From Arthrobacter gandavensis (GTDB lineage Bacteria; Actinomycetota; Actinomycetes; Actinomycetales; Micrococcaceae), in NCBI RefSeq assembly GCF_009192735.1, contig NZ_VTFU01000005.1, positions 124,001-188,000 of the forward strand: a stretch of DNA of 64,000 bases, given 5' to 3'. Position numbers and translations under genes: made by a program. Positions 1 to 64,000 of the stretch are shown here, piece by piece; position 1 is the stretch's first letter; the number at the start of each line of letters is the position of its first letter. The notes under the pieces were generated by a model that did not search any database, was not told the DNA's origin, and was given only the letters and a program-made list of their open reading frames with translations.

Positions 1-681
1 CTGCGCAACGCACCGCAGCTGGTCGCCGGACGATGGAGCATGCTTCCTCCGGTCGAAAGTGACACCACCGTTCACGCCCATGCGACAGCGGAGCTTCTCA
101 TGGACCGGTACGGAATTCTTACCCGTGGATCCGTTGCCAGTGAAGGAACCCCCGGCGGCTTTGGCCTGTTGTACCGGGTGCTCGCACGGCTGGAGGAAAT
201 GGGACGCTGCCGCCGGGGGTACTTCATCGAACAGCTTGGTGCTGCACAGTTTGCCGTTCCCGCAACTGTCGACCGGCTCCGGTCATTTTCGGAGGACGCC
301 CAGCTGCGGAAGCCGGAACCCACCGCAGTGGCGCTGGCTGCCACAGATCCGGCCAACCCCTACGGTGCTGCACTGCCGTGGCCTGCGCTCGACGGCGGAC
401 ACCGTCCCGGACGAAAGGCCGGCGCACTGGTGGTTCTCGTGGATGGAAACCTGTCCCTCTATGCCGAACGAGGAGGCAAGACTCTTCTCGCATTCACCGA
501 AGACCCGGCAACTCTCGAGCTTTCCGCCGAAGCGCTGGTGGGAATCATCCGCCGCGGTGCCGCTGAGAAAATGGCAATCGAGAAGGTCAACGGGCAGGAT
601 GTCCTGGACACCGACGCCGCCAAAGCCCTCACCCGCGCCGGCTTTTACACCACGCCTAAAGGGCTGCGTTACCGTGTGTGA
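1..681 (+). CDS. lhr: Lhr-type ATP-dependent helicase, C-terminal fragment (5' truncated by window)
   Basis: The reading frame is open from base 1 and ends at TGA 679-681, giving the last 226 residues of a much larger protein. The start reads as the Lhr C-terminal region: a GRWSMLPP segment, then the winged-helix-like RYGILTRGSV and YRVLARLEEMGRCRRGYF segments, and a terminal VLDT..A..L..AGF...PKGLRYR motif. Family members are large DNA helicases (about 1,500 residues) used in DNA repair. The helicase core lies outside the window. The downstream Nei2-type glycosylase gene begins 77 nt later, and lhr-nei2 is a recurrent actinobacterial pairing, which supports the call. Confidence 0.9.
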   Translation: MRNAPQLVAGRWSMLPPVESDTTVHAHATAELLMDRYGILTRGSVASEGTPGGFGLLYRVLARLEEMGRCRRGYFIEQLGAAQFAVPATVDRLRSFSEDAQLRKPEPTAVALAATDPANPYGAALPWPALDGGHRPGRKAGALVVLVDGNLSLYAERGGKTLLAFTEDPATLELSAEALVGIIRRGAAEKMAIEKVNGQDVLDTDAAKALTRAGFYTTPKGLRYRV

Positions 682-758
682 TTCCGTTCGAAAGCCAGGT
701 ATCCAACGGAGCCTTCCCTCTCCGCTCGCCTTGGGAACCCACAGCCGAGGAGGTTACC

Positions 759-1568
759 GTGCCTGAAGGAGATACCGTATGGCGCAGTGCCCGGGAACTA
801 CACGCTGCGCTTGGCGGACAGACCCTCACCCGGTGCGACATCCGGGTACCGAAATTCGCCACGACGGATTTCTCCGGCAGCACAGTCACTGATGTTGTTT
901 CCCGCGGCAAACACCTCCTGATTCGGCTGGGCGATCCAGAGAACGGATGGTTGCTGCATTCCCATCTCAAGATGGAGGGACTGTGGCACGTATATGGCCG
1001 GGGCGAGAGGTGGCGGCGTCCGGCCTTCAAGGCACGGTGCATCCTTGAGACGGAACAGAAGCAGGTGGTTGGTTTCGATCTTGGCTTCCTGCGCGTTCTT
1101 CCACGCGCTGAGGAGGACGACGCCGTGGGCTACTTGGGTCCGGATCTGCTCGGCCCGGACTGGGATGCTGCGGAGGCGCTGCGCCGGTTGGAAGCGGTCC
1201 CTGAACGGCCCATCGGGTTGGCGCTGCTGGACCAGCGCAATCTGGCGGGCATTGGCAATGTGTACCGCTGCGAAATCTGTTTCCTTGCCGGCGTGCATCC
1301 GTTGACGCCGGTGGGAGAAGTGACCAACCTGCCGCGGATTGTTGATCTCTCCAAGCGTCTGCTCGAAGCCAATAAGTCGCGGAGCCGGCGGATCACCACC
1401 GGAAACAGAACCCGCGATCCCCTGTGGGTGTACAACCGTGAAACCAGGGGTTGCCTGCGGTGCGGAACAAAGGTTGCACATGAACTCGTCGGGGACAACG
1501 AGTTGGAACTGCGGGACTTGTATTACTGCCCGCATTGCCAGCCTGCCACACAGGTTCAGCACCCGTGA
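759..1568 (+). CDS. Endonuclease VIII-like DNA glycosylase (Nei2 type, Fpg/Nei family)
   Basis: This 269-aa bifunctional DNA glycosylase/AP lyase would excise oxidised bases. The GTG start at 759 follows a GAGGAGG ribosome site and gives (M)PEGDTVWR. Pro2 as catalytic nucleophile and Glu3 are the family hallmark, so the longer upstream reading is wrong. The internal LLDQRNLAGIGNVYR is the helix-two-turn-helix motif. The C-terminal zinc finger is visible as CLRCG...YYCPHC. PEGDTVWR rather than PELPEVE places it with Nei2 rather than Fpg. It is probably co-transcribed with lhr. A second, diverged Fpg-family gene lies at 26821-27735. Confidence 0.92.
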   Translation: MPEGDTVWRSARELHAALGGQTLTRCDIRVPKFATTDFSGSTVTDVVSRGKHLLIRLGDPENGWLLHSHLKMEGLWHVYGRGERWRRPAFKARCILETEQKQVVGFDLGFLRVLPRAEEDDAVGYLGPDLLGPDWDAAEALRRLEAVPERPIGLALLDQRNLAGIGNVYRCEICFLAGVHPLTPVGEVTNLPRIVDLSKRLLEANKSRSRRITTGNRTRDPLWVYNRETRGCLRCGTKVAHELVGDNELELRDLYYCPHCQPATQVQHP

Positions 1569-1651
1569 CAAAAACCGGTGCAGTGCAAAAACCCCTGCGT
1601 AAAGACAGCGGCCGCACGTAGTCTCCACTGGGGAGGAAATCTGGCAGCGTC

Positions 1652-2239
1652 ATGTCCGCGCCATACAGGGAAGCAGGCGGGGCTGCAACGTACTGTGGCG
1701 GTATGTGCCCTTCCCAGCCCAAAGGAGTGCCGGGCTTCTGGTATTCGGGAGACCCGAAGCAGGAGTCGAGCCGGACTGCTCTCAAAGCCCTGCGGGACTA
1801 TCGCACGGCTGAACAGGACATGCGACGCCGCACCAGGGAGGCCTTGGGGATCAATGAAAAGGACATGCAGGCGCTGCGGCACCTCATGCGGGCCCAGCAG
1901 CAGGGCAACAACCTCGGTCCCACAGACATCAGCCGTCTGCTCGCCATCTCCACTGCGTCCACCACCGCATTGATCGACCGCCTCGTGAGCAGCGGACATA
2001 TCCGGCGGCAACTCCATCCCACGGACCGCCGGGCCCTGGAATTGGTCCCGACCGAGAAGTCGAGCCGGGAAATGCGGGAAATCCTTGGGCCGATGCACCG
2101 CCGGATGATGGATGTGGCCACATCGCTCTCGCCTCATGAGGCGGAAATCATTGCCAGGTTTCTACAGAACATTACCGACATCGTCGACGACAAGCCGTCA
2201 ACCGCAGAAGAACCCGGAGGAGCCTCCGGACCGTCCTGA
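1652..2239 (+). CDS. MarR-family transcriptional regulator
   Basis: This 195-aa protein has a winged helix-turn-helix at about residues 60-130: LGPTDISRLLAISTASTTAL as the HTH, followed by the IDRLVSSGHIRRQLHPTDRRA wing, which is typical MarR (the DR-R wing motif is intact). Flanking helices would form the dimer interface. The first 35 residues are not part of the domain, and an in-frame ATG at 1703 is an alternative start. A GGGAGGA site lies about 15 nt before the chosen ATG, which is rather far. The ligand and target genes cannot be deduced. No inverted repeat stands out upstream. Confidence 0.85.
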   Translation: MSAPYREAGGAATYCGGMCPSQPKGVPGFWYSGDPKQESSRTALKALRDYRTAEQDMRRRTREALGINEKDMQALRHLMRAQQQGNNLGPTDISRLLAISTASTTALIDRLVSSGHIRRQLHPTDRRALELVPTEKSSREMREILGPMHRRMMDVATSLSPHEAEIIARFLQNITDIVDDKPSTAEEPGGASGPS

Positions 2240-2287
2240 CCAGTCGCCTCCGGCACCGCCGTCGTCTGATGCATCTACTGCACTCGG

Positions 2288-2293
2288 TAGTCT
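2288..2293 (+). promoter_or_regulatory. Leaderless -10 hexamer for the RluA-like gene
   Basis: TAGTCT ends exactly 6 nt before the GTG at 2300. This spacing would place the transcription start at or next to the start codon. The GGAAGG between them is too close to act as an ordinary ribosome site for that GTG. Confidence 0.5.
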
Positions 2294-2299
2294 GGAAGG

Positions 2300-3238
2300 G
2301 TGATGCAATCTCCGCTTCCCGTGCGCAACGGTGTGAACGCCACTCGTTTGCGGCTGCCTGCCGAAGGTCCGTGGGACACCGCCATGGACTACGTGCTGTC
2401 CCGTTTCGGCCATGTCGATCCGGACGGAATTATTGACCGCTTTGTCCGCGGCGAAGTGGTCGGTTTGGGTGGGACGCCGCTGACCCAAAACACTCCCCTG
2501 AACGAGCACACGTTTATCTGGTACTACCGGGAACTGCCTCCTGAGAAGCGGCTGCCGGTGGAAATCAATATCCTCCACCAGGACGAGAACCTGTTGGTTG
2601 TCGACAAACCGCATTTCCTGCCAACAACACCCGGAGGGATGTATGTGGCGGAATCGGCACTCGTGCGGCTCCGGGTCCAGCTCGACATCCCGGACCTGAT
2701 CCCCATGCACCGGCTGGACCGGATGACGGCGGGTGTCCTGTTGTTCTCCACCAATCCGGAGACCCGCGGAAAATACCAGACGCTGTTCGAAAAGCGCCGG
2801 ATCACCAAGGAATACGAGGCTGTCGCTCCAGTGCGCACTGACCTCGAGCTCCCGCGCATTGTCCGCAGCCGGATGATCAAGTCACGCACGTACCTGTTGG
2901 CGCAGGAGGTGGATGGCGAACCCAATGCGGAAACGCGCGTGGAGCTCCTGGAAGCGCACGACGGCGTAGGCCGGTATCGCCTTCAGCCGCACACCGGCAA
3001 GACGCATCAGCTGCGGGTGCATATGGCCTCGCTCGGAATTGGGATCCTGAATGATTCCTTCTACCCCGACTTATTGCCGCAGGCGGCGGATGACTATACG
3101 CGGCCGCTGCAGTTACTCGCCCGGTCGGTCGAGTTTGTCGACCCGTTGAGCAAGCAGCCCGTCCGGTACCGAAGCGGGCTCACCCTGGCCTTCGCACCAA
3201 AAGTCCTGCCGCCAAAGGCCCTGCCGCCAAAAGCTTGA
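2300..3238 (+). CDS. RluA-family RNA pseudouridine synthase
   Basis: This 312-aa protein would isomerise a uridine in rRNA or tRNA. The catalytic motif MHRLDRMTAGVLLF (about residues 137-150) has the essential Asp. LLVVDKPHFLPTTPGG precedes it and the C-terminal HTGKTHQLRVHMASLGIGILND motif follows, both characteristic of RluA/RluC/RluD. The N-terminus (FVRGEV...N..L) resembles a reduced S4-like region. GTG 2300 and ATG 2303 are both possible starts; GTG fits the leaderless hexamer. The C-terminus ends in a small KVLPPKALPPKA repeat that continues as degenerate 15-nt repeats beyond the stop. The RNA target cannot be told. Confidence 0.9.
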   Translation: MMQSPLPVRNGVNATRLRLPAEGPWDTAMDYVLSRFGHVDPDGIIDRFVRGEVVGLGGTPLTQNTPLNEHTFIWYYRELPPEKRLPVEINILHQDENLLVVDKPHFLPTTPGGMYVAESALVRLRVQLDIPDLIPMHRLDRMTAGVLLFSTNPETRGKYQTLFEKRRITKEYEAVAPVRTDLELPRIVRSRMIKSRTYLLAQEVDGEPNAETRVELLEAHDGVGRYRLQPHTGKTHQLRVHMASLGIGILNDSFYPDLLPQAADDYTRPLQLLARSVEFVDPLSKQPVRYRSGLTLAFAPKVLPPKALPPKA

Positions 3239-3427
3239 ACTCCAAAGGCAGCCCCAGCTTCAAAAACCCTGGAACTTACCTCCCCGCAGACCGCTGGTCC
3301 ATACCTGCTGCCGCTATGCCTGTCCCGGACGGCAAAAAGTTTTACTGCCCCTTCGTTTTGTCTATGGGTAGGGTGGACGAAAACGTCCGGATCAGCACTC
3401 GCTGCCTCCGGCAGGGGAAGGATCCTG

Positions 3428-4849
3428 ATGACTCCGCCGTCAACGCCGACCGGACCGCAGCGCGGACCGAGAAATTTGCATGCTCCGGAGACGCGGCGGG
3501 ATCCGGAAAAGGGGCGGGAAACCGAAAAGCTGCGGGAATCTGAAGGGCCGCGGAAAGCTGAAATACAATCCTTTCCGGATCTGCAGGACGGCCCCGATCC
3601 TGCGCCTCCGTTGAAGATCTCGGACGGAAACCCAGTGCGGAAACGCGTTGTGAAGCCGTCCGTGCCAGAACGCCAGCCTGCCCCGTCGTCGTCGTCGTCA
3701 CCAACGTCATCTTCGCGCACCTCCCCATCCCGGTTTCGCAGCTCTTCGCCCGCGTCCACACCGGCCAAGTCGGACTATACGCCCGCGTCCACACCGTCCA
3801 AGTCCGACTCTTCGCAGCCTTCCACTCCGGTCCAGACCGACTCTACGCAGCATCCCTCCTTGTCGGCCCAGTCGCAGCATCCCGCTTCGAGCCAGCGGCA
3901 GGAAAGGCCCGCAGGAGATGAAGCAACAGCGGATGAAACTGAGCCCCTATCGGCACGCGGGCCGGCCGGCGAACCTGTTGCCTCCACACCCGTTCCCGGG
4001 CCACTTTCCAACCCGCAGGACTTGAACCGAGCAACCTTCCCGATCGGGCTCATCCGCAGGACGGCCGTTTCAGCGGTAACGGCTGTGGTTGTGGCCAGTG
4101 CTGTCTCGGTAACGGCCGACACGAATTCCGGAACCGGGTTGGCGGCGTTTGATCCACAGGCAGTCCTCGATCCGGCGGGATCGCTGATTGCGCCTGCGGT
4201 CATGATGTGGTGGCTGTGGCTTCCCATTGCCGCCGGCTGGCTCGTCTACGCGCTGTACCAGTGGCTTCCGCGGCAGCGCACAAATCCGCGGCAGGAGTGG
4301 ATCGGTTGGCTGGTTGTGGCGAGCGAACTCCTGGCACTTTGCTGGCTGCTGGCTGCCGCATCCGGAGCGGCAGCCGGAATTCTAGTTTTGGCTGCCGCGC
4401 AAACCTCACTGGGGCTTTATTGTCTTCACCGCGTCAACGTCAGCCCGCCTGCTACTCGGACTGAGGGACTCCTGGCCGATGTTCCTCTCGGAATGTTCCT
4501 TGTGGCCGCAGTCTTTTCGCTGACGACGTCCTTAGCCTTCATCCTGACCGGCTCGGATGCGGATCTGGCGGGATGGGGCGGGCCGGCCTGGGCGTTGATT
4601 GCCCTGGTCTCGGTGACGGTGGGCGTCAATATCGTGTGCATGACGGACCGCGGACACCTGTGCGTGGCACTGGCCACCGTGTGGGCTCTGTCGTGTGTTG
4701 CCGGCGGACGATTCCTCGGCGCACCGGATTCGACGCTCATCGGTGCAGCCGCGGCTGCATCCGCGTTCCTGGTTTTGGTCTCCGCAGGATCCCGGAGACA
4801 TCAGGTGGACCACGAGCGGCGCAGGAATGAACGCCTCATCCAGACGTGA
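3428..4849 (+). CDS. Ser/Thr/Pro-rich N-terminal region plus multi-spanning membrane domain, possibly TspO/MBR-like
   Basis: This is a 473-aa protein. Residues 1-200 are hydrophilic and low-complexity: charged RDPEKGRETEKLRES, a serine run, then imperfect repeats of the type STPAKSD / STPSKSD / STPVQTD. Residues 205-465 contain about seven hydrophobic segments. The stretch SLIAPAVMMWWLWLPIAAGW followed by LVYALYQWLPRQR recalls tryptophan-rich TspO/MBR-like proteins of actinobacteria, where an IAP....W..IY.G...Y..WQWLP pattern is common; this link is by eye and tentative. The ATG follows GGGGAAGGA at good spacing. A degenerate tandem repeat begins at its stop codon. The function is unknown. 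Confidence 0.7.
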   Translation: MTPPSTPTGPQRGPRNLHAPETRRDPEKGRETEKLRESEGPRKAEIQSFPDLQDGPDPAPPLKISDGNPVRKRVVKPSVPERQPAPSSSSSPTSSSRTSPSRFRSSSPASTPAKSDYTPASTPSKSDSSQPSTPVQTDSTQHPSLSAQSQHPASSQRQERPAGDEATADETEPLSARGPAGEPVASTPVPGPLSNPQDLNRATFPIGLIRRTAVSAVTAVVVASAVSVTADTNSGTGLAAFDPQAVLDPAGSLIAPAVMMWWLWLPIAAGWLVYALYQWLPRQRTNPRQEWIGWLVVASELLALCWLLAAASGAAAGILVLAAAQTSLGLYCLHRVNVSPPATRTEGLLADVPLGMFLVAAVFSLTTSLAFILTGSDADLAGWGGPAWALIALVSVTVGVNIVCMTDRGHLCVALATVWALSCVAGGRFLGAPDSTLIGAAAAASAFLVLVSAGSRRHQVDHERRRNERLIQT

Positions 4850-4987
4850 TGGAACGGCAACGGCGTGATGGAACGCCCGCGGACGGTCAAGGCGTGACGG
4901 AACGGTCAAGGCGTGACGGAACGGCCACGGCGCTGACCGGACGGCCACGGCAGTGACGGGACAGCCACGGCAGTAACCGGACAGCGG
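4846..4987. repeat. Degenerate 19-20 bp tandem repeat
   Basis: About seven head-to-tail units of the type GTGACGGAACGGYCAMGGC run from the stop codon of the membrane-protein gene into the intergenic region. Two units are 19 bp and near-identical; later units are 20 bp and diverged. No unique spacers separate the units, so this is a minisatellite and not a CRISPR. It fills most of the gap before the oxidoreductase gene. Confidence 0.8.
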
Positions 4988-5035
4988 AGATGCCCCTGAG
5001 GAATACTCCGGCAACTACTGTGGTTGCCGACGGAC

Positions 5036-5965
5036 ATGAAGATCATTGGCGTGGAAAAGCTCGGCGGCCCGGAGGCTCTGACCGTGATGGACGTTCCGGA
5101 ACCGCACGCGGGACCCGGAGAAGCCCGGATCCGGGTCAAGGCGGCAGCCGTGAACCCTACTGACACCGTCCTGCGTTCAGGCGGCCAGGGCAGAGGACAG
5201 CTCAAGGCTCCTGCGATCCCCGGAATGGACGCAGCAGGAATTGTCGACGAGGCGGATGACACCGGCAGATGGCAGGTTGGCGACAGGGTCATGGCCATTG
5301 CCCTGCCCCTGGGTATTCACCGCGGCGCCTATGCCGAGCATCTGGTTGTCCCTGCCGACTCACTGGCGCATATTCCGGACGGCACAAGCTTCGCTGAGGC
5401 TTCGACTCTCCCCATGAATGGGCTGACCGCAGTGCAGACCCTGGAAAAACTGAATCTGCAGCCCGGTCAGTCACTTGCGGTAACGGGCGCGGCCGGAACC
5501 CTGGGCGGCTATCTGGTGCAGTTGGCTAAGCAGGCGGGCCTGGTGGTGGTGGCCGACGCCGCTGAAAAAGACCGCGCTCTGGTTGCCGGTTTGGGTCCGG
5601 ATTACCTGGTGGGCCGGGGCGACGACGCCGCTCAGCACATCAGGGAGTTCTTTCCCGACGGAGTCGACGCCCTCGCCGATGCCGCCGTCATGAACGAAAA
5701 GGCCGTCCCGGCGGTGAAAGACGGCGGAGGGTTTGCGACTTTCCGCTGGTGGCAGGAAGATCCCGGCCGCGGAATCACGGTGCATCCTGTTGCCGTTCGG
5801 GACGAATACCATTCCGGCGAAAAGCTGGACGCGCTGCGCCGCCTTGTGGAGGACGGGACCCTGACCCTCCGCGTCGCCGATCAGCTCCCAGCAGACGACG
5901 CCGCCGAGGCGCACCGCAGGCTCGAAGCGGGCGGAGTCCGTGGACGTTTGGTGCTGCTCTTCTAG
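5036..5965 (+). CDS. Zinc-independent MDR oxidoreductase (quinone reductase-like, NADP-dependent)
   Basis: This 309-aa medium-chain dehydrogenase/reductase has the groES-like fold at about residues 20-120 (AAAVNPTDTVLRSGG, IPGMDAAGIVDE) and the Rossmann motif VTGAAGTLGGYLVQLAKQAG at about 145. Zinc ligands of alcohol dehydrogenases are absent, as in quinone oxidoreductases. The C-terminus AHRRLEAGGVRGRLVLLF is typical of the family. ATG 5036 was preferred over an in-frame TTG at 5024; a TACTGT hexamer lies at 5016-5021. The substrate is unknown. A second family member is at 55872-56891. Confidence 0.87.
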   Translation: MKIIGVEKLGGPEALTVMDVPEPHAGPGEARIRVKAAAVNPTDTVLRSGGQGRGQLKAPAIPGMDAAGIVDEADDTGRWQVGDRVMAIALPLGIHRGAYAEHLVVPADSLAHIPDGTSFAEASTLPMNGLTAVQTLEKLNLQPGQSLAVTGAAGTLGGYLVQLAKQAGLVVVADAAEKDRALVAGLGPDYLVGRGDDAAQHIREFFPDGVDALADAAVMNEKAVPAVKDGGGFATFRWWQEDPGRGITVHPVAVRDEYHSGEKLDALRRLVEDGTLTLRVADQLPADDAAEAHRRLEAGGVRGRLVLLF

Positions 5966-5969
5966 CCCG

Positions 5970-6275
5970 TCACAGCGAAATCCACCGTCCGCGCTGACGA
6001 CGGAGGACACGCAGGCGTTCCGCCTCGGCCACCCCCTCCACCGCATGGCGCATGTTGGCGGCAGCCCGTTTCGCTTGGGAGTTCTCCAAAGACCATTCAT
6101 TGTCCGGAACCATGAAACGCAACGTGATACGGGGTATTCCACTGACGATATCGAGCTGGTTGGCTTCAACGTGGTGGCTGGCGGCCAGAGCGGCGACGGC
6201 AGTCTCCATGACGGCTTCCGGCGGAGTGCCGGGTTTTAGTCCGGTGATGTTCAGCTGGGCACGGAAAGAAGGCAT
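5970..6275 (-). CDS. Conserved hypothetical protein (101 aa)
   Basis: The 101-aa product begins MPSFRAQLNITGLKPGTPPE and contains ASHHVEANQLDIV and a PRITLRFMVPDNE strand. The alternating pattern looks like a small alpha/beta protein, and no catalytic motif is visible. Coding on the minus strand is supported by codon-position GC bias and by a TANNNT hexamer exactly 6 nt upstream of ATG 6275. It converges on the oxidoreductase gene with only 4 nt between the stops. No function can be assigned. Confidence 0.7.
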   Translation of the reverse strand: MPSFRAQLNITGLKPGTPPEAVMETAVAALAASHHVEANQLDIVSGIPRITLRFMVPDNEWSLENSQAKRAAANMRHAVEGVAEAERLRVLRRQRGRWISL

Positions 6276-6281
6276 GTTCTC

Positions 6282-6287
6282 AGGTTA
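6282..6287 (-). promoter_or_regulatory. Leaderless -10 hexamer for the 101-aa hypothetical
   Basis: On the minus strand TAACCT lies 6 nt before ATG 6275, with no room for a conventional ribosome-binding leader. Confidence 0.45.
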
Positions 6288-6306
6288 GGCGGCCACGCCA
6301 TTCAGC

Positions 6307-6375
6307 CTGACGCAGTTGCCCGGAACGGGTGTCCAGCTGACGCAGTTGCCCGGAACGGGTGTCCAGCTGACGCAG
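6307..6375. repeat. 30-bp direct repeat, 2.3 copies
   Basis: Two identical 30-bp units start at 6307 and 6337 (CTGACGCAGTTGCCCGGAAC plus ten further bases). A third partial copy of 9 bp starts at 6367. Copies are perfect, which implies recent duplication or slippage. The repeat lies just beyond the promoter of the 101-aa gene and before the 3' end of the acidic-protein gene. Confidence 0.9.
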
Positions 6376-6489
6376 CCGATCCGTAATCGAGTCCAGGACC
6401 GCCGTAGGGGCAGGAAGTATGCTGCGGCGGCAGCAGGTCACGGCTGCCGCCCCAGCACCTGCCGCTACGGCGGCGGGTGGGCCGGCTGT

Positions 6490-6963
6490 CTACAGCTCGT
6501 GTTCCTCGGGATCGAAATCAGCTAGTGGATCTCCGCCGAGGTGCGCCGGGTCATCGCTGCCGTCTTCCTCGTCTGCGGATACAGGATCGTCGAAGTCAAC
6601 GTCACTGGCTGCTTCTCCGATGGTGGGCACCTCCGGAGGAACCTGGGAATCTCCCTCTTCGAATCGCTCTTCAGCGGTTTCGTTTCTCAGCGTCTGGTCC
6701 GACAACGCCCCGGGTTCGTTGAGCAGTGGCTCTTCATTCACCAGCGGGTCTTCCTGCCAGCGGTCAGGATTATCTTCAGCCGCGCCCGGATAGTCCAGGT
6801 CTTCGGGGTCGATCAACTCGTCGGCGTCGCTCAGGGCGTCCTCATCCGTCAGGTCTTCCAACGGAACATCGGCGATTTCATCCGGAGTCGCTACGTCGGC
6901 AATGTCATCGGCCAGTACGGGGTCGGTGCCCAGCTCGGGATCGGGAATGCTCTGCTCGTCCAT
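6490..6963 (-). CDS. Highly acidic hypothetical protein (157 aa)
   Basis: The product starts MDEQSIPDPELGTDPVLADD and is about one third Asp/Glu with almost no aromatic or basic residues, so it is probably disordered. The motif LVNEEPLLNEPGALSDQTLR is the only hydrophobic patch. ATG 6963 follows a GGAAAGG-type site; a longer reading from 7011 lacks support. Acidic proteins of this kind are common in actinobacteria and some carry DUF5709-like repeats, but no firm family match is visible here. The role is unknown. Confidence 0.65.
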   Translation of the reverse strand: MDEQSIPDPELGTDPVLADDIADVATPDEIADVPLEDLTDEDALSDADELIDPEDLDYPGAAEDNPDRWQEDPLVNEEPLLNEPGALSDQTLRNETAEERFEEGDSQVPPEVPTIGEAASDVDFDDPVSADEEDGSDDPAHLGGDPLADFDPEEHEL

Positions 6964-7112
6964 CAACTCTGCCTTTCCGTTGCGTTCGCCTGCCGGCCCT
7001 CTGCACATCAAATCAGCGGATAACCGGCAGAACTTCCGTTAGTAAGCCTACTGACATCCACTTCCCGGCACCACCCGGCGGTAACGCAGCCCGCACCACC
7101 GCAGCCGGTGGA

Positions 7113-8360
7113 CTACCGCAGCGCGGAAATGCCGGTGATATCCCGACCCACAATCAGGGTGTTGATTTCGTACGAACCCTCGTAGGTGTAGATGGCCTCG
7201 GCGTCAGCGAAAATCCTGGCCATGCGGTAGTCGGTCACGATTCCGTTGCCGCCCAGAATGCTGCGGCCCAAACTGACGGTTTCACGCATCTTCCGGCTGG
7301 CATAGGACTTCGCCAGGGCAGCCTGAGCCATGCCGTCCGGGGACTGCCGCCCGGGTGCCGACGGATAGCCTCCGCGCTCGAGTTCGGCCACCCTCGCAAG
7401 CATGCCGGTGCTTGCCACTGTGTTGCCGAGCATCCGCACCAGCTGCTCGGTTATCAGCTGGAACGATGCCAGGGGACGGCCAAACTGCTGGCGCTCCACG
7501 GCATAAGAGCGGGCGACGTCGACAGCGGCCAACTGGGCGCCGACCGCCTGCCAGCCCACCATGATCCGGGAACCGCGAAGCAGATGCTTAATATCTTCGA
7601 AACTGTCGATGCCCGCCAGCCGGTCCGCTTCGGCCACCCTGACGCCGGTCAGTGTGATGTCTGCATTCTGCACTGTGCGAAGCGCCGTCTTGTTTTCGAT
7701 TTTGCTGCGGTGCACGCCCGGAAGCGAGGCGTCCAGGAGGAACCCCCGCGTCTTGCCGGTGTCCGGCTCACGGGCCCAGAGCAGCATGTAGTCACAGAAC
7801 GTCCCATTGCCGATCCACCGCTTGCCGCCGTTGAGGATCCAGGAGTCCCCGTCCCGGACCGCCGTGGTTTCCATTCCTCCTGCGACATCGGAACCATGCT
7901 CCGGTTCGGTCAGCGCAAAGGCTCCGGTTATCCGCAGCGACAGCGCATCAGCCAGCAGGCGCTCTTTTTGGTCCTGTGAGCCGAATGCATGCAGTGCTTC
8001 CACGAAAAGATCATGGTGGACCATGAAAAACGTTGCGATGGAGGTGTCAGTCCGGGTCATTTCCGCGATGACCAGTCCGGCAAACAAGGGGCTGTACCCC
8101 TGCTGGACAGGTGTGGAAAGTTCCAGGGCGGCGAGCTTGGGCAGGAGCTCTGCCGGAAAATAGGCGTCCCGCCACCAATCGTTGGCATGTGGCGCAACCT
8201 CTGCTGCAAGGAAAGCCCGGAGCTCCTGCAGCTTTTGCTGTTCGCGGGTGCTGAGCTGGTCTTCAAACGCGTAAAAGTCGGCGTCGGGCAGATTCGCGCC
8301 GGGCATATTCACGTCGGCCAGATTCACAGTGGATGGGACTGCGGAAGGATCAGAAGCCAC
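7113..8360 (-). CDS. Acyl-CoA dehydrogenase (glutaryl-CoA dehydrogenase-like)
   Basis: This 415-aa flavoprotein would carry out alpha,beta-desaturation of an acyl-CoA. Family signatures are the FALTEPEHGSDV flavin loop, GGKRWIGN, the QLITEQLVRM helix and the C-terminal SILGGNGIVTDYRMARIFAD...YTYEGS segment, which contains the Glu of YEGS at the usual catalytic-base position of glutaryl/short-branched-chain enzymes. The likely start is GTG 8360, one base after the stop of the SDR gene, so translation should be coupled; an internal ATG at 8309 is an alternative. With the upstream 3-hydroxyacyl-CoA dehydrogenase-like SDR it forms a two-gene beta-oxidation-type operon. The substrate is unknown. 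Confidence 0.88.
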   Translation of the reverse strand: MASDPSAVPSTVNLADVNMPGANLPDADFYAFEDQLSTREQQKLQELRAFLAAEVAPHANDWWRDAYFPAELLPKLAALELSTPVQQGYSPLFAGLVIAEMTRTDTSIATFFMVHHDLFVEALHAFGSQDQKERLLADALSLRITGAFALTEPEHGSDVAGGMETTAVRDGDSWILNGGKRWIGNGTFCDYMLLWAREPDTGKTRGFLLDASLPGVHRSKIENKTALRTVQNADITLTGVRVAEADRLAGIDSFEDIKHLLRGSRIMVGWQAVGAQLAAVDVARSYAVERQQFGRPLASFQLITEQLVRMLGNTVASTGMLARVAELERGGYPSAPGRQSPDGMAQAALAKSYASRKMRETVSLGRSILGGNGIVTDYRMARIFADAEAIYTYEGSYEINTLIVGRDITGISALR

Positions 8361-8361
8361 G

Positions 8362-9135
8362 TCAGCGCGGCCCCATCCGGATGGCGCCGTCCAGCCGGAT
8401 GGTTTCACCGTTGAGCATTTGGTTTTCGATGATATGCGCGGCCAGGGCGGCATATTCGTCCGGCCGTCCCAGGCGGGAAGGATGCGGCACCTGGCTGGCC
8501 AGCGAATCCTGGGCATCCTGCGGAAGCCCCGCCATCATGGGTGTTTCGAAGATTCCGGGGGCTATCGTGACCACACGGATCAAATGCCGGGCCAGCTCAC
8601 GGGCCAGCGGCAGCGTCATGGCAGCAACACCGCCTTTCGATGCGGCATACGCGGGCTGACCGATCTGTCCATCGAAGGCGGCCACGGATGCGGTATTGAT
8701 AATGACGCCGCGCTCCGATGTTCCTCCAGTTTCCAGGGGATCAGTCTCCGCCATGGCCTGCGCCGCCAACCGGCTCACGTTGAAGGTACCGACCAGGTTC
8801 ACCTGGACAACCAGGGCAAAATCCTCCAGCGGCAGCACACCGTTGCGGCCCAGCACCTTGCCGGGAGTGGCAATGCCGGCACAGTTCACCGCCACCCGCA
8901 GCGGGCCCGCGTTCATGGCAGCTTCCACCGCTGCAGCCATTTGGCCTGCATCCGTGACATCACCGGGGACGAAGTGGGCGTTGTCGCCAAGTTCGGCGGC
9001 ATAGGCCAAGCCGCCGGAGGACGGAAGATCAACGAGGATCACTGATGCCCCGGCGTCGTACAGCCTGCGGGCAGTAGCCCGCCCGAGCCCGGAGGCACCC
9101 CCGGTGACGAGTGCCGATGCACCTGTAATATCCAC
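8362..9135 (-). CDS. SDR oxidoreductase, 3-hydroxyacyl-CoA dehydrogenase type II-like
   Basis: This 257-aa classical short-chain dehydrogenase has the cofactor motif [10 protein letters not shown] near the N-terminus, the NCAGI motif (about residue 85), a serine-containing [11 protein letters not shown] strand and the catalytic YAASKGG. The Asp in VDLPSSGG after the second strand indicates NAD preference. The GTG at 9135 is preferred because AGGAG lies 6 nt upstream; the TTG at 9153 would put this ribosome site inside the gene. [16 protein letters not shown] and the C-terminus resemble the HSD17B10 group, which suits its operon with the acyl-CoA dehydrogenase. Confidence 0.88.
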
Positions 9136-9314
9136 TGCGTTCTCCTGCGACAAGTTACTGCCACCCCTTTGGCGGCACTGTCGAGCCTACTGTGATCCGC
9201 CCCACACTGCATCTTTGCCAGGGTTCCAGCGGTCCTGCAGCCCGAAGAGAGCGGATCCCTCCGACTCGGCTGCCGGCTGAGGGCCGCGGCTGTAAAAGGC
9301 AACGCGGACGGGTC

Positions 9315-9320
9315 TAGGGT
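9315..9320 (+). promoter_or_regulatory. Leaderless -10 hexamer for the GH76 gene
   Basis: TAGGGT ends 7 nt before ATG 9328, the pattern repeated at several genes in this window. Confidence 0.45.
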
Positions 9321-9327
9321 GGTGCGC

Positions 9328-10455
9328 ATGCTTCCCGAGGAACCGCTGCACGAAATCCAAGCCCGGGCCGACGACGCCGCGGCCTCCGTTACCGCAGCTT
9401 TCAGCCGCCCGCTGCTGGGCATCCCGGGCACGAAGCTGGCGTCAATCCAGAGCCCAAAACGCCGGACCCTGCTGCCCGGACCATGGCATTACTGGTGGCA
9501 GGCGCACTACGTTGATGTCCTGGTGGACGCCGCACTGCGCGGTTCGCCCCTTGCCGTACAGCATGCCAATCAGCTGGTGCGCACCATCCGGCTGCGGAAC
9601 GGACTGCGGGCCACCAATTGGTATTTCGATGACATGGCATGGCTGGCCCTGGCCGTGGCCCGGCTTGATGCCCTTGTTCCGACCCGGCCTGTTCGAGCCC
9701 AGGGCCGCGACGGCGGAGACCCTCCCGTGAAGATTCGCCCGCACCCGCGAATGCTGTCATCGCTGGGTGAGGCCCTGAGGTCCGCCCACAACCGGGACTT
9801 TGGCGGCGGTCTGTACTGGAACCGGCGGCGCACCTTCAAGAACACTCCGGCGACGGCGCCGGCGGCCCTGTATTTTGCCCGAAGCGGTGACCGCGAGCGC
9901 GCCCAGTCATTGGTTGACTGGTTGAACGACGTCCTCCTCGATCCCGGAACCGGCCTGTACCTCGACGGCGTCAAGGCGCCCCCGTCCCGTTCCGGGGAAC
10001 CGGTCCTGGAGCGTGCGGTGTTTACCTATAACCAGGGGCCAATCCTCGGTGCCCTGCTGGAGCTTGGCGGGCCGGCAAATGTCACCCGGGCCGCGGATCT
10101 TGTTCAGGCCGTCGGCAGCGAACTCACCCATGCAGGGACCTCAGTACTCATCACCCACGGAACCGGAGACGCGGGACTGTTCACCGGCATCCTCTGCCGC
10201 TACCTGGCTTTGGCCGCCGTATCACCGACCATTCCGTCCTCCCGCCGGCAAGAGGCGGCAGAGCTGGTGTCCGCCACCGCTCAGGAACTGTGGGCGGGAA
10301 GGACCAAACGCGGACAGTGGAGCGTCTTTTCGCCCCATCCGCTGGAACCGGCCGAACAGCACTACCCGGCGGGAACCGGCGTCGGCCTTTCCACCCAGCT
10401 TTCGGCATGGATGATCCTGGAGGCGGCAGCGCGGGTCCGGCGGCGCCTGGGCTGA
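9328..10455 (+). CDS. Glycoside hydrolase family 76 protein (endo-alpha-1,6-mannanase-like)
   Basis: This 375-aa protein has the adjacent catalytic aspartates of GH76 in NWYFDDMAWLALA (about residues 96-108), preceded by WHYWWQAHYVDVLVDAAL and followed by GGGLYWNRRRTFKNTPATAP and VFTYNQGPILGALLEL, the family's substrate-groove motifs. GH76 enzymes cleave alpha-1,6-mannan. No signal peptide is visible, so it is probably cytoplasmic, as in several actinobacterial homologues. The 3' end (EAAARVRR.LG) is part of a duplicated 38-bp block that continues into an intergenic repeat array. Confidence 0.9.
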   Translation: MLPEEPLHEIQARADDAAASVTAAFSRPLLGIPGTKLASIQSPKRRTLLPGPWHYWWQAHYVDVLVDAALRGSPLAVQHANQLVRTIRLRNGLRATNWYFDDMAWLALAVARLDALVPTRPVRAQGRDGGDPPVKIRPHPRMLSSLGEALRSAHNRDFGGGLYWNRRRTFKNTPATAPAALYFARSGDRERAQSLVDWLNDVLLDPGTGLYLDGVKAPPSRSGEPVLERAVFTYNQGPILGALLELGGPANVTRAADLVQAVGSELTHAGTSVLITHGTGDAGLFTGILCRYLALAAVSPTIPSSRRQEAAELVSATAQELWAGRTKRGQWSVFSPHPLEPAEQHYPAGTGVGLSTQLSAWMILEAAARVRRRLG

Positions 10456-10625
10456 TTGAGGCGGCAGCGCGGGTCCGGCGGGGCCTGGGCTGATTTCGGC
10501 GGGGCCTGGGCTGATTCCGGCGGGGCCTGGGCTGATCTCGGCGGGGCCTGGGCTGATTCCGGCGGGGCCTGGGCTGATTCCGGGAACGTGTCTGGGCTGG
10601 TTCCGGGAACGTGTCTGGGCTGATT
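10420..10625. repeat. Tandem repeat array expanding from the 3' end of the GH76 gene
   Basis: A 38-bp block at 10420-10457, which includes the last codons and stop of the GH76 gene, is repeated at 10458-10495 with one change. Four 21-bp units built from GGCGGGGCCTGGGCTGAT follow to about 10579, then two 23-bp units with GGGAACGTGTCTGGGCTG to 10625. Nested unit sizes indicate stepwise slippage expansion. Each 21-bp unit keeps a TGA in the GH76 frame or its neighbours. Confidence 0.85.
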
Positions 10626-10642
10626 CCCGGAACCCGGGGTTC

Positions 10643-11524
10643 CTAGGGAAGGGTTCCCGCCCCCTGTGGCCGCTGTGACGTCGCAGCCCGGTCACTGAGA
10701 TCCGCAAGGGTCAGGGGGTGGCGGGGCGCCGCAGGCAGGGGGTGGCTGCTGTCCACCTTCAATGACGGACCGATGTGCAGGATTTCGCCCGAATCCATCA
10801 TGCGCCAGTTGGGGTTGTCGTCCACTTTTTCGGTGGCCAGCAACACTGCGGGCCGGCGCTCGGCATCCAGCTGCGCGCTGTGCATGCTGATTCGGTGGGT
10901 TTTCATGCCGCCTGTCGTTTCCTCGCCGGCCAGCTCCAAGACGTAGAGGGGATGGGTGTCCGGATACCGCACGGCCCAGACGTTTGCCGCATCGGCCAGG
11001 ATGATGTTTACCGCGAACAGCCGAAGATTCTCGGCAATCCATCCCACTGCTGAGGCGATGGCGGCGCCGACATCTCCGCCGTTGCTGCGGACTTCGGCGG
11101 TGATCAGGGCAAACACCCGCTCGGAATCCGTGTCTCCCTTCACCAGGTCCATCACGCCCATCTGCTGAAGGCGGGAGTCGAGCAGGTCCAGGTCCTCCAC
11201 CACTCCGTTGTGGGCAAACAGGCGGTTGTCCTGCTCAAACGGATGGGTATTGGTTTTCACGTCGCCGCCGGTGCTGGCGTACCGCACGTGGGCTATGAAC
11301 GTGATGCTCTCCACGTCCCTGGCCTCGGCCGCGAACGCCTTGTCCTCATACGCGGCAATCGGCGCCTTCACCACCGATGGCCTGCCCTCACGGTCATAGA
11401 CTCCAATGCCGAACCCGTCAGCCTCGCGCCGGCTCTGCTCAGCCAGGCTGTCCGGCGCGGTGAGGAGCCAAAAGGTGGCTTTAACCGGATGATCCCCTGC
11501 GTGCATAGCGAAGAGTCGACACAT
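10643..11524 (-). CDS. Class II glutamine amidotransferase
   Basis: This 293-aa Ntn-hydrolase starts MCRLFAMHAG, so Cys2 becomes the N-terminal nucleophile after Met removal. ATG 11524 follows a perfect GGGAGG site, which excludes longer starts. Other family elements are READGFGIG, AHVRYAST, NTHPF and the FAHNG oxyanion motif, then DTDSERVF. It resembles the YafJ/EgtC group, which hydrolyse glutamine or a gamma-glutamyl amide. No ergothioneine genes (egtB, egtD) are adjacent, so an EgtC role is not supported here. A CCGCCG/CGGCGG hairpin lies upstream at about 11552-11568. Confidence 0.88.
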   Translation of the reverse strand: MCRLFAMHAGDHPVKATFWLLTAPDSLAEQSRREADGFGIGVYDREGRPSVVKAPIAAYEDKAFAAEARDVESITFIAHVRYASTGGDVKTNTHPFEQDNRLFAHNGVVEDLDLLDSRLQQMGVMDLVKGDTDSERVFALITAEVRSNGGDVGAAIASAVGWIAENLRLFAVNIILADAANVWAVRYPDTHPLYVLELAGEETTGGMKTHRISMHSAQLDAERRPAVLLATEKVDDNPNWRMMDSGEILHIGPSLKVDSSHPLPAAPRHPLTLADLSDRAATSQRPQGAGTLP

Positions 11525-11658
11525 GGGTAATCCTCCCGGACGTTGGCGCACCGCCGTTTCCCGGCGGTTCTGACTAACTTTGCGCTCTCATCCAGAGTCC
11601 CGCGGCACTCCGGCAAAAGGCAAGGGCACGGCCTGCCCGCCAGATCCTCCGCACGCAG

Positions 11659-12267
11659 CTAGGGCGTGAGGCCCTCCGCCAGCTTCTGCACGATGGCTTC
11701 GATCGCGCGCTCACGGGCGGCGGGGGTCTTGAGCGCATTGAGGCGAAAGTAGAGGGCGTACCGGCCCTGTGCCTTCAGACCGTCATACGTCGCCTGCGCC
11801 GCTGGCAGCTCCGTTATGGCAGCCAGCAAGTCCTCGGGGACCTGCGCGGTTGCCGATCCGGCGTAAGCAGCTTCCCAGCGCCCGTCCGCTTTCGCTTTCT
11901 CGACGGCGGCACGGCCGGCCGGACGCATTCTTCCCTCCGCTTCCAGCCGTTCCACAAAACCAACATTGCGCTGGCTCCAGATGCTGCGCGGACGCCGCGG
12001 GGTGAACCGCTGGAGATAGCTCTCTTCATCGCGGCGGTTTGCCTGGCCATCGATCCAGCCGAAACACAACGCTTCCTGCAGCGCATCCAGATAAACCAGT
12101 TTTGTGAGGGTACCGCCCTTGCGGCCCAGTACCAGCAATACCCCCGGGGACTGCGCGTGGTTCGATTCCAGCCAGCTTCTCCATGCCATGACGTCCGGAA
12201 GCAACAATTCGGGCAGTGGCGCCTTCGGCTGTTTGGGTGCCGCCGTCTTCTTCTCTGTGCCGGCCAT
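11659..12267 (-). CDS. YdeI/OmpD-associated family protein
   Basis: The 202-aa protein matches the YdeI family: an N-terminal LPDVMAWRSWLESNHAQSPG segment, ALCFGWIDGQANRRDEESYLQRFTPR and PRSIWSQRNVGFVERLEAEG in the usual order, with a C-terminal ALYFRLNALKTPAARERAIE helix. The biochemical role of this family is not established. The start ATG 12267 was chosen because a TAACCT hexamer lies 7 nt upstream; an in-frame GTG at 12294 would add nine residues. Confidence 0.87.
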   Translation of the reverse strand: MAGTEKKTAAPKQPKAPLPELLLPDVMAWRSWLESNHAQSPGVLLVLGRKGGTLTKLVYLDALQEALCFGWIDGQANRRDEESYLQRFTPRRPRSIWSQRNVGFVERLEAEGRMRPAGRAAVEKAKADGRWEAAYAGSATAQVPEDLLAAITELPAAQATYDGLKAQGRYALYFRLNALKTPAARERAIEAIVQKLAEGLTP

Positions 12268-12274
12268 GTCCACG

Positions 12275-12280
12275 AGGTTA
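12275..12280 (-). promoter_or_regulatory. Leaderless -10 hexamer for the YdeI-family gene
   Basis: On the minus strand TAACCT is separated by 7 nt from ATG 12267. Confidence 0.4.
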
Positions 12281-12383
12281 TGCCCCAGGGACACACAACA
12301 GAAAGGGGTTCACGAGTTCAGCCGATGGCCAAAGCGCCGCGCGTCGGCTCATGGCGCCCGCCGGATTGCGGTAGAACACTGCT

Positions 12384-12923
12384 ATGAGTGTTCGTACCCC
12401 TGACCCCTATCCCGGCTGGCTCTCCGAAGAAGACCTTCGTGAGGCGAGGCAGCGCCTGCCCATGGTTTACGTGGAAGCAGTACCGGTGCGGTGCGACCCA
12501 CTGGGTTACGTCACCGAGGTGGGTCTGCTGCTGCAGGCCACTGACGAGGGCAAGATGGTCCGGACTTTTGTCTCCGGACGGGTCATGTACCGCGAAACCA
12601 TCCGGGCCGCTCTGCTGCGGCACCTCGAAAAGGATCTGGGGCCCATGGCGTTTCCCCAGCTGCCGCCGGCCCTGACACCGTTTGCCGTTGCCGAGTATTT
12701 CCCGTCACCGTCGCAGTCCGGACTGACGGATGAACGCCAGCACGCCGTCGCTCTGGCCTACCTCATTCCCGTTACCGGAGAGTGCGATCCACGGCAGGAT
12801 GCCCTGGAACTGTCCTGGCTGACGCCGGAAGAGGCCCTAAGCCCTGAAATCTACGCCGAATTCGCCGGCGGACGGGGTGACCTCCTGCGGCAGGCCCTTG
12901 CCTCGGCCAGCTGGGGACGCTAA
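12384..12923 (+). CDS. NUDIX-family protein (DUF4916-like)
   Basis: The 179-aa protein carries VYVEAVPVRCDPLGYVTEVG, a strand pair typical of NUDIX folds, and a RAALLRHLEKDLG helix in place of a canonical NUDIX box (GX5EX7REUXEEXGU), which is incomplete. AVALAYLIPVTGECDPRQDA followed by WLTPEEA also recalls NUDIX C-terminal strands. This arrangement matches the actinobacterial DUF4916 group. Loss of several metal-binding glutamates means hydrolase activity is uncertain. It is divergent from the YdeI gene. Confidence 0.8.
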   Translation: MSVRTPDPYPGWLSEEDLREARQRLPMVYVEAVPVRCDPLGYVTEVGLLLQATDEGKMVRTFVSGRVMYRETIRAALLRHLEKDLGPMAFPQLPPALTPFAVAEYFPSPSQSGLTDERQHAVALAYLIPVTGECDPRQDALELSWLTPEEALSPEIYAEFAGGRGDLLRQALASASWGR

Positions 12924-12983
12924 GCGGCCGTTACCGCTTCTTTATATACTGGGGGCCGATTGTCCGAGAAGAAGGAACCAGCC

Positions 12984-13856
12984 ATGCCAGAGAGTCAACC
13001 GGAATCGTACACATTCCGGGTCAACGCCGAGCTGCTTGCGCCCGGGCAGATTCCGGTGCATGAAAGCACCTCGCTGGCACCGGTTCGGGACAGCTCGGTG
13101 GAGAACGACGACTTTGGCGTGCCCGCACTCGTCCATCTGGTGCTGGAGGACGGAATGACACTGCGGCTGGCGCACGGTTCGTCAGTCCGGGTCCAGGCCC
13201 CCGCTCCCTCCGGAGCGCCGGCGGATGCCGTGCGGGTGGTTCCGGCCGAAGAGGAAAATTACGCCGCCGTTGTCGCCGCCGCGGCCGCCGCGCATCCGGA
13301 AGACAGCCGGGTCCAGGAAATTTCAGCCCGGCTAAGCCGTGGCTTGAACGTGAAGTCGGGCAGCAACCTGCGCGATGTCCGCGATCTTGCGCACACCCTG
13401 TACGTGAATCTGGACGACTCCGAAAACGCACTGCAGGTCTGCAACATCATCACCGGGCTGCCGTTTGACGGGAACTTCGGCCGCTGGAACTGGATTCAGG
13501 CTGCGCTGTCGCTGGCCGCCCACATCACGCACGAATCCGGCGACGAAGAAACGTCGGCAGCTTACGCGCAGGCGGTCCGGGCCGGCGACGCCGCCGAGAG
13601 CGACCCGCTCAAGGCAAAACTGGCGGCGGAGATGCTGCAGCGGCAGTTGAACGAACCCAACCTCTATGACCGCGAGATCCACCGGTCAGCAGAGGCTGGA
13701 GACGAACACAGCGAACGGGACTGGCGGGTCCTGAGGCTTGACGCGCTCCTGTACCTGCGGGCCCACGGCGGGTCCCAAACGCTGTCCGAAAGTGAACTGG
13801 ACCGGCGGATCCGCAACGAACTCATTGCTGTGCGCGGGCTCAATCTGGACCTTTAG
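12984..13856 (+). CDS. Hypothetical protein, DUF6707-like
   Basis: The 290-aa protein begins MPESQPESYTF and contains a predicted all-helical central part (PEDSRVQEISARLSRGLNVK, SNLRDVRDLAHTLYVNLDD, GNFGRWNWIQAALSLAAHI), then RQLNEPNLYDREIHR and a C-terminal DRRIRNELIAVRGL. The helical hairpins look TPR-like. The order resembles proteins called DUF6707 in Arthrobacter; that name is from memory. ATG 12984 is chosen because AAGGAA lies 6-7 nt upstream; TATACT at 12945-12950 is a plausible -10. The function is unknown. Confidence 0.72.
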   Translation: MPESQPESYTFRVNAELLAPGQIPVHESTSLAPVRDSSVENDDFGVPALVHLVLEDGMTLRLAHGSSVRVQAPAPSGAPADAVRVVPAEEENYAAVVAAAAAAHPEDSRVQEISARLSRGLNVKSGSNLRDVRDLAHTLYVNLDDSENALQVCNIITGLPFDGNFGRWNWIQAALSLAAHITHESGDEETSAAYAQAVRAGDAAESDPLKAKLAAEMLQRQLNEPNLYDREIHRSAEAGDEHSERDWRVLRLDALLYLRAHGGSQTLSESELDRRIRNELIAVRGLNLDL

Positions 13857-13877
13857 CAGGCGCCCGGGCTTGGACCT

Positions 13878-14906
13878 CTAGGCAGCCGCTCCGGGCTCCG
13901 GGCGTGCACGCCTGCGAACGCGCTGGTTGTGCAGGTGAACGGCCAGCACCATGGTCATGCCAACCGCAGCGCCGATGACGGTCTCCACGGCCCGGTCCTG
14001 GACCAGCAGCAGCGGGTTCCCGGGATGGGCCAGTTCGGTGCTGACCAAAGCCAGCGGCGTAACCACCACCTGTGCCAGGGCGTACTGCCGGGCGATGAGC
14101 ATCTCAGCGCCGAACTGCAGCACCGCAATCACCGCTGCCATCTGCCACGGGTCCCGCCCCGGCAGCAGGATCAATGCAGTGAGCACCAAGCCTCCGAAGG
14201 TGCCGAGGATGCGCTGCAGTCCCCGGTGGATCCGGTGGCGCACAGTCAGCCCGACCAGCGGCACCGTGGCTGCAACCATGGCCCAGTAGTTGTGGCCAAT
14301 TCCCATGGCCGTGGCGATGGATCCGGCGACCGCAGCCGCCAAGGCGTATTGGCCGGCGTCCGCGTAGATGGCCCTGCGCTGGGCGGAGGTGAACCGCGGC
14401 CGCTCCGGTTTCACCCAGTCCGTCCGATACCGGTGCAGGAACCAGCCGGACAGTCCCAGCAGCAGGGCAAAGGCCACGGTACCGACGGCGACGGACATGG
14501 CCTGCCACAGGGGCGGCTGGTTCGGCACCGAGGAAATCGCTGCGTAGGCAAAGATATGGAACAGGGAACCGGCCGGACGCAGCCGCCAGAAGCCGGTGGC
14601 CAAAGTGCCGAGACCGGCCACCGCCGTCGTGCCGGCAACAATCTCCCACGGGCCGGGTTCCAGCCGTGAGGTCAGGGCGCCGGCAAGAATCACGGTCAGC
14701 ATCAGGGCACCCGCACGCGACTGGTGCCCAAAACGCTGGCGGTGCGGCTCGTTTCGGCCGTAGATGCCGGTAAAGGCACCAAAACTGGCGAAAATGGCAA
14801 GGTCGATCCGGCCGAAGACCAACAGGAGGAGCAGGGGAACCCCCACGCCAAGTCCGCACCGAATGGCCACTTGGTGGTCGTTGTGGGCAGGTGCGATCCG
14901 GAACAT
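13878..14906 (-). CDS. FUSC-family integral membrane protein (aromatic acid exporter-like)
   Basis: The 342-aa protein has two sets of hydrophobic helices separated by a short cytoplasmic linker (RTDWVKPERPRFTSAQRRAI). Motifs are FASFGAFTGIYGRNEP in the first half and GHNYWAMVAATVPLVGLTVR plus HRIHRGLQRILGTFGGLV in the second, which are the repeat hallmarks of fusaric-acid-resistance-type proteins. The C-terminus is Arg-rich. Members are thought to export aromatic or hydrophobic compounds; the substrate here is unknown. ATG 14906 was preferred over an in-frame TTG at 14924, with no clear ribosome site for either. Confidence 0.83.
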   Translation of the reverse strand: MFRIAPAHNDHQVAIRCGLGVGVPLLLLLVFGRIDLAIFASFGAFTGIYGRNEPHRQRFGHQSRAGALMLTVILAGALTSRLEPGPWEIVAGTTAVAGLGTLATGFWRLRPAGSLFHIFAYAAISSVPNQPPLWQAMSVAVGTVAFALLLGLSGWFLHRYRTDWVKPERPRFTSAQRRAIYADAGQYALAAAVAGSIATAMGIGHNYWAMVAATVPLVGLTVRHRIHRGLQRILGTFGGLVLTALILLPGRDPWQMAAVIAVLQFGAEMLIARQYALAQVVVTPLALVSTELAHPGNPLLLVQDRAVETVIGAAVGMTMVLAVHLHNQRVRRRARPEPGAAA

Positions 14907-15102
14907 GTCGCGCAGGTGGTTCAAGGTGGGCTGCTCGGCCTTTCAGAATCGGGGTGTGGAGCGGCCAAAACCGCACTTTCCACCGTACTCCGGGAGCTCA
15001 CCTGCCCCGGAACAATGTGGCGGACGTCCCACCGTCCGCGAAGGGGCAGCTCCAATGCGGCGGGCGAATCCACCATGGCGGAGGGTAAGGCAAAATGGAG
15101 GG

Positions 15103-16377
15103 GTGTCCTCATCAACGTTCTCCTTTGCCCTCGGTAAGCGCCTTCGCGAAACCACTGCCCCAACAGCCGAGCAGACGCAGGCAAACGGCGGTGAGTTTCA
15201 GGGCCGCACCGGCACCATCACCACGCCGCACGGGGAGATCGCCACTCCCGCCTTCATCGCCGTAGGAACAAAGGCGACTGTTAAGGCGGTGCTGCCAGAG
15301 TCCATGGCTGACCTGGGTGCGCAGGCGCTGCTGGCCAACGCTTACCACCTGTACCTGCAGCCGGGCCCCGACGTCCTGGACGCTGCAGGCGGCCTGGGTA
15401 AGTTCATGAACTGGTCCGGCCCCACCTTCACCGACTCGGGCGGATTCCAGGTGATGAGCCTGGGCGCCGGCTTCAAGAAGGTCATCAACATGAACGCTGA
15501 CGGCACCACCCATGCGACCGGCGCGGATGACGCGGTCGCGCCGGGCAAGGAACGCCTCGCGCACATTGACGACGACGGCGTCTGGTTCAAATCGCATCTC
15601 AACGGAGACAAGCACCGGTTCACCCCCGAGGTCTCCATGCAGGTCCAGCACCAGATCGGGGCGGACATCATGTTTGCGTTCGACGAACTGACAACGCTGA
15701 TGAACTCCCGCGCCTACCAGGAGATGTCCCTGGAACGGACCCGCCTGTGGGCACAGCGCTGCATCACCGAACACCTCAGGCTTACCGAGGAACGCGTCGG
15801 CAAGCCGTACCAGGCACTCTTTGGCGTGCTGCAGGGCGCGCAGTACGAGGATCTGCGCCGCAAGGCTTCCCGTGACCTGGGAGCGATGGACTTTGACGGC
15901 TTTGGCATCGGCGGAGCCCTCGAGAAAGAGAACCTCGGAACGATCGTGCGCTGGTGCACGGAGGAACTGCCCGAGGACAAGCCCCGCCACCTGTTGGGTA
16001 TTTCCGAACCCGACGACATCTTTACGGCCATCGAGAACGGGGCCGACACCTTCGACTGCGTGTCCCCCACCCGGGTGGCCCGCACCAGTGCCTTCTACAC
16101 TCCCTACGGTCGGCTGAACCTGTCCAACGCCCGCTACAAGAAGGACTTCACGCCGCTGGTCGAGGGTTGTGACTGCTACGCCTGCGCGCACTACACCAAG
16201 GCGTACATCCACCACTTGTTCCGGGCCAAGGAAATGGTGGCATCCACCCTGGTGTCGATCCACAACGAGCGCTTCACCGTGAAACTGGTCGACGACGCGC
16301 GGCTTGCCATCGAGGACGGGTCCTTCTTTGATTTCAAGGCGGACACCCTCGGAAAGTACTACAGCGCCAAGCCCTAG
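15103..16377 (+). CDS. tgt: tRNA-guanine(34) transglycosylase (queuine tRNA-ribosyltransferase)
   Basis: The 424-aa enzyme would exchange guanine at the wobble position of GUN-anticodon tRNAs for a queuosine precursor. TFTDSGGFQVMSLG holds the substrate-binding Asp, FGVLQGAQYEDLR and DGFGIGGALEKE line the active site, and DCVSPTRVARTS contains the tRNA-contacting segment. The zinc site is CDCYACAHYTKAYIHHL (CxCxxC...H). The GTG start gives MSSSTFSFALG, typical of actinobacterial Tgt; GGAGG lies unusually close (1 nt), so the start is not certain. The neighbouring transporter at 16892-17647 would import the precursor. Confidence 0.95.
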   Translation: MSSSTFSFALGKRLRETTAPTAEQTQANGGEFQGRTGTITTPHGEIATPAFIAVGTKATVKAVLPESMADLGAQALLANAYHLYLQPGPDVLDAAGGLGKFMNWSGPTFTDSGGFQVMSLGAGFKKVINMNADGTTHATGADDAVAPGKERLAHIDDDGVWFKSHLNGDKHRFTPEVSMQVQHQIGADIMFAFDELTTLMNSRAYQEMSLERTRLWAQRCITEHLRLTEERVGKPYQALFGVLQGAQYEDLRRKASRDLGAMDFDGFGIGGALEKENLGTIVRWCTEELPEDKPRHLLGISEPDDIFTAIENGADTFDCVSPTRVARTSAFYTPYGRLNLSNARYKKDFTPLVEGCDCYACAHYTKAYIHHLFRAKEMVASTLVSIHNERFTVKLVDDARLAIEDGSFFDFKADTLGKYYSAKP

Positions 16378-16420
16378 GAAGACGCCGCACTCCGTCGACT
16401 CCGGCCGAAGCCCGGAGGTT

Positions 16421-16447
16421 TGCCTGCACCCGCAACAGGTGCAGGCA
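16421..16447. terminator. Bidirectional hairpin between tgt and the acidic small protein
   Basis: Arms TGCCTGCACC and GGTGCAGGCA pair perfectly around a 7-nt loop, between convergent genes. There is no clear U-run, as is common in this group. Confidence 0.6.
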
Positions 16448-16452
16448 TGCCG

Positions 16453-16722
16453 CTAATTCCAGGTTCTGGGAAGTGGCGGGTTTTGCTCGGGGTCCTGCTC
16501 TCCGACGGGGCTTTGGTCCTCTTCCGCCGGGTCTTCCGGCCCGCCGGCCGGTGACCCGTCCCCGGCTGCTGCCGAGTCTTCGGCAATCTCGGGCCCGGAG
16601 TGGAAACCCTCATTATCGGCAGCTTCCCCTGCGCCGTCGGCATCGTCATCGAGGCCGGGGAACGAGCCGCCCGCCTTCCGGCTGCTGTCCCGCCCGTCCC
16701 CTTTACCGCTCTCCTGCACCAT
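16453..16722 (-). CDS. Small acidic hypothetical protein (89 aa)
   Basis: A strong GAGGAGG site 7-8 nt before ATG 16722 shows that this minus-strand frame is translated. The product starts MVQESGKGDGRDSSRK and is then Asp/Glu/Gly/Pro-rich with no hydrophobic core, so it is likely disordered. It ends PLPRTWN. It lies between tgt and yhhQ on the yhhQ strand. It resembles many actinobacterial low-complexity proteins and no function can be given. Confidence 0.7.
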   Translation of the reverse strand: MVQESGKGDGRDSSRKAGGSFPGLDDDADGAGEAADNEGFHSGPEIAEDSAAAGDGSPAGGPEDPAEEDQSPVGEQDPEQNPPLPRTWN

Positions 16723-16891
16723 GGTTGTTCCTCCTCAGCGTGGTTTGCCGCTGCCGGCCCCCGCACAGCTCAGCCGCCGGGACCGCACCTCACCGCCGCC
16801 AGTGAACGGCGATGCCTGCGACGCTAGAGCAAAAAACACGCGTGCAAAAGAGCCTGCGGGGATCAGTCACCTCGGAGGTGCTCCCCCGCCT

Positions 16892-17647
16892 TTACTGCGC
16901 GGCCGGGGAGGAAGCTGACGGAGAGGAAGCTGCAGACGCGGCGTAGCTGGGCTCGCGCTTCTTGATTGCCTTGATGACGACGGCGGTCACCGGCACAAAG
17001 AGGAACTCGATGAGTGTCTTGTACACGAAGCCGAAGATGACGTAGTTGATGAAGGCACCGGCATCGGTAATGCCAATAATGGGTGCGGCAATGGCACAGA
17101 AGATCAGCGTGTCGGCGAATTCTCCGACACCGGTGGAGGCCATGAGCCGGCCAACGAGGGCGCGTTCACGGAACCGCTCCTTCATCTTCACCAGCACCCA
17201 GGAGTTCAGGGTTTGCCCGGCCAGGAAACCCAGCAGGCTGGCTGCGACGATCTGCCATACCGGACCCAGCGCCAGTTCAAAGGCCGCCTGCTTGGCCTGC
17301 CCGTAGTCGTCGTCGAACCCCGGCAGCGCAATGATGACGGCAAAGCTGAGGGCAGCCACCGCAGACACCGCAAATCCGGTGAAGATCGCCCGGCGGGCGG
17401 CCTTGAAGCCGTAAACCTCACTGATGACGTCGCCCAGGATGTACGCCAGGGGGAAGAGGAAAAAACCGCCGTCAGTCACGATGCTGAAATCACCGAAGAT
17501 CGGCCCCAGCACAACGCCCTTGGTGGCGCCGATGTTGGAAATGACGATCACCACGCACATCACCGTCAGGATGATGTCGTAGTGCGAGCCGCCCCGGGAT
17601 GCAAAAGCCGGAGCTGGCGTCGGATCGACGCCGGTGGAGGTGCGCAT
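16892..17647 (-). CDS. yhhQ: Queuosine precursor transporter (YhhQ/DUF165 family)
   Basis: The 251-aa membrane protein has about six hydrophobic segments. Family motifs are VIVISNIGATKGV near the N-terminus, GGFFLFPLAYILGDVISEVY with the conserved acidic GDVxSEVYG, and GFLAGQTLNSWVLVKMKERF. YhhQ proteins import preQ0/preQ1-type precursors. ATG 17647 was chosen because the family starts shortly before the first helix; an upstream extension to 17821 has no homology features. With tgt 500 bp away it forms a salvage pair. No preQ1 riboswitch was recognised in the 17648-17821 leader. Confidence 0.9.
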   Translation of the reverse strand: MRTSTGVDPTPAPAFASRGGSHYDIILTVMCVVIVISNIGATKGVVLGPIFGDFSIVTDGGFFLFPLAYILGDVISEVYGFKAARRAIFTGFAVSAVAALSFAVIIALPGFDDDYGQAKQAAFELALGPVWQIVAASLLGFLAGQTLNSWVLVKMKERFRERALVGRLMASTGVGEFADTLIFCAIAAPIIGITDAGAFINYVIFGFVYKTLIEFLFVPVTAVVIKAIKKREPSYAASAASSPSASSPAAQ

Positions 17648-17821
17648 GGAAATTCCGTTTCGTAGTGGTTCGCCGAAGGTGTCCGGCTGTATTAGCACTG
17701 TGCCCGCTGCACCGGGCGGCCGATGAAGGGCCGTCGTCAATTCTGCCACGTTCCGTGCGGCAGCAAACGATGCAGGGCTTGCAGGGAGTGGGGTACCGGC
17801 ACTCCGGACGCGGTGCAGCAC

Positions 17822-17841
17822 TTTTTGAACGCGTTCAAAAA
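17822..17841. promoter_or_regulatory. Perfect 20-bp palindrome, candidate TetR operator
   Basis: TTTTTGAACG and its exact complement CGTTCAAAAA abut without spacer. The site lies in the gap between divergent yhhQ and the TetR gene, 63 nt upstream of the latter's ATG. TetR-family operators typically have this form, and autoregulation is the simplest inference. Confidence 0.75.
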
Positions 17842-17904
17842 TGTGATGTACTGGCGGGCGTGCCCGTCACCGTGCGGAGCTGCAACTGAACACAAGGAGC
17901 GTTA

Positions 17905-18585
17905 ATGGCCGCCACGGTCAAGAGTGAGCAGACCCGGCGGCAGCTGATCGATTCAGCGCTCGAGCTTTTTCAGACCCAGGGATACGCCAAGACGACCATG
18001 CGGAGCGTCGCGGAACATGCGGGCGTTTCGGTGGGCAACGCGTATTACTACTTCCGGTCCAAGGACGAGCTTGTGGCCGAGCTGTACAAGCTCTTGCAGG
18101 ATGAACACCGCAGCCGGACGCTGCCGCTGCTGCGCGAGGGGCACAACTTGGGTGAACACCTGAGGCTGATCCTGCTCGCCCATCTGGACATCATGGGCCC
18201 TTACCACGACTTCGGGGCACATTTTCTGCGGCTGGCGATGCCGCCGTCGCCCGCTCCTGCCCGCCGCGGCCGCCAAACCCCCGCCGAGGCGGGGATCGGC
18301 CGGGCCAAATCGATCGCACTGTTCCGGCAGGCGGTGACGGTGTCCCGGCCCCAGCCGCCGCTTGCCATCCGGGATGACCTGCCCGAGCTGCTGTGGCTGG
18401 TGCACATGGGCGTCACCCTGTTCTGGATCTATGACCGTTCCCCCGGACAACGGCGCTCCCGCCGGCTCGCTGACAGCATCGCCCCGCTCGCCGCAAAGCT
18501 GGTTATCCTCTCCCGCCTACCCGTGGTCCGCAATATCGTGGAAGATGTTGTTCACCTATTCCAGGGGGCCAGACGCGATGACTGA
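17905..18585 (+). CDS. TetR-family transcriptional regulator
   Basis: This 226-aa protein has a TetR N-terminal domain: RRQLIDSALELFQTQGYAKT, then TTMRSVAEHAGVSVGNAYYY followed by FRSKDELV (the helix-turn-helix at residues 31-54). The C-terminal ligand domain is not informative about the ligand; it contains an Arg-rich PAPARRGRQTPAEAG loop. AAGGAG lies 6 nt before the ATG. A perfect 20-bp palindrome is upstream. The last 8 nt overlap the start of the small membrane-protein gene, so the two are translationally coupled. Confidence 0.92.
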   Translation: MAATVKSEQTRRQLIDSALELFQTQGYAKTTMRSVAEHAGVSVGNAYYYFRSKDELVAELYKLLQDEHRSRTLPLLREGHNLGEHLRLILLAHLDIMGPYHDFGAHFLRLAMPPSPAPARRGRQTPAEAGIGRAKSIALFRQAVTVSRPQPPLAIRDDLPELLWLVHMGVTLFWIYDRSPGQRRSRRLADSIAPLAAKLVILSRLPVVRNIVEDVVHLFQGARRDD

Positions 18586-19042
18586 CAAAGCCGACGACGA
18601 CGTCGCACTTCCTCCGCTGGCCGCAACCGACACCGTGCACCCGGAACCGCGGGTGCTTCCGGGACCGCTGGCTGCCGCCCTCGGTTATCTCGTTGCATGC
18701 CTTGTCCTGGCCTCAATTGCGACGGTGGTTGTCGGCTGGGGCACGGCCCGGGATTTCTGGGGATACGTGTGGACCGTCATCGTCGCCGCGTTTTACGCCG
18801 CGGGCCTGGGACTTTTCACCGCACTGCCCGTGGCCGTGATCCTTGGCTGGTCGCTGCGGCGCGTCCTGAACCAGGGCATCCACATACTGGCGTTCTTTGT
18901 GGTGCCGACCTTGGCAGCGTGGCTCATTATTGGCCTCGTTGTTCACTCAGTGGCAGTGCCACTGCTGATGGCTTCGGCCATTGGGGTGTCCATGGCCGCC
19001 GGACGGGCCGTCATCTGGAGATTTGCCCGCGCCTATCCCTAG
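18578..19042 (+). CDS. Small integral membrane protein (154 aa) coupled to the TetR gene
   Basis: The ATG at 18578 lies inside the last codons of the TetR gene (8-nt overlap) after an AGGGGG site. The first 35 residues are hydrophilic, followed by four hydrophobic segments: AALGYLVACLVLASIATVVV, YVWTVIVAAFYAAGLGLFTA, HILAFFVVPTLAAWLIIGLV and VPLLMASAIGVSMAAGR. No transport motif is seen. Coupling with TetR suggests the regulator controls or senses this protein's function. Confidence 0.75.
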   Translation: MTDKADDDVALPPLAATDTVHPEPRVLPGPLAAALGYLVACLVLASIATVVVGWGTARDFWGYVWTVIVAAFYAAGLGLFTALPVAVILGWSLRRVLNQGIHILAFFVVPTLAAWLIIGLVVHSVAVPLLMASAIGVSMAAGRAVIWRFARAYP

Positions 19043-19139
19043 CGGGTGTTCCGGCGCCTTTCCCACTGCGCAAAGCCCGGAGTCATCAGCTCCGGGGCCC
19101 CGGTGGCACCAGCTAACCCTTTAGGTGGAAGATGGTGTC

Positions 19140-19985
19140 ATGTCTGCTAACACACACTCCGCCGGAAACGCTGCCCCGGCTGTCACCCTGACCATTGCCG
19201 GCTCCGAAGCCACCGGTGGCGCCGGCGCCCAGGCCGACCTCAAAACGTTCCAAGAACTGGGAACCTACGGCATTGCGGCCCTTACCTGCATCGTGTCCTT
19301 CGACCCGAAGGACAACTGGAACCACCGGTTCGTCCCCGTTGATGCCCAGGTGATCAGTGATCAGCTCGAGGCAATCCAGACCGCTTATGACCTCAATACC
19401 GTCAAGCTCGGCATGCTGGGCACCCCGGCCACCATCGACACCGTGGCAAAGGCCCTCCAGAGCCAGGAATGGACGAATATCGTCTTGGACCCGGTCCTGA
19501 TCTGCAAGGGCCAGGAACCGGGAGCCGCGTTGGACACCGACCAGGCGCTGAAGGCCCAAATCCTTCCCCTGGCGACCTTCGTCACCCCCAACCACTTCGA
19601 ATCCATGTCCCTGGCCGGAATGGATGCCATTGAAAGCGTTGAGGACCTGAAGGAAGCTGCACGCCGCATCCACGAAAGCTCCGGCGCAGTGGTCCTGGCC
19701 AAGGGTGGGGTGCGCCTCGAAGGCGACGACGCCGTCGACGTTTTCTACGACGGCAAGACCATGGAGGTGCTGCGGGCACCGAAGGTCGGAGATGTTGCCG
19801 TCAGCGGCGCCGGCTGCACGCTTGCGGCGGCGATTACGGCCGAGCTCGCCAAGGGTGCAACGCCACTGGCTGCCGCTAAAACCGCCAAGGCGTTTGTCAC
19901 CGAGGGAATCCGCAACCGGGTCGCTTCCAACGCTCCGTTTGACGCTCTGTGGCAGGGCAACGCGGGCAACGGACCCGCACTCTAG
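19140..19985 (+). CDS. pdxK: Pyridoxal/pyridoxine kinase of the ThiD-like type
   Basis: The 281-aa ribokinase-fold enzyme begins TLTIAGSEATGGAGAQADLK. The signature FDPKDNW, VLDPVLICKGQEPG and SGAGCTLAAA fits the Gram-positive PdxK group, where a Cys in the CKG motif and a lid Cys of GAGCT act on pyridoxal. Classical ThiD proteins instead have a V.DPVMV..SG pattern. A ThiD role (HMP-P kinase) cannot be fully excluded; annotation pipelines often call this group ThiD. ATG 19140 is preceded by AGGTGG at a long spacing. Confidence 0.82.
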   Translation: MSANTHSAGNAAPAVTLTIAGSEATGGAGAQADLKTFQELGTYGIAALTCIVSFDPKDNWNHRFVPVDAQVISDQLEAIQTAYDLNTVKLGMLGTPATIDTVAKALQSQEWTNIVLDPVLICKGQEPGAALDTDQALKAQILPLATFVTPNHFESMSLAGMDAIESVEDLKEAARRIHESSGAVVLAKGGVRLEGDDAVDVFYDGKTMEVLRAPKVGDVAVSGAGCTLAAAITAELAKGATPLAAAKTAKAFVTEGIRNRVASNAPFDALWQGNAGNGPAL

Positions 19986-19998
19986 GTCCCCGCAGCAA

Positions 19999-20028
19999 CC
20001 CTGCCGCCGGTTGAGGCCGGCGGCAGGG
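19999..20028. terminator. Hairpin terminator between pdxK and the pyruvyltransferase gene
   Basis: Two 12-nt arms, CCCTGCCGCCGG and CCGGCGGCAGGG, pair perfectly around a 6-nt loop between convergent genes. Confidence 0.7.
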
Positions 20029-20051
20029 AGCTTAGCGCCGAGCTGGGTCCG

Positions 20052-21551
20052 CTAGCGCCGAAAAAGCTTGGTGTAGACCCGGTGCAGGAAAAGGGCGCTC
20101 TTGACCGTCCGCGATGAGAGCAGCCGCTCGTGCTCCGACTGCAGCTCCCCGTAGCCCCGGCGCTCTTGTTCCATGTAGGAGCGCATCCGGTCCTCTTCGA
20201 CCCGGGCCTGCGCTTCCAGGCCAGACCGGCCGTAGAATTTCCCCTGGCTTTGCTGCGCCGCGGCAAGCCAGGGTCCGGTGGCGGAAAAACGCTGCGTCCC
20301 GGGCAGATCCACAGCGGATCGGGATGCCGGTGATGCCTGCTGGAAGACGGCGGCCACCGCGTCCCACCACGATTGGCTCCACGCGGAGCGGGACGGAAGC
20401 ACTTCCGCCAGATGGCCGGAAATATCGGAACGGCGCTCCCAGGCTTCCGACAGGGCAGGACCGAGCAGGCCCTCCCCCAGCGCGGGAACCGGGAGGACGA
20501 AGTCCGACAGTCCCCAATTTCCCATGGCTCCGCTGATTCGAACTCCGCTGTAGTTGTCCGGGGCAAGGCCCAGGACCGGAACTCCGGCTGACAGCGCGAA
20601 CACCGCGGGGTGGTACCGGGTGGTGAGCACCATGGCGGCGCCTGCGGTAATCCCGGCGACGTCCCGTGCCGGGAGAACCGGGAGCTGCAGGGATCGAGTG
20701 CTCATGGCACCGGCAATCCTGGCGTGCGCGGCCATGTCCCAGCCTTGGTCGGCACCGATCCCCATGTGGGGAACGAAGACCACCGGCAGTCCGGTCTGGC
20801 CGTGCAGGCTGTCCAGCTCCGCTCCAAGCTGGGCGAACAAGTCCTCCCGCCCCTCGGAAAGAGGAGCAACCGTCACGGCTACGTATCCGCTGCCGGGCAG
20901 GTCCTGGACACCGTTTACCGCTGCTGTTCCGGAGGCTGCTGCGGGCTCGGACGACGCCGCGGGTGTCAGGAACGACGCATCGTCCAGCCCTGCGGCAGCC
21001 GGGACACCCATGCTGCGTGCCAGCTGCAGTGATGCCGGCTCCCGCATGGAGCACAGGTCCGCGGCGAGCAGCATTTCGGCCAACACGATGGCGTCCGGAG
21101 CGGTCAGCTGCGGTCCCAGTGTCTGACCGGATATGACCACGGGCTTGCCCAGCGCCCGCGCAATGACCACCGCTGCGGCCCGCTCATACAGCAGCCAGCC
21201 GTACCGCGAGTTCAAATTACCGCCGCCGGCGATCAAAAGGCCGTCGCACTCGGACAGCACCTCGATCAGTGCCCGGGCCGGGTCTTCCGGGGGCAACTCC
21301 GAAGTGCCTGCCAAATGGGCACGGATGTGCCCCAGATAGGACTCGCGTTCTGCCGGTGGCCAGGGAAAGGGCAGCGTGGCGGCTGCCGGGGCATCAAAAA
21401 GCCGCTCCGTCTGGGCCGGATTCCGGGAAAGCAGGAGCACCTGAAAACCGCGGCTGCGCAGTTCATCCGCGGCCGCATGCCCCATGGCTTCGTCACCGGC
21501 GTGGTACACGTCCTGTCCGAGGTCAGCCAGGACCGCAACACGGGAGGTCAC
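20052..21551 (-). CDS. Polysaccharide pyruvyl transferase family protein (CsaB-like)
   Basis: The 499-aa protein has a family opening VAVLADLGQDVYHAGDEAMG (corresponding to the GN.GDEA motif), then GLLIAGGGNLNSRYGWLLYE and GKPVVISGQTLGPQL, matching the GGG..L.D....S...Y and GKP...GQ.IGP signature of PS_pyruv_trans proteins such as CsaB. The second half has HARIAGAMSTRSLQLPV and TTRYHPAVFALSAGVPVLGL, a substrate-histidine region. A C-terminal extension from about 400 is coiled-coil-like and ends in basic FLHRVYTKLFRR. The GTG start overlaps the GT2 stop (GTGA). CsaB adds ketal pyruvate to wall polymers that SLH domains bind, and the next gene upstream encodes an SLH protein. Confidence 0.82.
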   Translation of the reverse strand: MTSRVAVLADLGQDVYHAGDEAMGHAAADELRSRGFQVLLLSRNPAQTERLFDAPAAATLPFPWPPAERESYLGHIRAHLAGTSELPPEDPARALIEVLSECDGLLIAGGGNLNSRYGWLLYERAAAVVIARALGKPVVISGQTLGPQLTAPDAIVLAEMLLAADLCSMREPASLQLARSMGVPAAAGLDDASFLTPAASSEPAAASGTAAVNGVQDLPGSGYVAVTVAPLSEGREDLFAQLGAELDSLHGQTGLPVVFVPHMGIGADQGWDMAAHARIAGAMSTRSLQLPVLPARDVAGITAGAAMVLTTRYHPAVFALSAGVPVLGLAPDNYSGVRISGAMGNWGLSDFVLPVPALGEGLLGPALSEAWERRSDISGHLAEVLPSRSAWSQSWWDAVAAVFQQASPASRSAVDLPGTQRFSATGPWLAAAQQSQGKFYGRSGLEAQARVEEDRMRSYMEQERRGYGELQSEHERLLSSRTVKSALFLHRVYTKLFRR

Positions 21552-22561
21552 GGCCGGGGTTTCCTCAGCAGCGCACTCCGCAGCGCTGCCGCTGCCGTGC
21601 TTCCCCGCCGTAGGAGGCCACTAAAGCTGGTCCGGTGGGTGACCGTGTCCTCAAGGTGATTCAGCGCATCGGTGAGCTGTGCCTGCATTGCGTCCATCCG
21701 CCGCTGGTTTTCCAGCAGCAGCTCCCTCTGGTCGGCCATCAGGCGGCTGACCTCAAGCAGGATTCCCAGACCGCCTTGGGTCAGATCCTTGCGCAGATAC
21801 TCATCCCGGACCCTGCGGTCAAAGCGCCGGTGGTCTTCCGCTTTGTCGAAGATGCTGTTGGCGTCGGTGCCGCTGGCGGCGGGCCGCTGACTCCAGAAAG
21901 CAAGAGGCTCACCGTCCAGGAACCCGATCGGATGGCGCGACAGGACACGGATGTTGAATTCCCAATCACCGCAGACATCCATTTTTTCGTCGTAATAACC
22001 GAGTTCTTCATGCAGGGAGCGGCGGTACAGGAAGGAAATAGGTACGGCACGGTTAACCTGGAGCATCTCGCCGAGGGATATCTGCTGGATATTCGCCCAG
22101 AAAGGTTCGGAACCTGTTTCCCGGATTTCTCCGTCAACAATTTCCTCGTAGCGTATGTTCGTCCGTACGACAACCCCTGCGTCGGAGCAATTTTCCAGAT
22201 GACGGACGGTTCGCTTCAGAAATTCCGGGTGCCAGAGATCATCGTCATCATGAATCGCAATGTACGTGGAGTCACAGCTGCGGATGCCGGAATTGGATGC
22301 TGCCTCCATCCCCCGGCTTGACTCGTGGTTCACCACGGTGACCAGCCCGCGGTCGGCGTTGGGAAGCCTGCCCAGCACCGCTTTGACCTGTTCGGGGTTG
22401 CCCCCGTCATTGACGATAACCACCCGGAATCCGCGGTATGTCTGGGCAAATACATCGGTGAGCGCCCGCTCCAGGAATTGCGGACGGTCCTTGGTCCTGA
22501 CGATGACGGCTACGGACGGTGATGCTGGCGCTGACACTTGGCTCCCGGGGTTTGGCTCCAC
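21548..22561 (-). CDS. Glycosyltransferase family 2 protein
   Basis: The 337-aa product has a GT-A fold: VAVIVRTKDRPQFLERAL, VIVNDGG and AIHDDDDLWHPEFLKR with the DXD-type metal site, then YYDEKMDVCGDWEFNIRVLS. A C-terminal helical region (LMADQRELLLENQRRMDAMQ) looks coiled-coil and ends in a basic tail, suggesting membrane or complex association. GTG 22561 is chosen because GGAGG lies 5 nt before it; a GTG at 22594 is the alternative. It is the first gene of an operon with the pyruvyltransferase, and is divergent from the SLH protease. Confidence 0.87.
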   Translation of the reverse strand: MEPNPGSQVSAPASPSVAVIVRTKDRPQFLERALTDVFAQTYRGFRVVIVNDGGNPEQVKAVLGRLPNADRGLVTVVNHESSRGMEAASNSGIRSCDSTYIAIHDDDDLWHPEFLKRTVRHLENCSDAGVVVRTNIRYEEIVDGEIRETGSEPFWANIQQISLGEMLQVNRAVPISFLYRRSLHEELGYYDEKMDVCGDWEFNIRVLSRHPIGFLDGEPLAFWSQRPAASGTDANSIFDKAEDHRRFDRRVRDEYLRKDLTQGGLGILLEVSRLMADQRELLLENQRRMDAMQAQLTDALNHLEDTVTHRTSFSGLLRRGSTAAAALRSALLRKPRP

Positions 22562-22829
22562 TTCACCCTCCACGATACCGGCACCCGCCAGCACCGCGGA
22601 TATCGGTCAACGGGGAACGGTGCCGGTGAAATGATCCGTCCTTACTGTTGACATCCGTTAATGGAGGAACAAAGGTACAGGTAGCGCCCCGGTTTCTCCT
22701 GACCATAAATCGTGGAACTACCCCAGCTTCGCCATTACTCAATACCTCATTGCCAAGTCTCGGTCGGTGGGATTCGGAATCAAAAATTCCGACCCCAGGC
22801 TCCGGCAGCCTCTTTTATGAAGGAGAAGT

Positions 22830-25800
22830 ATGAATAATCCAAACCACCGGAGATCGGGAAAGGCCACGCTGGCGGCACTGGCCGGCCTGGCCTTGGTCTC
22901 CAGCATGTGGACCCCGGCTTCGGCCGTGGAGGGGAACACGCAGGGCGATCCGACGGCACAGGGCCTCGCCCGCGTGACGCCGGAGCTCAAGGTCTCTGCG
23001 GATTTGTCCACCAAGCAGGGGCCAGTCTCAGTATTCGTTCAGTTCACCGGCAAAGGCGCCTTTGAGCAGACCCAGCCGCAGGAAGTCCTCGACGGACTTG
23101 CGGCGCCCATTAATAAGGTCGCCGAGGTGCAGCAGATCCGCGCATCGATCGAGTCGCAGGCTGAGGAGGTTGCCGCACAGGCTTCCTCCAGCATCATTTA
23201 CACCACCACCAATACGATCCCCGGTGTTGCCATCAACGGTGATGCGGAAGCCATCAGGGCATTGGCATCCCGCGGCGACGTCGCAAAGATCACCGGCATT
23301 GTCCCCAAGACGCATGAGAACAAGGGCGGCGATATTGACGTCCGGGCCCTGGATTCATGGGTTCAGCGGGACCAGACCGGTGAAGGCGTCACCATTGCCG
23401 TCTTGGACACAGGTCTCGATTACACCCACTCCGACTTCGGCGGCCCGGGCACCTTGGACGCCTATAAGCAGGCGCAGGCTTCCGATGAGATGCCGACCCC
23501 GGAATCAGGCCTCTACGATCCGGAGAAGTTTGCCGGCGGCTGGGACTTGGTGGGCGACGACTACAACGCCGACCCCTCCGACCCGGAACTGTACAGCCCC
23601 ATCCCGAAGCCCGACGCCAACCCGCTGGACTGCCAGAGCCATGGCTCGCATGTGGCCGGCACCGCAGCAGGCTACGGCACCAATGCCGACGGCAGCACCT
23701 TCACAGGTGATTATTCAGAGCTCACCGCTGAAACCGTCAACGCGATGGGCATCGGCCCGGGGACTGCCCCCAAAGCCAAGATCGTCGCCGTCCGCGTTTT
23801 CGGCTGCGACGGCTCCTCCGAGGTGGTCGGCCAGGCACTGGACTTCGTCCTGGACCCCAACCGCGACGGTGATTTCAGCGACCGCGCCCAGGTAGTCAAC
23901 ATGTCCCTGGGCTCGACCTTCCCCGCGTATGACGATCCTGAAAACGACATCGTCAACGCGCTGACCGCCCAGGGCATCCTGTCGGTGGTTTCGTCCGGAA
24001 ACTCAGGCGACATCTACGACATCGGCGGTTCGCCGGGCAGCGCTGAAACAGCACTGACCGTAGCCAACAGTGTCGGCTCGCAGACAACCCTCGACGCCGC
24101 CAAGGTCCTGGCCCCCGCGGCAGGATCCGCATCCGGCCAGTACACGGCGAGCTTCAACTACGCCGCTGCCCCGGGGGATGCCCTCACCGGCACCGTTGTC
24201 ATGGGCCCGGACGGCGACAACTCCGACGGATGTGCTCCCCTGGATGCCGGCGACAACGCCGGCAAGTGGGTGTGGCTTTCCTGGGACGACGACTCCAACA
24301 CCCGCGAATGCGGCTCCAAGGTCCGCTGGGACCACGCCGAGAAGGCAGGCTACGCCGGCGTCGTCGTCGATTCCACCCTCAACGGCTTTGATGCCGGAGT
24401 GGGCGGCAACGCGCTGATTCCGGGAATCCAGCTGACCGCGGATTCCTCCGAGGAGCTGCGCCCCGCTGCCGAGGCGGGAACGCTTGAACTCGAGCTGTCC
24501 CCCGCACTCGTGGGCACAGTAACCGGCCAGTCCGGCGCACTCGACACCCTGAACCCCAGCTCTTCTCGCGGCGTCCACGGCTCCAACGGCGTCATCAAGC
24601 CTGATGTCGCTGCTCCGGGTACGCAGATCAAGTCCGCACAGGTGGGCACCGGAACCGGCGCCTCCATCAAGAGCGGAACATCGATGGCGGCTCCGAACGT
24701 TGCCGGCATCGCGGCCCTGGTGATCGCAGCGACCGACTACAACCCCTACGAGGTCAAGTCGGTCATCATGAACACGGCCACCCACGATCTCCTGACCGCT
24801 GACGGCATCGCCTACGCCCCGAACCGCGTTGGTTCCGGACGCGTCGACGCGCTCGACGCACTGGAGACCAAGGTCCTGGCCTACGATTCCGAGAACCCGC
24901 GTCTCACTTCGGTGAACTTCGGTGTCTTGGAACTCGGCGCCAAGCCGATCAAGCTCACCCGCTCGATCACCGTGGAAAACAAGGGAGACTCCCCGCAGAC
25001 GTTCACGGCTGAGTACCTGGCCGCCACGAAGGTTCCGGGCGTAGTCATCAGCACGAGCACTGATCCCGTGTCCGTTCCCGCCAACGGCAAGGCCACGGTC
25101 CCCGTCACCCTGAGCATCGCGGATCCCACGGCGCTGGCCAAGACGATCGACCCGGCCGCCGAAAAGACCCAGGGCGGCAACGCTCGCCAGTTCATCGCCG
25201 AAGCCTCCGGGCGGCTGCAGCTGACGAGTGAAACCACCCAGACGCTTCGGGTACCGGTGTACTCCGCGCCCAAGCCGACCTCCAATATGAAGGCCAGCTC
25301 CAAGATCACGTTCGCCGATGATTCAGCGCTCTCCGCGCTGACTACCTTCAGCGGGCGCGGCCTGGACCAGGGCAAGGACAGCGAAGCCTACCTTTCGCTG
25401 GTAACCCCGCTGGTCCTGGGTGCCGAGAGCGAGCGCAAGAGCAATCTGGCACTCGAGTCCCTGTACTCCCTGGATCTGCGCACCGTCGGTGCTGCCTCCA
25501 ATGTTCCGGCGCTCGTTGCCGCCAAGGGTGATCTGAAAGACGCCACCCTGAACATCGGGCTGAGCACCTGGGAGAACTGGCCTTCGCTGAACAGCAACAG
25601 CGACGTGATCGTTGAACTCGACACCAACAGCGACGGGGCAACCGACTTTGCGGCCCTCACAAGTTCGGCCTCGGGCCTGGACCAGCTGGTCTTCTCGCTT
25701 TACCCGGTAACGGGTGGAACGCTGGGCAAGTCGCTGGGCGTTTTCCCGGTCAACGGCACACTCGGAGACAGGGATACCAATAACTTCGACACCAACGTGC

Positions 25801-26723
25801 TGACCCTGCCGATCCCGGCAGCGGCCCTCGGCATGGACCTGACGAAGTCGGCACCGGTCCAGTACCGCGTGACCACCTCCAACGCCCTGAGCGTCGATGA
25901 AAGCGGCCAGAACGTTCCGGTCGATTCCACCGACTGGATCGGCTTCAACGTCACGGAACCGGCCATGTGGTTCCAGGGCGCCCCGGGCACGGAAAAAGCC
26001 AACGTCTTCGTGGACGCCGACGCCGCCACCCTGGCGGTCAACCGGCAGGCTTCCACCACCGAAGGCAAGGCACTGTTCCTGCACCACCACAACGCCGAAG
26101 GCGTCAAGGACCAGGTGGCCAAGATTGAACTCGGCCCGCTGCGCTTCCCCGACGTTCCGGGCGGCCTGTTCGAAGATGACATCAACTGGATGGCTGACCA
26201 GGACCTGACCACCGGTTACCCCGACGGCTCGTACGTCCCATGGGGCTCCGTCAACCGTGACGCCATGGCTGCGTTCCTGTACCGGCTGGCCGGCTCGCCG
26301 GCATACGACGCACCGGATGTATCCCCGTTCACGGACATTGCACCGGATGCCCAGTTCTACAAGGAAATCTCCTGGCTCGCGTCAACGGGGATCTCCACCG
26401 GCTACCCGGACGGAACGTTCCGCCCGGTCGCCCCGGTGGCCCGTGACGCAATGGCAGCTTTCATGAACCGGTTCGCCGGTGAGCAGTGCTCCGTTGAAGG
26501 TGCCCTGGGTTACCAGGCACCGGGTACGGCATCGTTCACCGACGTTCCTGCGGACAACCAGTTCCACAAGGAAATCTCGTGGATGAAGGATTCCGGTGTT
26601 TCCACCGGTTACCCGGATGCCAGCTTCCACCCGTACGAGAATGTGTCCCGTGAAGCCATGGCGGCGTTCATTCACCGCCTGGACACGTACACCAACGAAA
26701 ACGGCGGCTGCAACTCCTTCTAG
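22830..26723 (+). CDS. Secreted S8 subtilisin-like serine peptidase with three C-terminal SLH domains
   Basis: The 1,297-aa preproprotein starts after AAGGAG with a signal peptide (core AALAGLALVSSMWTPASA). An I9-like propeptide follows to about residue 170. The catalytic triad is Asp193 in AVLDTGLDYTH, His271 in SHGSHVAG and Ser618 in SGTSMAAPNVAG. A protease-associated-like insertion fills residues 430-580. Beta-rich domains (about 700-1,100) include DTNSDGATD-type calcium loops. Three SLH domains span about 1,106-1,293 (FPDV/FTDI/FTDV ... TGYPDG/A ... R(D/E)AMAAF). SLH domains bind pyruvylated wall polymers. It is divergent from the GT2/pyruvyltransferase operon and ends in a strong terminator. 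Confidence 0.95.
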   Translation: MNNPNHRRSGKATLAALAGLALVSSMWTPASAVEGNTQGDPTAQGLARVTPELKVSADLSTKQGPVSVFVQFTGKGAFEQTQPQEVLDGLAAPINKVAEVQQIRASIESQAEEVAAQASSSIIYTTTNTIPGVAINGDAEAIRALASRGDVAKITGIVPKTHENKGGDIDVRALDSWVQRDQTGEGVTIAVLDTGLDYTHSDFGGPGTLDAYKQAQASDEMPTPESGLYDPEKFAGGWDLVGDDYNADPSDPELYSPIPKPDANPLDCQSHGSHVAGTAAGYGTNADGSTFTGDYSELTAETVNAMGIGPGTAPKAKIVAVRVFGCDGSSEVVGQALDFVLDPNRDGDFSDRAQVVNMSLGSTFPAYDDPENDIVNALTAQGILSVVSSGNSGDIYDIGGSPGSAETALTVANSVGSQTTLDAAKVLAPAAGSASGQYTASFNYAAAPGDALTGTVVMGPDGDNSDGCAPLDAGDNAGKWVWLSWDDDSNTRECGSKVRWDHAEKAGYAGVVVDSTLNGFDAGVGGNALIPGIQLTADSSEELRPAAEAGTLELELSPALVGTVTGQSGALDTLNPSSSRGVHGSNGVIKPDVAAPGTQIKSAQVGTGTGASIKSGTSMAAPNVAGIAALVIAATDYNPYEVKSVIMNTATHDLLTADGIAYAPNRVGSGRVDALDALETKVLAYDSENPRLTSVNFGVLELGAKPIKLTRSITVENKGDSPQTFTAEYLAATKVPGVVISTSTDPVSVPANGKATVPVTLSIADPTALAKTIDPAAEKTQGGNARQFIAEASGRLQLTSETTQTLRVPVYSAPKPTSNMKASSKITFADDSALSALTTFSGRGLDQGKDSEAYLSLVTPLVLGAESERKSNLALESLYSLDLRTVGAASNVPALVAAKGDLKDATLNIGLSTWENWPSLNSNSDVIVELDTNSDGATDFAALTSSASGLDQLVFSLYPVTGGTLGKSLGVFPVNGTLGDRDTNNFDTNVLTLPIPAAALGMDLTKSAPVQYRVTTSNALSVDESGQNVPVDSTDWIGFNVTEPAMWFQGAPGTEKANVFVDADAATLAVNRQASTTEGKALFLHHHNAEGVKDQVAKIELGPLRFPDVPGGLFEDDINWMADQDLTTGYPDGSYVPWGSVNRDAMAAFLYRLAGSPAYDAPDVSPFTDIAPDAQFYKEISWLASTGISTGYPDGTFRPVAPVARDAMAAFMNRFAGEQCSVEGALGYQAPGTASFTDVPADNQFHKEISWMKDSGVSTGYPDASFHPYENVSREAMAAFIHRLDTYTNENGGCNSF

Positions 26724-26769
26724 TTCCGAAAGGACCTAGTTCCGAAACGCAGTAACCAACAGCACGACA

Positions 26770-26805
26770 AAGAGCAGGTCCCGGAGCAATCCGGGACCTG
26801 CTCTT
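26770..26805. terminator. Strong bidirectional terminator after the SLH protease
   Basis: A perfect 16-bp stem (AAGAGCAGGTCCCGGA with its complement) has a GCAA tetraloop and is followed by CTGTGTTT. It sits between the convergent protease and Fpg-family genes. Confidence 0.9.
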
Positions 26806-26820
26806 CTGTGTTTGGTGTGC

Positions 26821-27735
26821 CTACTTCAACAGCCGGGACAGCCTCCGGTCCGCAAGCAGCTTTCCTCCGGTTTGGCAGGTGGGACAGTACTGCAGCGAGG
26901 AATCGGCGAACGAGACCTCACGGACTGTGTCGCCGCACACCGGGCAGAGTTCTCCGGTGCGGCCATGAACACGCATGGCCCGACGCTTGGAATCCTTCAA
27001 CTCTGCCGCCGGACGGCCGGACGCGTTGGCGTTTGCCGACTCGAGAACCGCGCGCAGTGCCTCGAACAGCCGGGAAACCTCTTCGGGCTTGAGCTTGGCG
27101 GCCGTGGCAAACGGCGACAGGTGGGCGGCGTGCAGGATTTCGTCGCTGTAGGCATTGCCGACGCCGGCAATCACTGACTGATCCCGCAGCAGTCCCTTGA
27201 TCTGACCGCGGTGCCCGGCGACAAGCCCTGCGAAGGTCTCGAAGTCGACGTCGAACGCCTCGGGCCCCAGCCGGGCGATGCCCGGAACGTCGGAGGGGTC
27301 CCGCACGAGATAAACCGCCAGTGATTTTTTCGTTCCGGCTTCCGTGAGGTCGAAGCCCGGCTCGGCGCCGCCGTCGTTGCTTGTTTTGTCCCCCGGGACC
27401 CCTGCCCCCGGGGCGAAGCGCACCCGCAGGGCCATGCTGCCCTTGCCAGGCCGCAGCCGTCCCGGCTTCAGCGCATCGGACCACCGCAGCCAGCCCGCTT
27501 TGGCCAGATGCATCACCAGGTGGACCCCGCCGGCGCTGAGGACAATGAACTTGCCCCGGCGTTCGACACCGGATACGGGAGCGGATTTCAGCTCGTCCAG
27601 CGGCACGTCGGCAGTCTTCAGGACCGCGAAGGACGGCACCTCCACATCGGAGATGACAGCCGGCGGGGCACCGGGCGGTAGGAGCTTTTCCCGCAGGAAG
27701 TCAACGAGACCCTGCACTTCGGGCATCTCTGGCAT
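26821..27735 (-). CDS. Fpg/Nei-family DNA glycosylase
   Basis: The 304-aa protein begins MPEMPEVQGL, giving Pro2 and Glu3 as in formamidopyrimidine-DNA glycosylases. QIKGLLRDQSVIAGVGNAYS is the helix-two-turn-helix DNA-binding segment. The zinc finger CPVCGDTVREV...YCPTCQTGG closes the protein. It is longer than E. coli Fpg (269 aa) because of an insertion near GAGVPGDKTSNDGG. A lysine in HLAKAGWLRW corresponds to the Fpg HLxM.G region. It diverges clearly from the Nei2-type gene at 759, so base specificity may differ. The start follows a leaderless hexamer. Confidence 0.88.
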   Translation of the reverse strand: MPEMPEVQGLVDFLREKLLPPGAPPAVISDVEVPSFAVLKTADVPLDELKSAPVSGVERRGKFIVLSAGGVHLVMHLAKAGWLRWSDALKPGRLRPGKGSMALRVRFAPGAGVPGDKTSNDGGAEPGFDLTEAGTKKSLAVYLVRDPSDVPGIARLGPEAFDVDFETFAGLVAGHRGQIKGLLRDQSVIAGVGNAYSDEILHAAHLSPFATAAKLKPEEVSRLFEALRAVLESANANASGRPAAELKDSKRRAMRVHGRTGELCPVCGDTVREVSFADSSLQYCPTCQTGGKLLADRRLSRLLK

Positions 27736-27741
27736 GGACCC

Positions 27742-27747
27742 ACCCTA
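27742..27747 (-). promoter_or_regulatory. Leaderless -10 hexamer for the Fpg-family gene
   Basis: TAGGGT on the minus strand ends 6 nt before ATG 27735. Confidence 0.45.
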
Positions 27748-27817
27748 GCGGCTGACGCGGTTTCGGTCAGTCCCCCGCCGGCTTCCTCGCGGGCTGGAAC
27801 CAGTGCCAGCACCGTCG

Positions 27818-29317
27818 TCAGTCCCCCGAATGCGCCTGCAGGAAGGAATACACCTCGGTCTCGTCCACCCCCGGAAACGCCCCGGGCGGCAGGGCGGCGA
27901 GCAGATGGGAGTGTGCGCGTGCACTGGGCCAGGCAAATCCGGACCACTCCGAGGCCAGTTCACCGGGAGGTGTGCGGCAGCAGTCCGGGTCCGGGCAGCG
28001 GGACTTGGACCGGGCTGTGGTGTCGCGCCCGCGGAACCACTTCACGTGGGCATAGGGGACCCCAATGCTCAGCGAAAACAGGCCGCCGGAGCTGCGCTCG
28101 GTGCGGGCGGTGCACCAGTACGTTCCGGCCGGGGTATCGGTGTACTGGTTGAAGGCGCTGAACTTGTCCGGCACGGCGAAGACCTCCCGCGATGTCCAGT
28201 ACCGGCAGATCGGCTGGCCTTCAATGGCACCGGTGTGGTCGGCCGGGAACGTCACGCCGTCATTTTCGTAGGCCTTGTAAACGATGCCGGACTCATGGAC
28301 CTTCTGGAAATGGGTGGGAATGCCCAGGTGCCTGGTGGCCAGGTTGGTAAACCGGTGGGCGGCCGTCTCGTAGGACACGGCAAAGGCGTCGCGGATGTCC
28401 TCCACGGCAATCTCCTTGGCCGCCTTGGCACGCTGCAGAAACTCGACGGTGGCGTTCTGCGGCAGCAGCAGGGCGGCGGCAAAGTAATTGGTGGCCACGC
28501 GCTGGCTGAGGAACTCGCCATAGCTGCTCGGTGTCTGATGCCCCAGGACATAGTGGCCCAGCGCCTGCAGCAGCACCGACCGCGGGTCGTGGTCCGAACG
28601 CTGGGACTGGGTCAGGTAGATCCGCCGGTTTTTCAGGTCGGTCACGGAACGCGTGGAGTGCGGCAGATCGGCAACGTGGTGCAGGGCGAAGCCCAGATGG
28701 GCGGCAATGTCGGCAATGACATGCTGGGACAGCGGACCGGATGTGTGGCCCACCGAGTCCAACACCTGCTGCGCCGCCTCTTCGTACTCCGGAAAGTAGT
28801 TGTCGCGCTCACGCATCATCTTCCGCAGCTCACCGTTTGCCCTGCGGGCTTCCTCCGGAGTGGCCACCTGCTCATTGAGCCGACGCTCCAGCTCGGACTG
28901 CAGCCCCACCAGCGATTCGAGCACATCGGTGGGCAGGCGCGAACTGATTCGCACCTTCGGCAGACCGAGGGACGCATAGAGCGGTCCGCGCTGGGCACGC
29001 TCAAGCTCAATCTCCAGGGCTGCACGCCTGCTGGGAGGCTCCGAACCGAGCAGCTGGTCGATGCTGACGTCCAGAGCGGCGGCCAGGGACTGCATCATGC
29101 CCAGTTTGGGTTCCCGTTTGCCGTTCTCGATCAGTGACAACTGGGACGCCACCGTGCCTACCGCGGCACCAAGATCGTCCAGGGTCATCCCCTTGGATTT
29201 GCGCAGGTGCCGGATGCGCCGGCCCATGCTGATCACGTCCACCGTCCGTTCGAGGTCGGAGCCGGGATCCTGCTTACGGGTTGCCGGAGCGGGCCGGTTC
29301 CATGTTGTCTCGGTCAC
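27818..29317 (-). CDS. ramB: RamB-type regulator of acetate/glyoxylate metabolism (XRE + IrrE-like + DUF2083)
   Basis: The 499-aa protein has an N-terminal XRE helix-turn-helix (GRRIRHLRKSKGMTLDDLGA, TVASQLSLIENGKREPKLGM; residues 33-75). The middle is an IrrE/ImmA-like region (QALGHYVLGHQTPSSYGEFL), but the HEXXH zinc motif is degenerate (LGHYVLGH). The C-terminal DUF2083-type domain contains ICRYWTSREVF and RCPDPDCCRTPP. This order is that of RamB, which represses aceA and aceB in Corynebacterium. Divergent aceA, 143 bp away, agrees with this. The GTG start lies 6 nt after TAATCT, so the mRNA should be leaderless. Confidence 0.92.
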   Translation of the reverse strand: MTETTWNRPAPATRKQDPGSDLERTVDVISMGRRIRHLRKSKGMTLDDLGAAVGTVASQLSLIENGKREPKLGMMQSLAAALDVSIDQLLGSEPPSRRAALEIELERAQRGPLYASLGLPKVRISSRLPTDVLESLVGLQSELERRLNEQVATPEEARRANGELRKMMRERDNYFPEYEEAAQQVLDSVGHTSGPLSQHVIADIAAHLGFALHHVADLPHSTRSVTDLKNRRIYLTQSQRSDHDPRSVLLQALGHYVLGHQTPSSYGEFLSQRVATNYFAAALLLPQNATVEFLQRAKAAKEIAVEDIRDAFAVSYETAAHRFTNLATRHLGIPTHFQKVHESGIVYKAYENDGVTFPADHTGAIEGQPICRYWTSREVFAVPDKFSAFNQYTDTPAGTYWCTARTERSSGGLFSLSIGVPYAHVKWFRGRDTTARSKSRCPDPDCCRTPPGELASEWSGFAWPSARAHSHLLAALPPGAFPGVDETEVYSFLQAHSGD

Positions 29318-29323
29318 ATTTTT

Positions 29324-29329
29324 AGATTA
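29324..29329 (-). promoter_or_regulatory. Leaderless -10 hexamer of ramB
   Basis: On the minus strand TAATCT precedes GTG 29317 by 6 nt, with no ribosome site in the leader. Confidence 0.5.
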
Positions 29330-29333
29330 TGCG

Positions 29334-29349
29334 AAGAAGTGCGTTTCTT
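29334..29349. promoter_or_regulatory. Inverted repeat between ramB and aceA (candidate RamB operator)
   Basis: AAGAA-GTGCGT-TTCTT is a perfect 5+6+5 repeat immediately upstream of the ramB -10 and about 110 nt before aceA. Location suits a shared RamB or autoregulatory site. The published RamB box was not matched exactly, so this is inference. Confidence 0.4.
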
Positions 29350-29460
29350 GCCAGAGAAAACCTCTGGAAAGGGTGTTGTTATTGCCGCAGTGTTGGTTCC
29401 ACAGCAGGAATCGCCCAGAAAACGGCGGTTGCAGGAAAACCTTTCAAGGAGACGTTCGAA

Positions 29461-30759
29461 ATGACCCAGGACCAGAACACCGCCCCCACGGCCGAGCAGC
29501 TCGCTTCCGACTGGGCCACCAACCCGCGCTGGGAAGGCATCGAGCGTGATTACACGGCCGACGACGTCGTCCGGCTCCGCGGGCGCGTCTCCGAAGAGCA
29601 CACGCTGGCCCGCCGCGGTGCTGAAAAGCTGTGGGACCAGGTCCGCAACGCCGGCGACACCGGCTACACCAACGCCCTCGGCGCCCTCACCGGAAACCAG
29701 GCCGTGCAGCAGGTCAAGGCCGGCCTGAAGGCCATCTACCTCTCCGGCTGGCAGGTCGCCGCCGATGCCAACAACTCCGGCCACACCTACCCGGACCAGT
29801 CCCTCTACCCGGCCAACTCGGTTCCCACCGTTGTCCGCCGCATCAACAACGCCCTGCTGCGCGCCGACCAGATCGAATTCGCCGAGGGCATCTCCACCGT
29901 CGACGACTACCTGGTGCCGATCGTTGCCGACGCTGAAGCCGGCTTTGGCGGGCCGCTGAACGCGTACGAACTGATGAAGTCCATGATTCAGGCAGGTGCC
30001 GCCGGTGTTCACTGGGAGGATCAGCTGGCCTCGGAGAAAAAGTGCGGCCACCTCGGCGGGAAGGTGCTCATCCCCACCGCGCAGCACGTCCGCACCCTGA
30101 ACGCCGCACGCCTCGCGGCCGACGTCGCCGGAACGCCCACCGTGGTCATTGCCCGCACCGATGCCGAAGCGGCAACACTGATTACCTCCGACGTCGATGA
30201 GCGGGACCAGGAGTTCATCACAGGCGAGCGCACCGCCGAAGGGTTCTACAAGGTCCGCAACGGCATTGAACCCTGCATTGCCCGGGCCAAGGCCTACGCC
30301 CCATATTCCGACCTGATCTGGATGGAAACCGGAACACCGGACCTGGCACTGGCCCGCAAATTCTCCGAAGCTGTCCGCTCGGAGTTCCCTGACCAGATGC
30401 TGGCCTACAACTGCTCGCCGTCCTTCAACTGGAAAAAGCACCTGGACGACGACACCATCGCCAAGTTCCAGCGCGAACTCGGAGCCATGGGCTTCAAGTT
30501 CCAGTTCATCACCCTGGCCGGTTTCCACGCCCTGAACTACTCGATGTTCGACCTGGCCCACGGCTATGCACGCAACGGCATGAGTGCCTACGTGGAACTG
30601 CAGGAAAAGGAGTTCGGATCCGAATCCCGCGGCTACACGGCCACCAAGCACCAGCGCGAGGTCGGCACCGGATACTTCGACGCCATTGCCACCGCTTTGA
30701 ACCCGAACGGCAGCACTCTGGCCCTGGCCGGCTCCACGGAATCCGCCCAGTTCCACTAA
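29461..30759 (+). CDS. aceA: Isocitrate lyase
   Basis: The 432-aa enzyme cleaves isocitrate to glyoxylate and succinate in the glyoxylate bypass. The active-site signature [11 protein letters not shown] is at about residue 193, with the catalytic Cys. [19 protein letters not shown] carries metal-binding acids, ARTDAEAA follows, and [15 protein letters not shown] is the C-terminal substrate motif. Length is normal for bacterial AceA. ATG 29461 follows AAGGAG; a longer frame from 29329 has no support. Divergent ramB and downstream aceB make this the canonical acetate-growth module. Confidence 0.98.
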
Positions 30760-30785
30760 ACCCCTCACCTCCCAACTCACCGCGA

Positions 30786-30835
30786 GATGGCAGAAAGTGC
30801 ACTAACCCCATCCGGAAAGAGCACTTTCTGCCATC
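30786..30835. promoter_or_regulatory. Long inverted repeat between aceA and aceB
   Basis: GATGGCAGAAAGTGC (30786-30800) and its exact complement (30821-30835) flank a 20-nt loop. It could act as an attenuator lowering aceB relative to aceA, as a transcript-end structure, or as a paired regulator site; no U-run follows. Confidence 0.6.
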
Positions 30836-30906
30836 CCGGCGGATCCTCAGCAGAAGTTATCCCTCAGCAATCCCCCCCAGCCTTGAAAGACCCGAAGGAG
30901 AACGCC

Positions 30907-32538
30907 ATGAATGACCCGATCACCCTGAACGGTATATCCCTCACCGCTCCCGCCGTTCGGCGGCAGGAGGAAATCCTCACCCCGCAGGCGTTGGACTTCA
31001 TCAAGGCGCTGCACCGGGCCACGGCCAGCCGCCGGCAGGAACTGCTGCAGCAGCGCCAGGCCCGCCGGTCGCAGATCTCCAACGGAGCCGACCCGGCGTT
31101 CCTGCCGGAAACCCGGAGCATCCGCGAGGACGATTCCTGGCAAGTCGCCCCCACGGCCCCCGGGCTGGAGGACCGCCGCGTGGAAATCACCGGCCCGGTG
31201 GACCGCAAGATGACCATCAACGCCCTCAACTCCGGCGCGAAGGTGTGGCTGGCCGACATGGAAGATTCCTCCACGCCGTCGTGGGCCAACGTCATCAATG
31301 GACAGCTGAACCTGCGCGACGCGCTGGACCGCCGCATCGACTTCACCTCCCCCGAGGGCAAGGACTACAAGGTCAAGGGCTCCTCCCTGACGGACCTGCC
31401 CACCATCGTGGTCCGCCCCCGCGGCTGGCACCTCCCCGAGAAGCACATGCTGGTGGACAACACCCCGATCGCCGGCGGCATCGTGGACTTTGGCCTGTAC
31501 TTCTTCCACAACGCCCAGCGCCTGATCTCACAGGGCCGCGGCCCCTACTTCTACCTGCCCAAGATCGAAAACCACCTCGAAGCCCGGCTGTGGAATGACA
31601 TCTTTGTCCTGGCCCAGGACCTGCTCGGCATCCCGCAGGGCACCATCCGCGCCACGGTGCTGATCGAGACCATCACCGCCGCCTTCGAAATGGAGGAAAT
31701 CCTCTACGAACTGCGGGACCACGCCGCCGGCCTGAATGCCGGACGCTGGGATTACATCTTCTCGGTCATCAAGAACTTCCGTACCCGCGGCCCGCGGTTT
31801 GTGCTGCCGGACCGGAACATGGTGACCATGACCGCACCGTTCATGCGCTCCTACACCGAGCAGCTGGTCCGGGCATGCCACCGCCGGGGAGCCCACGCTA
31901 TCGGCGGTATGGCCGCCTTCATTCCCAACCGCAAGGACGCGGCAGCCAACGACGTCGCCATGGAGAAGGTGCGGGCCGACAAGACCCGGGAAGCGAACGA
32001 CGGCTTTGACGGGTCCTGGGTGGCACACCCGGATCTGGTGCCGGTGGCCATGGAGGTGTTCGACGGCGTCCTCGGCGGGAACCCCAACCAGGTGGAGCGG
32101 ACCCGCGAAGACATCATCCCTAATGCCAAAGCCCTGCTGGACATCGCGGCCACTCCCGGCGTCATCACCGAGACCGGCATCCGCAGCAACATCGAGGTGG
32201 GCATCCGCTACATCGAGTCGTGGCTGCGCGGCAACGGTGCAGCCGCCATCAACAACCTCATGGAAGACGCTGCCACAGCCGAAATCTCCCGCTCCCAGAT
32301 CTGGCAGTGGATCCACGCCTCAGCCGTCACGGACGAAGGTGAAATCATCACGCACCAGTGGGTGGAGGAACTGGTGGAGGAGGAATTCAACGGTCTGCAG
32401 CGCTTCGACGGTGACCGCTTCGACGACGCCCGGGAGCTCTTCGAGGAGGTGGCGTGCGGCGAGCACTTCCCCACCTTCCTGACGGTGCCGGCCTACGCAC
32501 GGTTCCTGCACGAAGCGCAGGAACTGGCGGCGGTCTAA
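30907..32538 (+). CDS. aceB: Malate synthase A
   Basis: The 543-aa enzyme condenses glyoxylate with acetyl-CoA to malate. It carries the family signature RDHAAGLNAGRWDYIFSVIK, the WLADMEDSSTPSW metal-site region, TVLIETITAAFEMEEILYEL and IGGMAAFIPNRKD. Length matches the AceB (MSA) type rather than the 720-aa GlcB type usual in mycobacteria. ATG 30907 follows GAAGGAGAA. It lies 147 nt after aceA on the same strand, separated by a 50-bp inverted-repeat structure, so both co-transcription and separate control are possible. Confidence 0.97.
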   Translation: MNDPITLNGISLTAPAVRRQEEILTPQALDFIKALHRATASRRQELLQQRQARRSQISNGADPAFLPETRSIREDDSWQVAPTAPGLEDRRVEITGPVDRKMTINALNSGAKVWLADMEDSSTPSWANVINGQLNLRDALDRRIDFTSPEGKDYKVKGSSLTDLPTIVVRPRGWHLPEKHMLVDNTPIAGGIVDFGLYFFHNAQRLISQGRGPYFYLPKIENHLEARLWNDIFVLAQDLLGIPQGTIRATVLIETITAAFEMEEILYELRDHAAGLNAGRWDYIFSVIKNFRTRGPRFVLPDRNMVTMTAPFMRSYTEQLVRACHRRGAHAIGGMAAFIPNRKDAAANDVAMEKVRADKTREANDGFDGSWVAHPDLVPVAMEVFDGVLGGNPNQVERTREDIIPNAKALLDIAATPGVITETGIRSNIEVGIRYIESWLRGNGAAAINNLMEDAATAEISRSQIWQWIHASAVTDEGEIITHQWVEELVEEEFNGLQRFDGDRFDDARELFEEVACGEHFPTFLTVPAYARFLHEAQELAAV

Positions 32539-32559
32539 CGGCGGAGACAGCGAAACAGC

Positions 32560-32598
32560 CAGCAGGGTCCGGAGCCGGCAGCGGCACGGACCCTGCTG
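32560..32598 (+). terminator. Hairpin terminator after aceB
   Basis: CAGCAGGGTCCG and its complement CGGACCCTGCTG pair around a 15-nt GC-rich loop 22 nt after the aceB stop. No U-run is present. Confidence 0.6.
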
Positions 32599-32695
32599 CC
32601 GTGTGACCGGCCGAACGGCGGGCCCGCCAGCACCGGCGTACCATGGATAGGCCCCTAAATTGGGCTTGCCTCCACTAGTCCCAAGGTGTGTTGTC

Positions 32696-34153
32696 TTGAA
32701 GTCCTCCTTTACCCAGGCCCTGGCCCGGGGCCTGAATATCAGGCACATCCGGTTCATGGCGCTCGGTTCCGCGATCGGCACCGGCCTCTTTTACGGCTCA
32801 GCCTCCGCCATCCAGTCGGCCGGCCCGGCCGTCCTGCTGGCCTACATGATCGGTGGAGCCGCTGTGTTCCTGGTCATGCGAGCGCTTGGCGAAATGGCTG
32901 TCCGGCATCCGGTGTCGGGGTCCTTCGGCCAATACGCCAGCCGCTACCTAGGCCCGTTCGCCGGGTTCATCACCGGCTGGACGTTCGCCTTTGAAATGGC
33001 CATTGTCGCCATCGCCGACGTCACGGCCCTCGGCATTTACATGGGCTTCTGGTTCCCCGACGTCGCGCGGTGGATCTGGATCCTCGCCGCCGTCCTGCTG
33101 ATCTCGGCGCTGAACCTGATGCGCGTGAAGGTCTTCGGTGAGACCGAGTTCTGGCTCTCCATCATCAAGGTCACGGCCATCCTCGCAATGATCATCGGCG
33201 GCGCCGCCATTGTGGTGTTCGGCTTCGGCCTGCCGGACACGGCCAACCCGGGACTGGAGACCATGCTGGGCTCCGGCGGCTTCTTCGCCAACGGATTCTG
33301 GGGCCTGCTGGCGTCCTTCTCCATCGTGATGTTTGCCTTTGGCGGCATTGAAACAGTGGGCATCACCGCCGGCGAAGCGGACAACCCCAAGAAAGCCATC
33401 CCGGCCGCGGTCAACACCGTGCCGGTGCGCATCCTGCTCTTCTACGTCTGTGCCCTGGCCGTGCTGATGATGATCTTCCCGTGGCAGGACATCGACGGCG
33501 CCACCAGCCCCTTTGTGCAGATTTTCGAGTCCCTGGGCATCCCCGCCGCCGCGCACATCCTCAACGCCGTCGTCATCACCGCCGCCCTCTCGGCCATCAA
33601 CGCCGACATCTTCGGTGCCGGCCGCATGCTGTATGGACTGGCCCAGCAGGGCCAGGCCCCGAACTCGTTCGCCAAGGTTTCCCGCCACGGTGTGCCGTGG
33701 ATGACCGTGGCGACCATGGGCGCCGTGCTGCTGGCCGGCGTCGTCCTCAACGCCCTGCTGCCCGAGGACCTGTTCAAGATCATCGCGTCAATCGCCACTT
33801 TTGCCACCGTGTGGGTATGGCTGATGATCCTGCTCTCGCACATCGCGATGAAGCGCGAAATCAAGCGCCGCGGCCTTCCGGCATCGGAATTCGGCGTGCC
33901 GTTCTGGCCTGCTGCCTCCTATGCGGCGCTGGCCTTCATGGCGTTCATAGTGGTGCTGCTGGGCATCATGCCGGACACCCGGGTTGCCCTGGTGGTGGGC
34001 GTCGTCTGGATCGGCCTGCTCTTCGTCGCGTACCGGCTCTGGGTGCGCGGAAACGGACGGGTCCGCGCTGAGCTGGCGGATGAAACGGGCGTGGCACAGG
34101 CTGCCGCCGGTGAGGGACCCCGCAGCGGCGGGAATGTCCCGGCCGCTTCCTAG
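32696..34153 (+). CDS. Amino acid permease (AAT family of the APC superfamily)
   Basis: The 485-aa transporter begins with the AAT signature [20 protein letters not shown], followed by LFYGSA. About 12 hydrophobic segments follow. [18 protein letters not shown] and [28 protein letters not shown] are conserved cytoplasmic and substrate-site motifs. TTG 32696 is chosen: AAGGTG lies 7 nt upstream and the ensuing sequence starts [16 protein letters not shown]/proline-type permeases look similar, so the substrate cannot be fixed. The next gene, frnE, begins 13 nt after its stop. Confidence 0.9.
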
Positions 34154-34165
34154 GTTCCACCCGGC

Positions 34166-34882
34166 ATGAAGGTTGAAATTTGGTCTGACATTGCCTGCCC
34201 CTGGTGCTACATCGGAAAGCGCCGCTTTGAAGCCGCACTCGCCGGGTTCGAGCACCGTGACGAGGTGGAGGTCTCCTGGCGCAGCTACCAGCTGGACCCC
34301 TCACTGCCCGAGCACTACGACGGCACCGAGGTCCAGTATCTGAGTGAGCGCAAGGGCATCGATCCCGTGCAGCTGGCCGGAATGCTGGAGCAGGTCACGG
34401 CACAGGCAGCGGGAGTTGGCCTGAACTATGACTTCGACTCCCTGGTGGTGGCCAACAGCTTCTCCGCGCACCGGCTGATCCACTTGGCCCGCACCGAAGC
34501 GGGAACGGACGCGGCCGACGCCGTCAAGGAGGCCCTGCTTTCGGCTCACTTCGAGCACGGCCGCGACATCGGCAGCCCGGAGGTCCTCGCGGAAATTGGC
34601 GGCCAGGCCGGACTGGATCCGGAGCGGGTGCGGACCATGCTGGCCGACGGAGAGTTCACTGATGAGGTCAACGCAGACATCTCCGAAGCACGGCAGCTTG
34701 GCGTCAGCGGCGTGCCGTTCTTCGTGATCGACCGCAAGTACGGCATTTCCGGCGCACAGCCCCCGGAACTGTTCACCCAGGCCCTGGACACTGCATGGGA
34801 GGAATCCCGCCCGCTGCAGATGGTGACTCCCCAGGCCGCAGGGTCCGCGGACGGACCCGCCTGCGGGCCCGACGGCTGCTAA
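34166..34882 (+). CDS. DsbA-family oxidoreductase, FrnE-like
   Basis: The 238-aa protein has a thioredoxin fold with the CPWC redox motif at residues 11-14 (SDIACPWCYIGKRRFE), an inserted helical domain, and the cis-Pro loop GVSGVPFFVID. The C-terminal CGPDGC is a second cysteine pair characteristic of FrnE-type proteins, linked elsewhere to oxidative-stress tolerance. No signal peptide is present, so it is cytoplasmic. It probably shares a transcript with the amino-acid permease. Confidence 0.9.
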   Translation: MKVEIWSDIACPWCYIGKRRFEAALAGFEHRDEVEVSWRSYQLDPSLPEHYDGTEVQYLSERKGIDPVQLAGMLEQVTAQAAGVGLNYDFDSLVVANSFSAHRLIHLARTEAGTDAADAVKEALLSAHFEHGRDIGSPEVLAEIGGQAGLDPERVRTMLADGEFTDEVNADISEARQLGVSGVPFFVIDRKYGISGAQPPELFTQALDTAWEESRPLQMVTPQAAGSADGPACGPDGC

Positions 34883-34934
34883 CAGTTCTGATCCCGGGTA
34901 AGTCCGGCCCTGAGTCCGGCCCCGGACACCGGAC

Positions 34935-36167
34935 TTAGCCGGCGGCCGCGGCCAGCTCCCGCTCAATTCCCTCGGGCGACAGCAGGTGATCGGTCACCAT
35001 CAGGCTCGCGCCCAGCAGAGCGGCGCCCTCTCCGGCTGCGGAGGCAACAACCTGCAGGCTGGACGTCGCCAGCGGCAGCGACCGCTGATAGATCACTTCT
35101 TTGACGCCGGCGAGCAACTGCTCGCCGGCGGCAGCCATGCCGCCGCCAATCACAATCACCGACGGATTGAGCAGATTCACGCAGGTGGCCAGCACATCCC
35201 CCACATCGCGGCCGGCCTGCCGCAGCGCGCGGATGGCCTGCAGCTCTCCGTGCCCGGCCAGCGCCAGGACGTCGTCGCCGGTCTCGGCTTCCAGGCCGGA
35301 TTCCCGCAGGGCCCGGGCCAGCGCCGGCCCCGAGGCCACCGCTTCCAAACACCCGGTGTTGCCGCACCGGCACACAATGCCGTCGCCCCGCGGAACCCGC
35401 ACATGCCCCAGGTCTCCCGCCGTTCCGCTGGCTCCGCCCTGCAGCTGCCCGCTGCTGATCAGTCCGGCACCAATGCCGGTGGCCACCTTAATGAACAGCA
35501 CATCATCGTGTTCGGGCCAGTACGCGGCGCGCTCCCCCAGTGCCATGATGTTGACGTCGTTATCCACCAGGACCGGAACGCGGAGGACGCGCTGGATGTA
35601 GCCAACGACGTCGAACCCGTCCCAGCCGGGCATGATCGGCGGCTTCACCGGGCGTCCGCTGGAATGTTCCACTGGTCCGGGCAACCCGATGCCGACGCCG
35701 GCGAGCTCTGATTCCGGGCGGCCGGCGGCAGCGAGCATTTCCCGTCCTGCCGCTACCACCCAGTCCAGGACGGCTTCGGGGCCGGAGGACACCGGCATGG
35801 ACGTGGCGGAGCGAAAGAACTCGGTCCCCACCAGGTTCGTCCCTGCCACCCGGACATGCGTGGCGCCCACATCCGCGGCCAGGACCATCTTCGCTCCGGG
35901 GTTGAAGGCAAAACGCGACGGCGGCCGGCCGCCGGAGGACACCGCGTCCCCGGCCGGGCCCACAAGCCCGGTAGCCAGCAGCGCGTCGATCCGCGCAGCC
36001 ACAGTTGACCGGGCAAGCCCCGTAACGGAGACCAGTTCCGCCCTTGTCCGGGCCCGTCCATCACGCAGAAGCTGGAACATCTCCCCCGCCGGGTACCCTG
36101 CCGGCGGAGCCGCAGGCCCTCCTGGTCCGCTGCTGCGGGCGGCGGCCAGGGCGTGCGAATGTGTCAT
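34935..36167 (-). CDS. ROK-family transcriptional repressor
   Basis: The 410-aa protein combines an N-terminal winged HTH (ARTRAELVSVTGLARSTVAA, residues 40-60) with a C-terminal ROK sugar-kinase fold. AADVGATHVRVAG is the nucleotide-site strand, GLPGPVEH follows, and CRCGNTGCLE supplies the zinc-binding cysteines. ROK repressors release DNA on binding a sugar. It is divergent from a three-gene sugar isomerase/dehydrogenase operon and a matched inverted repeat covers that promoter, so it probably represses this operon. ATG 36167 and GTG 36170 are both possible. Confidence 0.9.
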   Translation of the reverse strand: MTHSHALAAARSSGPGGPAAPPAGYPAGEMFQLLRDGRARTRAELVSVTGLARSTVAARIDALLATGLVGPAGDAVSSGGRPPSRFAFNPGAKMVLAADVGATHVRVAGTNLVGTEFFRSATSMPVSSGPEAVLDWVVAAGREMLAAAGRPESELAGVGIGLPGPVEHSSGRPVKPPIMPGWDGFDVVGYIQRVLRVPVLVDNDVNIMALGERAAYWPEHDDVLFIKVATGIGAGLISSGQLQGGASGTAGDLGHVRVPRGDGIVCRCGNTGCLEAVASGPALARALRESGLEAETGDDVLALAGHGELQAIRALRQAGRDVGDVLATCVNLLNPSVIVIGGGMAAAGEQLLAGVKEVIYQRSLPLATSSLQVVASAAGEGAALLGASLMVTDHLLSPEGIERELAAAAG

Positions 36168-36228
36168 CACTAACGAATAGCACGGCCACTTAAGAAAGTC
36201 ATCCGGCAGAAGATCAAATACAGGACCA

Positions 36229-36254
36229 ACTTTTGCTTGACTGTCGGCAAAAGT
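36229..36254. promoter_or_regulatory. Candidate ROK operator overlapping an operon promoter
   Basis: ACTTTTGC and GCAAAAGT are perfect arms around a 10-nt spacer. The spacer contains TTGACT (36237-36242), and 17 nt later TAGGTT (36260-36265) serves as a -10, giving a good promoter for the operon starting at 36380. A repressor bound here would block the -35 region. Confidence 0.65.
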
Positions 36255-36379
36255 CTCCCTAGGTTGAAAGTGTTCTGCATCACATATTCAGCCGTCGGGC
36301 TATTCCCGTCCGGCACTGCGGACAGCCTTTCCACGAGCATGTTATCCACCAGATCCGGCCAGCCTCCGAGGAGCGCAGA

Positions 36380-37120
36380 GTGAGACTATCCCTTCAGCTG
36401 TACACCGTCCGCCGAGAATTGGAGGCGGACCTCCCGGGAACGCTCAAGGCACTTGCCGGGGTTGGCTTTGAACAGGTGGAACCGTACAACTTCCACGAGA
36501 ACTCGGAGGAGCTCGCCTCGGCCCTGCAGGAAAACGGGCTGAGCGCACCCTCCGGACACGCCCCGTTGCTCCGCAGTGACCAGGACCAGATCTTCTCCGC
36601 CGCGAAGACGCTGGGAATCGGCACCGTCATTGACCCGCACGTACCCGAGGACCGGTGGAAAACCGAGGCGGACATCGCCGCCACTGCCGCCGCCCTCAAC
36701 GATGCAGCCGCCAAAGGCGCTGCCTACGGCGTGCGGGTGGGGTACCACAACCACTGGTGGGAACTCGAGACCCTTCCGGATGGCCGCACCGGCCTGGAGA
36801 TCCTCGCCGCGCATCTGGATCCTGAAGTCATTTTGGAAGTGGACACGTACTGGGCAGCAGTGGGCGGGCAGGACGCGGCAGCACTGCTGACCCGCCTCGG
36901 CGACCGGGTCCGGTTCATCCACATCAAGGACGGTCCGGTAACCTCCGACCCCGCAGCCCAGCTGCCGGTCGGCGACGGCGTTATGCCCATTTGGGACGTG
37001 ATCGCCGCGGCAACGTCGCTGGAGGCCGGCGTCGTCGAGCTCGACGATTATGCCGGGAACATGATTGACGCCGTTACGGCGAGTTTTGAGTACCTCACCG
37101 CGGGAAGGCCGGAAGCATGA
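36380..37120 (+). CDS. Sugar phosphate isomerase/epimerase family protein (xylose isomerase-like TIM barrel)
   Basis: The 246-aa protein starts at GTG 36380, 7 nt after GAGGAG. LQLYTVRREL, GVRVGYHNHWWELE (metal-binding His and Glu), EVDTYWAAVGG and RFIHIKDG are classic metal-site strands of this TIM-barrel family. Family members act on sugars, inosose or keto-sugars. The stop overlaps the ATG of the next gene (ATGA). Being next to two Gfo/Idh/MocA dehydrogenases is typical for pathways that oxidise and epimerise a sugar or inositol. The substrate is unknown. Confidence 0.87.
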   Translation: MRLSLQLYTVRRELEADLPGTLKALAGVGFEQVEPYNFHENSEELASALQENGLSAPSGHAPLLRSDQDQIFSAAKTLGIGTVIDPHVPEDRWKTEADIAATAAALNDAAAKGAAYGVRVGYHNHWWELETLPDGRTGLEILAAHLDPEVILEVDTYWAAVGGQDAAALLTRLGDRVRFIHIKDGPVTSDPAAQLPVGDGVMPIWDVIAAATSLEAGVVELDDYAGNMIDAVTASFEYLTAGRPEA

Positions 37121-38226
37121 GCAAGCAGGGACCTGTCGGCGTCGGAATCATCGGCGCCGGTGTCATCAGCAAGGAATACCTCACCAACCTCACGTCCTTT
37201 CCGGACGTGAAGGTGCACATCGTGGCGGATCTTTTCGAGGATGTGGCAGCCGCACGTGTGGCGGAGTTCGGCATCGGCGAATCCGGCGGCGTCGACGCGG
37301 CCCTGAACCACCCCGACGTCGAGATTATCGTCAACCTCACCATTCCGGCAGCCCATGTGGAAGTCGCGACCGCCGCGGTCAACGCAGGCAAGCATGTCTG
37401 GAGCGAAAAACCCTTCTCCCTGGACCGCGAATCCGGGCTCGGGCTGCTCAAGGCTGCAAACGCAGCGGGACTTCGCCTGGGCTGCGCTCCGGACACGTTC
37501 CTGGGGTCCGGGCTGCAGACCGCGCGGCGCATGATCGAACGCGGTGACATCGGCACGCCGCTGACGGCACTAACGCTGATGCAGTCCCCGGGACCCGAAT
37601 CGTGGCACCCGAACCCCGCTTTCCTCTTCCAGGAAGGTGCCGGTCCGCTCTTCGACATTGGCCCGTACTATCTGACGGCTCTGGTACAGACCTTCGGCTC
37701 CATCCGCAAGGTCGGCGCCTTCGGGTCCCGGGCCAAGGAATTTCGCACCATCGGTTCCGGCCCCCGCGCCGGAGAGGAATTCGCCGTCACGGTACCCACC
37801 CACGTCAGCGCCATTGCGCAGTTTGAGGACGGCGCCTCCTCGCAGAGCATCTTCAGCTTTGAGTCGCCGTATCCGCGGCCGGGTTTTGTCGAAATCACCG
37901 GCAGTGAGGCGACCATCGCGTTTCCGGATCCGAACATGTTCGACGGTGACATCCGCATCTGTGCCACGGGCTCGACCGATTGGACCACCATCCCGACTCC
38001 GGCGGTGCCCGGCACGCGCGGGACCGGAGTGCTGGACATGGCACGCGCCATCCGCGAAGGGCGCCCGCACCGGGCCCAGGGTGAGCTGGCCTTCCATGTG
38101 CTGGACGCGATGGCCTCCATCTCGGAGTCAATGGAGACCGGAAACTTTGTGACGGTGGACAGTTCCGCCGCGCGGGTCCCGGCCCTGCCCGAAGACTGGG
38201 ATCCGACCGCCCTCACGCTCACCTGA
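37117..38226 (+). CDS. Gfo/Idh/MocA family oxidoreductase (first of two)
   Basis: The 369-aa NAD(P)-dependent dehydrogenase has the Rossmann motif GVGIIGAGVISKEYL at residues 8-22, NLTIPAAHVEVA, and the family catalytic HVWSEKPFSLD with the conserved Lys. PLFDIGPYYLTALVQTFG supplies the downstream active-site Asp and Tyr in place of the commoner D.G.H motif. No signal peptide is present. It overlaps the isomerase gene by 4 nt and is 63 nt before a second family member with distant sequence, so the two probably act in sequence or on related substrates. Confidence 0.88.
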   Translation: MSKQGPVGVGIIGAGVISKEYLTNLTSFPDVKVHIVADLFEDVAAARVAEFGIGESGGVDAALNHPDVEIIVNLTIPAAHVEVATAAVNAGKHVWSEKPFSLDRESGLGLLKAANAAGLRLGCAPDTFLGSGLQTARRMIERGDIGTPLTALTLMQSPGPESWHPNPAFLFQEGAGPLFDIGPYYLTALVQTFGSIRKVGAFGSRAKEFRTIGSGPRAGEEFAVTVPTHVSAIAQFEDGASSQSIFSFESPYPRPGFVEITGSEATIAFPDPNMFDGDIRICATGSTDWTTIPTPAVPGTRGTGVLDMARAIREGRPHRAQGELAFHVLDAMASISESMETGNFVTVDSSAARVPALPEDWDPTALTLT

Positions 38227-38289
38227 TCCGCGCCGCCTTCCAGCCTTCAGACCAGACTCGTTCGCCAACCAGCTCAAGGGACGTTCCAC

Positions 38290-39507
38290 ATGCCTCTGCC
38301 ATCCTCCGACCGCCCCCTGGGAGTCGCCGTCATCGGTTACGCGTTCATGGGCAAGGCGCACTCCCAGGCCTGGCGTAATGCACGGGCATTTTTTGATACC
38401 CCCGCCTACGAACAGAGGCTGTTGGTCGGCCGGGATACGGAACAGGCTGCGGCGGCAGCGGAACGGTACGGCTGGCAGGAACACACGACCAATTGGCGGG
38501 ATGTCCTCACCCGGGAAGACATCGACGTCGTCGACATCTGCTCACCCGGCTACCTGCACGCCGAAATGGCAATTGCCGCCTTGGAGGCCGGCAAGCATGT
38601 GCTGGTGGAAAAGCCGCTGGCCAACACAGTGGCCGAGGCGGAAGCCATGGCCGACGCCGCGCGGCGCGCCGGGGCACGGGGCGTCCGGTCGATGGTGGGA
38701 TTCAATTACCGCCGCGTTCCGGCATTGGCGCTGGCCCGGGAACTGATCGCCGAAGGCAGGCTCGGCACCATCCGCTCCGTTCGCAGCGCGTATTTGCAGG
38801 ACTGGCTTGCCGACCCCGACGCGCCCATGACATGGCGGCTGGACAAGGAAACCGCTGGATCCGGTGCCCTCGGGGATATCGCGTCCCACCTGGTGGACCA
38901 GATCCGTTTCCTGCTCCAGGACAACGTCACCGGCGTCAGCGGACGGCTGCACACCTATATCAGTGAACGACCCGAGGCTGGCCGGCCTGAGGCCGGGCGG
39001 GCAGAGGAATCGACCGGGGAAACAGGCGGGGAGCGTAACGGGGAACCAGCACGGCTGCGCCGGGTCACGGTCGACGACGCAGCGTGGGCAACTCTGGATC
39101 TGGCCGGCGGCGCCGTGGCCAGTCTTGAGGTCTCCCGGGTTGCGCTGGGCCGCAAGAACTCACTGCAGATCGAGGTGTTCGGGGACCTGGGGAGCCTGAC
39201 CTTTGACCTGGAGAACATCAACGAGCTGCAGTTCTTCGACGGCAGCGTCCCGGTGTCCCGGCAGGGCTTCACCCGCATCCTCGCCACGGAACCGGAGCAC
39301 CCCTACCTCTCATCCTGGTGGCCGCAGGGCCATGTGCTGGGCTGGGAACACAGCTTTGTGCATGAGGTCGCCGATTTCCTTGGCTGCATCGGGGACGGAA
39401 AGGCGCCTTCTCCGTCCTTCGACGACGGATTGGCGGTACAGCGGGTGCTGGCCGCAGTGGAGCAAAGCGCGGCGGCGAAAAACATCCTTGTGCCGGTGGA
39501 CGCCTAG
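38290..39507 (+). CDS. Gfo/Idh/MocA family oxidoreductase (second of two)
   Basis: This 405-aa protein has GVAVIGYAFMGKAHSQAW as its cofactor loop, DICSPGYLHAEMA and KHVLVEKPLANTVAEA with the catalytic Lys, and GSGALGDIASHLVDQIRFLL, the D..SH signature. An insertion around residues 225-255 (RPEAGRPEAGRAEE then Gly/Glu-rich) is a low-complexity loop not expected in the fold, probably made by short duplication. AAGGGA lies 7 nt before the ATG. It ends the putative ROK-controlled operon. No transporter gene is in this operon. Confidence 0.88.
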   Translation: MPLPSSDRPLGVAVIGYAFMGKAHSQAWRNARAFFDTPAYEQRLLVGRDTEQAAAAAERYGWQEHTTNWRDVLTREDIDVVDICSPGYLHAEMAIAALEAGKHVLVEKPLANTVAEAEAMADAARRAGARGVRSMVGFNYRRVPALALARELIAEGRLGTIRSVRSAYLQDWLADPDAPMTWRLDKETAGSGALGDIASHLVDQIRFLLQDNVTGVSGRLHTYISERPEAGRPEAGRAEESTGETGGERNGEPARLRRVTVDDAAWATLDLAGGAVASLEVSRVALGRKNSLQIEVFGDLGSLTFDLENINELQFFDGSVPVSRQGFTRILATEPEHPYLSSWWPQGHVLGWEHSFVHEVADFLGCIGDGKAPSPSFDDGLAVQRVLAAVEQSAAAKNILVPVDA

Positions 39508-39617
39508 GCACCTTCGTTTGGCCGCCTGACTGTTCGTTGGACGCGGGCCTTGGCGGGTCGGGAAACGGCTCGGGTCGGGCGTCGGTTAGGACGCCGCTGC
39601 GTCAGGAATCCGCTGCG

Positions 39618-40304
39618 TCAGGAACCTGCGGCAGGCGTCGGCGTCTCCGACGACCACGGGCAGCTCATTGGCCCGGCGGCTGTGGCGAGAACACTTTCGG
39701 GTGGCACCAGCGTGGTGTAGCCGGAGCCCAGGACTACGTCCACTGAGGTGTCTGCCCGCTCATCCTGGATGTATTGGGTACCCGGAATTTGCTGCTGCAG
39801 GGTAAAGGCCCCCGCTTCGCCATTCGGGCCGGAGATGACGATGGCAGTCATGCCCTCCCGGTTGACCATGCTGTTGCCTACGGTGCCGCGCAGGAATCCG
39901 CGTTCGGCAAGCGCATCCGAGACCTGGGTGGCCAGTCCGGCCGTCGGCGTCGTATTGAAGACGTTCACGGTTACCGTCTCCGGAGGCTGGTAGGTGAACG
40001 GTCCGGCAGGGCACTCCGCGGAGGCGGTCGGTGCCACCTCGGGCTCGGAGAGCTCGATCCAGCCCTTTCGGAGCGCCTGGGCGAAGAGCGCCGCGAGCAG
40101 CAGCAGCACCACCAGCACTGCGATGACGATCCGGTGCCGCCGCCGGCGCCGGCTGGCCAGACGCACTCTCTCGGCCTCGTCGGCTTCGGGATCGAAGACG
40201 GCTCCGAGGTCATTCTCGGTCACGATCCGGTGGCCATGCCATTCGGTGGGGTCAGCTTTGGCCACCCGGTTCCGGTGCGCCGTCCCGGAGGTCTTGTCAG
40301 TCAT
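39618..40304 (-). CDS. Membrane-anchored LytR C-terminal domain protein
   Basis: The 228-aa protein has a cytoplasmic Arg-rich stretch (ASRRRRRHRI), one transmembrane helix (VIAVLVVLLLLAALFAQAL, about residues 60-79) and an extracellular LytR_C domain beginning VTVNVFNTTPTAGLATQVSD. The domain is found alone or fused to LCP enzymes and is probably a wall-binding module. It has no catalytic LCP domain. Its start overlaps the end of the next upstream gene by 8 nt. A 15-bp direct repeat (CCGCTGCGTCAGGAA twice) straddles its 3' end. Confidence 0.85.
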   Translation of the reverse strand: MTDKTSGTAHRNRVAKADPTEWHGHRIVTENDLGAVFDPEADEAERVRLASRRRRRHRIVIAVLVVLLLLAALFAQALRKGWIELSEPEVAPTASAECPAGPFTYQPPETVTVNVFNTTPTAGLATQVSDALAERGFLRGTVGNSMVNREGMTAIVISGPNGEAGAFTLQQQIPGTQYIQDERADTSVDVVLGSGYTTLVPPESVLATAAGPMSCPWSSETPTPAAGS

Positions 40305-40596
40305 CGATCACCAGGACACGTGCATGCAGGATGGTCCGCTGGTGAAGCGCTGTCCGCACAGCCCGGTGCAGTCCGTCTTCCAGATACATGGTGTCCCTCC
40401 ATAACACGACGTGCGGGAAAAGATCTCCGAAGAAGGTGGAGTCTTCGGCCAACAGGGCACCCAGGTCGAGGGTGCTCTTGGTGGTCACCAACTCATCGAG
40501 CCTCACCTGCCGGGGAGGAACCGCTGCCCAGTCCTTGGGTGTTACGTATCCGTGGTCAGGGTAGGGGCGTCCGTCGCCAACAGCTTTGAAGATCAC
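40297..40596 (-). CDS. Small conserved protein, VapB-antitoxin-like annotation group (99 aa)
   Basis: The product starts MIFKAVGDGRPYPDHGYVTP and contains IPPRQVRLDELVTTKSTLDL-type elements (here VPPRQVRLDELVTTKSTLDL), then DSTFFGDLFPHVVLWRDTMY and LEDGLHRAVRTALHQRTILH. The GLHR..RAAL pattern resembles ParB-like fold proteins. In actinobacterial genomes this family, next to LytR_C genes, is often labelled VapB antitoxin; no VapC partner is present here, so I do not support a toxin-antitoxin function. Translation is coupled to the LytR_C gene. Confidence 0.72.
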   Translation of the reverse strand: MIFKAVGDGRPYPDHGYVTPKDWAAVPPRQVRLDELVTTKSTLDLGALLAEDSTFFGDLFPHVVLWRDTMYLEDGLHRAVRTALHQRTILHARVLVIDD

Positions 40597-40602
40597 TTAT
40601 AC

Positions 40603-40608
40603 AGACTA
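40603..40608 (-). promoter_or_regulatory. Leaderless -10 hexamer for the 99-aa gene
   Basis: TAGTCT on the minus strand is 6 nt before GTG 40596. No ribosome site lies between. Confidence 0.5.
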
Positions 40609-40783
40609 GAGAAGAAGTGCATCCTTTGAAACAGCGGCGCCCGGCGGTGCGGCTGCATTGGCGTTACATTACGGACACGAACCCGCCGGTTCGCCAAAAA
40701 TACGGCTCCGACCAGTGGCAATACCGTCCGGACGGCGAAGGCCTCCGGTGATGGGCCGCTGCCGGGAGTGGAATACTGGCACG

Positions 40784-41677
40784 GTGACTTCTTCCCGCTT
40801 TGGTTTGCTGCTCGACGTCGACGGCCCGGTGGCCAGCCCGGTTTCCCGGACGGTTCCACCGGGCATCATCACCCATCTGGTGCAGTTGGCATCGGCTGGC
40901 TGGCCCGTCATCTTCAACACCGGCCGTTCCGATGACTTCATCCGCAAGCAGGTGATGGAACCCATGATGGCCGCCGGCTTGCCTGCGGAAACCACCCTGC
41001 ACGCCATCTGTGAAAAGGGCTCCGTCTGGTTCTCCTTCACCGGCGCCGGCGCCGGCGAGCCGCAGATCGATTCCGCCCTCGCCCTGCCCCAGAGTTATGC
41101 CGACGCCATCCGGCAGCTCGTGGCCGCCAAATACCGCGACCATATGTTTTACGACGAAACCAAGCGCGCCATGGTCTCGGTTGAGCAGCATGTGGACGTG
41201 GCCAACGCCGATTACCTGCGGGAACAGCAGGAGTTCGACACCGATGCCATGACCCTGATGCGGAAGTTCGATCTGGGCGTGTGCCGGCTGGATCATCACG
41301 CTCCGGACAGTGACGATTCGATCGATTACCGGATCGACCCCACCATCATTTCCACCGACATTGAGGCGCTGGGGGTCGGCAAAGACCTCGGCGCCCGCCG
41401 CGCCCTGTCCCTGCTGGCGGACGCCGGCACCGAAATTCCGCACACCTGGCGCACCGTCGGGGATTCCCGGACCGACTACGCCATGGCCGATGAGCTCCAC
41501 GCCCTGGGCTACGACGTCGCCCACGTGGACGTGCGGCCGGCCGACGGCGTGCCGGAGAAGCCCTATCCGGTGCTCACCGCCGGCGACCGGATCCATGAGG
41601 ATGCCGGCGGAGCCTACTTTGAGCGCTGGGCCGCCATGGCTGCCGGCACGGCAACCAACGACGACGGCGTCAGCTAG
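40784..41677 (+). CDS. HAD-superfamily hydrolase
   Basis: The 297-aa protein has HAD motif I as FGLLLDVDGPVASP (nucleophile and acid Asp at residues 11 and 13), NTGRSDDFIRKQV as motif II, and TVGDSRTDYAMADEL as motif IV; the Lys of motif III lies in GVGKDLGARRALSLL. A central cap domain links motifs II and III, resembling Cof/mannosyl-phosphoglycerate-phosphatase-type caps. GTG 40784 gives MTSSRFGLLL; ATG 40751 is the alternative. It converges on lysG with a 4-nt overlap. The substrate is unknown. Confidence 0.8.
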   Translation: MTSSRFGLLLDVDGPVASPVSRTVPPGIITHLVQLASAGWPVIFNTGRSDDFIRKQVMEPMMAAGLPAETTLHAICEKGSVWFSFTGAGAGEPQIDSALALPQSYADAIRQLVAAKYRDHMFYDETKRAMVSVEQHVDVANADYLREQQEFDTDAMTLMRKFDLGVCRLDHHAPDSDDSIDYRIDPTIISTDIEALGVGKDLGARRALSLLADAGTEIPHTWRTVGDSRTDYAMADELHALGYDVAHVDVRPADGVPEKPYPVLTAGDRIHEDAGGAYFERWAAMAAGTATNDDGVS

Positions 41678-42543
41678 CTCCTGAGCTGACGGCTGGCCCG
41701 GCGCACCGCGGCCGTGAGCCGGTCCAGGCGCTCGGACTGGAGCGTCCAGGCCTGCCAGTAGAGCACGACGTCGTGATGCGCCCCTGCGTCGAGCAGCACC
41801 AGCCGTCCGTCGTCGAAGTCGGAGCCAACCTGGAGTTCCGGCACCATGCCCCAGCCCAGCCCGGCCCGGACGGCTGCCACGAAGGCCTCCGACGACGGAA
41901 CGATGTGCATCGGCGGGACGCCGACAACGCCATGGGATGCGAGGAAGGTGCGCTGCAAGTTGTCCTTAGCATTGAACTGCAGCACCGGCATCGCCTCCCA
42001 GTCCACGCCCTCCGGCCGGGTAAACCGTTCCCGAAGTGCCGGAGCAGCCGCTGGAACATAGCGCATGGCGCCCAGCCGCACAGCCCGGCATCCGTTCACC
42101 GGTGACGGATCCGAGGTCACCGCGCCCAGCACGTCGCCCTGCCGCAGCAGCCGGCTGCTGTGGTCCTGGTCCTCCACATGCAGATCCAGCGTGGTGTCGG
42201 CCCAGCCGGCTGCCTCCTGGAGCAGCGGCAGGAACCAGGTGGCCAGGGAATCAGCGTTCACGGCCAGGGGTGTGGCGGTCACCGCCGACGTTGCCATTCC
42301 CAGGGCTTCCCTCGCCTCGGCTTCCAGCAGCTGCACCTGCCGGGCCAGGCGCAGCAGCGCGGCCCCGGCATCGGTCGGGGTACAGGGTACGGCGCGGCGC
42401 ACCACCACCTGTCCCGCCGACTTCTCCAGAGCCTTGATCCGCTGGCTGACCGCCGAAGGACTGATATGCAGGCGGTCGGCGGCAGCCTCGAAGGTTCCCT
42501 CATCAATGACGGCGGCCAGTGCGCGCAGGTGTTCGAAGTTCAT
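41674..42543 (-). CDS. lysG: LysR-family regulator LysG/ArgP
   Basis: The 289-aa protein has the LysR N-terminal HTH (FEAAADRLHISPSAVSQRIK, residues 19-38), and a C-terminal effector domain. ATPLAVNADSLATWFLPLL is a signature of ArgP/LysG, the Lys/Arg-sensing activators of amino-acid exporters. Divergence from lysE supports this. The ATG follows TAGATT by 6 nt, so the mRNA should be leaderless. LysG activates lysE when cytoplasmic Lys or Arg accumulates, as established in Corynebacterium. Confidence 0.95.
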   Translation of the reverse strand: MNFEHLRALAAVIDEGTFEAAADRLHISPSAVSQRIKALEKSAGQVVVRRAVPCTPTDAGAALLRLARQVQLLEAEAREALGMATSAVTATPLAVNADSLATWFLPLLQEAAGWADTTLDLHVEDQDHSSRLLRQGDVLGAVTSDPSPVNGCRAVRLGAMRYVPAAAPALRERFTRPEGVDWEAMPVLQFNAKDNLQRTFLASHGVVGVPPMHIVPSSEAFVAAVRAGLGWGMVPELQVGSDFDDGRLVLLDAGAHHDVVLYWQAWTLQSERLDRLTAAVRRASRQLRS

Positions 42544-42549
42544 GAAGAA

Positions 42550-42555
42550 AATCTA
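42550..42555 (-). promoter_or_regulatory. Leaderless -10 hexamer of lysG
   Basis: On the minus strand TAGATT precedes ATG 42543 by 6 nt. Confidence 0.5.
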
Positions 42556-42577
42556 ATGCATGTGCAGAATCTTTCGT

Positions 42578-42607
42578 TTGCCTGTGCTCTGTTCGCGGAA
42601 CTACCGT
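42578..42607 (+). promoter_or_regulatory. lysE promoter, leaderless
   Basis: TTGCCT (42578-42583) and TACCGT (42602-42607) are separated by 18 bp, and the ATG of lysE follows after 7 nt. The LysG site must lie in the remaining 42544-42577 stretch, which holds ATGCATGTGCAGAAT. Confidence 0.5.
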
Positions 42608-42614
42608 CGAATCC

Positions 42615-43211
42615 ATGTTGAGCATTTGGGGCACCGGTTTACTGACCGGGCTGGGATTGATCGTCGCCATTGGAGCGCAGAATGCGTTTGTCCTGCGGCA
42701 GGGCATCCGCCGCGAACATATCGCAGCGGTGGTGGTGCTTTGCGCGGCCGCCGACGCTGTCCTCATTCTCGCGGGCACTGCGGGCATTGGCGCACTGGTT
42801 TCCAGTTTCCCCCAGGTCCTGGACATCCTGCGCTGGGGCGGTGCGGTTTACCTCACCTGGTTTGCGGTCAGGTCCTTCATCTCAGCCCTGAAACCTGCCG
42901 CCCTGACCGGACAGGCCCCACGCTCCCGCGGCTCCGTCATCACCACCACGCTGGCGCTGACCTTCCTGAATCCGCACGTCTACCTGGACACCGTCGTTCT
43001 GCTCGGAAGCCTGGCCAATCAGTATGGCGAGACAGCACGGTGGATCTTCGCTGCCGGGGCCGTCCTGGGCAGCATCCTGTGGTTCACCGGCCTCGGCTAC
43101 GGCGCCCGGGCGTTGTCCGGGCCGCTCAGCAAGCCGCGCACCTGGCAGGTGCTGGACCTGCTGATCGGCGTCGTCATGCTCGCCCTGGCGGTAAAACTGC
43201 TGCTGGGCTGA
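42615..43211 (+). CDS. lysE: LysE/ArgO-family amino acid exporter
   Basis: The 198-aa protein has six hydrophobic segments and the LysE signature GLIVAIGAQNAFVLRQGIRR at residues 11-30, with LTFLNPHVYLDTVVLLGSLA after the central loop. LysE exports L-lysine and L-arginine, which keeps the pool in check during growth on peptides. The size is normal. It is divergent from lysG and its leader is apparently absent. Confidence 0.96.
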   Translation: MLSIWGTGLLTGLGLIVAIGAQNAFVLRQGIRREHIAAVVVLCAAADAVLILAGTAGIGALVSSFPQVLDILRWGGAVYLTWFAVRSFISALKPAALTGQAPRSRGSVITTTLALTFLNPHVYLDTVVLLGSLANQYGETARWIFAAGAVLGSILWFTGLGYGARALSGPLSKPRTWQVLDLLIGVVMLALAVKLLLG

Positions 43212-43313
43212 GGCCGCGGCTTCTGCTGTACAGGCACGGCGGCCAACCCTAGACTGTGCCCACCGCCTCCAGCCCGTACGCGCCGCCACCCACTGACAGG
43301 ACATCCCCGCCTC

Positions 43314-43607
43314 ATGTCGACCGCCTCACGATTCTTCGCCGGCGTGCTCCTGGCCAACGCCGTACCGCACGGGGTAAACGCTGTTCAGGGCAAGGAATTT
43401 CCGACTCCGTTTGCCTCCCCTCCCGGCGTCGGACTGTCCAGCCCCATGGCCAACGCCCTGTGGAGTTCCCTCAACGCTGCAGGCGGTGCCGCCCTGCTGA
43501 GACGACCGGCAACGGACACCCGCGAACGTGCGGCCGTCCTGGCCGGAGCCATCTCCATGAGCTTCTTCTTGGCCTATTACTTCGGAAAGGCCCTCGACCG
43601 GACCTAG
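43314..43607 (+). CDS. Small membrane protein (97 aa)
   Basis: Begins MSTASRFFAGVLLANAVPHG and has two to three hydrophobic stretches, including LWSSLNAAGGAALLR and AAVLAGAISMSFFLAYYFGK. The ..FFAGV..ANAVPHG...GK.F.TPFA pattern occurs in a common actinobacterial membrane family of unknown function. There is no strong ribosome site before the ATG, so the start is uncertain. It lies 102 nt after lysE on the same strand. Confidence 0.7.
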   Translation: MSTASRFFAGVLLANAVPHGVNAVQGKEFPTPFASPPGVGLSSPMANALWSSLNAAGGAALLRRPATDTRERAAVLAGAISMSFFLAYYFGKALDRT

Positions 43608-43648
43608 CACGGCCGAAGCGAACCGCGCCACGTGCAGCGGCACCGGCG

Positions 43649-44326
43649 CTAGGCCGGGACGTGCGTTGCGGTAACCCAGCGCAGCAGTGAGTACAGCAGC
43701 TGGGAAGCGCCGGGCATGAAACCTGAACCGTGGTGGTACACCGGATCCATGGTGGTCACCAGCAGGCGGGCCGGCTGGTTCACCTCATCCACGTAGAGCA
43801 GGGCACCGGAATCAGTGCCGTTCTCCTCCATGACAACGAGGGAGCGAGCTCCGGCTGGCGGATGCAGCAGGCCGTGATGGTGCCAGGAAACCGCGCGCTG
43901 CGTGAAGTACTCCCACATCGGGTCCCCCGGCAGCCGCAGCCGCGTGCCGTTGTCCTCTCCGGTGCGCCAGGTCCAGAACACAGTGGGGCGGAAGGTGTAG
44001 TCGACGCCGGGCAGCCACTGCTCCACCTTGTTCTCGCCGAGCACGATCACGGTCTTGCCCGGATCCTGCAGCGCTTCCCGGATGGCCGGAGCGAAATGGG
44101 CCAGCTGGCCCTGATGCAGCCGGTCCCCCACCAGAATTACGTCCAGTGCGCAAAGATCCGAGGGATCGGCGTCGGGCAGGTAAACCGACTCGAGGCGGTA
44201 AGGCGCCAGCGCCGGATCGGCCAGGGTACGCAGTGCCGGAAAGGTGCCGCAGTGCAGCATGCCGAGGCGGGGTGCACTGCCGGTCCCGGTCCCGGCAGTG
44301 GTGGCAGACGACGTGGGGGCGCTCAT
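43649..44326 (-). CDS. Unknown protein B of the iron-regulated ABC operon (GATase/ThuA-like fold suspected)
   Basis: The 225-aa protein is the last gene of the operon. Alternating hydrophobic strands (PRLGMLHCGTF, ALDVILVGDRL, KTVIVLGENK) and the pattern VEQWLPGVDYTFRPTVFWTW recall Rossmann-like flavodoxin or class I amidotransferase-type folds; no Cys-His-Glu triad is clear. A histidine cluster (SWHHHGLLHPP, DPVYHHGSGF) could bind metal. It overlaps the preceding gene by 4 nt (ATGA). By eye it shares layout with protein A next to it, suggesting tandem paralogues. I do not know its function. Confidence 0.75.
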   Translation of the reverse strand: MSAPTSSATTAGTGTGSAPRLGMLHCGTFPALRTLADPALAPYRLESVYLPDADPSDLCALDVILVGDRLHQGQLAHFAPAIREALQDPGKTVIVLGENKVEQWLPGVDYTFRPTVFWTWRTGEDNGTRLRLPGDPMWEYFTQRAVSWHHHGLLHPPAGARSLVVMEENGTDSGALLYVDEVNQPARLLVTTMDPVYHHGSGFMPGASQLLYSLLRWVTATHVPA

Positions 44327-45030
44327 GCGCTGACTCCTTCAGTGGTGTCGAGGGTCTGGACCTCGGAAGCATGGGCTTGCCCGTGGCCGGTGCCGCCTTC
44401 CAGCCAGGCCACCAGGTTTGGGCCGAGCTGCCGGGTGGAGTATTCGTCGTCGGAAAAACTCTCCAGATCGTTGCCGCCGTGAACGAGCACTTCCCCCGCT
44501 CCCAGCCGGTAGCTGTAGTCCAGTGGCAGCCGGTACTGGCCGATGCCCGTCACGGTGCGGGCGTCGTCGGGCAGATCCAGGTGGTAGCCGCGGCCATAGA
44601 AGCCGGCGACGCCGATTTCTTCCAGCCGCTCGTAGCTGTGAGTCCCGGGAACACCTGTGCGGTAGTGCAGGTCCAAGTAGTCCACCCCCGCCCATACGGG
44701 ATGCGGCTCAACGGAGAGCGGCTGCACATCCTGCGGTCCGCGGAATTCCAGCTTGCGCCACGGCGTAAGCCCATCAATGAACGGCTTCACGACTTGGCCG
44801 TTGACCAGCACGCGCCCGCCGCCGCGGACAAAGCCGTTCAGTGCGCCGCGGTGTTTGACCAGCAGCAGATGGTCGGCGCCGCCGCCGATAATCAGGCCGT
44901 TGGCGCCGAGAATCCGCGCACGGGCGGCGTCGTCGTTGAGGTCGTACGCATCCACGTCCTCCAGTGCGCCACGCCAGGCGGGGCCGCGCGCACCACGCAT
45001 CGGCGCATCGCCTATCAGTCGGTAAATCAC
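44323..45030 (-). CDS. Unknown protein A of the iron-regulated ABC operon (GATase/ThuA-like fold suspected)
   Basis: The 235-aa product starts at GTG 45030 (AAAGGA 8 nt upstream), overlapping the ATPase stop (GTGA). GANGLIIGGGADHLLLVKHR, LNGFVRGGGRVLVNGQVV, HPVWAGVDYLDLHYRTGVPG and AGEVLVHGGNDLESFSDDEY suggest a ThuA/amidotransferase-like alpha/beta fold, but no catalytic Cys is present. The ordering of strand, loop and W/H-rich motifs is parallel to protein B. Position in an iron-boxed uptake operon suggests a role in releasing or processing the imported compound; this is inference only. Confidence 0.75.
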   Translation of the reverse strand: MIYRLIGDAPMRGARGPAWRGALEDVDAYDLNDDAARARILGANGLIIGGGADHLLLVKHRGALNGFVRGGGRVLVNGQVVKPFIDGLTPWRKLEFRGPQDVQPLSVEPHPVWAGVDYLDLHYRTGVPGTHSYERLEEIGVAGFYGRGYHLDLPDDARTVTGIGQYRLPLDYSYRLGAGEVLVHGGNDLESFSDDEYSTRQLGPNLVAWLEGGTGHGQAHASEVQTLDTTEGVSA

Positions 45031-46048
45031 GGAAGGTCCTTTCGGAAGGGCAGTGCGGCAGAGAAGTTGGAGGGCAGGGCAGTGCCGGAACGCGCCGGCA
45101 CGGGGCAGTCCCCGCGGCAGGAGGGGCCGAAGTCCGGCACCGCAATGACGCGGTCGCCCGACACCGTCCCCACGGTGGGGGTGCAGATCGGCAGCCCGTA
45201 AACCGCAGACAGGGCGGATCCGGTCAGCAGGTCTTCGGTGGGGCCCCAGCGGGTGTCGTCGCTGCCAACAAAAAGCAGTGCATTGCGCGAAATATGCAGG
45301 GCATGGTCGGGATGGTGGGTGGTCATGATGACGCCCATCCCGTCGGCGGCGAGGCCGGCGAGCACGGTCAGCACCCGGGACTGGTTGTGCAGGTCCAGGG
45401 CCGATGCCGGCTCGTCCAGGATCAGCAGCTCGGATCCGGAGGCCAGCGCCCGGGCAATAAGCACCAGCTGCCGTTGCCCGCCGGAGAGCTCGGCATAGCT
45501 GCGGTTGGCCCACGCGGCCACTCCCACCCGTTCCATGGCGGCATCCGCCGCATCATGGTCTTCCCGGCGCGGGGTCTGGTAAGCGCGGAGATGCCGGCTG
45601 CGGCCCATGAGCACCATCTCGGCAACACTGAAGGATGTGCCACCGGCGCCGTGGTCCTGCGGTACGTAGCCGACGGCGGTGCCGCAGCTGATCTGCCCCT
45701 CGCGGGGAGCCAGCAGGCCGGACAGGCACTTGAGCAGAGTGGTTTTCCGCGGGCGTTGGGGCCGAGGATGGACAGGATCTCTCCGCGTTCCAACTCGAAG
45801 CCCAGGTCCCGGAACAGCCAGGGGCGCAGCCGGGAGTAACGGAACCCCAGACCGGTGACGGTCATCAGGGGTGCGCCGGCACTGGCCGGTGCGGCCAACC
45901 CGCCCGCGGCAGGATCGACGGCGGCAGGTGTGGCGGCAGGTCTGGCGGCGGCGGCATGCTCGACGTCGGCGGCATGGTCGACGGCGGCGGCAGGCGCGGT
46001 AGACGGAGCTGCGCTCACGGGAGGCTTCGGGTCGGAAACGACGGTCAT
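45027..46048 (-). pseudogene. ABC transporter ATPase of iron-complex type, frameshifted in Walker A
   Basis: The first frame runs from ATG 46048 (ATGA overlap with the permease) through a Pro/Ala-rich N-terminus to ILGPNARGK, then loses register. The second frame resumes with KTTLLKCLSGLLAP, GYVPQDHG, LSGGQRQLVLIARAL (signature), LLILDEPASALD (Walker B) and ends at 45027. The span is 1,022 nt, one short of a multiple of three. The fault lies at the A4 run on the minus strand (45743-45746): one extra A restores GPNARGKTTLL. The rest is intact for a FecE/FepC-type ATPase, so a sequencing error, recent mutation or slippage are all possible. Note also Ala in place of Gly in GPNG. Confidence 0.85.
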
Positions 46049-47244
46049 GACACCGCACCTTTCTTTTGGGAACGGGCCAGCAGCAGGACAAAAACGGGGG
46101 CGCCAATGATGGCGGTGAGGATGCCCAGCGGCAATTCACTGCTGGAGAGGGAACGGCTGAGGGTGTCGATAAGCATCAGGTACGTGCCGCCAAGCAGCAG
46201 CGACGCCGGAAGCAGCACCCGGTGGTCCGGTCCCATCCAGAGCCGGGCCAGGTGTGGAACCACCAGACCCACCCAGCCCACGGCGCCGGCAACAGCAACG
46301 GTGCCTGCCGTCATCAGCGCCACCGCGCACAGCAGCACCACCCGGGAACGGTGCGGATTCACGCCCAGGGCGGCGGCGTCGTCGTCGCCCAGCGAAAGGA
46401 CGTTCAGGCGCCAGCGCATCGCCAGCACCACGGCGCCTCCGATCGCCACCGGAACCAGGGCGGTCAGCACCTTGGTGTAGCTGGCTGCGGCAATGGAGCC
46501 CAGCAGCCAGTGCACAATCGAGGGCAGTTCGGAGTACGGATCGGCGGTGTAGGTGATGAAGGAGACCAGGGCATTGAAAAACGCCGCCACGACGATCCCG
46601 CCGAGCACGATCATCAGCATCGGACCGCCGGCACCGCCCATGCGCCCCAGGGCCAGGACGACGGCGAGCGCGGCCAGGCCAAAGCCGAACGCACCGCCAA
46701 CCATCCACCCGCCGGACAGGCCGAGGGTCAGGACCAGCACGCCGCCGAAGGACGCTCCCGCTGTGACGCCGATAATGTCCGGGCTCACCAGCGGATTGCG
46801 GAACAGCGCCTGCAGGCATGCACCGCCCAGTGACAGTGCCCCGCCCACCAGGAAAGCCAGCAGAACGCGCGGCAGCCGAACATCCAGGACCACTGTGGCT
46901 TCCTGGTCCGTCCAGGTCCGCCGCAGCGCCCCCTCTCCCCCGCCGGCACCGAACAGCACTGTCGCTTCATTGGCGAGGATGCGCAGGATTTCGTTCGGCG
47001 GCACCCAGTACCGCCCGGCGGCCATGGAGATCAGGGCCACCGCGAGCAGGATCAGGACGCACAGCAGCAGCGGCAGCCGGTGGCTGCGGGCCGGCGGGCG
47101 GGAGGGTTCCGGCATGGCTGACTGAGGCGGGGTCGGCCCGGCCGGGTTCGACGCCGGCGCGGACAGCTCCGCGTCGGTTGCCGTTCCCGCTCCGCCGGCC
47201 GCCGTCGTCGTACCTGTCCTCACCTCACGCACCAAAGACGTCAT
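46045..47244 (-). CDS. FecCD/BtuC-family ABC permease for an iron complex
   Basis: The 399-aa membrane protein has about ten hydrophobic segments. Family motifs are LDVRLPRVLLAFLVGGALSL, QALFRNPLVSPDIIGVTAGA, GLVVPHLARLWMGPDHR and ELPLGILTAIIGAPVFVLLL, all typical of FecCD. The first 50 residues are an Ala/Pro-rich cytoplasmic tail. One permease gene would work as a homodimer. The start ATG 47244 lies inside the end of the binding-protein gene (20-nt overlap), though GTG codons 47232 and 47223 are also possible. The upstream iron box indicates iron-dependent control. Confidence 0.9.
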   Translation of the reverse strand: MTSLVREVRTGTTTAAGGAGTATDAELSAPASNPAGPTPPQSAMPEPSRPPARSHRLPLLLCVLILLAVALISMAAGRYWVPPNEILRILANEATVLFGAGGGEGALRRTWTDQEATVVLDVRLPRVLLAFLVGGALSLGGACLQALFRNPLVSPDIIGVTAGASFGGVLVLTLGLSGGWMVGGAFGFGLAALAVVLALGRMGGAGGPMLMIVLGGIVVAAFFNALVSFITYTADPYSELPSIVHWLLGSIAAASYTKVLTALVPVAIGGAVVLAMRWRLNVLSLGDDDAAALGVNPHRSRVVLLCAVALMTAGTVAVAGAVGWVGLVVPHLARLWMGPDHRVLLPASLLLGGTYLMLIDTLSRSLSSSELPLGILTAIIGAPVFVLLLARSQKKGAVS

Positions 47245-48358
47245 AGCCGGCACTTGCGCTGTTCAGGTCCATGCGGAGGGCGGTGTCGATCTGGGCCTCC
47301 GAAATGTCGTAGCCGTAGAGGTAGCTGATCTTCTCGCGCATGGCCGCGCGGAGGTTGTGCTGGGTGAGCTCGGGATGGAAGATTTCGGCGGCCCACTGCC
47401 ACATCAGCGGGGATTCGGCGCACGGAACTTCCCAACGGTAGCCGCCCAGCGGAGCTTTGTAGACGCGGCGGTTGCGCACCGCGGACACTGAGGCCAGCGA
47501 CTTGTCCGCGTACACATCGGCCGGTGTGCGGGTGTCGAAGCCGCCCAGCGTGATGACCTCGGGATCCCACTCGATGAGCTGCTCGGCGCTGACCACGTTT
47601 TCGGCGCTGATGTTATCCGCCGCCATATTCCGGCCGCCGGCCAGCTCCATCCAGTAATGCATGTAGGCGGTTTTGTTCGATGCCGAGTAACCGTCGCCGG
47701 ACTGGCCCAGGTGAACCACGCGCACGGGAGCGGAGAACGAGGAGAGTTCCCGCTGCAATCGCTCGATCTCGGCGTGCATCCAGTCCACGATCTCAGTGCC
47801 GCGCTCCGGCTTGCCGAGGATGGTGGAGAACAGCGAGACCCAGGTCTCGAGGTATTCCTGCGTGCCGTAGAGCAGACACACGGTCTTGAAGCCGGCCGTT
47901 TCCAGCGGCTCCACGAGACCGTCACCCTGATCCGCCCACTGGAACACGACGTCGGGGTCCAGGGAGGTGAGCGTTTCAATGTTCGGGGTGAAGCTGGACG
48001 GGGAGACTGTGGTGGTGCTCTTCGACTCCGGGTACATCTCGCCGAACAGTCCCTGCCGATTGGCCTGGAGGGTGGACTCGTTGATCCCCACGATTTTGCC
48101 GTAATCGCCGTCAACGGCTGCAAGCATGGACGGGGAGGGAATCACCGTCGTCGCAATCCGCTGCACTGGACCGTCAAAAGTGATCTCCACACCGCGCATG
48201 TCAGTCACGGTGAAGCCCTGGGAACCGGCGGATCCGCCCGTTGCGGCCACCGTTTCACGGGAGGAGCATGCGCTCAGTGCGAGGGCCAGAAAGCCCAGGC
48301 CGGCGCCGCCCAGGACGGTGCGGCGGGATGTTCCATGTGGGGGAATGGAGGGAGACAA
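47225..48358 (-). CDS. Iron-complex ABC transporter substrate-binding lipoprotein
   Basis: The 377-aa protein has a twin-arginine lipoprotein signal: SRRTVLGGAGLGFLALALSA then the lipobox Cys (LSAC, residue 31). It has a PeriBP fold: FTVTDMRGVEITFDGPVQRI, NIETLTSLDPDVVFQWADQG, and SAENVVSAEQLIEWDPEVIT followed by LGGFDT. The TTG start is supported by AGGAA 6 nt upstream; no other in-frame start exists. It belongs to the siderophore/heme/cobalamin class; a DtxR-type box directly upstream favours iron. The ligand cannot be told. Confidence 0.9.
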   Translation of the reverse strand: MSPSIPPHGTSRRTVLGGAGLGFLALALSACSSRETVAATGGSAGSQGFTVTDMRGVEITFDGPVQRIATTVIPSPSMLAAVDGDYGKIVGINESTLQANRQGLFGEMYPESKSTTTVSPSSFTPNIETLTSLDPDVVFQWADQGDGLVEPLETAGFKTVCLLYGTQEYLETWVSLFSTILGKPERGTEIVDWMHAEIERLQRELSSFSAPVRVVHLGQSGDGYSASNKTAYMHYWMELAGGRNMAADNISAENVVSAEQLIEWDPEVITLGGFDTRTPADVYADKSLASVSAVRNRRVYKAPLGGYRWEVPCAESPLMWQWAAEIFHPELTQHNLRAAMREKISYLYGYDISEAQIDTALRMDLNSASAGYDVFGA

Positions 48359-48379
48359 CTGCGTTCCTATCGCTAACGG

Positions 48380-48396
48380 TAGGTAAGGCTTACCTA
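48380..48396. promoter_or_regulatory. DtxR/IdeR-type iron box
   Basis: TAGGTAAG-G-CTTACCTA is a perfect 8+1+8 palindrome, close to the consensus TTAGGTTAGGCTAACCTAA. It lies 21 nt before the TTG of the binding-protein gene, where a repressor would block its promoter. This marks the whole five-gene operon as iron-regulated. Confidence 0.85.
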
Positions 48397-48670
48397 AAGA
48401 CTGACCCGGGTATCAGATCACATCGAAGCGATTAGCGCATATTTGTGTATCGTAATTGTGGTGGGTATTACGTCACAAGACCGGGTGCGCCATGACGCCC
48501 AGTGGCCTTGCCGGGGGTGGTGCAGATTGCAGGAGAGGGCCGCGCCAACGTGTCGCCGCGAGACGTTATGTGACGCCATGGCCGCCGGGTGCGGAGATAA
48601 AGCCGCAGGCCAGAGCGGGTATCGCAGCTCGGAGCGTAACAATTGCTACTCACTTGACAGCGTCCGGGTG
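48397..48670. other. Intergenic region between the iron operon and the oxygenase gene
   Basis: Beyond the iron box this 274-nt stretch contains AT-richer sequence at 48430-48475 (ATTTGTGTATCGTAATTGTGG), likely promoter material for the minus-strand operon, and TTGACA at 48654-48659. TTGACA is only 11 nt from the oxygenase -10 hexamer and so does not form a standard pair with it. No gene or RNA was recognised. Confidence 0.4.
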
Positions 48671-48676
48671 TAGCTT
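48671..48676 (+). promoter_or_regulatory. Leaderless -10 hexamer for the 2OG oxygenase gene
   Basis: TAGCTT ends 7 nt before ATG 48684. Confidence 0.45.
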
Positions 48677-48683
48677 CGCAACC

Positions 48684-49715
48684 ATGACTGCGATTCCCGA
48701 CTCCATTCCCGTTTTGGACCTGAGCACCGCCCGCAACTCCGACGGTTCCTTCAACGCCGACTTCATATCAGCGCTGCGTGATGCCACCCACCGCATCGGC
48801 TTTTTCCAGTTGGTTGGCTACGGCACCGGTGAATCCAAATGGGAGGACCTCTTCGACGTCACGAAGCGCTTCTTCGACCTGCCGCTGGAGAACCGACTGG
48901 AGCTGGACAACCGCAGGTCGCCGCACTTCCGCGGCTACACCCGGCTGGGCACCGAGCTGACCCAGGGCCGGCCGGACTCACGCGAGCAGATCGATTTCGG
49001 ACCGGAACGCGAACCTGTTGCCGATTACCCGGCCGATCAGCCGTTCTGGCTGGTTCAGGGACCCAACCTCTTTCCGGACGAGGTCCTTCCCGAGCTGCGG
49101 GAGAAGTCAATGGAATGGGCAGAACTAATGTCCGGGGTGGGGGCGGAGCTGCTCAGCGCCATCGCCGTATCCCTCGAGCTGCCCGAAGACCATTTTGCCG
49201 AACCGTTCGAAGGCTCTCCGGCCTGGATGGCCAAGCTGGCCCACTATGTTGGCGGCGAGGTCCAAGAAGCCGGCACCCAGGGCGTGGGCTCGCACGCAGA
49301 CTATGGTTTTGTGACGCTGCTGCTCCAGGATTCCGTGGGCGGGCTCGAGGTCCGCCCGCACGAGTCCGAGACCTGGATTCCGGTGGAACCTATCCCGGGG
49401 GCGCTCGTGGTCAACCTGGGTGAAATGCTCGAAGTGGCCACCCAGGGCTACCTCTCCGCCACCATCCACCGCGTCACGGCTCCGGCGCCGGGTGTGGACC
49501 GCTACGCCATTCCGTTCTTCTGGTCCCCCCGGCTGGACGCCGTCATCGACCCGGTGGAGCTGCCCGCCGAACTCGCGGCGCAGTCCCGCGGCATCTCCGA
49601 TGACCCGGAAAACCCCATGCTGGCGTCCTACGGGTCCAACGTCCTCAAGGGCTGGCTGCGCGCACATCCCCAGGTGGCCACGCTGCATCATCCGGAGCTG
49701 CTCGCCTCGAAATAG
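48684..49715 (+). CDS. Isopenicillin N synthase-family 2-oxoglutarate/Fe(II) oxygenase
   Basis: The 343-aa protein begins with the DIOX_N motif IPVLDLST and has GSHADYGFVTLLLQD containing the HxD pair and YLSATIHRVTAP with the distal His, giving the 2-His-1-carboxylate iron site. RYAIPFFWSP holds the Arg that binds 2-oxoglutarate. This matches common actinobacterial members of unknown substrate. ATG 48684 is chosen because the domain starts at residue 8 and a leaderless hexamer is next to it. It is divergent from the iron operon, with the box 288 nt away. Confidence 0.9.
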   Translation: MTAIPDSIPVLDLSTARNSDGSFNADFISALRDATHRIGFFQLVGYGTGESKWEDLFDVTKRFFDLPLENRLELDNRRSPHFRGYTRLGTELTQGRPDSREQIDFGPEREPVADYPADQPFWLVQGPNLFPDEVLPELREKSMEWAELMSGVGAELLSAIAVSLELPEDHFAEPFEGSPAWMAKLAHYVGGEVQEAGTQGVGSHADYGFVTLLLQDSVGGLEVRPHESETWIPVEPIPGALVVNLGEMLEVATQGYLSATIHRVTAPAPGVDRYAIPFFWSPRLDAVIDPVELPAELAAQSRGISDDPENPMLASYGSNVLKGWLRAHPQVATLHHPELLASK

Positions 49716-49722
49716 GCCCGGA

Positions 49723-49768
49723 GCACGACGGCGCCGCCCTGGCTGGTTGCCGGGCGGCGCCGTCGTGC
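49723..49768. terminator. Strong terminator hairpin
   Basis: A 17-bp perfect stem (arms 49723-49739 and 49752-49768; GCACGACGGCGCCGCCC) with a 12-nt loop lies between the convergent oxygenase and 56-aa genes. Confidence 0.85.
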
Positions 49769-49788
49769 GTTGGGCGAGGCGCCCTGTT

Positions 49789-49959
49789 TCAGCGGTGGCC
49801 CTCCTTGGGCAGGCGGCGGACTTCAAGACCTTTGCCCCCGGTTCCCGGCGTATATTTCCCGGCATTGGCCTTCTTGAATCTGCGCAGGAAATATACGATT
49901 GCACCCACAAAAATGACTGTTGCCGCCACAACAATAAGAACCGCAATTCCAGCTTCCAC
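49789..49959 (-). CDS. Single-pass membrane mini-protein (56 aa)
   Basis: GTG 49959 follows a textbook AAGGAGG site at 5-6 nt. The product begins MEAGIAVLIVVAATVIFVGA, one transmembrane helix of about 20 residues, then VYFLRRFKKANAGKY, and ends in a basic, Gly-rich tail (GTGGKGLEVRRLPKEGHR). The topology should be N-out/C-in. No name can be given. It is divergent from an SDR remnant starting 36 nt away. It is too short for usual gene-length cut-offs. Confidence 0.8.
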   Translation of the reverse strand: MEAGIAVLIVVAATVIFVGAIVYFLRRFKKANAGKYTPGTGGKGLEVRRLPKEGHR

Positions 49960-49994
49960 AGTTACCTCCTTGGTGAACGAACTAGTCTAACGGC

Positions 49995-50141
49995 GTGAAT
50001 AATCCGGCAAAGATAGCTGCAACGGTGCCGTTGGGAAGGGCCGGCGAAGCAGAGGAAGTTGCCGGAGCGGTGGCATGGCTGCTGTCACCGGACGCCGGCT
50101 ACGTCACCGGCGCAAACCTGCGGGTTGCCGGCGGCCTCTAG
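49995..50141 (+). pseudogene. Remnant of a short-chain dehydrogenase (C-terminal 48 codons)
   Basis: Translation of GTG 49995 to TAG 50141 gives VPLGRAGEAEEVAGAVAWLL then SPDAGYVTGANLRVAGG, the standard SDR C-terminal signature (P.GR.G.PEEVA.AV.FL.S....YVTG..L.VDGG). The cofactor motif and catalytic Tyr/Lys are absent, and an in-frame TAG lies 12 nt upstream, so nothing of the 5' part remains. It is a decayed gene or part of an old rearrangement. Confidence 0.8.
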
Positions 50142-50205
50142 GAATCCGCCGGACGGCAGGGAAAATCCGGTGCGCGTCAGTGGGGTTTAGGGCACACTGG
50201 TTTCC

Positions 50206-51279
50206 GTGAGCGGAAACCCCTGGGTGCTGCACGTTGACCTCGACCAGTTCATTGCGGCGGTCGAGGTGCTCCGGCGCCCGAAACTTGTAGGCAAGCCGGT
50301 CATAGTCGGCGGCCGCGGAGACCCGACGGAACGGGCCGTGGTCTCCACCGCTTCCTATGAAGCGCGGGCCTTCGGCGTGGGGTCCGGCATGCCACTGCGG
50401 ATCGCGGCCCGGAAAGTGCCCGACGCCGTGATCCTCCCGGTGGACGCCGAGGCCTACCTCGCCGCCTCGGACATGGTGATGGCCGCCCTGCGTGCCCAGC
50501 CCGGCGCCGTCGTGCAGGTTCTCGGCTGGGATGAAGCGTTCGTCGGAACGGAGACGGAGGATCCGGAAGCCTACGCGCGGCAGATCCAGGCCGATGTGCT
50601 GGAGCAGACGCAACTGCACTGCAGCGTGGGCATCGGAGACACCCTGATCCGGGCCAAGAACGCCACCGATTTCGGCAAGCCGGCCGGAGTCTTTCGCCTG
50701 ACTGCCGGGAACTGGCTCGACGTGATGGGAGAGCTGCCCACCAAGGACCTGTGGGGTGTCGGCAACAAGATCTCGGGCCGGCTGGCCAAGCTCGGCATTA
50801 CCACCGTCGCGGAGCTCGCTGCATCCGATCCCTCGATGCTGGTTCCGGAGTTCGGTCCGAAAATGGGGCCCTGGTATGCAGAACTCGGGCGCGGGGGCGG
50901 CACCAGCGTTGTGGATGACACCCCGTGGGTGGCCCGCGGGCACAGCCGCGAGACCACCTTCCAGCAGGACCTGACGGACCCGGACCAGGTGCACGACGCC
51001 GTGCGGGAGTTGACGGCGCAGGTCCTGAAAGACGTGGAAGCCGAGGGCCGGCCGGTGATCGGGCTGACCCTCAAGGTCCGGTACTCGCCGTTCACCACCA
51101 AGACGCACGCCCGGAAGATTCCGGAGACGTTCGACCGGGAGGACGTCTTTACGCGGGCCCTGGACCTGGCCGGCGCGATCGAACCCGGCCGCCCCATCCG
51201 GCTCCTGGGCCTGCGGGCTGAAATGGCAATGCCCGATGACGCCCGCAAGGGACACACACCCACGCGCGGCGGCTGGTGA
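50206..51279 (+). CDS. dinB: DNA polymerase IV, DinB2-type Y-family polymerase
   Basis: The 357-aa translesion polymerase has [13 protein letters not shown] at residues 8-20 with metal-binding Asp11, and [10 protein letters not shown] (about residue 108) with the Asp-Glu metal ligands. [20 protein letters not shown] and [17 protein letters not shown] (HhH) follow, then the little-finger domain. The position corresponding to the aromatic steric gate (Phe13 in E. coli DinB) is Ile16 here, as in the mycobacterial DinB2 group (Leu), which accepts ribonucleotides. No C-terminal clamp motif is obvious. The start is GTG 50206. Confidence 0.92.
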
Positions 51280-51321
51280 TAGGCGTTGACGCTCTGTCGC
51301 TGGCGCTGACTTTAACGTGCG

Positions 51322-51358
51322 GCAGGGCGGGCCGGAGGATTCCTTCGGCCCGCCCTGC
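51322..51358. terminator. Hairpin terminator between dinB and cynS
   Basis: Seventeen-nt arms (GCAGGGCGGGCCGGAGG and its complement, one mismatch) flank a 3-nt loop, located between convergent genes. Confidence 0.75.
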
Positions 51359-51390
51359 TGTTCGCCGGCTGGCGGCCGGCGCCGAACTGA

Positions 51391-51891
<501 letters not shown>

Positions 51892-51949
51892 TCACGGGGA
51901 CGTGAACGTGGCGGGGGAACTGAGGGGAAAGGTGGTGCCTTCGGCGGAT

Positions 51950-52537
51950 TTAGGCCGAAAGCGCGACGGAGGGCTCCGTCAGGTCGGTGACGCCGCCGGT
52001 GGCGATATCGAAGACCCAGCCGTGCAGCGTGATTTTGTGTGCCGCCAGGGCCTGGGCCACGGAGGGGTGCGTTGCCAGGTTTGCGAGCTGCGCCAGGACG
52101 TTCTGTTCCACGAGCGCGGAAACATCGCCGGGTGTTGGGGTCCGGGCGATGGAGGCATCCGCGTGGTGCAGCCACTTGGCAACCGCCGGAGCGCCGCTCA
52201 GATCCTGGTTCAGGGCGAGCGCCGTCATCGCGCCGCAGGCCGAGTGCCCGCACACAATGATGTCCCGGACGCCGAGTGCGGTGACGGCGTATTCAATGCT
52301 GGCCGCAATCCCGTCCGCCTCCGGGGTAAAAGCAGGAATCAGGTTACCGGCAGTACGAATGACGAAGAGCTCACCCGGCTCGGTGCCGGTGATCAGTTCC
52401 GGCACGACACGGGCATCTGAGCAGCTGATGAACAGCGTGCTCGGGGCGTGGTGGGTGGCCAAATGGGCGAAGAGTTCAGCCTTGGCCGGAAACACGTCTT
52501 GTTGGAAACGGTTGATTCCGTCAGTAAGGACCTGCAT
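51950..52537 (-). CDS. cynT: Beta-class carbonic anhydrase of the cyanate locus
   Basis: The 195-aa zinc enzyme has FISCSDARVVPELITGTEPG (Cys and Asp ligands plus Arg) and IIVCGHSACGAMTALAL (His and Cys ligands), the two standard beta-CA motifs, and IRTAGNLIP between them. Beside cynS and divergent from cynR it matches CynT, which returns bicarbonate consumed by cyanase. It lies 90 nt upstream of cynS in the same direction. The start is ATG 52537. Confidence 0.93.
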   Translation of the reverse strand: MQVLTDGINRFQQDVFPAKAELFAHLATHHAPSTLFISCSDARVVPELITGTEPGELFVIRTAGNLIPAFTPEADGIAASIEYAVTALGVRDIIVCGHSACGAMTALALNQDLSGAPAVAKWLHHADASIARTPTPGDVSALVEQNVLAQLANLATHPSVAQALAAHKITLHGWVFDIATGGVTDLTEPSVALSA

Positions 52538-52648
52538 ATGTTGCTCCTTCAGTGCTTACCGACCCTTCTGGGCTGGCAGGATTCACTCTGCCCCAGCACC
52601 ACATATAGAGTCCAAGAGCTGTTATGCATGAAGTCCATTGCTTGCATC

Positions 52649-52654
52649 TATAGT
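52649..52654 (+). promoter_or_regulatory. Leaderless -10 hexamer of cynR
   Basis: TATAGT is a strong -10 match ending 6 nt before ATG 52661. The upstream ATGCA ... TGCAT pair (about 52624-52647) is a possible LysR site shared with cynT. Confidence 0.5.
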
Positions 52655-52660
52655 TGGTGA

Positions 52661-53581
52661 ATGGTCACTGTGGAACTCCGTCATTTGCGCTATCTCCTCG
52701 CGGTTGCCGACCACGCAAATTTCACTCATGCGGCCGAAGAGTTGCGCGTTTCACAGCCCACCCTCTCGCAACAGATCAGGCAGCTGGAACGGCTGGTGGG
52801 CTTTCAGCTGCTGGACCGCACCGGGCGCACCGTTCGGCTCACCGATGCCGGGGAGGTGTATGCCTCCCATGCCCGCCGGGCGCTGCTTGACCTCGCCGCT
52901 GCCGACCGTGCCCTCAATGATGTGGAAGAGCTGTCCCGCGGCCATCTGCGGCTGGGCGCAACCCCCACGTTCACCGCCTATCTGATTGGACCTCTGACCG
53001 CTGAGTTCCACTCCCGGCATCCCGGCATCAGCCTGATCTTCACTGAGATGACCCAGGACCGGATCGAGGACGCCCTGGTCACCGACAATCTTGATGTGGG
53101 AATCGCGTTCGCCGGGAAACCCGCGGCTGGAATCACAACCGCTGCCCTCCTCACGGAAACCCTCAGCCTCGTCATCCGAGCTGCGGAAGCACCCGCCTCG
53201 AAAAAACTGCCGGTCCGGGCCTTCCAGGACATCCCTCTGGCTCTGCTCAGCGGCGATTTTGCCACCCGCGGCCATATCGACGCGTATCTGGCAGAGCACC
53301 GCATCGAGCCCAGGATCGCGGTGGAGGCGAACTCGATTCAGGCCCTCACCGAGATCGTCAAACGCAGCCCGCTTGCCACCGTCCTGCCCGATGCCATCAC
53401 CCACGATCACGCCGCACTGGTTCCGGTTACCCTTGACCCGCCTCTGCCGGCCCGGACCGCTGCCCTCCTGTTCCGGCAGGACGCCTATCAAAGTGCCGCC
53501 GCCCGGGCGTTTGCGAAACTCGCTCATGAGTTTGCTGAGCGCCGCGAGTATGCTCCGCCCCGCGGTCCGGGACTGGCCTAG
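52661..53581 (+). CDS. cynR: LysR-family regulator CynR
   Basis: The 306-aa protein has the LysR HTH (NFTHAAEELRVSQPTLSQQI at residues 20-39, then RQLERLVGFQLLDRTGRTVRL). The effector domain contains HLRLGATPTFTAYLIGPLTA, EFHSRHPGISL and a late PLATVLPDAITHD. The similarity to CynR and divergent position to cynT support activation of the cyanate operon. The ATG lies 6 nt after TATAGT. No frame damage is seen, in contrast with cynS. Confidence 0.88.
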   Translation: MVTVELRHLRYLLAVADHANFTHAAEELRVSQPTLSQQIRQLERLVGFQLLDRTGRTVRLTDAGEVYASHARRALLDLAAADRALNDVEELSRGHLRLGATPTFTAYLIGPLTAEFHSRHPGISLIFTEMTQDRIEDALVTDNLDVGIAFAGKPAAGITTAALLTETLSLVIRAAEAPASKKLPVRAFQDIPLALLSGDFATRGHIDAYLAEHRIEPRIAVEANSIQALTEIVKRSPLATVLPDAITHDHAALVPVTLDPPLPARTAALLFRQDAYQSAAARAFAKLAHEFAERREYAPPRGPGLA

Positions 53582-53649
53582 CGCCGCTGCGCCCGGCCAC
53601 GGCCGGATGGTGAACCCGTTCCGGCAGGGTTAAGCCGCCGAAAGGACCA

Positions 53650-54084
53650 TCAGCCCTCACCGGCGGGAAGCCGCCACGATGACGCACTGCGTTTCGACCT
53701 GGCACCCGCAACGAGCTGAAGCACAAAGAACGCCGTGATCCCGGCCGCCCCCAGAAAGATGCAGAACCACGGCGGCAGGCCCCATAGGGCAGCGGATGGT
53801 GAGAGCAGGCCAAAAACACCCGAAATCAGCACATACGTTCCTCCGCCAGCCAGAACCACGACCGAAATGAGGAGTGCCCAGAAACGCACCAGCTGTGAGC
53901 GCGGCGCGAAATTATCTGCATAGTCTGCGGGCTGCCCAAACGCGGAGGCGGGGTCCTCCCCGGACTCAGCCACGTGGCTTTCGACTTCACGGACTATCTG
54001 CGTGACCGCTTCGTCAGGAACACCGCGCAATTCGAGTGCGTCGCGCAGGTCTTCGGAGTATTCCGCGTAGGGCTGCTCAGTCAT
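53650..54084 (-). CDS. HAAS/DUF1700-like membrane protein
   Basis: The 144-aa product begins MTEQPYAEYSEDLRDALELR and contains TQIVREVESHVAESGEDPAS, then FGQPADYADNF, the helical signature of PadR-associated HAAS-like domains. Two transmembrane segments follow (FWALLISVVVLAGGGTYVLI, FCIFLGAAGITAFFVLQLVA). It overlaps the PadR gene by 8 nt, so the two form one unit. Such proteins are thought to be controlled by the linked PadR; their function is not established. Confidence 0.8.
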   Translation of the reverse strand: MTEQPYAEYSEDLRDALELRGVPDEAVTQIVREVESHVAESGEDPASAFGQPADYADNFAPRSQLVRFWALLISVVVLAGGGTYVLISGVFGLLSPSAALWGLPPWFCIFLGAAGITAFFVLQLVAGARSKRSASSWRLPAGEG

Positions 54085-54424
54085 TGCCTGCCTTCTTTCC
54101 AGAAATAATCGACGTCGCATTGGCGGCAAAGACGCCCCAATCCGACCGCAGGGAATAAAGCCGTTCCTGTCCTGCCGGCGTGATTGCGTAATACTTCCGG
54201 CCCGGACCGCCGGCTCCGCCGCGCCAAGCTGCCGTGAGGTCGCCGTCCTGCTCAAGCCGGGCCAACAGCGGGTACAGCGTGCCGCCCTTAACAACTCCGA
54301 GCCCGCCTTCTGCCAGCCGCTGCCCGATGAGGTAGCCGTAGGTTTCTTCCTCATTGACGATGGACAGGACCGCTGCGGCGAGCACTCCCCTCAGCCACTC
54401 GGACGGCCACTGCCAAACTTCCAT
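54077..54424 (-). CDS. PadR-family transcriptional regulator
   Basis: The 115-aa protein contains EWLRGVLAAAVLSIVNEEET followed by YGYLIGQRLAEGGLGVVKGGTLYPLLARLEQDG in pieces that match the PadR winged HTH (YGY.I...L, GTLYP.L.RLE..G), with GPGRKYYAIT as the wing. It represses its own operon in many systems. An inverted repeat CTAGATG-N7-CATCTAG immediately upstream is a likely operator. Confidence 0.92.
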   Translation of the reverse strand: MEVWQWPSEWLRGVLAAAVLSIVNEEETYGYLIGQRLAEGGLGVVKGGTLYPLLARLEQDGDLTAAWRGGAGGPGRKYYAITPAGQERLYSLRSDWGVFAANATSIISGKKAGND

Positions 54425-54426
54425 GG

Positions 54427-54447
54427 CTAGATGATGAACCCATCTAG
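54427..54447. promoter_or_regulatory. Candidate PadR operator
   Basis: CTAGATG and CATCTAG are perfect 7-bp arms separated by 7 nt, three nt before the PadR ATG. A related, imperfect CTAGTTG...CAACCTAG repeat follows at 54444-54464, so two tandem sites are possible. Confidence 0.65.
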
Positions 54448-54474
54448 TTGGTATGGCAACCTAGTTGGGATTTT

Positions 54475-55858
54475 TTATCCCCGACGACGCCTGAACTGGG
54501 CAAGGAGCGAACCGGTGAGGTGGCTGAGTTCGGTGGCCCGGAGCAGCCTCAGCATCCCTGCGTAGACGGCGGCCATCACAACGCCGCCCACGGCCAGCAC
54601 GACGACTGCATTGAGCTTGGACTGCCACAGGTACCCGCCGGCGTCGTATCCGCCGAACATCCAGCACACGGCAGCGCCCGCACCCGCTGCGACAAGGCCG
54701 GCGATCGTGAACCGTACGTGGGCGTCGAAGATCTGACCGGCGCCGTAGGACCCGATGGACCGTTTCAGGAAGAGGTGGCTGACGACGACGGCGGTCACGT
54801 TGCCAAGCGAGAATGCGGCGGCGAGCGCCGGCACGATGAGCCGTGGATCGAAGGCTCCGGCAGCGACAGCGAGGCTCACCCCCACCCCCGACAGGATCAG
54901 CTGGATCTTCAGCGGGGTCTTCACATCCTCGCCGGCGTAAAACACCCGGCCCAGGAGGAAGTTCGCGCTCAGGAACGGGGACCCCACCGCGAGAATGACA
55001 ATAGTGATGCCGTTGAGGGCGGCGACGCCGGGGGATTCGCTAAAGAGCATTCCGAGCGGACCGGCGAAGGTCAGCAGGGCGGCCGCCCCGAACACCGTGG
55101 CCACACCGGTCATGCGCATGCCTTGGGAAAGAACCGCCCGGACAGCCGGAAGGTTGCCGGCGGCATGAGCCGAGGACAGCTGGTTAAACATCACCGTGGC
55201 CAGGGACAGCGCGATCACGGCATGCGGCAGCTGACACACCATGACGCCGATATCCAGGTTTGCGGAACCTGCGATCTGCGCCGTCGACCCCTCTGCCTGG
55301 AGCGCCTTCCGGGCTTCCGTTGCAAGAGTGCTGACTTTGAGGTTGATGAAGTACAGGCCGTTGCCCACGAGCATCGTGATGATCGTGACGGAGGCCAGAC
55401 GGGCGGTGCGGCCCAGGCCCATTCCGCGGATTACGAACCTCGGCTTCAGCCCCAGCTTCAGGCGTTTGAGCGGAATGAGCAGGAGCAGCGCCTGGACGAC
55501 GACCCCCAGGGTGGTGCCACCGGACAAAAGAACAGTCTGCTCCGGGGTCCACGTCTCGGGGCTGTGCTCGGCCGCCTGCTGTGATCCCATCAACGCCAGG
55601 AACGTGGCGAGAGTCCCGATGGACACGAGGTTATTGACTGCCGGCACCCACATGTAGGGGCCGAAGGAGCCCGCCCGCAGCGCCAATCGCGGTGGCGAGC
55701 AGCGCGGTCCGGACCAGGCCGAGCACCCGGGAAACGACGGTGCCGGCGGCCATGACGGCGCTCGAACGAATGGTGGAACCGCTGCGCGGCACCGCGGGAC
55801 CGCGGGACGATCCTTCGGCGCCGCGCAGCGGGACCGTGGCTGACTTCATGTCAGCCAT
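54475..55858 (-). pseudogene. murJ: MurJ/MviN-family lipid II flippase homologue with internal deletion and frameshift
   Basis: The N-terminal part from ATG 55858 reads STIRSSAVMAAGTVVSRVLG then LVRTALLATAIGA, as in MurJ transmembrane helix 1. It then passes directly, in another frame, to ALRAGSFGPYMWVPAVNNLV, which in intact proteins lies about 140 residues later, after LPNMLYMLLAGGVFNA-type sequence. About 400 nt are missing and the join near 55676-55690 shifts frame. The remaining 400 codons look healthy and end at 54475. MurJ is essential, so an intact copy should exist elsewhere or the assembly is wrong here. Confidence 0.85.
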
Positions 55859-55871
55859 CGTTCCAGATCGA

Positions 55872-56891
55872 TCAGACGGTCTCGTCCGCCACGCGGATGA
55901 GCACCTTGCCCGTGGTTCCGTTCTCCACGGCGTCGTGCGCGGCGGCAGTGTCCTCCAGCGGGAACCAGGTCAGCGGCAGTCCGGCTGTCTCTCCCACCGG
56001 CAGGGCGCCGTCGCGCAGTGCGGCGGTGATGTCCTCGGCGGCCGCGTGGTGCGCCGCCGAGCCCACGGTGTAGACGAGCACACCCTGCCAACGGACGTTC
56101 TTGGCGAAGCTCGGGATGACCGGCACGGTGAATTCATCGCCGTTGTTGTTGGCGTAATAGGCAACGCTGCCGTGGTTGGCGATCACGTCGACGTCGAGGG
56201 CCGCGTTCTGCGCCGGGGACACCTCAACGATGTGGTCGACGCCGTCCGGAGCGATTTCACGGATGCGGTCGGCTTCCGCGTCGTCGGGGTAGCGGACGAT
56301 GTGGTGGGCACCGGCGGCTTGGGCGAGTTCAGCCTTGGCGTCGCTGCTGACCGTCGCGATGACGGTTGCGCCTGCCCAGACGGCGAGCTGGATGGCGGCA
56401 TGGCCGACGGCGCCGGCACCGCCCTGCACCAGGACCATGCGCCCCTCAAGGGCTCCGGGGGCAAGCCGGGACGGACCAAACTCGTGGACGGTCAGGGCCC
56501 GGTGTGCGGTCATCGCCGGCACGCCAAGGCTGGCGGCGACGTCGAAACCAATACCTTCGGGCAGCGGCACCACCCGGTCAGCGGGAAGAACCGCGAATTC
56601 CTGGGCTGTTCCGGTGGGACGGCCGTGCGCGGCGAGGTACACCCACACCCGATCTCCCACCTGCGGCTGCGTGACGCCGTCGCCGACCGCGTCCACAACT
56701 CCGGCACCGTCCTGGTTCGGCACCACTTCGGGGAAGGGCACGCCGCCGGCGCGGGCCTTCCAATCGGTGGGGTTCACCCCTGAGGCGACGATGCGGACCC
56801 GCACTTCACCGGGACCGGGAGCGGCGACGTCGCGGTCGACGAGACGGAGGACTGAGGAATCACCAGCTGCGGAATAAACGATTGATTTCAT
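55872..56891 (-). CDS. MDR-family NADPH:quinone oxidoreductase-like protein
   Basis: The 339-aa protein starts MKSIVYSAAGDSS, has IVASGVNPTDWKARAGG, VPNQDGAGVVDAVGDGV and the cofactor loop VLVQGGAGAVGHAAIQLAVW, with no zinc ligands. This is the zeta-crystallin/quinone reductase type. ATG 56891 is chosen; an upstream extension to 57209 is non-coding on composition. It follows the damaged murJ by 13 nt (same strand, this gene upstream). It is distinct from the member at 5036-5965. Confidence 0.88.
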   Translation of the reverse strand: MKSIVYSAAGDSSVLRLVDRDVAAPGPGEVRVRIVASGVNPTDWKARAGGVPFPEVVPNQDGAGVVDAVGDGVTQPQVGDRVWVYLAAHGRPTGTAQEFAVLPADRVVPLPEGIGFDVAASLGVPAMTAHRALTVHEFGPSRLAPGALEGRMVLVQGGAGAVGHAAIQLAVWAGATVIATVSSDAKAELAQAAGAHHIVRYPDDAEADRIREIAPDGVDHIVEVSPAQNAALDVDVIANHGSVAYYANNNGDEFTVPVIPSFAKNVRWQGVLVYTVGSAAHHAAAEDITAALRDGALPVGETAGLPLTWFPLEDTAAAHDAVENGTTGKVLIRVADETV

Positions 56892-57064
56892 GAGCACTAG
56901 AAGAAACGGGATCCGGGTTCTATTCCCGCTTCCTGCGGATGCCGTGAAAAAGGTCGCCCCAGGAGGGGTCACAAATGGGCCGCGGTGACGGACGATGGGT
57001 GTACCTAAACCGGGGCCGCCGGCTACTGAGCCTGGGGCCGAAGAGATGGAAGGCGGAATCGAAA

Positions 57065-57193
57065 ATGGCAGATCTGGGCGGCATGGCAGATAAGGCGAAG
57101 GACGCCGCAAAGGACAATCCTGAGAAGGTTGACCAGCTGAAAGACAAGGCAAAGGACGCCGTCGACGGAAACAAGGACGACGAGAAGAAGTAA
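57065..57193 (+). CDS. Lys/Asp-rich mini-protein, Rv0909-type antitoxin-like
   Basis: The 42-aa product, MADLGGMADKAKDAAKDNPE then KVDQLKDKAKDAVDGNKDDEK, is almost wholly charged helix with KAKDA repeats. It resembles the Rv0909/MT0933 antitoxin-like and CsbD-like small proteins. No toxin partner is adjacent. A GGAAGGCGGA tract lies upstream. An alternative start at 56975 would add 30 residues with no such character. A giant hairpin begins 4 nt after its stop. Confidence 0.7.
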   Translation: MADLGGMADKAKDAAKDNPEKVDQLKDKAKDAVDGNKDDEKK

Positions 57194-57196
57194 CCG

Positions 57197-57258
57197 GCTG
57201 TAATGCCAAAGGCCGGGGCCGTCCCCAGCGGGACGGCCCCGGCCTTTGGCATTACAGC
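57197..57258. terminator. Perfect 29-bp hairpin, bidirectional terminator
   Basis: Arms 57197-57225 and 57230-57258 are exact complements with a CAGC loop. It lies between the convergent mini-protein and DUF2252 genes and includes the DUF2252 stop codon (57252-57254). No U-run follows. Confidence 0.9.
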
Positions 57259-58682
57259 TCCTCAGCTGCCGCGAGACGGTGTGATGCAACTGCGGCGGCG
57301 AAAGCCTGGTAGTCCCTGTCGTTCTGATCGGCATACCGCTGGGCGAAGTCCGTCATCGATTCATCAAATGAGCTGCTCTTGCCGAGGTACGCGGCGATGG
57401 CCAGCGGGTCACCCGATCTGGCGTGGGCACGCGCCAGGGCCCAGCCGCAGGCCCGGGCATAGAACAGCATCCCGGCCGGGCGCATCGTCTCCACGACGGC
57501 GGATCCCTTCATGTCCCGCAGCTGCCGCCAGTACAGATACCGATTGTCCTGGACACCTTTGGTCCACCCCAGGAAGATGTCGCTGGCAGCCTGCAGCATC
57601 CGCTGGCCCTGCACAACCCGCTCGCCGGGCTGCCGGTATTTGCTCTTGGGCAGGTGGTCCTCCAGGACGGATCTCGTAGCCTCCTTGACCTGGAGGAACA
57701 AAGGGTCCAACTGGTCACGCCCCTGCAGCAACACGATAAAGGCCCGGGTGCCAACGCTGCCCACTCCCACGACCTTGCGGGCGGCGTCGATAATCTCGTA
57801 GCGCTCCAGCAGGGTTCGCCGGTCCGCCTGCAGCGATGACCGGTAGGAACGCAGCTGCTCGTGCAGCGCCTGCTGTACCTCATCCCCGGACAGCCCATAC
57901 CTGTCATCCAGCTCGCGGAGGGGAACAACAAGGGGCGGTTGGCTGATGATCCGGTACTGCCCGTCCACGCGTTCACCAAGCTTGGAGAGGGCCTGCAGAC
58001 TGTCGCGGGTGCGCGCCTTGGCAGCGGTCTTCTGCACCGCTTTTTCCACCCGCCGGGACTTCTTGGAACTCTTGCCCTTACGGGTTCCCTCCCCTTCCAA
58101 CAGGCGTTGCAGCATGTCTTCGGACAGCCGCGCGTACCAAATCTCCAAGGTGCTCAGCTGAGCGAACTCAGCCATGGCCTTGCGGTAAGCCGACACCGCA
58201 GCCAGAGCTGTCTCCCCGGCCTGGCTGTCGGTGAATTCATTGTTGCGCGCCGCGATGACAAAACTTGCCGCCAGCCGCTCGACGTCGTACTCGAAGGGCC
58301 CCGGCAGGGTTTCATCAAAATCGTTCAGGCCAAACAGCAGGTGCCGCTCGGGCGAGGCAAACAGTCCAAAGTTGGACAGATGCGCATCTCCGCATAACTG
58401 CACTCGCAGGCCGGCCCGCGGAGTGTCCTTCAGGTCTGCCGCCATAATCTTGGCCGCGCCCCGGAAGAAGGTGAAGGGGGAAGCAAGCATGCGGCTGTGC
58501 CGCACGGGCACCAGATCCGGATCCCTGGAGAGGTCCTGTTCCTCGAGCAGGGCAACCGGGTCTGGCCTGTCGGGTGCGGGCTTCCACCCCGCATGGCTGG
58601 AGACAGGAGTTTTCTCCCGGCATGCCTTGCCTGCTCCGGTCCGTTCCTTGACGGTCAGGTGCTCGGTTTTTTTCTCGGCCAT
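57252..58682 (-). CDS. DUF2252 protein (kinase-like fold)
   Basis: The 476-aa protein has FTFFRGAAKIMAADL, VQLCGDAHLSNFGLFASPER, LLFGLNDFDETLPGPFEYDV, and WDVERLAASF-type elements (here YDVERLAASFVIAARNN). GDxHxxNFG and DFDE resemble the catalytic HxDxxxxN and DFD loops of aminoglycoside-phosphotransferase-like enzymes. The later EVQQALHEQLRSYRSSLQAD and VVGVGSVGTRAFIVLLQGRD are DUF2252-typical. The substrate and function are unknown. A central basic region (TRKGKSSKKSRRVEK) is an insertion. The gene ends inside a hairpin. Confidence 0.9.
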   Translation of the reverse strand: MAEKKTEHLTVKERTGAGKACREKTPVSSHAGWKPAPDRPDPVALLEEQDLSRDPDLVPVRHSRMLASPFTFFRGAAKIMAADLKDTPRAGLRVQLCGDAHLSNFGLFASPERHLLFGLNDFDETLPGPFEYDVERLAASFVIAARNNEFTDSQAGETALAAVSAYRKAMAEFAQLSTLEIWYARLSEDMLQRLLEGEGTRKGKSSKKSRRVEKAVQKTAAKARTRDSLQALSKLGERVDGQYRIISQPPLVVPLRELDDRYGLSGDEVQQALHEQLRSYRSSLQADRRTLLERYEIIDAARKVVGVGSVGTRAFIVLLQGRDQLDPLFLQVKEATRSVLEDHLPKSKYRQPGERVVQGQRMLQAASDIFLGWTKGVQDNRYLYWRQLRDMKGSAVVETMRPAGMLFYARACGWALARAHARSGDPLAIAAYLGKSSSFDESMTDFAQRYADQNDRDYQAFAAAVASHRLAAAEEL

Positions 58683-58844
58683 GATCGGGTGATCTCCCTT
58701 GGTCGCCAGGACCCGGAAAGAGGCAACAGCCCACTGTCTGCGACATTTTCCGGTTGATTAAGCGTGGCAGGATCCGGTCCGTTTAGACAGGGTTCTTCGA
58801 GCATCGGGGCGCCGGGCCGCAGGAGTCCGGTGCCGGAGGAAGAA

Positions 58845-59369
58845 TCAGCCTGCAGCACCCCTGGACCGGTGCCGCCGGACGGCCGCCCGGTTGGCGCAGC
58901 GGACGGAACAGTACTGCTGCCGCCCGTTGCGGGTGACGTCGACAACCACGTTCCGACAGGGCTCGGCCGCGCATACCCCGAGGCGGTGCATGCCGCGGGT
59001 GACCAGATGCAGGGAAGTGCCCACACTGATCACGGCCCGCAGCACCGCTGGCAGCGCCTGGTCATCATCACGGTAGTGCAGGTGCCAGCCTTCGCCGTCG
59101 TGGTCAGTGAGTCGGGGATACGCCGCAGCCCCAGCCATGTGGGTATTGAGCAGTGCTGCCCGCTTGCCCGGCTCAGGCGCGTGGACCACCGTCAGCCAGT
59201 CCTCGATCACCCCGCGGGTCCGTGAATGATCATCCGGGCATACGGGGAACTCCATCGTCATTCCGAACTCCCGGGTACGCTCCACAATCCCCGCCCGGGA
59301 GTCCGGCCAGTCGTTGGCCAGCGACGCCGCCAGCAGCACGGCGTATTCGCCGTAAGGGTTGAGATGCAT
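58845..59369 (-). CDS. CGNR zinc-finger domain protein (ABATE family)
   Basis: The 174-aa protein has an N-terminal ABATE-like domain (EYAVLLAASLANDWP; EDWLTVVHAPEPGKRAALLN) and a C-terminal CGNR zinc finger: LGVCAAEPCRNVVVDVTRNG, RQQYCSVRCANRAAVRRHR, with four cysteines. Such proteins are putative stress-related transcription regulators. The CGNR tetrad itself reads CANR, a conservative change. ATG 59369 diverges from the 66-aa gene 26 nt away. Confidence 0.88.
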   Translation of the reverse strand: MHLNPYGEYAVLLAASLANDWPDSRAGIVERTREFGMTMEFPVCPDDHSRTRGVIEDWLTVVHAPEPGKRAALLNTHMAGAAAYPRLTDHDGEGWHLHYRDDDQALPAVLRAVISVGTSLHLVTRGMHRLGVCAAEPCRNVVVDVTRNGRQQYCSVRCANRAAVRRHRSRGAAG

Positions 59370-59395
59370 AAGGGCATTACATCATGCTGGATTCC

Positions 59396-59596
59396 ATGCC
59401 TGACAACCCAGTCTCAACCCAGAATTTCCGCCGGTCCCGGAACCCCGACCATGAGCACTCCTGGATGACGGAGTCCAGCCACCAGGTGTCCTGTGGATTC
59501 ATCCTGTACGTCAGGTGTTCCCAGTGCGCGGCGAGACGCGTGGACTTCCAGGCGCCCGCGCAGCCGGTCCCGTCTGGGATCAGCAGAACTGTTTAG
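59396..59596 (+). CDS. Small CxxC protein (66 aa)
   Basis: Begins MPDNPVSTQNFRRSRNPDHE, then HSWMTESSHQVSCGFILYVR and CSQCAARRVDFQ. HSW.TES.H....G...Y.RC..C...RV is a recurrent small-protein pattern in actinobacteria. The CxxC plus His suggests a single metal site. It is divergent from the CGNR gene, so a shared stress role is possible but unproven. ATG 59384 is an alternative start. Confidence 0.6.
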   Translation: MPDNPVSTQNFRRSRNPDHEHSWMTESSHQVSCGFILYVRCSQCAARRVDFQAPAQPVPSGISRTV

Positions 59597-59602
59597 CGTG
59601 AG

Positions 59603-60208
59603 CTAGGCCCGGCCGAACACCGCCACCAGGAAATCGGAATCCGGAGCGAACGGACGCAGGTCCCAGGTGGAGAACTTCTGCTGGTTCTTTAGACCCGCCG
59701 CGGCGGCGTCTTCCAGGAACTGGCCGAAGTCGTAACCGCGGCCGGCACCAAACCCGGTGACCAGACGGCCACCGGCGGCAAGGTGGTTGCGCATCCGGGC
59801 CAGGACTTCCCGCTGAGTTCCGGGGGCAACAAACGTCATCACGTTCCCCGCACAGACAATGACGTCAAACGGGTCGGCTATGCCTTCGGAGGGCAGATCC
59901 AGTTCCGCCAGATCCCCGACAAACCACTGCACCTCCGGGAAGTCCTGTTTTGCGGCCTCGATCAGTTCGGGATCAACGTCAACGCCGACGACGTCGTGTC
60001 CGCGGGCGGCCAGTTCACCGCCCACCCGTCCCGGACCGCAGCCGGCGTCGAGGATCCGTGCCCCGCGCGGCACCAGCGCGTCGATCAGCCGCGCTTCGCC
60101 GTGCAGATCGGCACCTTCCTCGCGCATCTGCTGAAACCGCGAGATGTACCAGGCGGAATGGCCGGGGTTCTGCCGCTTTTTTGCTTCCCAGAGAGTTTCG
60201 TTTCGCAT
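59603..60208 (-). CDS. Class I SAM-dependent methyltransferase
   Basis: The 201-aa protein has motif I ARILDAGCGPGRVGGELAAR (about residue 50), the acidic end of beta 2 (GVDVDPELIEAAK), and motif IV DPFDVIVCAGNVMTF. The C-terminus (FGAGRGYDFGQFLEDA, ATWDLRPFA-type region) matches a common actinobacterial family. The substrate is unknown. TAGGCT is 6 nt before the ATG, with GGAAAG in between. Confidence 0.9.
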   Translation of the reverse strand: MRNETLWEAKKRQNPGHSAWYISRFQQMREEGADLHGEARLIDALVPRGARILDAGCGPGRVGGELAARGHDVVGVDVDPELIEAAKQDFPEVQWFVGDLAELDLPSEGIADPFDVIVCAGNVMTFVAPGTQREVLARMRNHLAAGGRLVTGFGAGRGYDFGQFLEDAAAAGLKNQQKFSTWDLRPFAPDSDFLVAVFGRA

Positions 60209-60214
60209 CTTTCC

Positions 60215-60220
60215 AGCCTA
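60215..60220 (-). promoter_or_regulatory. Leaderless -10 hexamer for the methyltransferase gene
   Basis: TAGGCT on the minus strand precedes ATG 60208 by 6 nt. Confidence 0.4.
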
Positions 60221-60278
60221 CGTCCCGAGCCGGCAGCGGCAGGACGGGGCTGTGGGCAGGAGACGTGCGGAAAGCGGC

Positions 60279-61058
60279 TCAAAGCTTGCGGGCTTCACGG
60301 ACATTTCGTCGTCCCGCGAGGTAGAGAAAGAGGGGAAGGACCAGTAGAACAGCGGTGACAACGAGGGCAATTTTCACCTCCAGCGGAGTTCCCCGGGGAA
60401 GGTCCCGCTCACGGGTCTCGTCAAAGGGCACAAAGTGCGCTGCATCCTGCGGATCCACGTAGAGCCGCACTTTATCTCCGGTGCTCCACTCAGGTTCGGG
60501 GAATGACTTCTTCTGCGTCCGGGTCTCCTGGATCGTTCCTTCGGCCTCGCTACCCTGGGCCGGGTAGCTGATCTGCGCCGTCGTTGTGGTGATGTAATCC
60601 CAGCCGGAACTGCTGTTGCGGTAGTGGTACCGGTCGGTTTCATGCTCAACGGCTACATCCCCGACTACTGCCGTGGTGGCTGTTCCGTTGGCTTCGAGCC
60701 AGGCGTAGTCATCCTGCGTGTCGTAGGCGTGCTGAATCCACAGGGCACTCCCGGCAACGATCAGTGCCGCGAGAACCAGCGCAATAGGACGGAACACTCC
60801 CGTTTTGCGGGCCAGCCTTTCCGCGTTCCAACCCGGCGCAAAGTACCCCGCGCCCCGGCCGTCATTGGTGTAATACCGGGTGGTGTTGCTCATTTCAAAG
60901 GCGAAGCGGCTGGTGCTGCGGTTCGCGGAGCGGGTCCATCCTTCCGGCGGCACAAACGGCACGTTCTCCTCGGAGGCCCTGCCGGATGAATCCGCTTTTC
61001 CGCTCCGGCCGGGTTCCTGTTCCGGAGGCGAATCAGCACCGGAGGGTATTTGCTGCAC
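60279..61058 (-). CDS. DUF3592-like two-helix membrane protein
   Basis: The 259-aa product has a disordered N-terminus, a first transmembrane helix (FRPIALVLAALIVAGSALWI), an extracytoplasmic beta region (AWLEANGTATTAVVGDVAVE, TGDKVRLYVDPQDAAHF) and a second helix (VKIALVVTAVLLVLPLFLYL). VRLYVDP is characteristic of DUF3592 proteins. GTG 61058 is chosen since GGAAAGG lies 6 nt upstream; longer and shorter starts exist. The function is unknown. Confidence 0.75.
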   Translation of the reverse strand: MQQIPSGADSPPEQEPGRSGKADSSGRASEENVPFVPPEGWTRSANRSTSRFAFEMSNTTRYYTNDGRGAGYFAPGWNAERLARKTGVFRPIALVLAALIVAGSALWIQHAYDTQDDYAWLEANGTATTAVVGDVAVEHETDRYHYRNSSSGWDYITTTTAQISYPAQGSEAEGTIQETRTQKKSFPEPEWSTGDKVRLYVDPQDAAHFVPFDETRERDLPRGTPLEVKIALVVTAVLLVLPLFLYLAGRRNVREARKL

Positions 61059-61123
61059 GTGCTGCCTTTCCTTGCGGTCAACCATTTTCCGACGCACTGA
61101 TCCGTCCAACTGCGCTGGTCCGT

Positions 61124-61630
61124 TTAGGCGGGTCCGTTCAGGAAGAGAGCCATCCAGATGTCATCGGCCCAGCTGCCGTCCGGCTGAAGGAATTCCTGCC
61201 GGAGCCGGCCTTCCACGGTAAAGCCGTGCTGCCGGTAAAGCTCGACGGCGACCGCGTTCGTTGACAGGGCGCGGAGCCCGAGCTTCCGTACCCCGCGCCG
61301 TCGTGCTTCTTCAATGGCGGCATCGACGAGGCGGTGGCTGATGCCCCGTCCGCGCTGCTCCGGGGCAACCACGAGAGCATTCAAATGAAGCACATGCTCA
61401 TTCTTGGGGATGGGAATGTGCCGCGCCAAATGTGCGTAGCCAGCCAGGGAACCGCCGTCGGCTGCAACTATGACGTCTTCGGGACGGCGGTGGCCGGTAA
61501 AGAAGGGTGCATCCGCGTTATTGGGCGGAACCACCTGGACTTCCGGTGACCACGCTGAGGCGTCCAGGCGGGCGAGGTCCGTTGCGTCCGCACCGGCGGC
61601 GGGTCGAACGTGCAGGGTGTTTTTGTCCAT
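61124..61630 (-). CDS. GNAT-family N-acetyltransferase
   Basis: The 168-aa protein has the acetyl-CoA motif A LNALVVAPEQRGRGISHRLV at about residues 90-110 (R/QxxGxG/A as RGRGIS), and motif B VAVELYRQHGFTVEGRLRQE. Members acetylate amines of proteins, antibiotics or metabolites; no specific hint exists. TAGTCT lies 6 nt before the ATG. Confidence 0.9.
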   Translation of the reverse strand: MDKNTLHVRPAAGADATDLARLDASAWSPEVQVVPPNNADAPFFTGHRRPEDVIVAADGGSLAGYAHLARHIPIPKNEHVLHLNALVVAPEQRGRGISHRLVDAAIEEARRRGVRKLGLRALSTNAVAVELYRQHGFTVEGRLRQEFLQPDGSWADDIWMALFLNGPA

Positions 61631-61636
61631 GGGGGC

Positions 61637-61642
61637 AGACTA
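61637..61642 (-). promoter_or_regulatory. Leaderless -10 hexamer for the GNAT gene
   Basis: TAGTCT on the minus strand precedes ATG 61630 by 6 nt. Confidence 0.45.
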
Positions 61643-61719
61643 GCGCGGGTGGCGATGTCTGGCGGACTGTGTGACGGAGGCGAGAAGCAAAGCTCTGGCA
61701 CAGGCAATAAGGTCCTGCC

Positions 61720-61759
61720 GCGGCTGGAGGCAGGAACGGTTGTTCCGGCCTCCAGCCGC
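61720..61759 (-). terminator. Terminator hairpin after the repeat surface protein
   Basis: GCGGCTGGAGGC-A-GGAAC pairs with GTTCC-G-GCCTCCAGCCGC around a GGTT loop, with one mismatch. It lies 12 nt beyond the last stop of the surface-protein locus. Confidence 0.75.
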
Positions 61760-61771
61760 TAAGCGGAGCGA

Positions 61772-62155
61772 TTATGCGTGCTTGCCCCTTCGCGCACCGA
61801 AGAGCATTGCCGCACCCAAGGAGAGCAGCAGCACTGCGGCAACCCCCAGGGCAACGGCCCCAGCTGACCCCGTTACTGCCAGTGAGGATCCGCCGCCTGC
61901 AGCTGGCGGTGTGGTTTCAGCCCCGATAGCGGGGTCCTCCGACTGGCTCGGCTCAGGCTCCGGCAATGCGGTTTCGCTCGGCTCCGGGGTCGCGGTTTCG
62001 CTCGGCTCCGGGGTCGCGGTTTCGCTCGGCTCCGGGGTCGGCGTCGCGGTTTCGCTCGGCTCCGGGGTCGCGGTCGGTTCCGGGGTCGGCGTCGCGGTTT
62101 CGCTCGGTTCCGGGGTCGGCGTCGCGGTTTCGCTCGGCTCCGGCGTTGCGGTCGG
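61772..62155 (-). pseudogene. Detached C-terminal part of the surface protein: repeats and LAxTG sorting signal
   Basis: In the same frame as the upstream CDS, but behind its TAA stop, this 127-codon segment continues the Pro/Glu/Thr/Ser repeats and then has GGGSSLAVTGSAGAVALGVA, a LAVTG class-E-type sortase signal. A hydrophobic helix (AVALGVAAVLLLSLGAAMLF) and a basic tail GARRGKHA complete the anchor. Replacing TAA by GAA at 62156-62158 joins it to the CDS, so this is a single-base break in one gene. Confidence 0.85.
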
Positions 62156-62545
62156 TTACGGGGTTGGCGTCGCGGTTTCGCTCGGCTCCGGGGTTGCGGT
62201 CGGCTCCGGGGTCGGCGTCGCGGTTTCACTCGGCTCCGGCGTTGCGGTCGGTTCCGGGGTTGGCGTCGCGGTTTCGCTCGGCTCGGGGGTTGCGGTCGGT
62301 TCCGGGGTCGGCGTCGCGGTTTCACTCGGCTCCGGGGTCGGCGTCGCGGTTTCACTCGGCTCCGGCGTTGCGGTCGCGGTTTCACTCGGCTCCGGCGTTG
62401 CGGTCGGTTCCGGGGTCGGCGTCGCGGTTTCGCTCGGCTCCGGGGTTGCGGTCGGCTCCGGGGTCGGCGTCGCGGTTTCGCTCGGCTCCGGCGTTGCGGT
62501 CGGCTCCGGTGTCGGCGTCGCAGTCGGCGTCGCAGTCGGTGTCGC
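61965..62545. repeat. Coding tandem repeats PEPTATPEPSETATPT
   Basis: Units of 24 and 48 nt alternate on the minus strand: encoded ...PEPSETATPTPEPTATPE... in about a dozen copies, with variants such as GCGGTCGCGGTT that skip a subunit. Nucleotide identity between units is nearly complete with few C/G-third-base changes. Such arrays form wall-spanning stalks, and length is prone to change by slippage. Confidence 0.9.
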
Positions 62546-63658
62546 GCAGGGCAGCTGGCCAAGGAATGTGTGGTGGTGCAGTTCCCCGGCTCCGGAGGCG
62601 GTGAAAGTGCCCGCCAGCCACTGGCCGTTATGGGTGATGTTCGTGTCAAAGCTGACATTCGCGCGCGGCGCGTAGACCGAGCCCATCTCCAGTCCGTCCA
62701 CTTTCAGGTTTCCGGTCACGTCGGACAGGTCGAGGAAGATGTAACGCGCCAGTCTTTGGCTCTCTCCGGAAGACGACCATCCCTCAAAGTTGAGTTTGCC
62801 CAGTTCCGTGGTGCCCGCGGGGACTTTGATGACCAGTGGAGCTTCCGCCGTCGGCCTGTAGCCGGCTGCGTTGTCAGGCTTGATGATTTTGCCGGCGAGC
62901 TGATCGTAATTCAGGACATTGGCCTTGTCGGTGGCATAGGGGCCGGGCATGACCATACCCCCTTGGTCCGATACCGGAACTGCGTGGGCAAGGTTTGTCT
63001 CAGGGTCATACATTGCGGCGAGGCATTGACTGGTCCTGGTGAGCTGTTCCGTCTTCTGCGGGAAGTACGCCGCAACAGAGGGCATCGCTGTGGCGATGAC
63101 CGAGAGATCGGTGGCATAGGCAGGGTCGTAGCTCTTGGTATTCAGATCCAGATTGCCGCCGTCCCTGTTCGTCACGCGCAGGAAGTTGGATCCGCGCGAA
63201 GATCCGCGGAGATCCGCGGTGTCCACCAGTTTGACCGCAGCACTCGCCTCCGGGCTGCCGGGAGCGGCATTCCGGTTAGTGACTTCAAAGCTCCCGGTGC
63301 CGGCATAGGACCCCGCGAGAATACGAACCGGGTCCCCGTCAATGGCCGGAACCGTGTAATCCGCCAATCCCGCTGCCTGATGCACTACGGGATAGCCGTT
63401 CTGATTGGTACTGGAAATGGCGCCGTCTGCCGCGAGGGATCCTTCCATCTCACCGTTGCCAAGGACTGCATCTCCCTGCACATAAACGGTGAAACCGTTG
63501 TTCACGTCGAAGGGGTTGTAGCTCCCGGGCGAGGCGGCAGCTGCTGACAGCGGCACCGCCAACAACCCTGCACCGAGCCCGGCTGCCACCAGAATGCCGC
63601 CGGTCCGATCCCTAAAGAGCGGCCGGCGGACGGGTTTTCGGAATCGGGCAGGGTGCAC
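62156..63658 (-). CDS. Secreted choice-of-anchor A family protein with PT-repeat stalk, ended by a premature TAA
   Basis: The 500-aa product starts at GTG 63658 (AAAGGA 6 nt upstream) with a basic region and signal helix (GGILVAAGLGAGLLAVPLSA, then AAASPGSY). The domain opens YNPFDVNNGFTVYVQGDAVL, and GSLAADGAIS, VIKVPAGTTELGKLNFEGWS and the IFLDLSDVTGNLKVDG, LEMGSVYAPRANV strands are the choice-of-anchor A hallmarks. A repeat stalk follows from about residue 375. The frame stops at TAA 62156-62158 where other units have GAA, before the LAxTG anchor. As given the protein would be released and not wall-bound. Confidence 0.88.
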   Translation of the reverse strand: MHPARFRKPVRRPLFRDRTGGILVAAGLGAGLLAVPLSAAAASPGSYNPFDVNNGFTVYVQGDAVLGNGEMEGSLAADGAISSTNQNGYPVVHQAAGLADYTVPAIDGDPVRILAGSYAGTGSFEVTNRNAAPGSPEASAAVKLVDTADLRGSSRGSNFLRVTNRDGGNLDLNTKSYDPAYATDLSVIATAMPSVAAYFPQKTEQLTRTSQCLAAMYDPETNLAHAVPVSDQGGMVMPGPYATDKANVLNYDQLAGKIIKPDNAAGYRPTAEAPLVIKVPAGTTELGKLNFEGWSSSGESQRLARYIFLDLSDVTGNLKVDGLEMGSVYAPRANVSFDTNITHNGQWLAGTFTASGAGELHHHTFLGQLPCATPTATPTATPTPEPTATPEPSETATPTPEPTATPEPSETATPTPEPTATPEPSETATATPEPSETATPTPEPSETATPTPEPTATPEPSETATPTPEPTATPEPSETATPTPEPTATPEPSETATPTP

Positions 63659-64000
63659 GGTGTTTCCTTTCATAGGGCGCCGCTTTACCGGGCGGCGATG
63701 ACGGCGCAACTAAGAACAGGAACGCCATGCTGGCGTCCCTGTTGCGACAGAGGTGGAAGGGCAGCCCGGTATTCGGGCGTGCTCCCCCTAAGCCGACCCC
63801 CCCCCGTATGGGGGAAACAGGGGGCCGGCGGCTGAGGGGTTTCTTCACCAAAGCACGCCGCTCAGGCTCTGCGTTCGCCGCTGTCGCTTTTCTGCAGGGA
63901 CCTGTCGTTTATCTACACGTGGTCTGCGGGTGCATCCACATGCGGTCTGCAGGTGTAGTAGAACTGAACCAGGGGGGCGCCGTTTGGAGCTTCGGCGCGC
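63659..64000. other. Non-coding end of the window with C9 tract and leader of the surface protein
   Basis: This 342-nt stretch holds the upstream region of the surface-protein gene and no gene I can support. A run of nine C (63797-63805) is followed by GTAT and five G, able to form a small hairpin. Further G and C runs lie at 63811-63830. At 63911-63959 the imperfect repeat TGGTCTGCGGGTG / TGCGGTCTGCAGGTG appears. No riboswitch, tRNA or promoter stands out. Confidence 0.4.

Follow-up and report, generated by a model that had tools for sequence, protein, structure and literature searches.

Two proteins, A and B, encoded at the end of an iron-boxed ABC uptake operon of Arthrobacter gandavensis, recur as a pair or fusion beside importers in distant microbes, and they are best explained as a cytosolic partner that takes over the iron chelate once it has entered and either frees or processes it, a reading to which we give a probability of about 0.6. 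The operon lies in a stretch of 64,000 nucleotides (the window). Its layout, the homology of A and B, their conservation, the importer linkage and the iron-type operators were computed directly. To our knowledge, the route by which iron leaves a chelate after import is understood for only a few release-protein families. An unnamed family that occurs with several unrelated importers and two types of iron operator is a testable candidate for another such route.

Operon layout and iron box in Arthrobacter

All five genes lie on the minus strand in the order binding lipoprotein, permease, ATPase, A and B, with successive overlaps of 20, 4, 4 and 4 nt, as the sequence-only reading had described. 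The lipoprotein (47225..48358, 377 aa, TTG start) carries a Peripla_BP_2 domain (67 bits, cut-off 27.5), and direct reading of its translation revealed an N terminus with a twin-arginine and a lipobox-like motif (SRRTVLGG...LSAC). It is followed by a FecCD-family permease of 399 aa (46045..47244; PF01032, 280.7 bits, cut-off 26.5). With both proteins above their Pfam cut-offs, the operon contains the binding protein and permease that define a FecCD-type ABC importer; an intact ATPase with Walker A, also part of that definition, is not encoded in the operon as it stands here. The ATPase region (45027..46048), previously taken for an ordinary member of the operon, is split here between two reading frames: the N-terminal piece runs from 46048, the C-terminal piece (ABC_tran, E = 1.6e-17) runs to 45027, and the frame change between them falls within the Walker A stretch, near 45740-45760. 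The same two pieces formed a single frame in all 20 relatives fetched. This break may put the working state of the operon in this genome in doubt. Purifying selection was detected on the transporter genes and on A and B, with dN/dS values against the nearest relative of 0.19 for A and 0.11 for B.

The iron box TAGGTAAGGCTTACCTA, listed without strand at 48380..48396 and 20 nt upstream of the lipoprotein start, proved to be the perfect DtxR-type palindrome claimed for it, with 8+1+8 symmetry over 17 bp. Boxes were scored against the 19-nt DtxR consensus. At up to three mismatches, it had a single match in the window, and 100 shuffles gave none; at up to five, boxes were found in 18 of 21 upstream regions from the genus, the window included (shuffles, mean 0.07). 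The exact pattern TAGG-N9-CCTA occurs once in the 3.72-Mb genome, in the box of this operon, compared to 80 matches per strand for the control pattern read backwards. The match before the operon, conserved in relatives, suggests a putative operator of DtxR/IdeR type and membership of the operon in that regulon.

Homology and conserved residues of A and B

Protein A (44323..45030, minus strand, 235 aa, GTG start) and protein B (43649..44326, minus strand, 225 aa) had been described as matching no recognized family, and neither passed the cut-off of any Pfam or NCBIfam model. Nor did either show a confident resemblance to an established family unconnected with iron, an outcome that the sequence-only reading had named as refuting it. 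In the Protein Data Bank, single-sequence searches with A and B reached a best E value of only 0.12. Profile matches in the same database (designed proteins, a nanobody, a COP9 subunit and similar) had low scores and were taken as chance, as were isolated weak Pfam or NCBIfam matches to S4, TraB and others. Also among the Protein Data Bank profile matches was an IFT52 chain (E = 1.6), whose domain is GATase-like.

The label ‘paralogue-like’ given to A and B holds at the profile level, where the two aligned along their length (probability 98.8, E = 6e-17), but not in BLASTP, which returned nothing significant (best E = 1.2). Because first-pass iterated profiles of A and B had merged both families, their scores were not used for this purpose, and the comparison was built on separate clean alignments of each protein. 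Judged from these profiles, A and B are homologous to each other. The W- and H-rich motifs noticed before are real and conserved across relatives: H149, D194 and H198 of B are present in 46 of 46 aligned rows, and D53 and H110 of A in 43 of 43. A Cys found in 40 of the 46 B rows is replaced by Asp in B of the window. No catalytic triad was evident, and inspection by eye found no hydrophobic signal sequence in A or B.

The GATase- or ThuA-type look also attributed to both proteins survives as a remote likeness that is weak for A and stays below the ThuA cut-off. Profile-profile comparison with nine ThuA domains gave probabilities of 74.6 for B and 30.4 for A, while controls (a reversed profile, a response regulator and protein C, an FmdE-like protein introduced below) ranged from 0.1 to 0.6. 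Pfam searches with A and B of the window yielded no ThuA match up to E = 1. In the alignments, 4 of 46 B rows matched ThuA (PF06283) at E ≤0.1 (best, 0.0012), whereas none of 43 A rows did; some relatives had weak ThuA, DUF4159, DUF4350 or GH42M matches. The Pfam gathering score for ThuA is 33.4 bits for the whole protein, and A, B and every scanned member scored below it. On these alignments, A and B appear remotely ThuA/GATase-like.

Importers and operators across genomes

Every one of the 107 loci examined (99 distinct) contained both A and B. Within the genus, A, B and the binding protein co-occur in the same 22 of 29 genomes; absence of the pair beside iron transporters, named in advance as grounds for dismissing the idea, was not observed. 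A and B are fused in 17 of the 22 genomes. The ‘heteromeric step’ proposed earlier, therefore, fits this genome, in which the two are separate, but is not a general rule. Of 88 A-B units, 81 had importer genes no more than 1.5 kb away, compared with 222 of 1181 random positions in these loci; the remaining seven units include three Thalassospira loci in which no importer gene was recognized. The neighboring importers were of FecCD or peptide/nickel type, with an Fbp-type and an Ssu-type importer in one record each by annotation. Units were found in Actinomycetota, Pseudomonadota, Bacillota and a haloarchaeon. On a tree of B, the importer class changes while the pair stays, and the peptide/nickel label undergoes at least four changes on well supported branches. 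Three loci (L025, L037 and L041) contain two importers with a separate A-B or B-A unit for each, and in L051 a binding protein is accompanied by a pair of its own. In many lineages, a third gene encoding FmdE-like protein C accompanies A-B. On two plasmids, from Martelella and Labrenzia, a LysR-AB-binding protein-permease-ATPase-C arrangement adjoins annotated C-P lyase genes. These data support a tie of A-B to importers of iron or metal complexes far beyond the genus. None of the titles and abstract beginnings listed by searches of open-licence papers describes such a pair.

Outside the genus, a different palindrome, TGA-N9-TCA, preceded 19 of 24 rhizobial operons (shuffles: mean 1.0, maximum 5); this pattern is of the type called the IRO box. 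The 24 were drawn from the 36 loci L028-L063, of which the others had no clear binding-protein start or a different layout, and they include two loci that are titled otherwise and fall in the rhizobial clade on the tree, L042 (an Arenimonas MAG) and L054 (Marinicella). The palindrome was also present in 4 of 17 other loci (shuffles: mean 0.5, maximum 2), none of them among the nine betaproteobacterial ones; no box resembling those of DtxR, Fur, Irr or RirA was prominent in Achromobacter and its kin. Across the 41 upstream regions from outside the genus, Irr-type and DtxR boxes did not exceed shuffles, and Escherichia coli-type Fur patterns showed a slight excess that was given no weight, since the rows are related and the matches overlap TGA-N9-TCA. 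IRO boxes are described as binding sites of RirA (PMC6748827). Taken together, the patterns suggest that A-B operons are under iron control by two putative operator types, DtxR-type and TGA-N9-TCA. Not every importer is of siderophore type, so the link to iron has good support in rhizobia and in the genus of the window only.

Proposed role, alternatives and known systems

Under iron scarcity, the operon would import an iron complex, and A and B, as one cytosolic unit with two ThuA/GATase1-like domains, would receive it from the importer. The invariant His and Asp residues of B (motifs WHxHG and DPxxHHG) and those of A probably form or flank a site holding the chelate, and this site may assist release of the metal, either through ligand exchange or through ligand hydrolysis. 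Cytosolic place, chelate binding, site and chemistry are what we infer here. The recurrence of A-B next to several unrelated importer kinds in distant microbes makes it probable that the pair acts on the compound inside the cell, after import. For the earlier suggestion that A and B act on an imported iron compound, the linkage stands, and the action itself is the predicted part. We are fairly confident that A-B would work on the imported complex or its ligand; any one chemistry, taken singly, is doubtful. Counting against this role are the remote ThuA relation, weak for A, the lack of a prominent iron box in Achromobacter and its kin, the seven units with no importer gene inside 1.5 kb, and the broken ATPase.

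The same proteins could serve to degrade the ligand, with the chelator used as a carbon, nitrogen or phosphorus source and the metal needed only for recognition by the importer. The C-P lyase neighbors on the Martelella and Labrenzia plasmids point to the ligand rather than iron and count against our preferred explanation. Peptide/nickel-type importers and, by annotation, one Ssu/Nrt-type importer paired with A-B also favor degradation, as does the occurrence of the ThuA-like fold in enzymes (PMC7686228). However, DtxR-type and TGA-N9-TCA operators before FecCD operons fit iron and not carbon or phosphorus supply, and neither the lack of an evident triad nor the Asp in place of Cys in B of the window speaks for catalysis, which leaves this use of the ligand unlikely. 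A metallochaperone, a sensor or a regulator of the importer, acting without touching the ligand, would account for the invariant His-rich motifs, the numerous switches between importer classes along the tree and the FmdE-like third gene, whose family is reported to bind Zn/Ni and mostly to adjoin genes for metal-ion transporters (PMC2954224). Where a locus has two importers, though, each has a separate, diverged A-B unit, so ligand specificity is a better fit than general metal handling, and we regard such a role as quite improbable.

Were A-B an ordinary ThuA-type sugar enzyme placed in the operon by chance, the remote ThuA profile similarity would follow, but neither the scores of all scanned members, below the ThuA cut-off, nor the linkage to importers across phyla would, and we give this very little credence. 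Uptake of cobalamin or another corrinoid with a remodelling enzyme came into view because the permease resembles BtuC among others (225.6 bits, below the cut-off of 461). This was rejected as highly implausible: Rfam gave no match up to E = 1 at 43000-49500 of the window and none at gathering score in eight related loci, so no cobalamin riboswitch was found, and iron-type operators are present instead.

Returning to the processing of an imported chelate, a broader version is tentative and, in our estimate, has somewhat worse than even odds. A-B would be a new, widely shared class of chelate processor coupled to importers: a two-domain ThuA-like protein, joined by FmdE-like C in many lineages, that serves unrelated kinds of ABC importer (at least two, and four by annotation) in Actinomycetota, Pseudomonadota, Bacillota and a haloarchaeon. 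It would open metal chelates, perhaps phosphonate chelates among them, by undescribed chemistry. If the phosphonate link is true, it would reveal how bacteria take in and open phosphonates, or similar chelators, that carry a bound metal.

Among known systems, operons of FecCD/BtuCD-type ferric-chelate importers have in common with this one a lipoprotein, permease and ATPase encoded together behind an iron box; here, A and B stand where a known release protein might be expected, and the ATPase is broken in this genome. FhuF, siderophore-interacting reductases and Fes/IroE-type esterases are cytosolic iron-release proteins of siderophore operons. Their place in the operon and the role proposed here are alike, and neither A nor B matched these release families (FhuF, siderophore-interacting reductases, esterases) in Pfam or NCBIfam up to E = 1. 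With the ThuA family (PF06283), of class I glutamine-amidotransferase-like fold, the likeness is a remote profile similarity of B and A. Unlike that family, A-B has its own invariant motifs and occurs as a pair or fusion at importers, and three true ThuA genes are present separately at other places in the genome. For the dimethylformamidase of Paracoccus, an amide-cleaving active site with Fe3+ is reported in the ThuA-like domain (PMC7686228), and this enzyme may offer a functional analogy, and only that, in combining a ThuA/GATase-like fold with an Fe3+ site. Two Tyr and one Glu are reported to bind its iron (PMC7686228), whereas A and B conserve His and Asp.

An iron-boxed importer operon with an interrupted ATPase

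The operon runs from 48396 to 43649 on the minus strand and opens with a perfect 17-bp DtxR-type palindrome (48380-48396), which is the sole exact TAGG-N9-CCTA match in its own genome. This operator lies 20 nt before the gene of a binding lipoprotein (48358-47225), which starts with TTG. Next come the FecCD permease gene (47244-46045), the region of the ATPase (46048-45027) and the genes for the two last proteins, A (45030-44323) and B (44326-43649), with successive overlaps of 20, 4, 4 and 4 nt. Lipoprotein and permease pass their Pfam cut-offs. Beside the operon lie a LysE-like exporter (42615-43211, plus strand) and a divergent LysR regulator (41674-42543, minus strand); judged by eye from names, the same neighbors hold that position in seven named Arthrobacter loci whose pair is fused.

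The gene order and overlaps given by the sequence-only reading held, but it missed that the ATPase is interrupted by a frame change in the Walker A stretch (45740-45760, minus strand). This change leaves the N-terminal and C-terminal pieces in different frames, with the ABC domain mostly on the latter. The window genome is alone in this among 21 compared; both pieces share one frame in all 20 relatives fetched, from 21 other genomes of the genus with the operon, and relatives carry intact copies. Against the nearest relative, dN/dS was 0.067 for the C-terminal ATPase piece, 0.086 for the binding protein, 0.094 for the permease, 0.19 for A and 0.11 for B. Given the single frame in relatives and these values, the break is either a recent event or a sequencing or assembly error.

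Two related proteins, putatively in or near the ThuA/GATase1-like superfamily

Neither A nor B reached the cut-off of any Pfam or NCBIfam model, and the best match in a Protein Data Bank sequence search had an E value of only 0.12. Profile-profile comparison of a 43-row A alignment with a 46-row B alignment related the two to each other (probability 98.8, E 6e-17, over 205 columns; reversed-profile control, 0.1). A haloarchaeal A matched both profiles (E 2e-10 for A, 3.5e-8 for B), behaving as an intermediate between them would. Compared with nine ThuA domains, B scored 74.6 and A 30.4, and controls comprising reversed ThuA, response regulators and the family of a companion protein, C, gave 0.1 to 0.6. 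Because these scores exceed the controls and single family members weakly match DUF4159, ThuA, DUF4350 and GH42M, we would assign A and B to the ThuA/GATase1-like superfamily or its close vicinity, though not to ThuA itself.

Across the 46 rows of the B alignment, H149, D194, P195, H198 and G200 (window numbering) are invariant, with H151 in 44 and H199 in 42; the motifs WHxHG and DPxxHHG span these residues. The 43-row alignment of A keeps D53 and H110 in every row, D171 and H184 in 42, and a nearly invariant GVAGFYGRG stretch. A Cys kept in 40 of 46 B rows is replaced by Asp in the window protein; a nucleophilic Cys at this position is therefore not general.

A persistent pair beside changing importers

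The same 22 of 29 genus genomes contain A, B and the binding protein, and the same seven lack all three. Searching 148 relatives with A returned 23 matches, 22 within the genus and a single one in another family. With scoring limited to the top candidates per genome, the B profile found three in 396 genomes drawn across the phylum, the window genome included. Scanning 84,980 species genomes yielded 129 related stretches, the best 80 of which (79 loci) were kept; these are mostly rhizobial, with Achromobacter, Thalassospira, Stappia and Arthrobacter also represented. Plasmid records added further cases, 22 when searched with A and 29 when searched with a fused A-B protein, and list the family's own products throughout as hypothetical protein or leave them unannotated. 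All 107 loci examined, of which 99 are distinct, contain both proteins; the set was fetched by A or A-B queries, and only lone members could have contradicted co-occurrence.

Within the genus, 17 of the 22 genomes with the pair encode a single fused A-B protein; in the window and four further genomes, A and B are separate genes. Our wider set of 88 units comes from 83 fetched loci plus the window (84 records). It contains 44 fused and 44 split forms, a state needing three changes on the tree of B. Diverged fusions with B first occur in Aliivibrio, Rhizobium and others (some placed by tblastn match position), including L025:2666-4030, L027:2343-3692 and L109:6863-8152 beside FecCD importers. 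On two Martelella plasmids (L130:12001-13310 and L132:12001-13311), the annotation divides the fused gene into two or three parts, and it may be broken there.

Importer genes within 1.5 kb of the 88 units were of FecCD type in 68 cases and of peptide/nickel type in 13. As a control, 1181 random positions no closer than 6 kb to a pair were taken within these loci, and 222 of them had importer genes. The seven units with none were L069 (contig end), L071, the second pairs of L072 and L074, and the Thalassospira pairs of L093, L094 and L099 (around 8900-10265), near which no recognized importer was found. By eye, long open frames upstream of the L093 pair resemble a carbon-nitrogen hydrolase and a GATase1 protein. 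The pair accompanies peptide/nickel-type importers in two Actinomycetota genomes outside the order and FecCD in one of another family; in Paenibacillus, genes for C, A, B and a peptide-type importer are consecutive. According to annotation, the operon that holds the pair on a haloarchaeal plasmid also encodes a solute-binding protein, an iron permease of 605 aa and an ATPase, which we take as an Fbp-type importer; a Paracoccaceae plasmid pairs it with a NikA-type importer, and on a Chelatococcus plasmid the importer lies 322 nt upstream and is of NrtA/SsuA type. In a quick tree built from 94 B rows, where several long branches leave the deep joins unsure, the importer label needs 10 changes, and well-supported branches force at least four changes for the peptide/nickel label. 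From these changes and the varied importers, the pair persists while the importer class switches.

Iron-type operators, companion genes and a putative role

In upstream regions of the genus, including the window, the best site within 120 nt had at most five mismatches to the 19-nt DtxR consensus in 18 of 21 (shuffled sets: mean 0.07, maximum 2). Of 24 rhizobial operons, 19 carry TGA-N9-TCA, which we take to be RirA's IRO box, no more than 120 nt from the start of the binding protein (shuffles: average 1.0, maximum 5; random pieces of the same loci: average 1.0, maximum 4); rows in both counts are related, hence not independent. RirA is reported to bind IRO boxes (PMC6748827). Neither a DtxR-type nor a TGA-N9-TCA box stood out in nine betaproteobacterial loci.

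The companion C (~170 aa) adjoins 47 of the 88 units, for example at L024:8201-8725. One member scored 22.2 bits against the FmdE cut-off of 22.9, and other members checked had no match. The FmdE motif, FHGHxC (PMC2954224), appears as YHGxG in C, so two metal ligands are lost; C is a putative degenerate FmdE-like companion of the pair. Most FmdE genes, the same paper states, adjoin metal-ion transporter genes. On mobilizable or conjugative Martelella and Labrenzia plasmids, LysR, A-B, a FecCD importer and C adjoin annotated C-P lyase genes (L130:10899-21215; L131:809-7872 and 20144-22471). Both records hold phnG, phnH, PhnJ and two ATPases, the Martelella record also PhnI, and the usual phosphonate importer is absent from the annotation of these stretches.

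In the mechanism we consider most likely, the importer would bring in a ferric complex; we infer every step after delivery, in which the cytosolic A-B unit would bind the complex and free the iron by exchange or by ligand cutting. Three loci (L025, L037 and L041) contain two importers, each with its own diverged unit, and in L051 a binding protein is accompanied by a pair of its own; these arrangements suggest a match between A-B and the ligand. A ThuA-like domain with an Fe3+ site is reported to cleave an amide (PMC7686228), which by analogy shows that a ThuA-like fold is capable of such work. Our searches of open-licence paper listings turned up no account of the pair; A-B represents a new family in a familiar type of setting.
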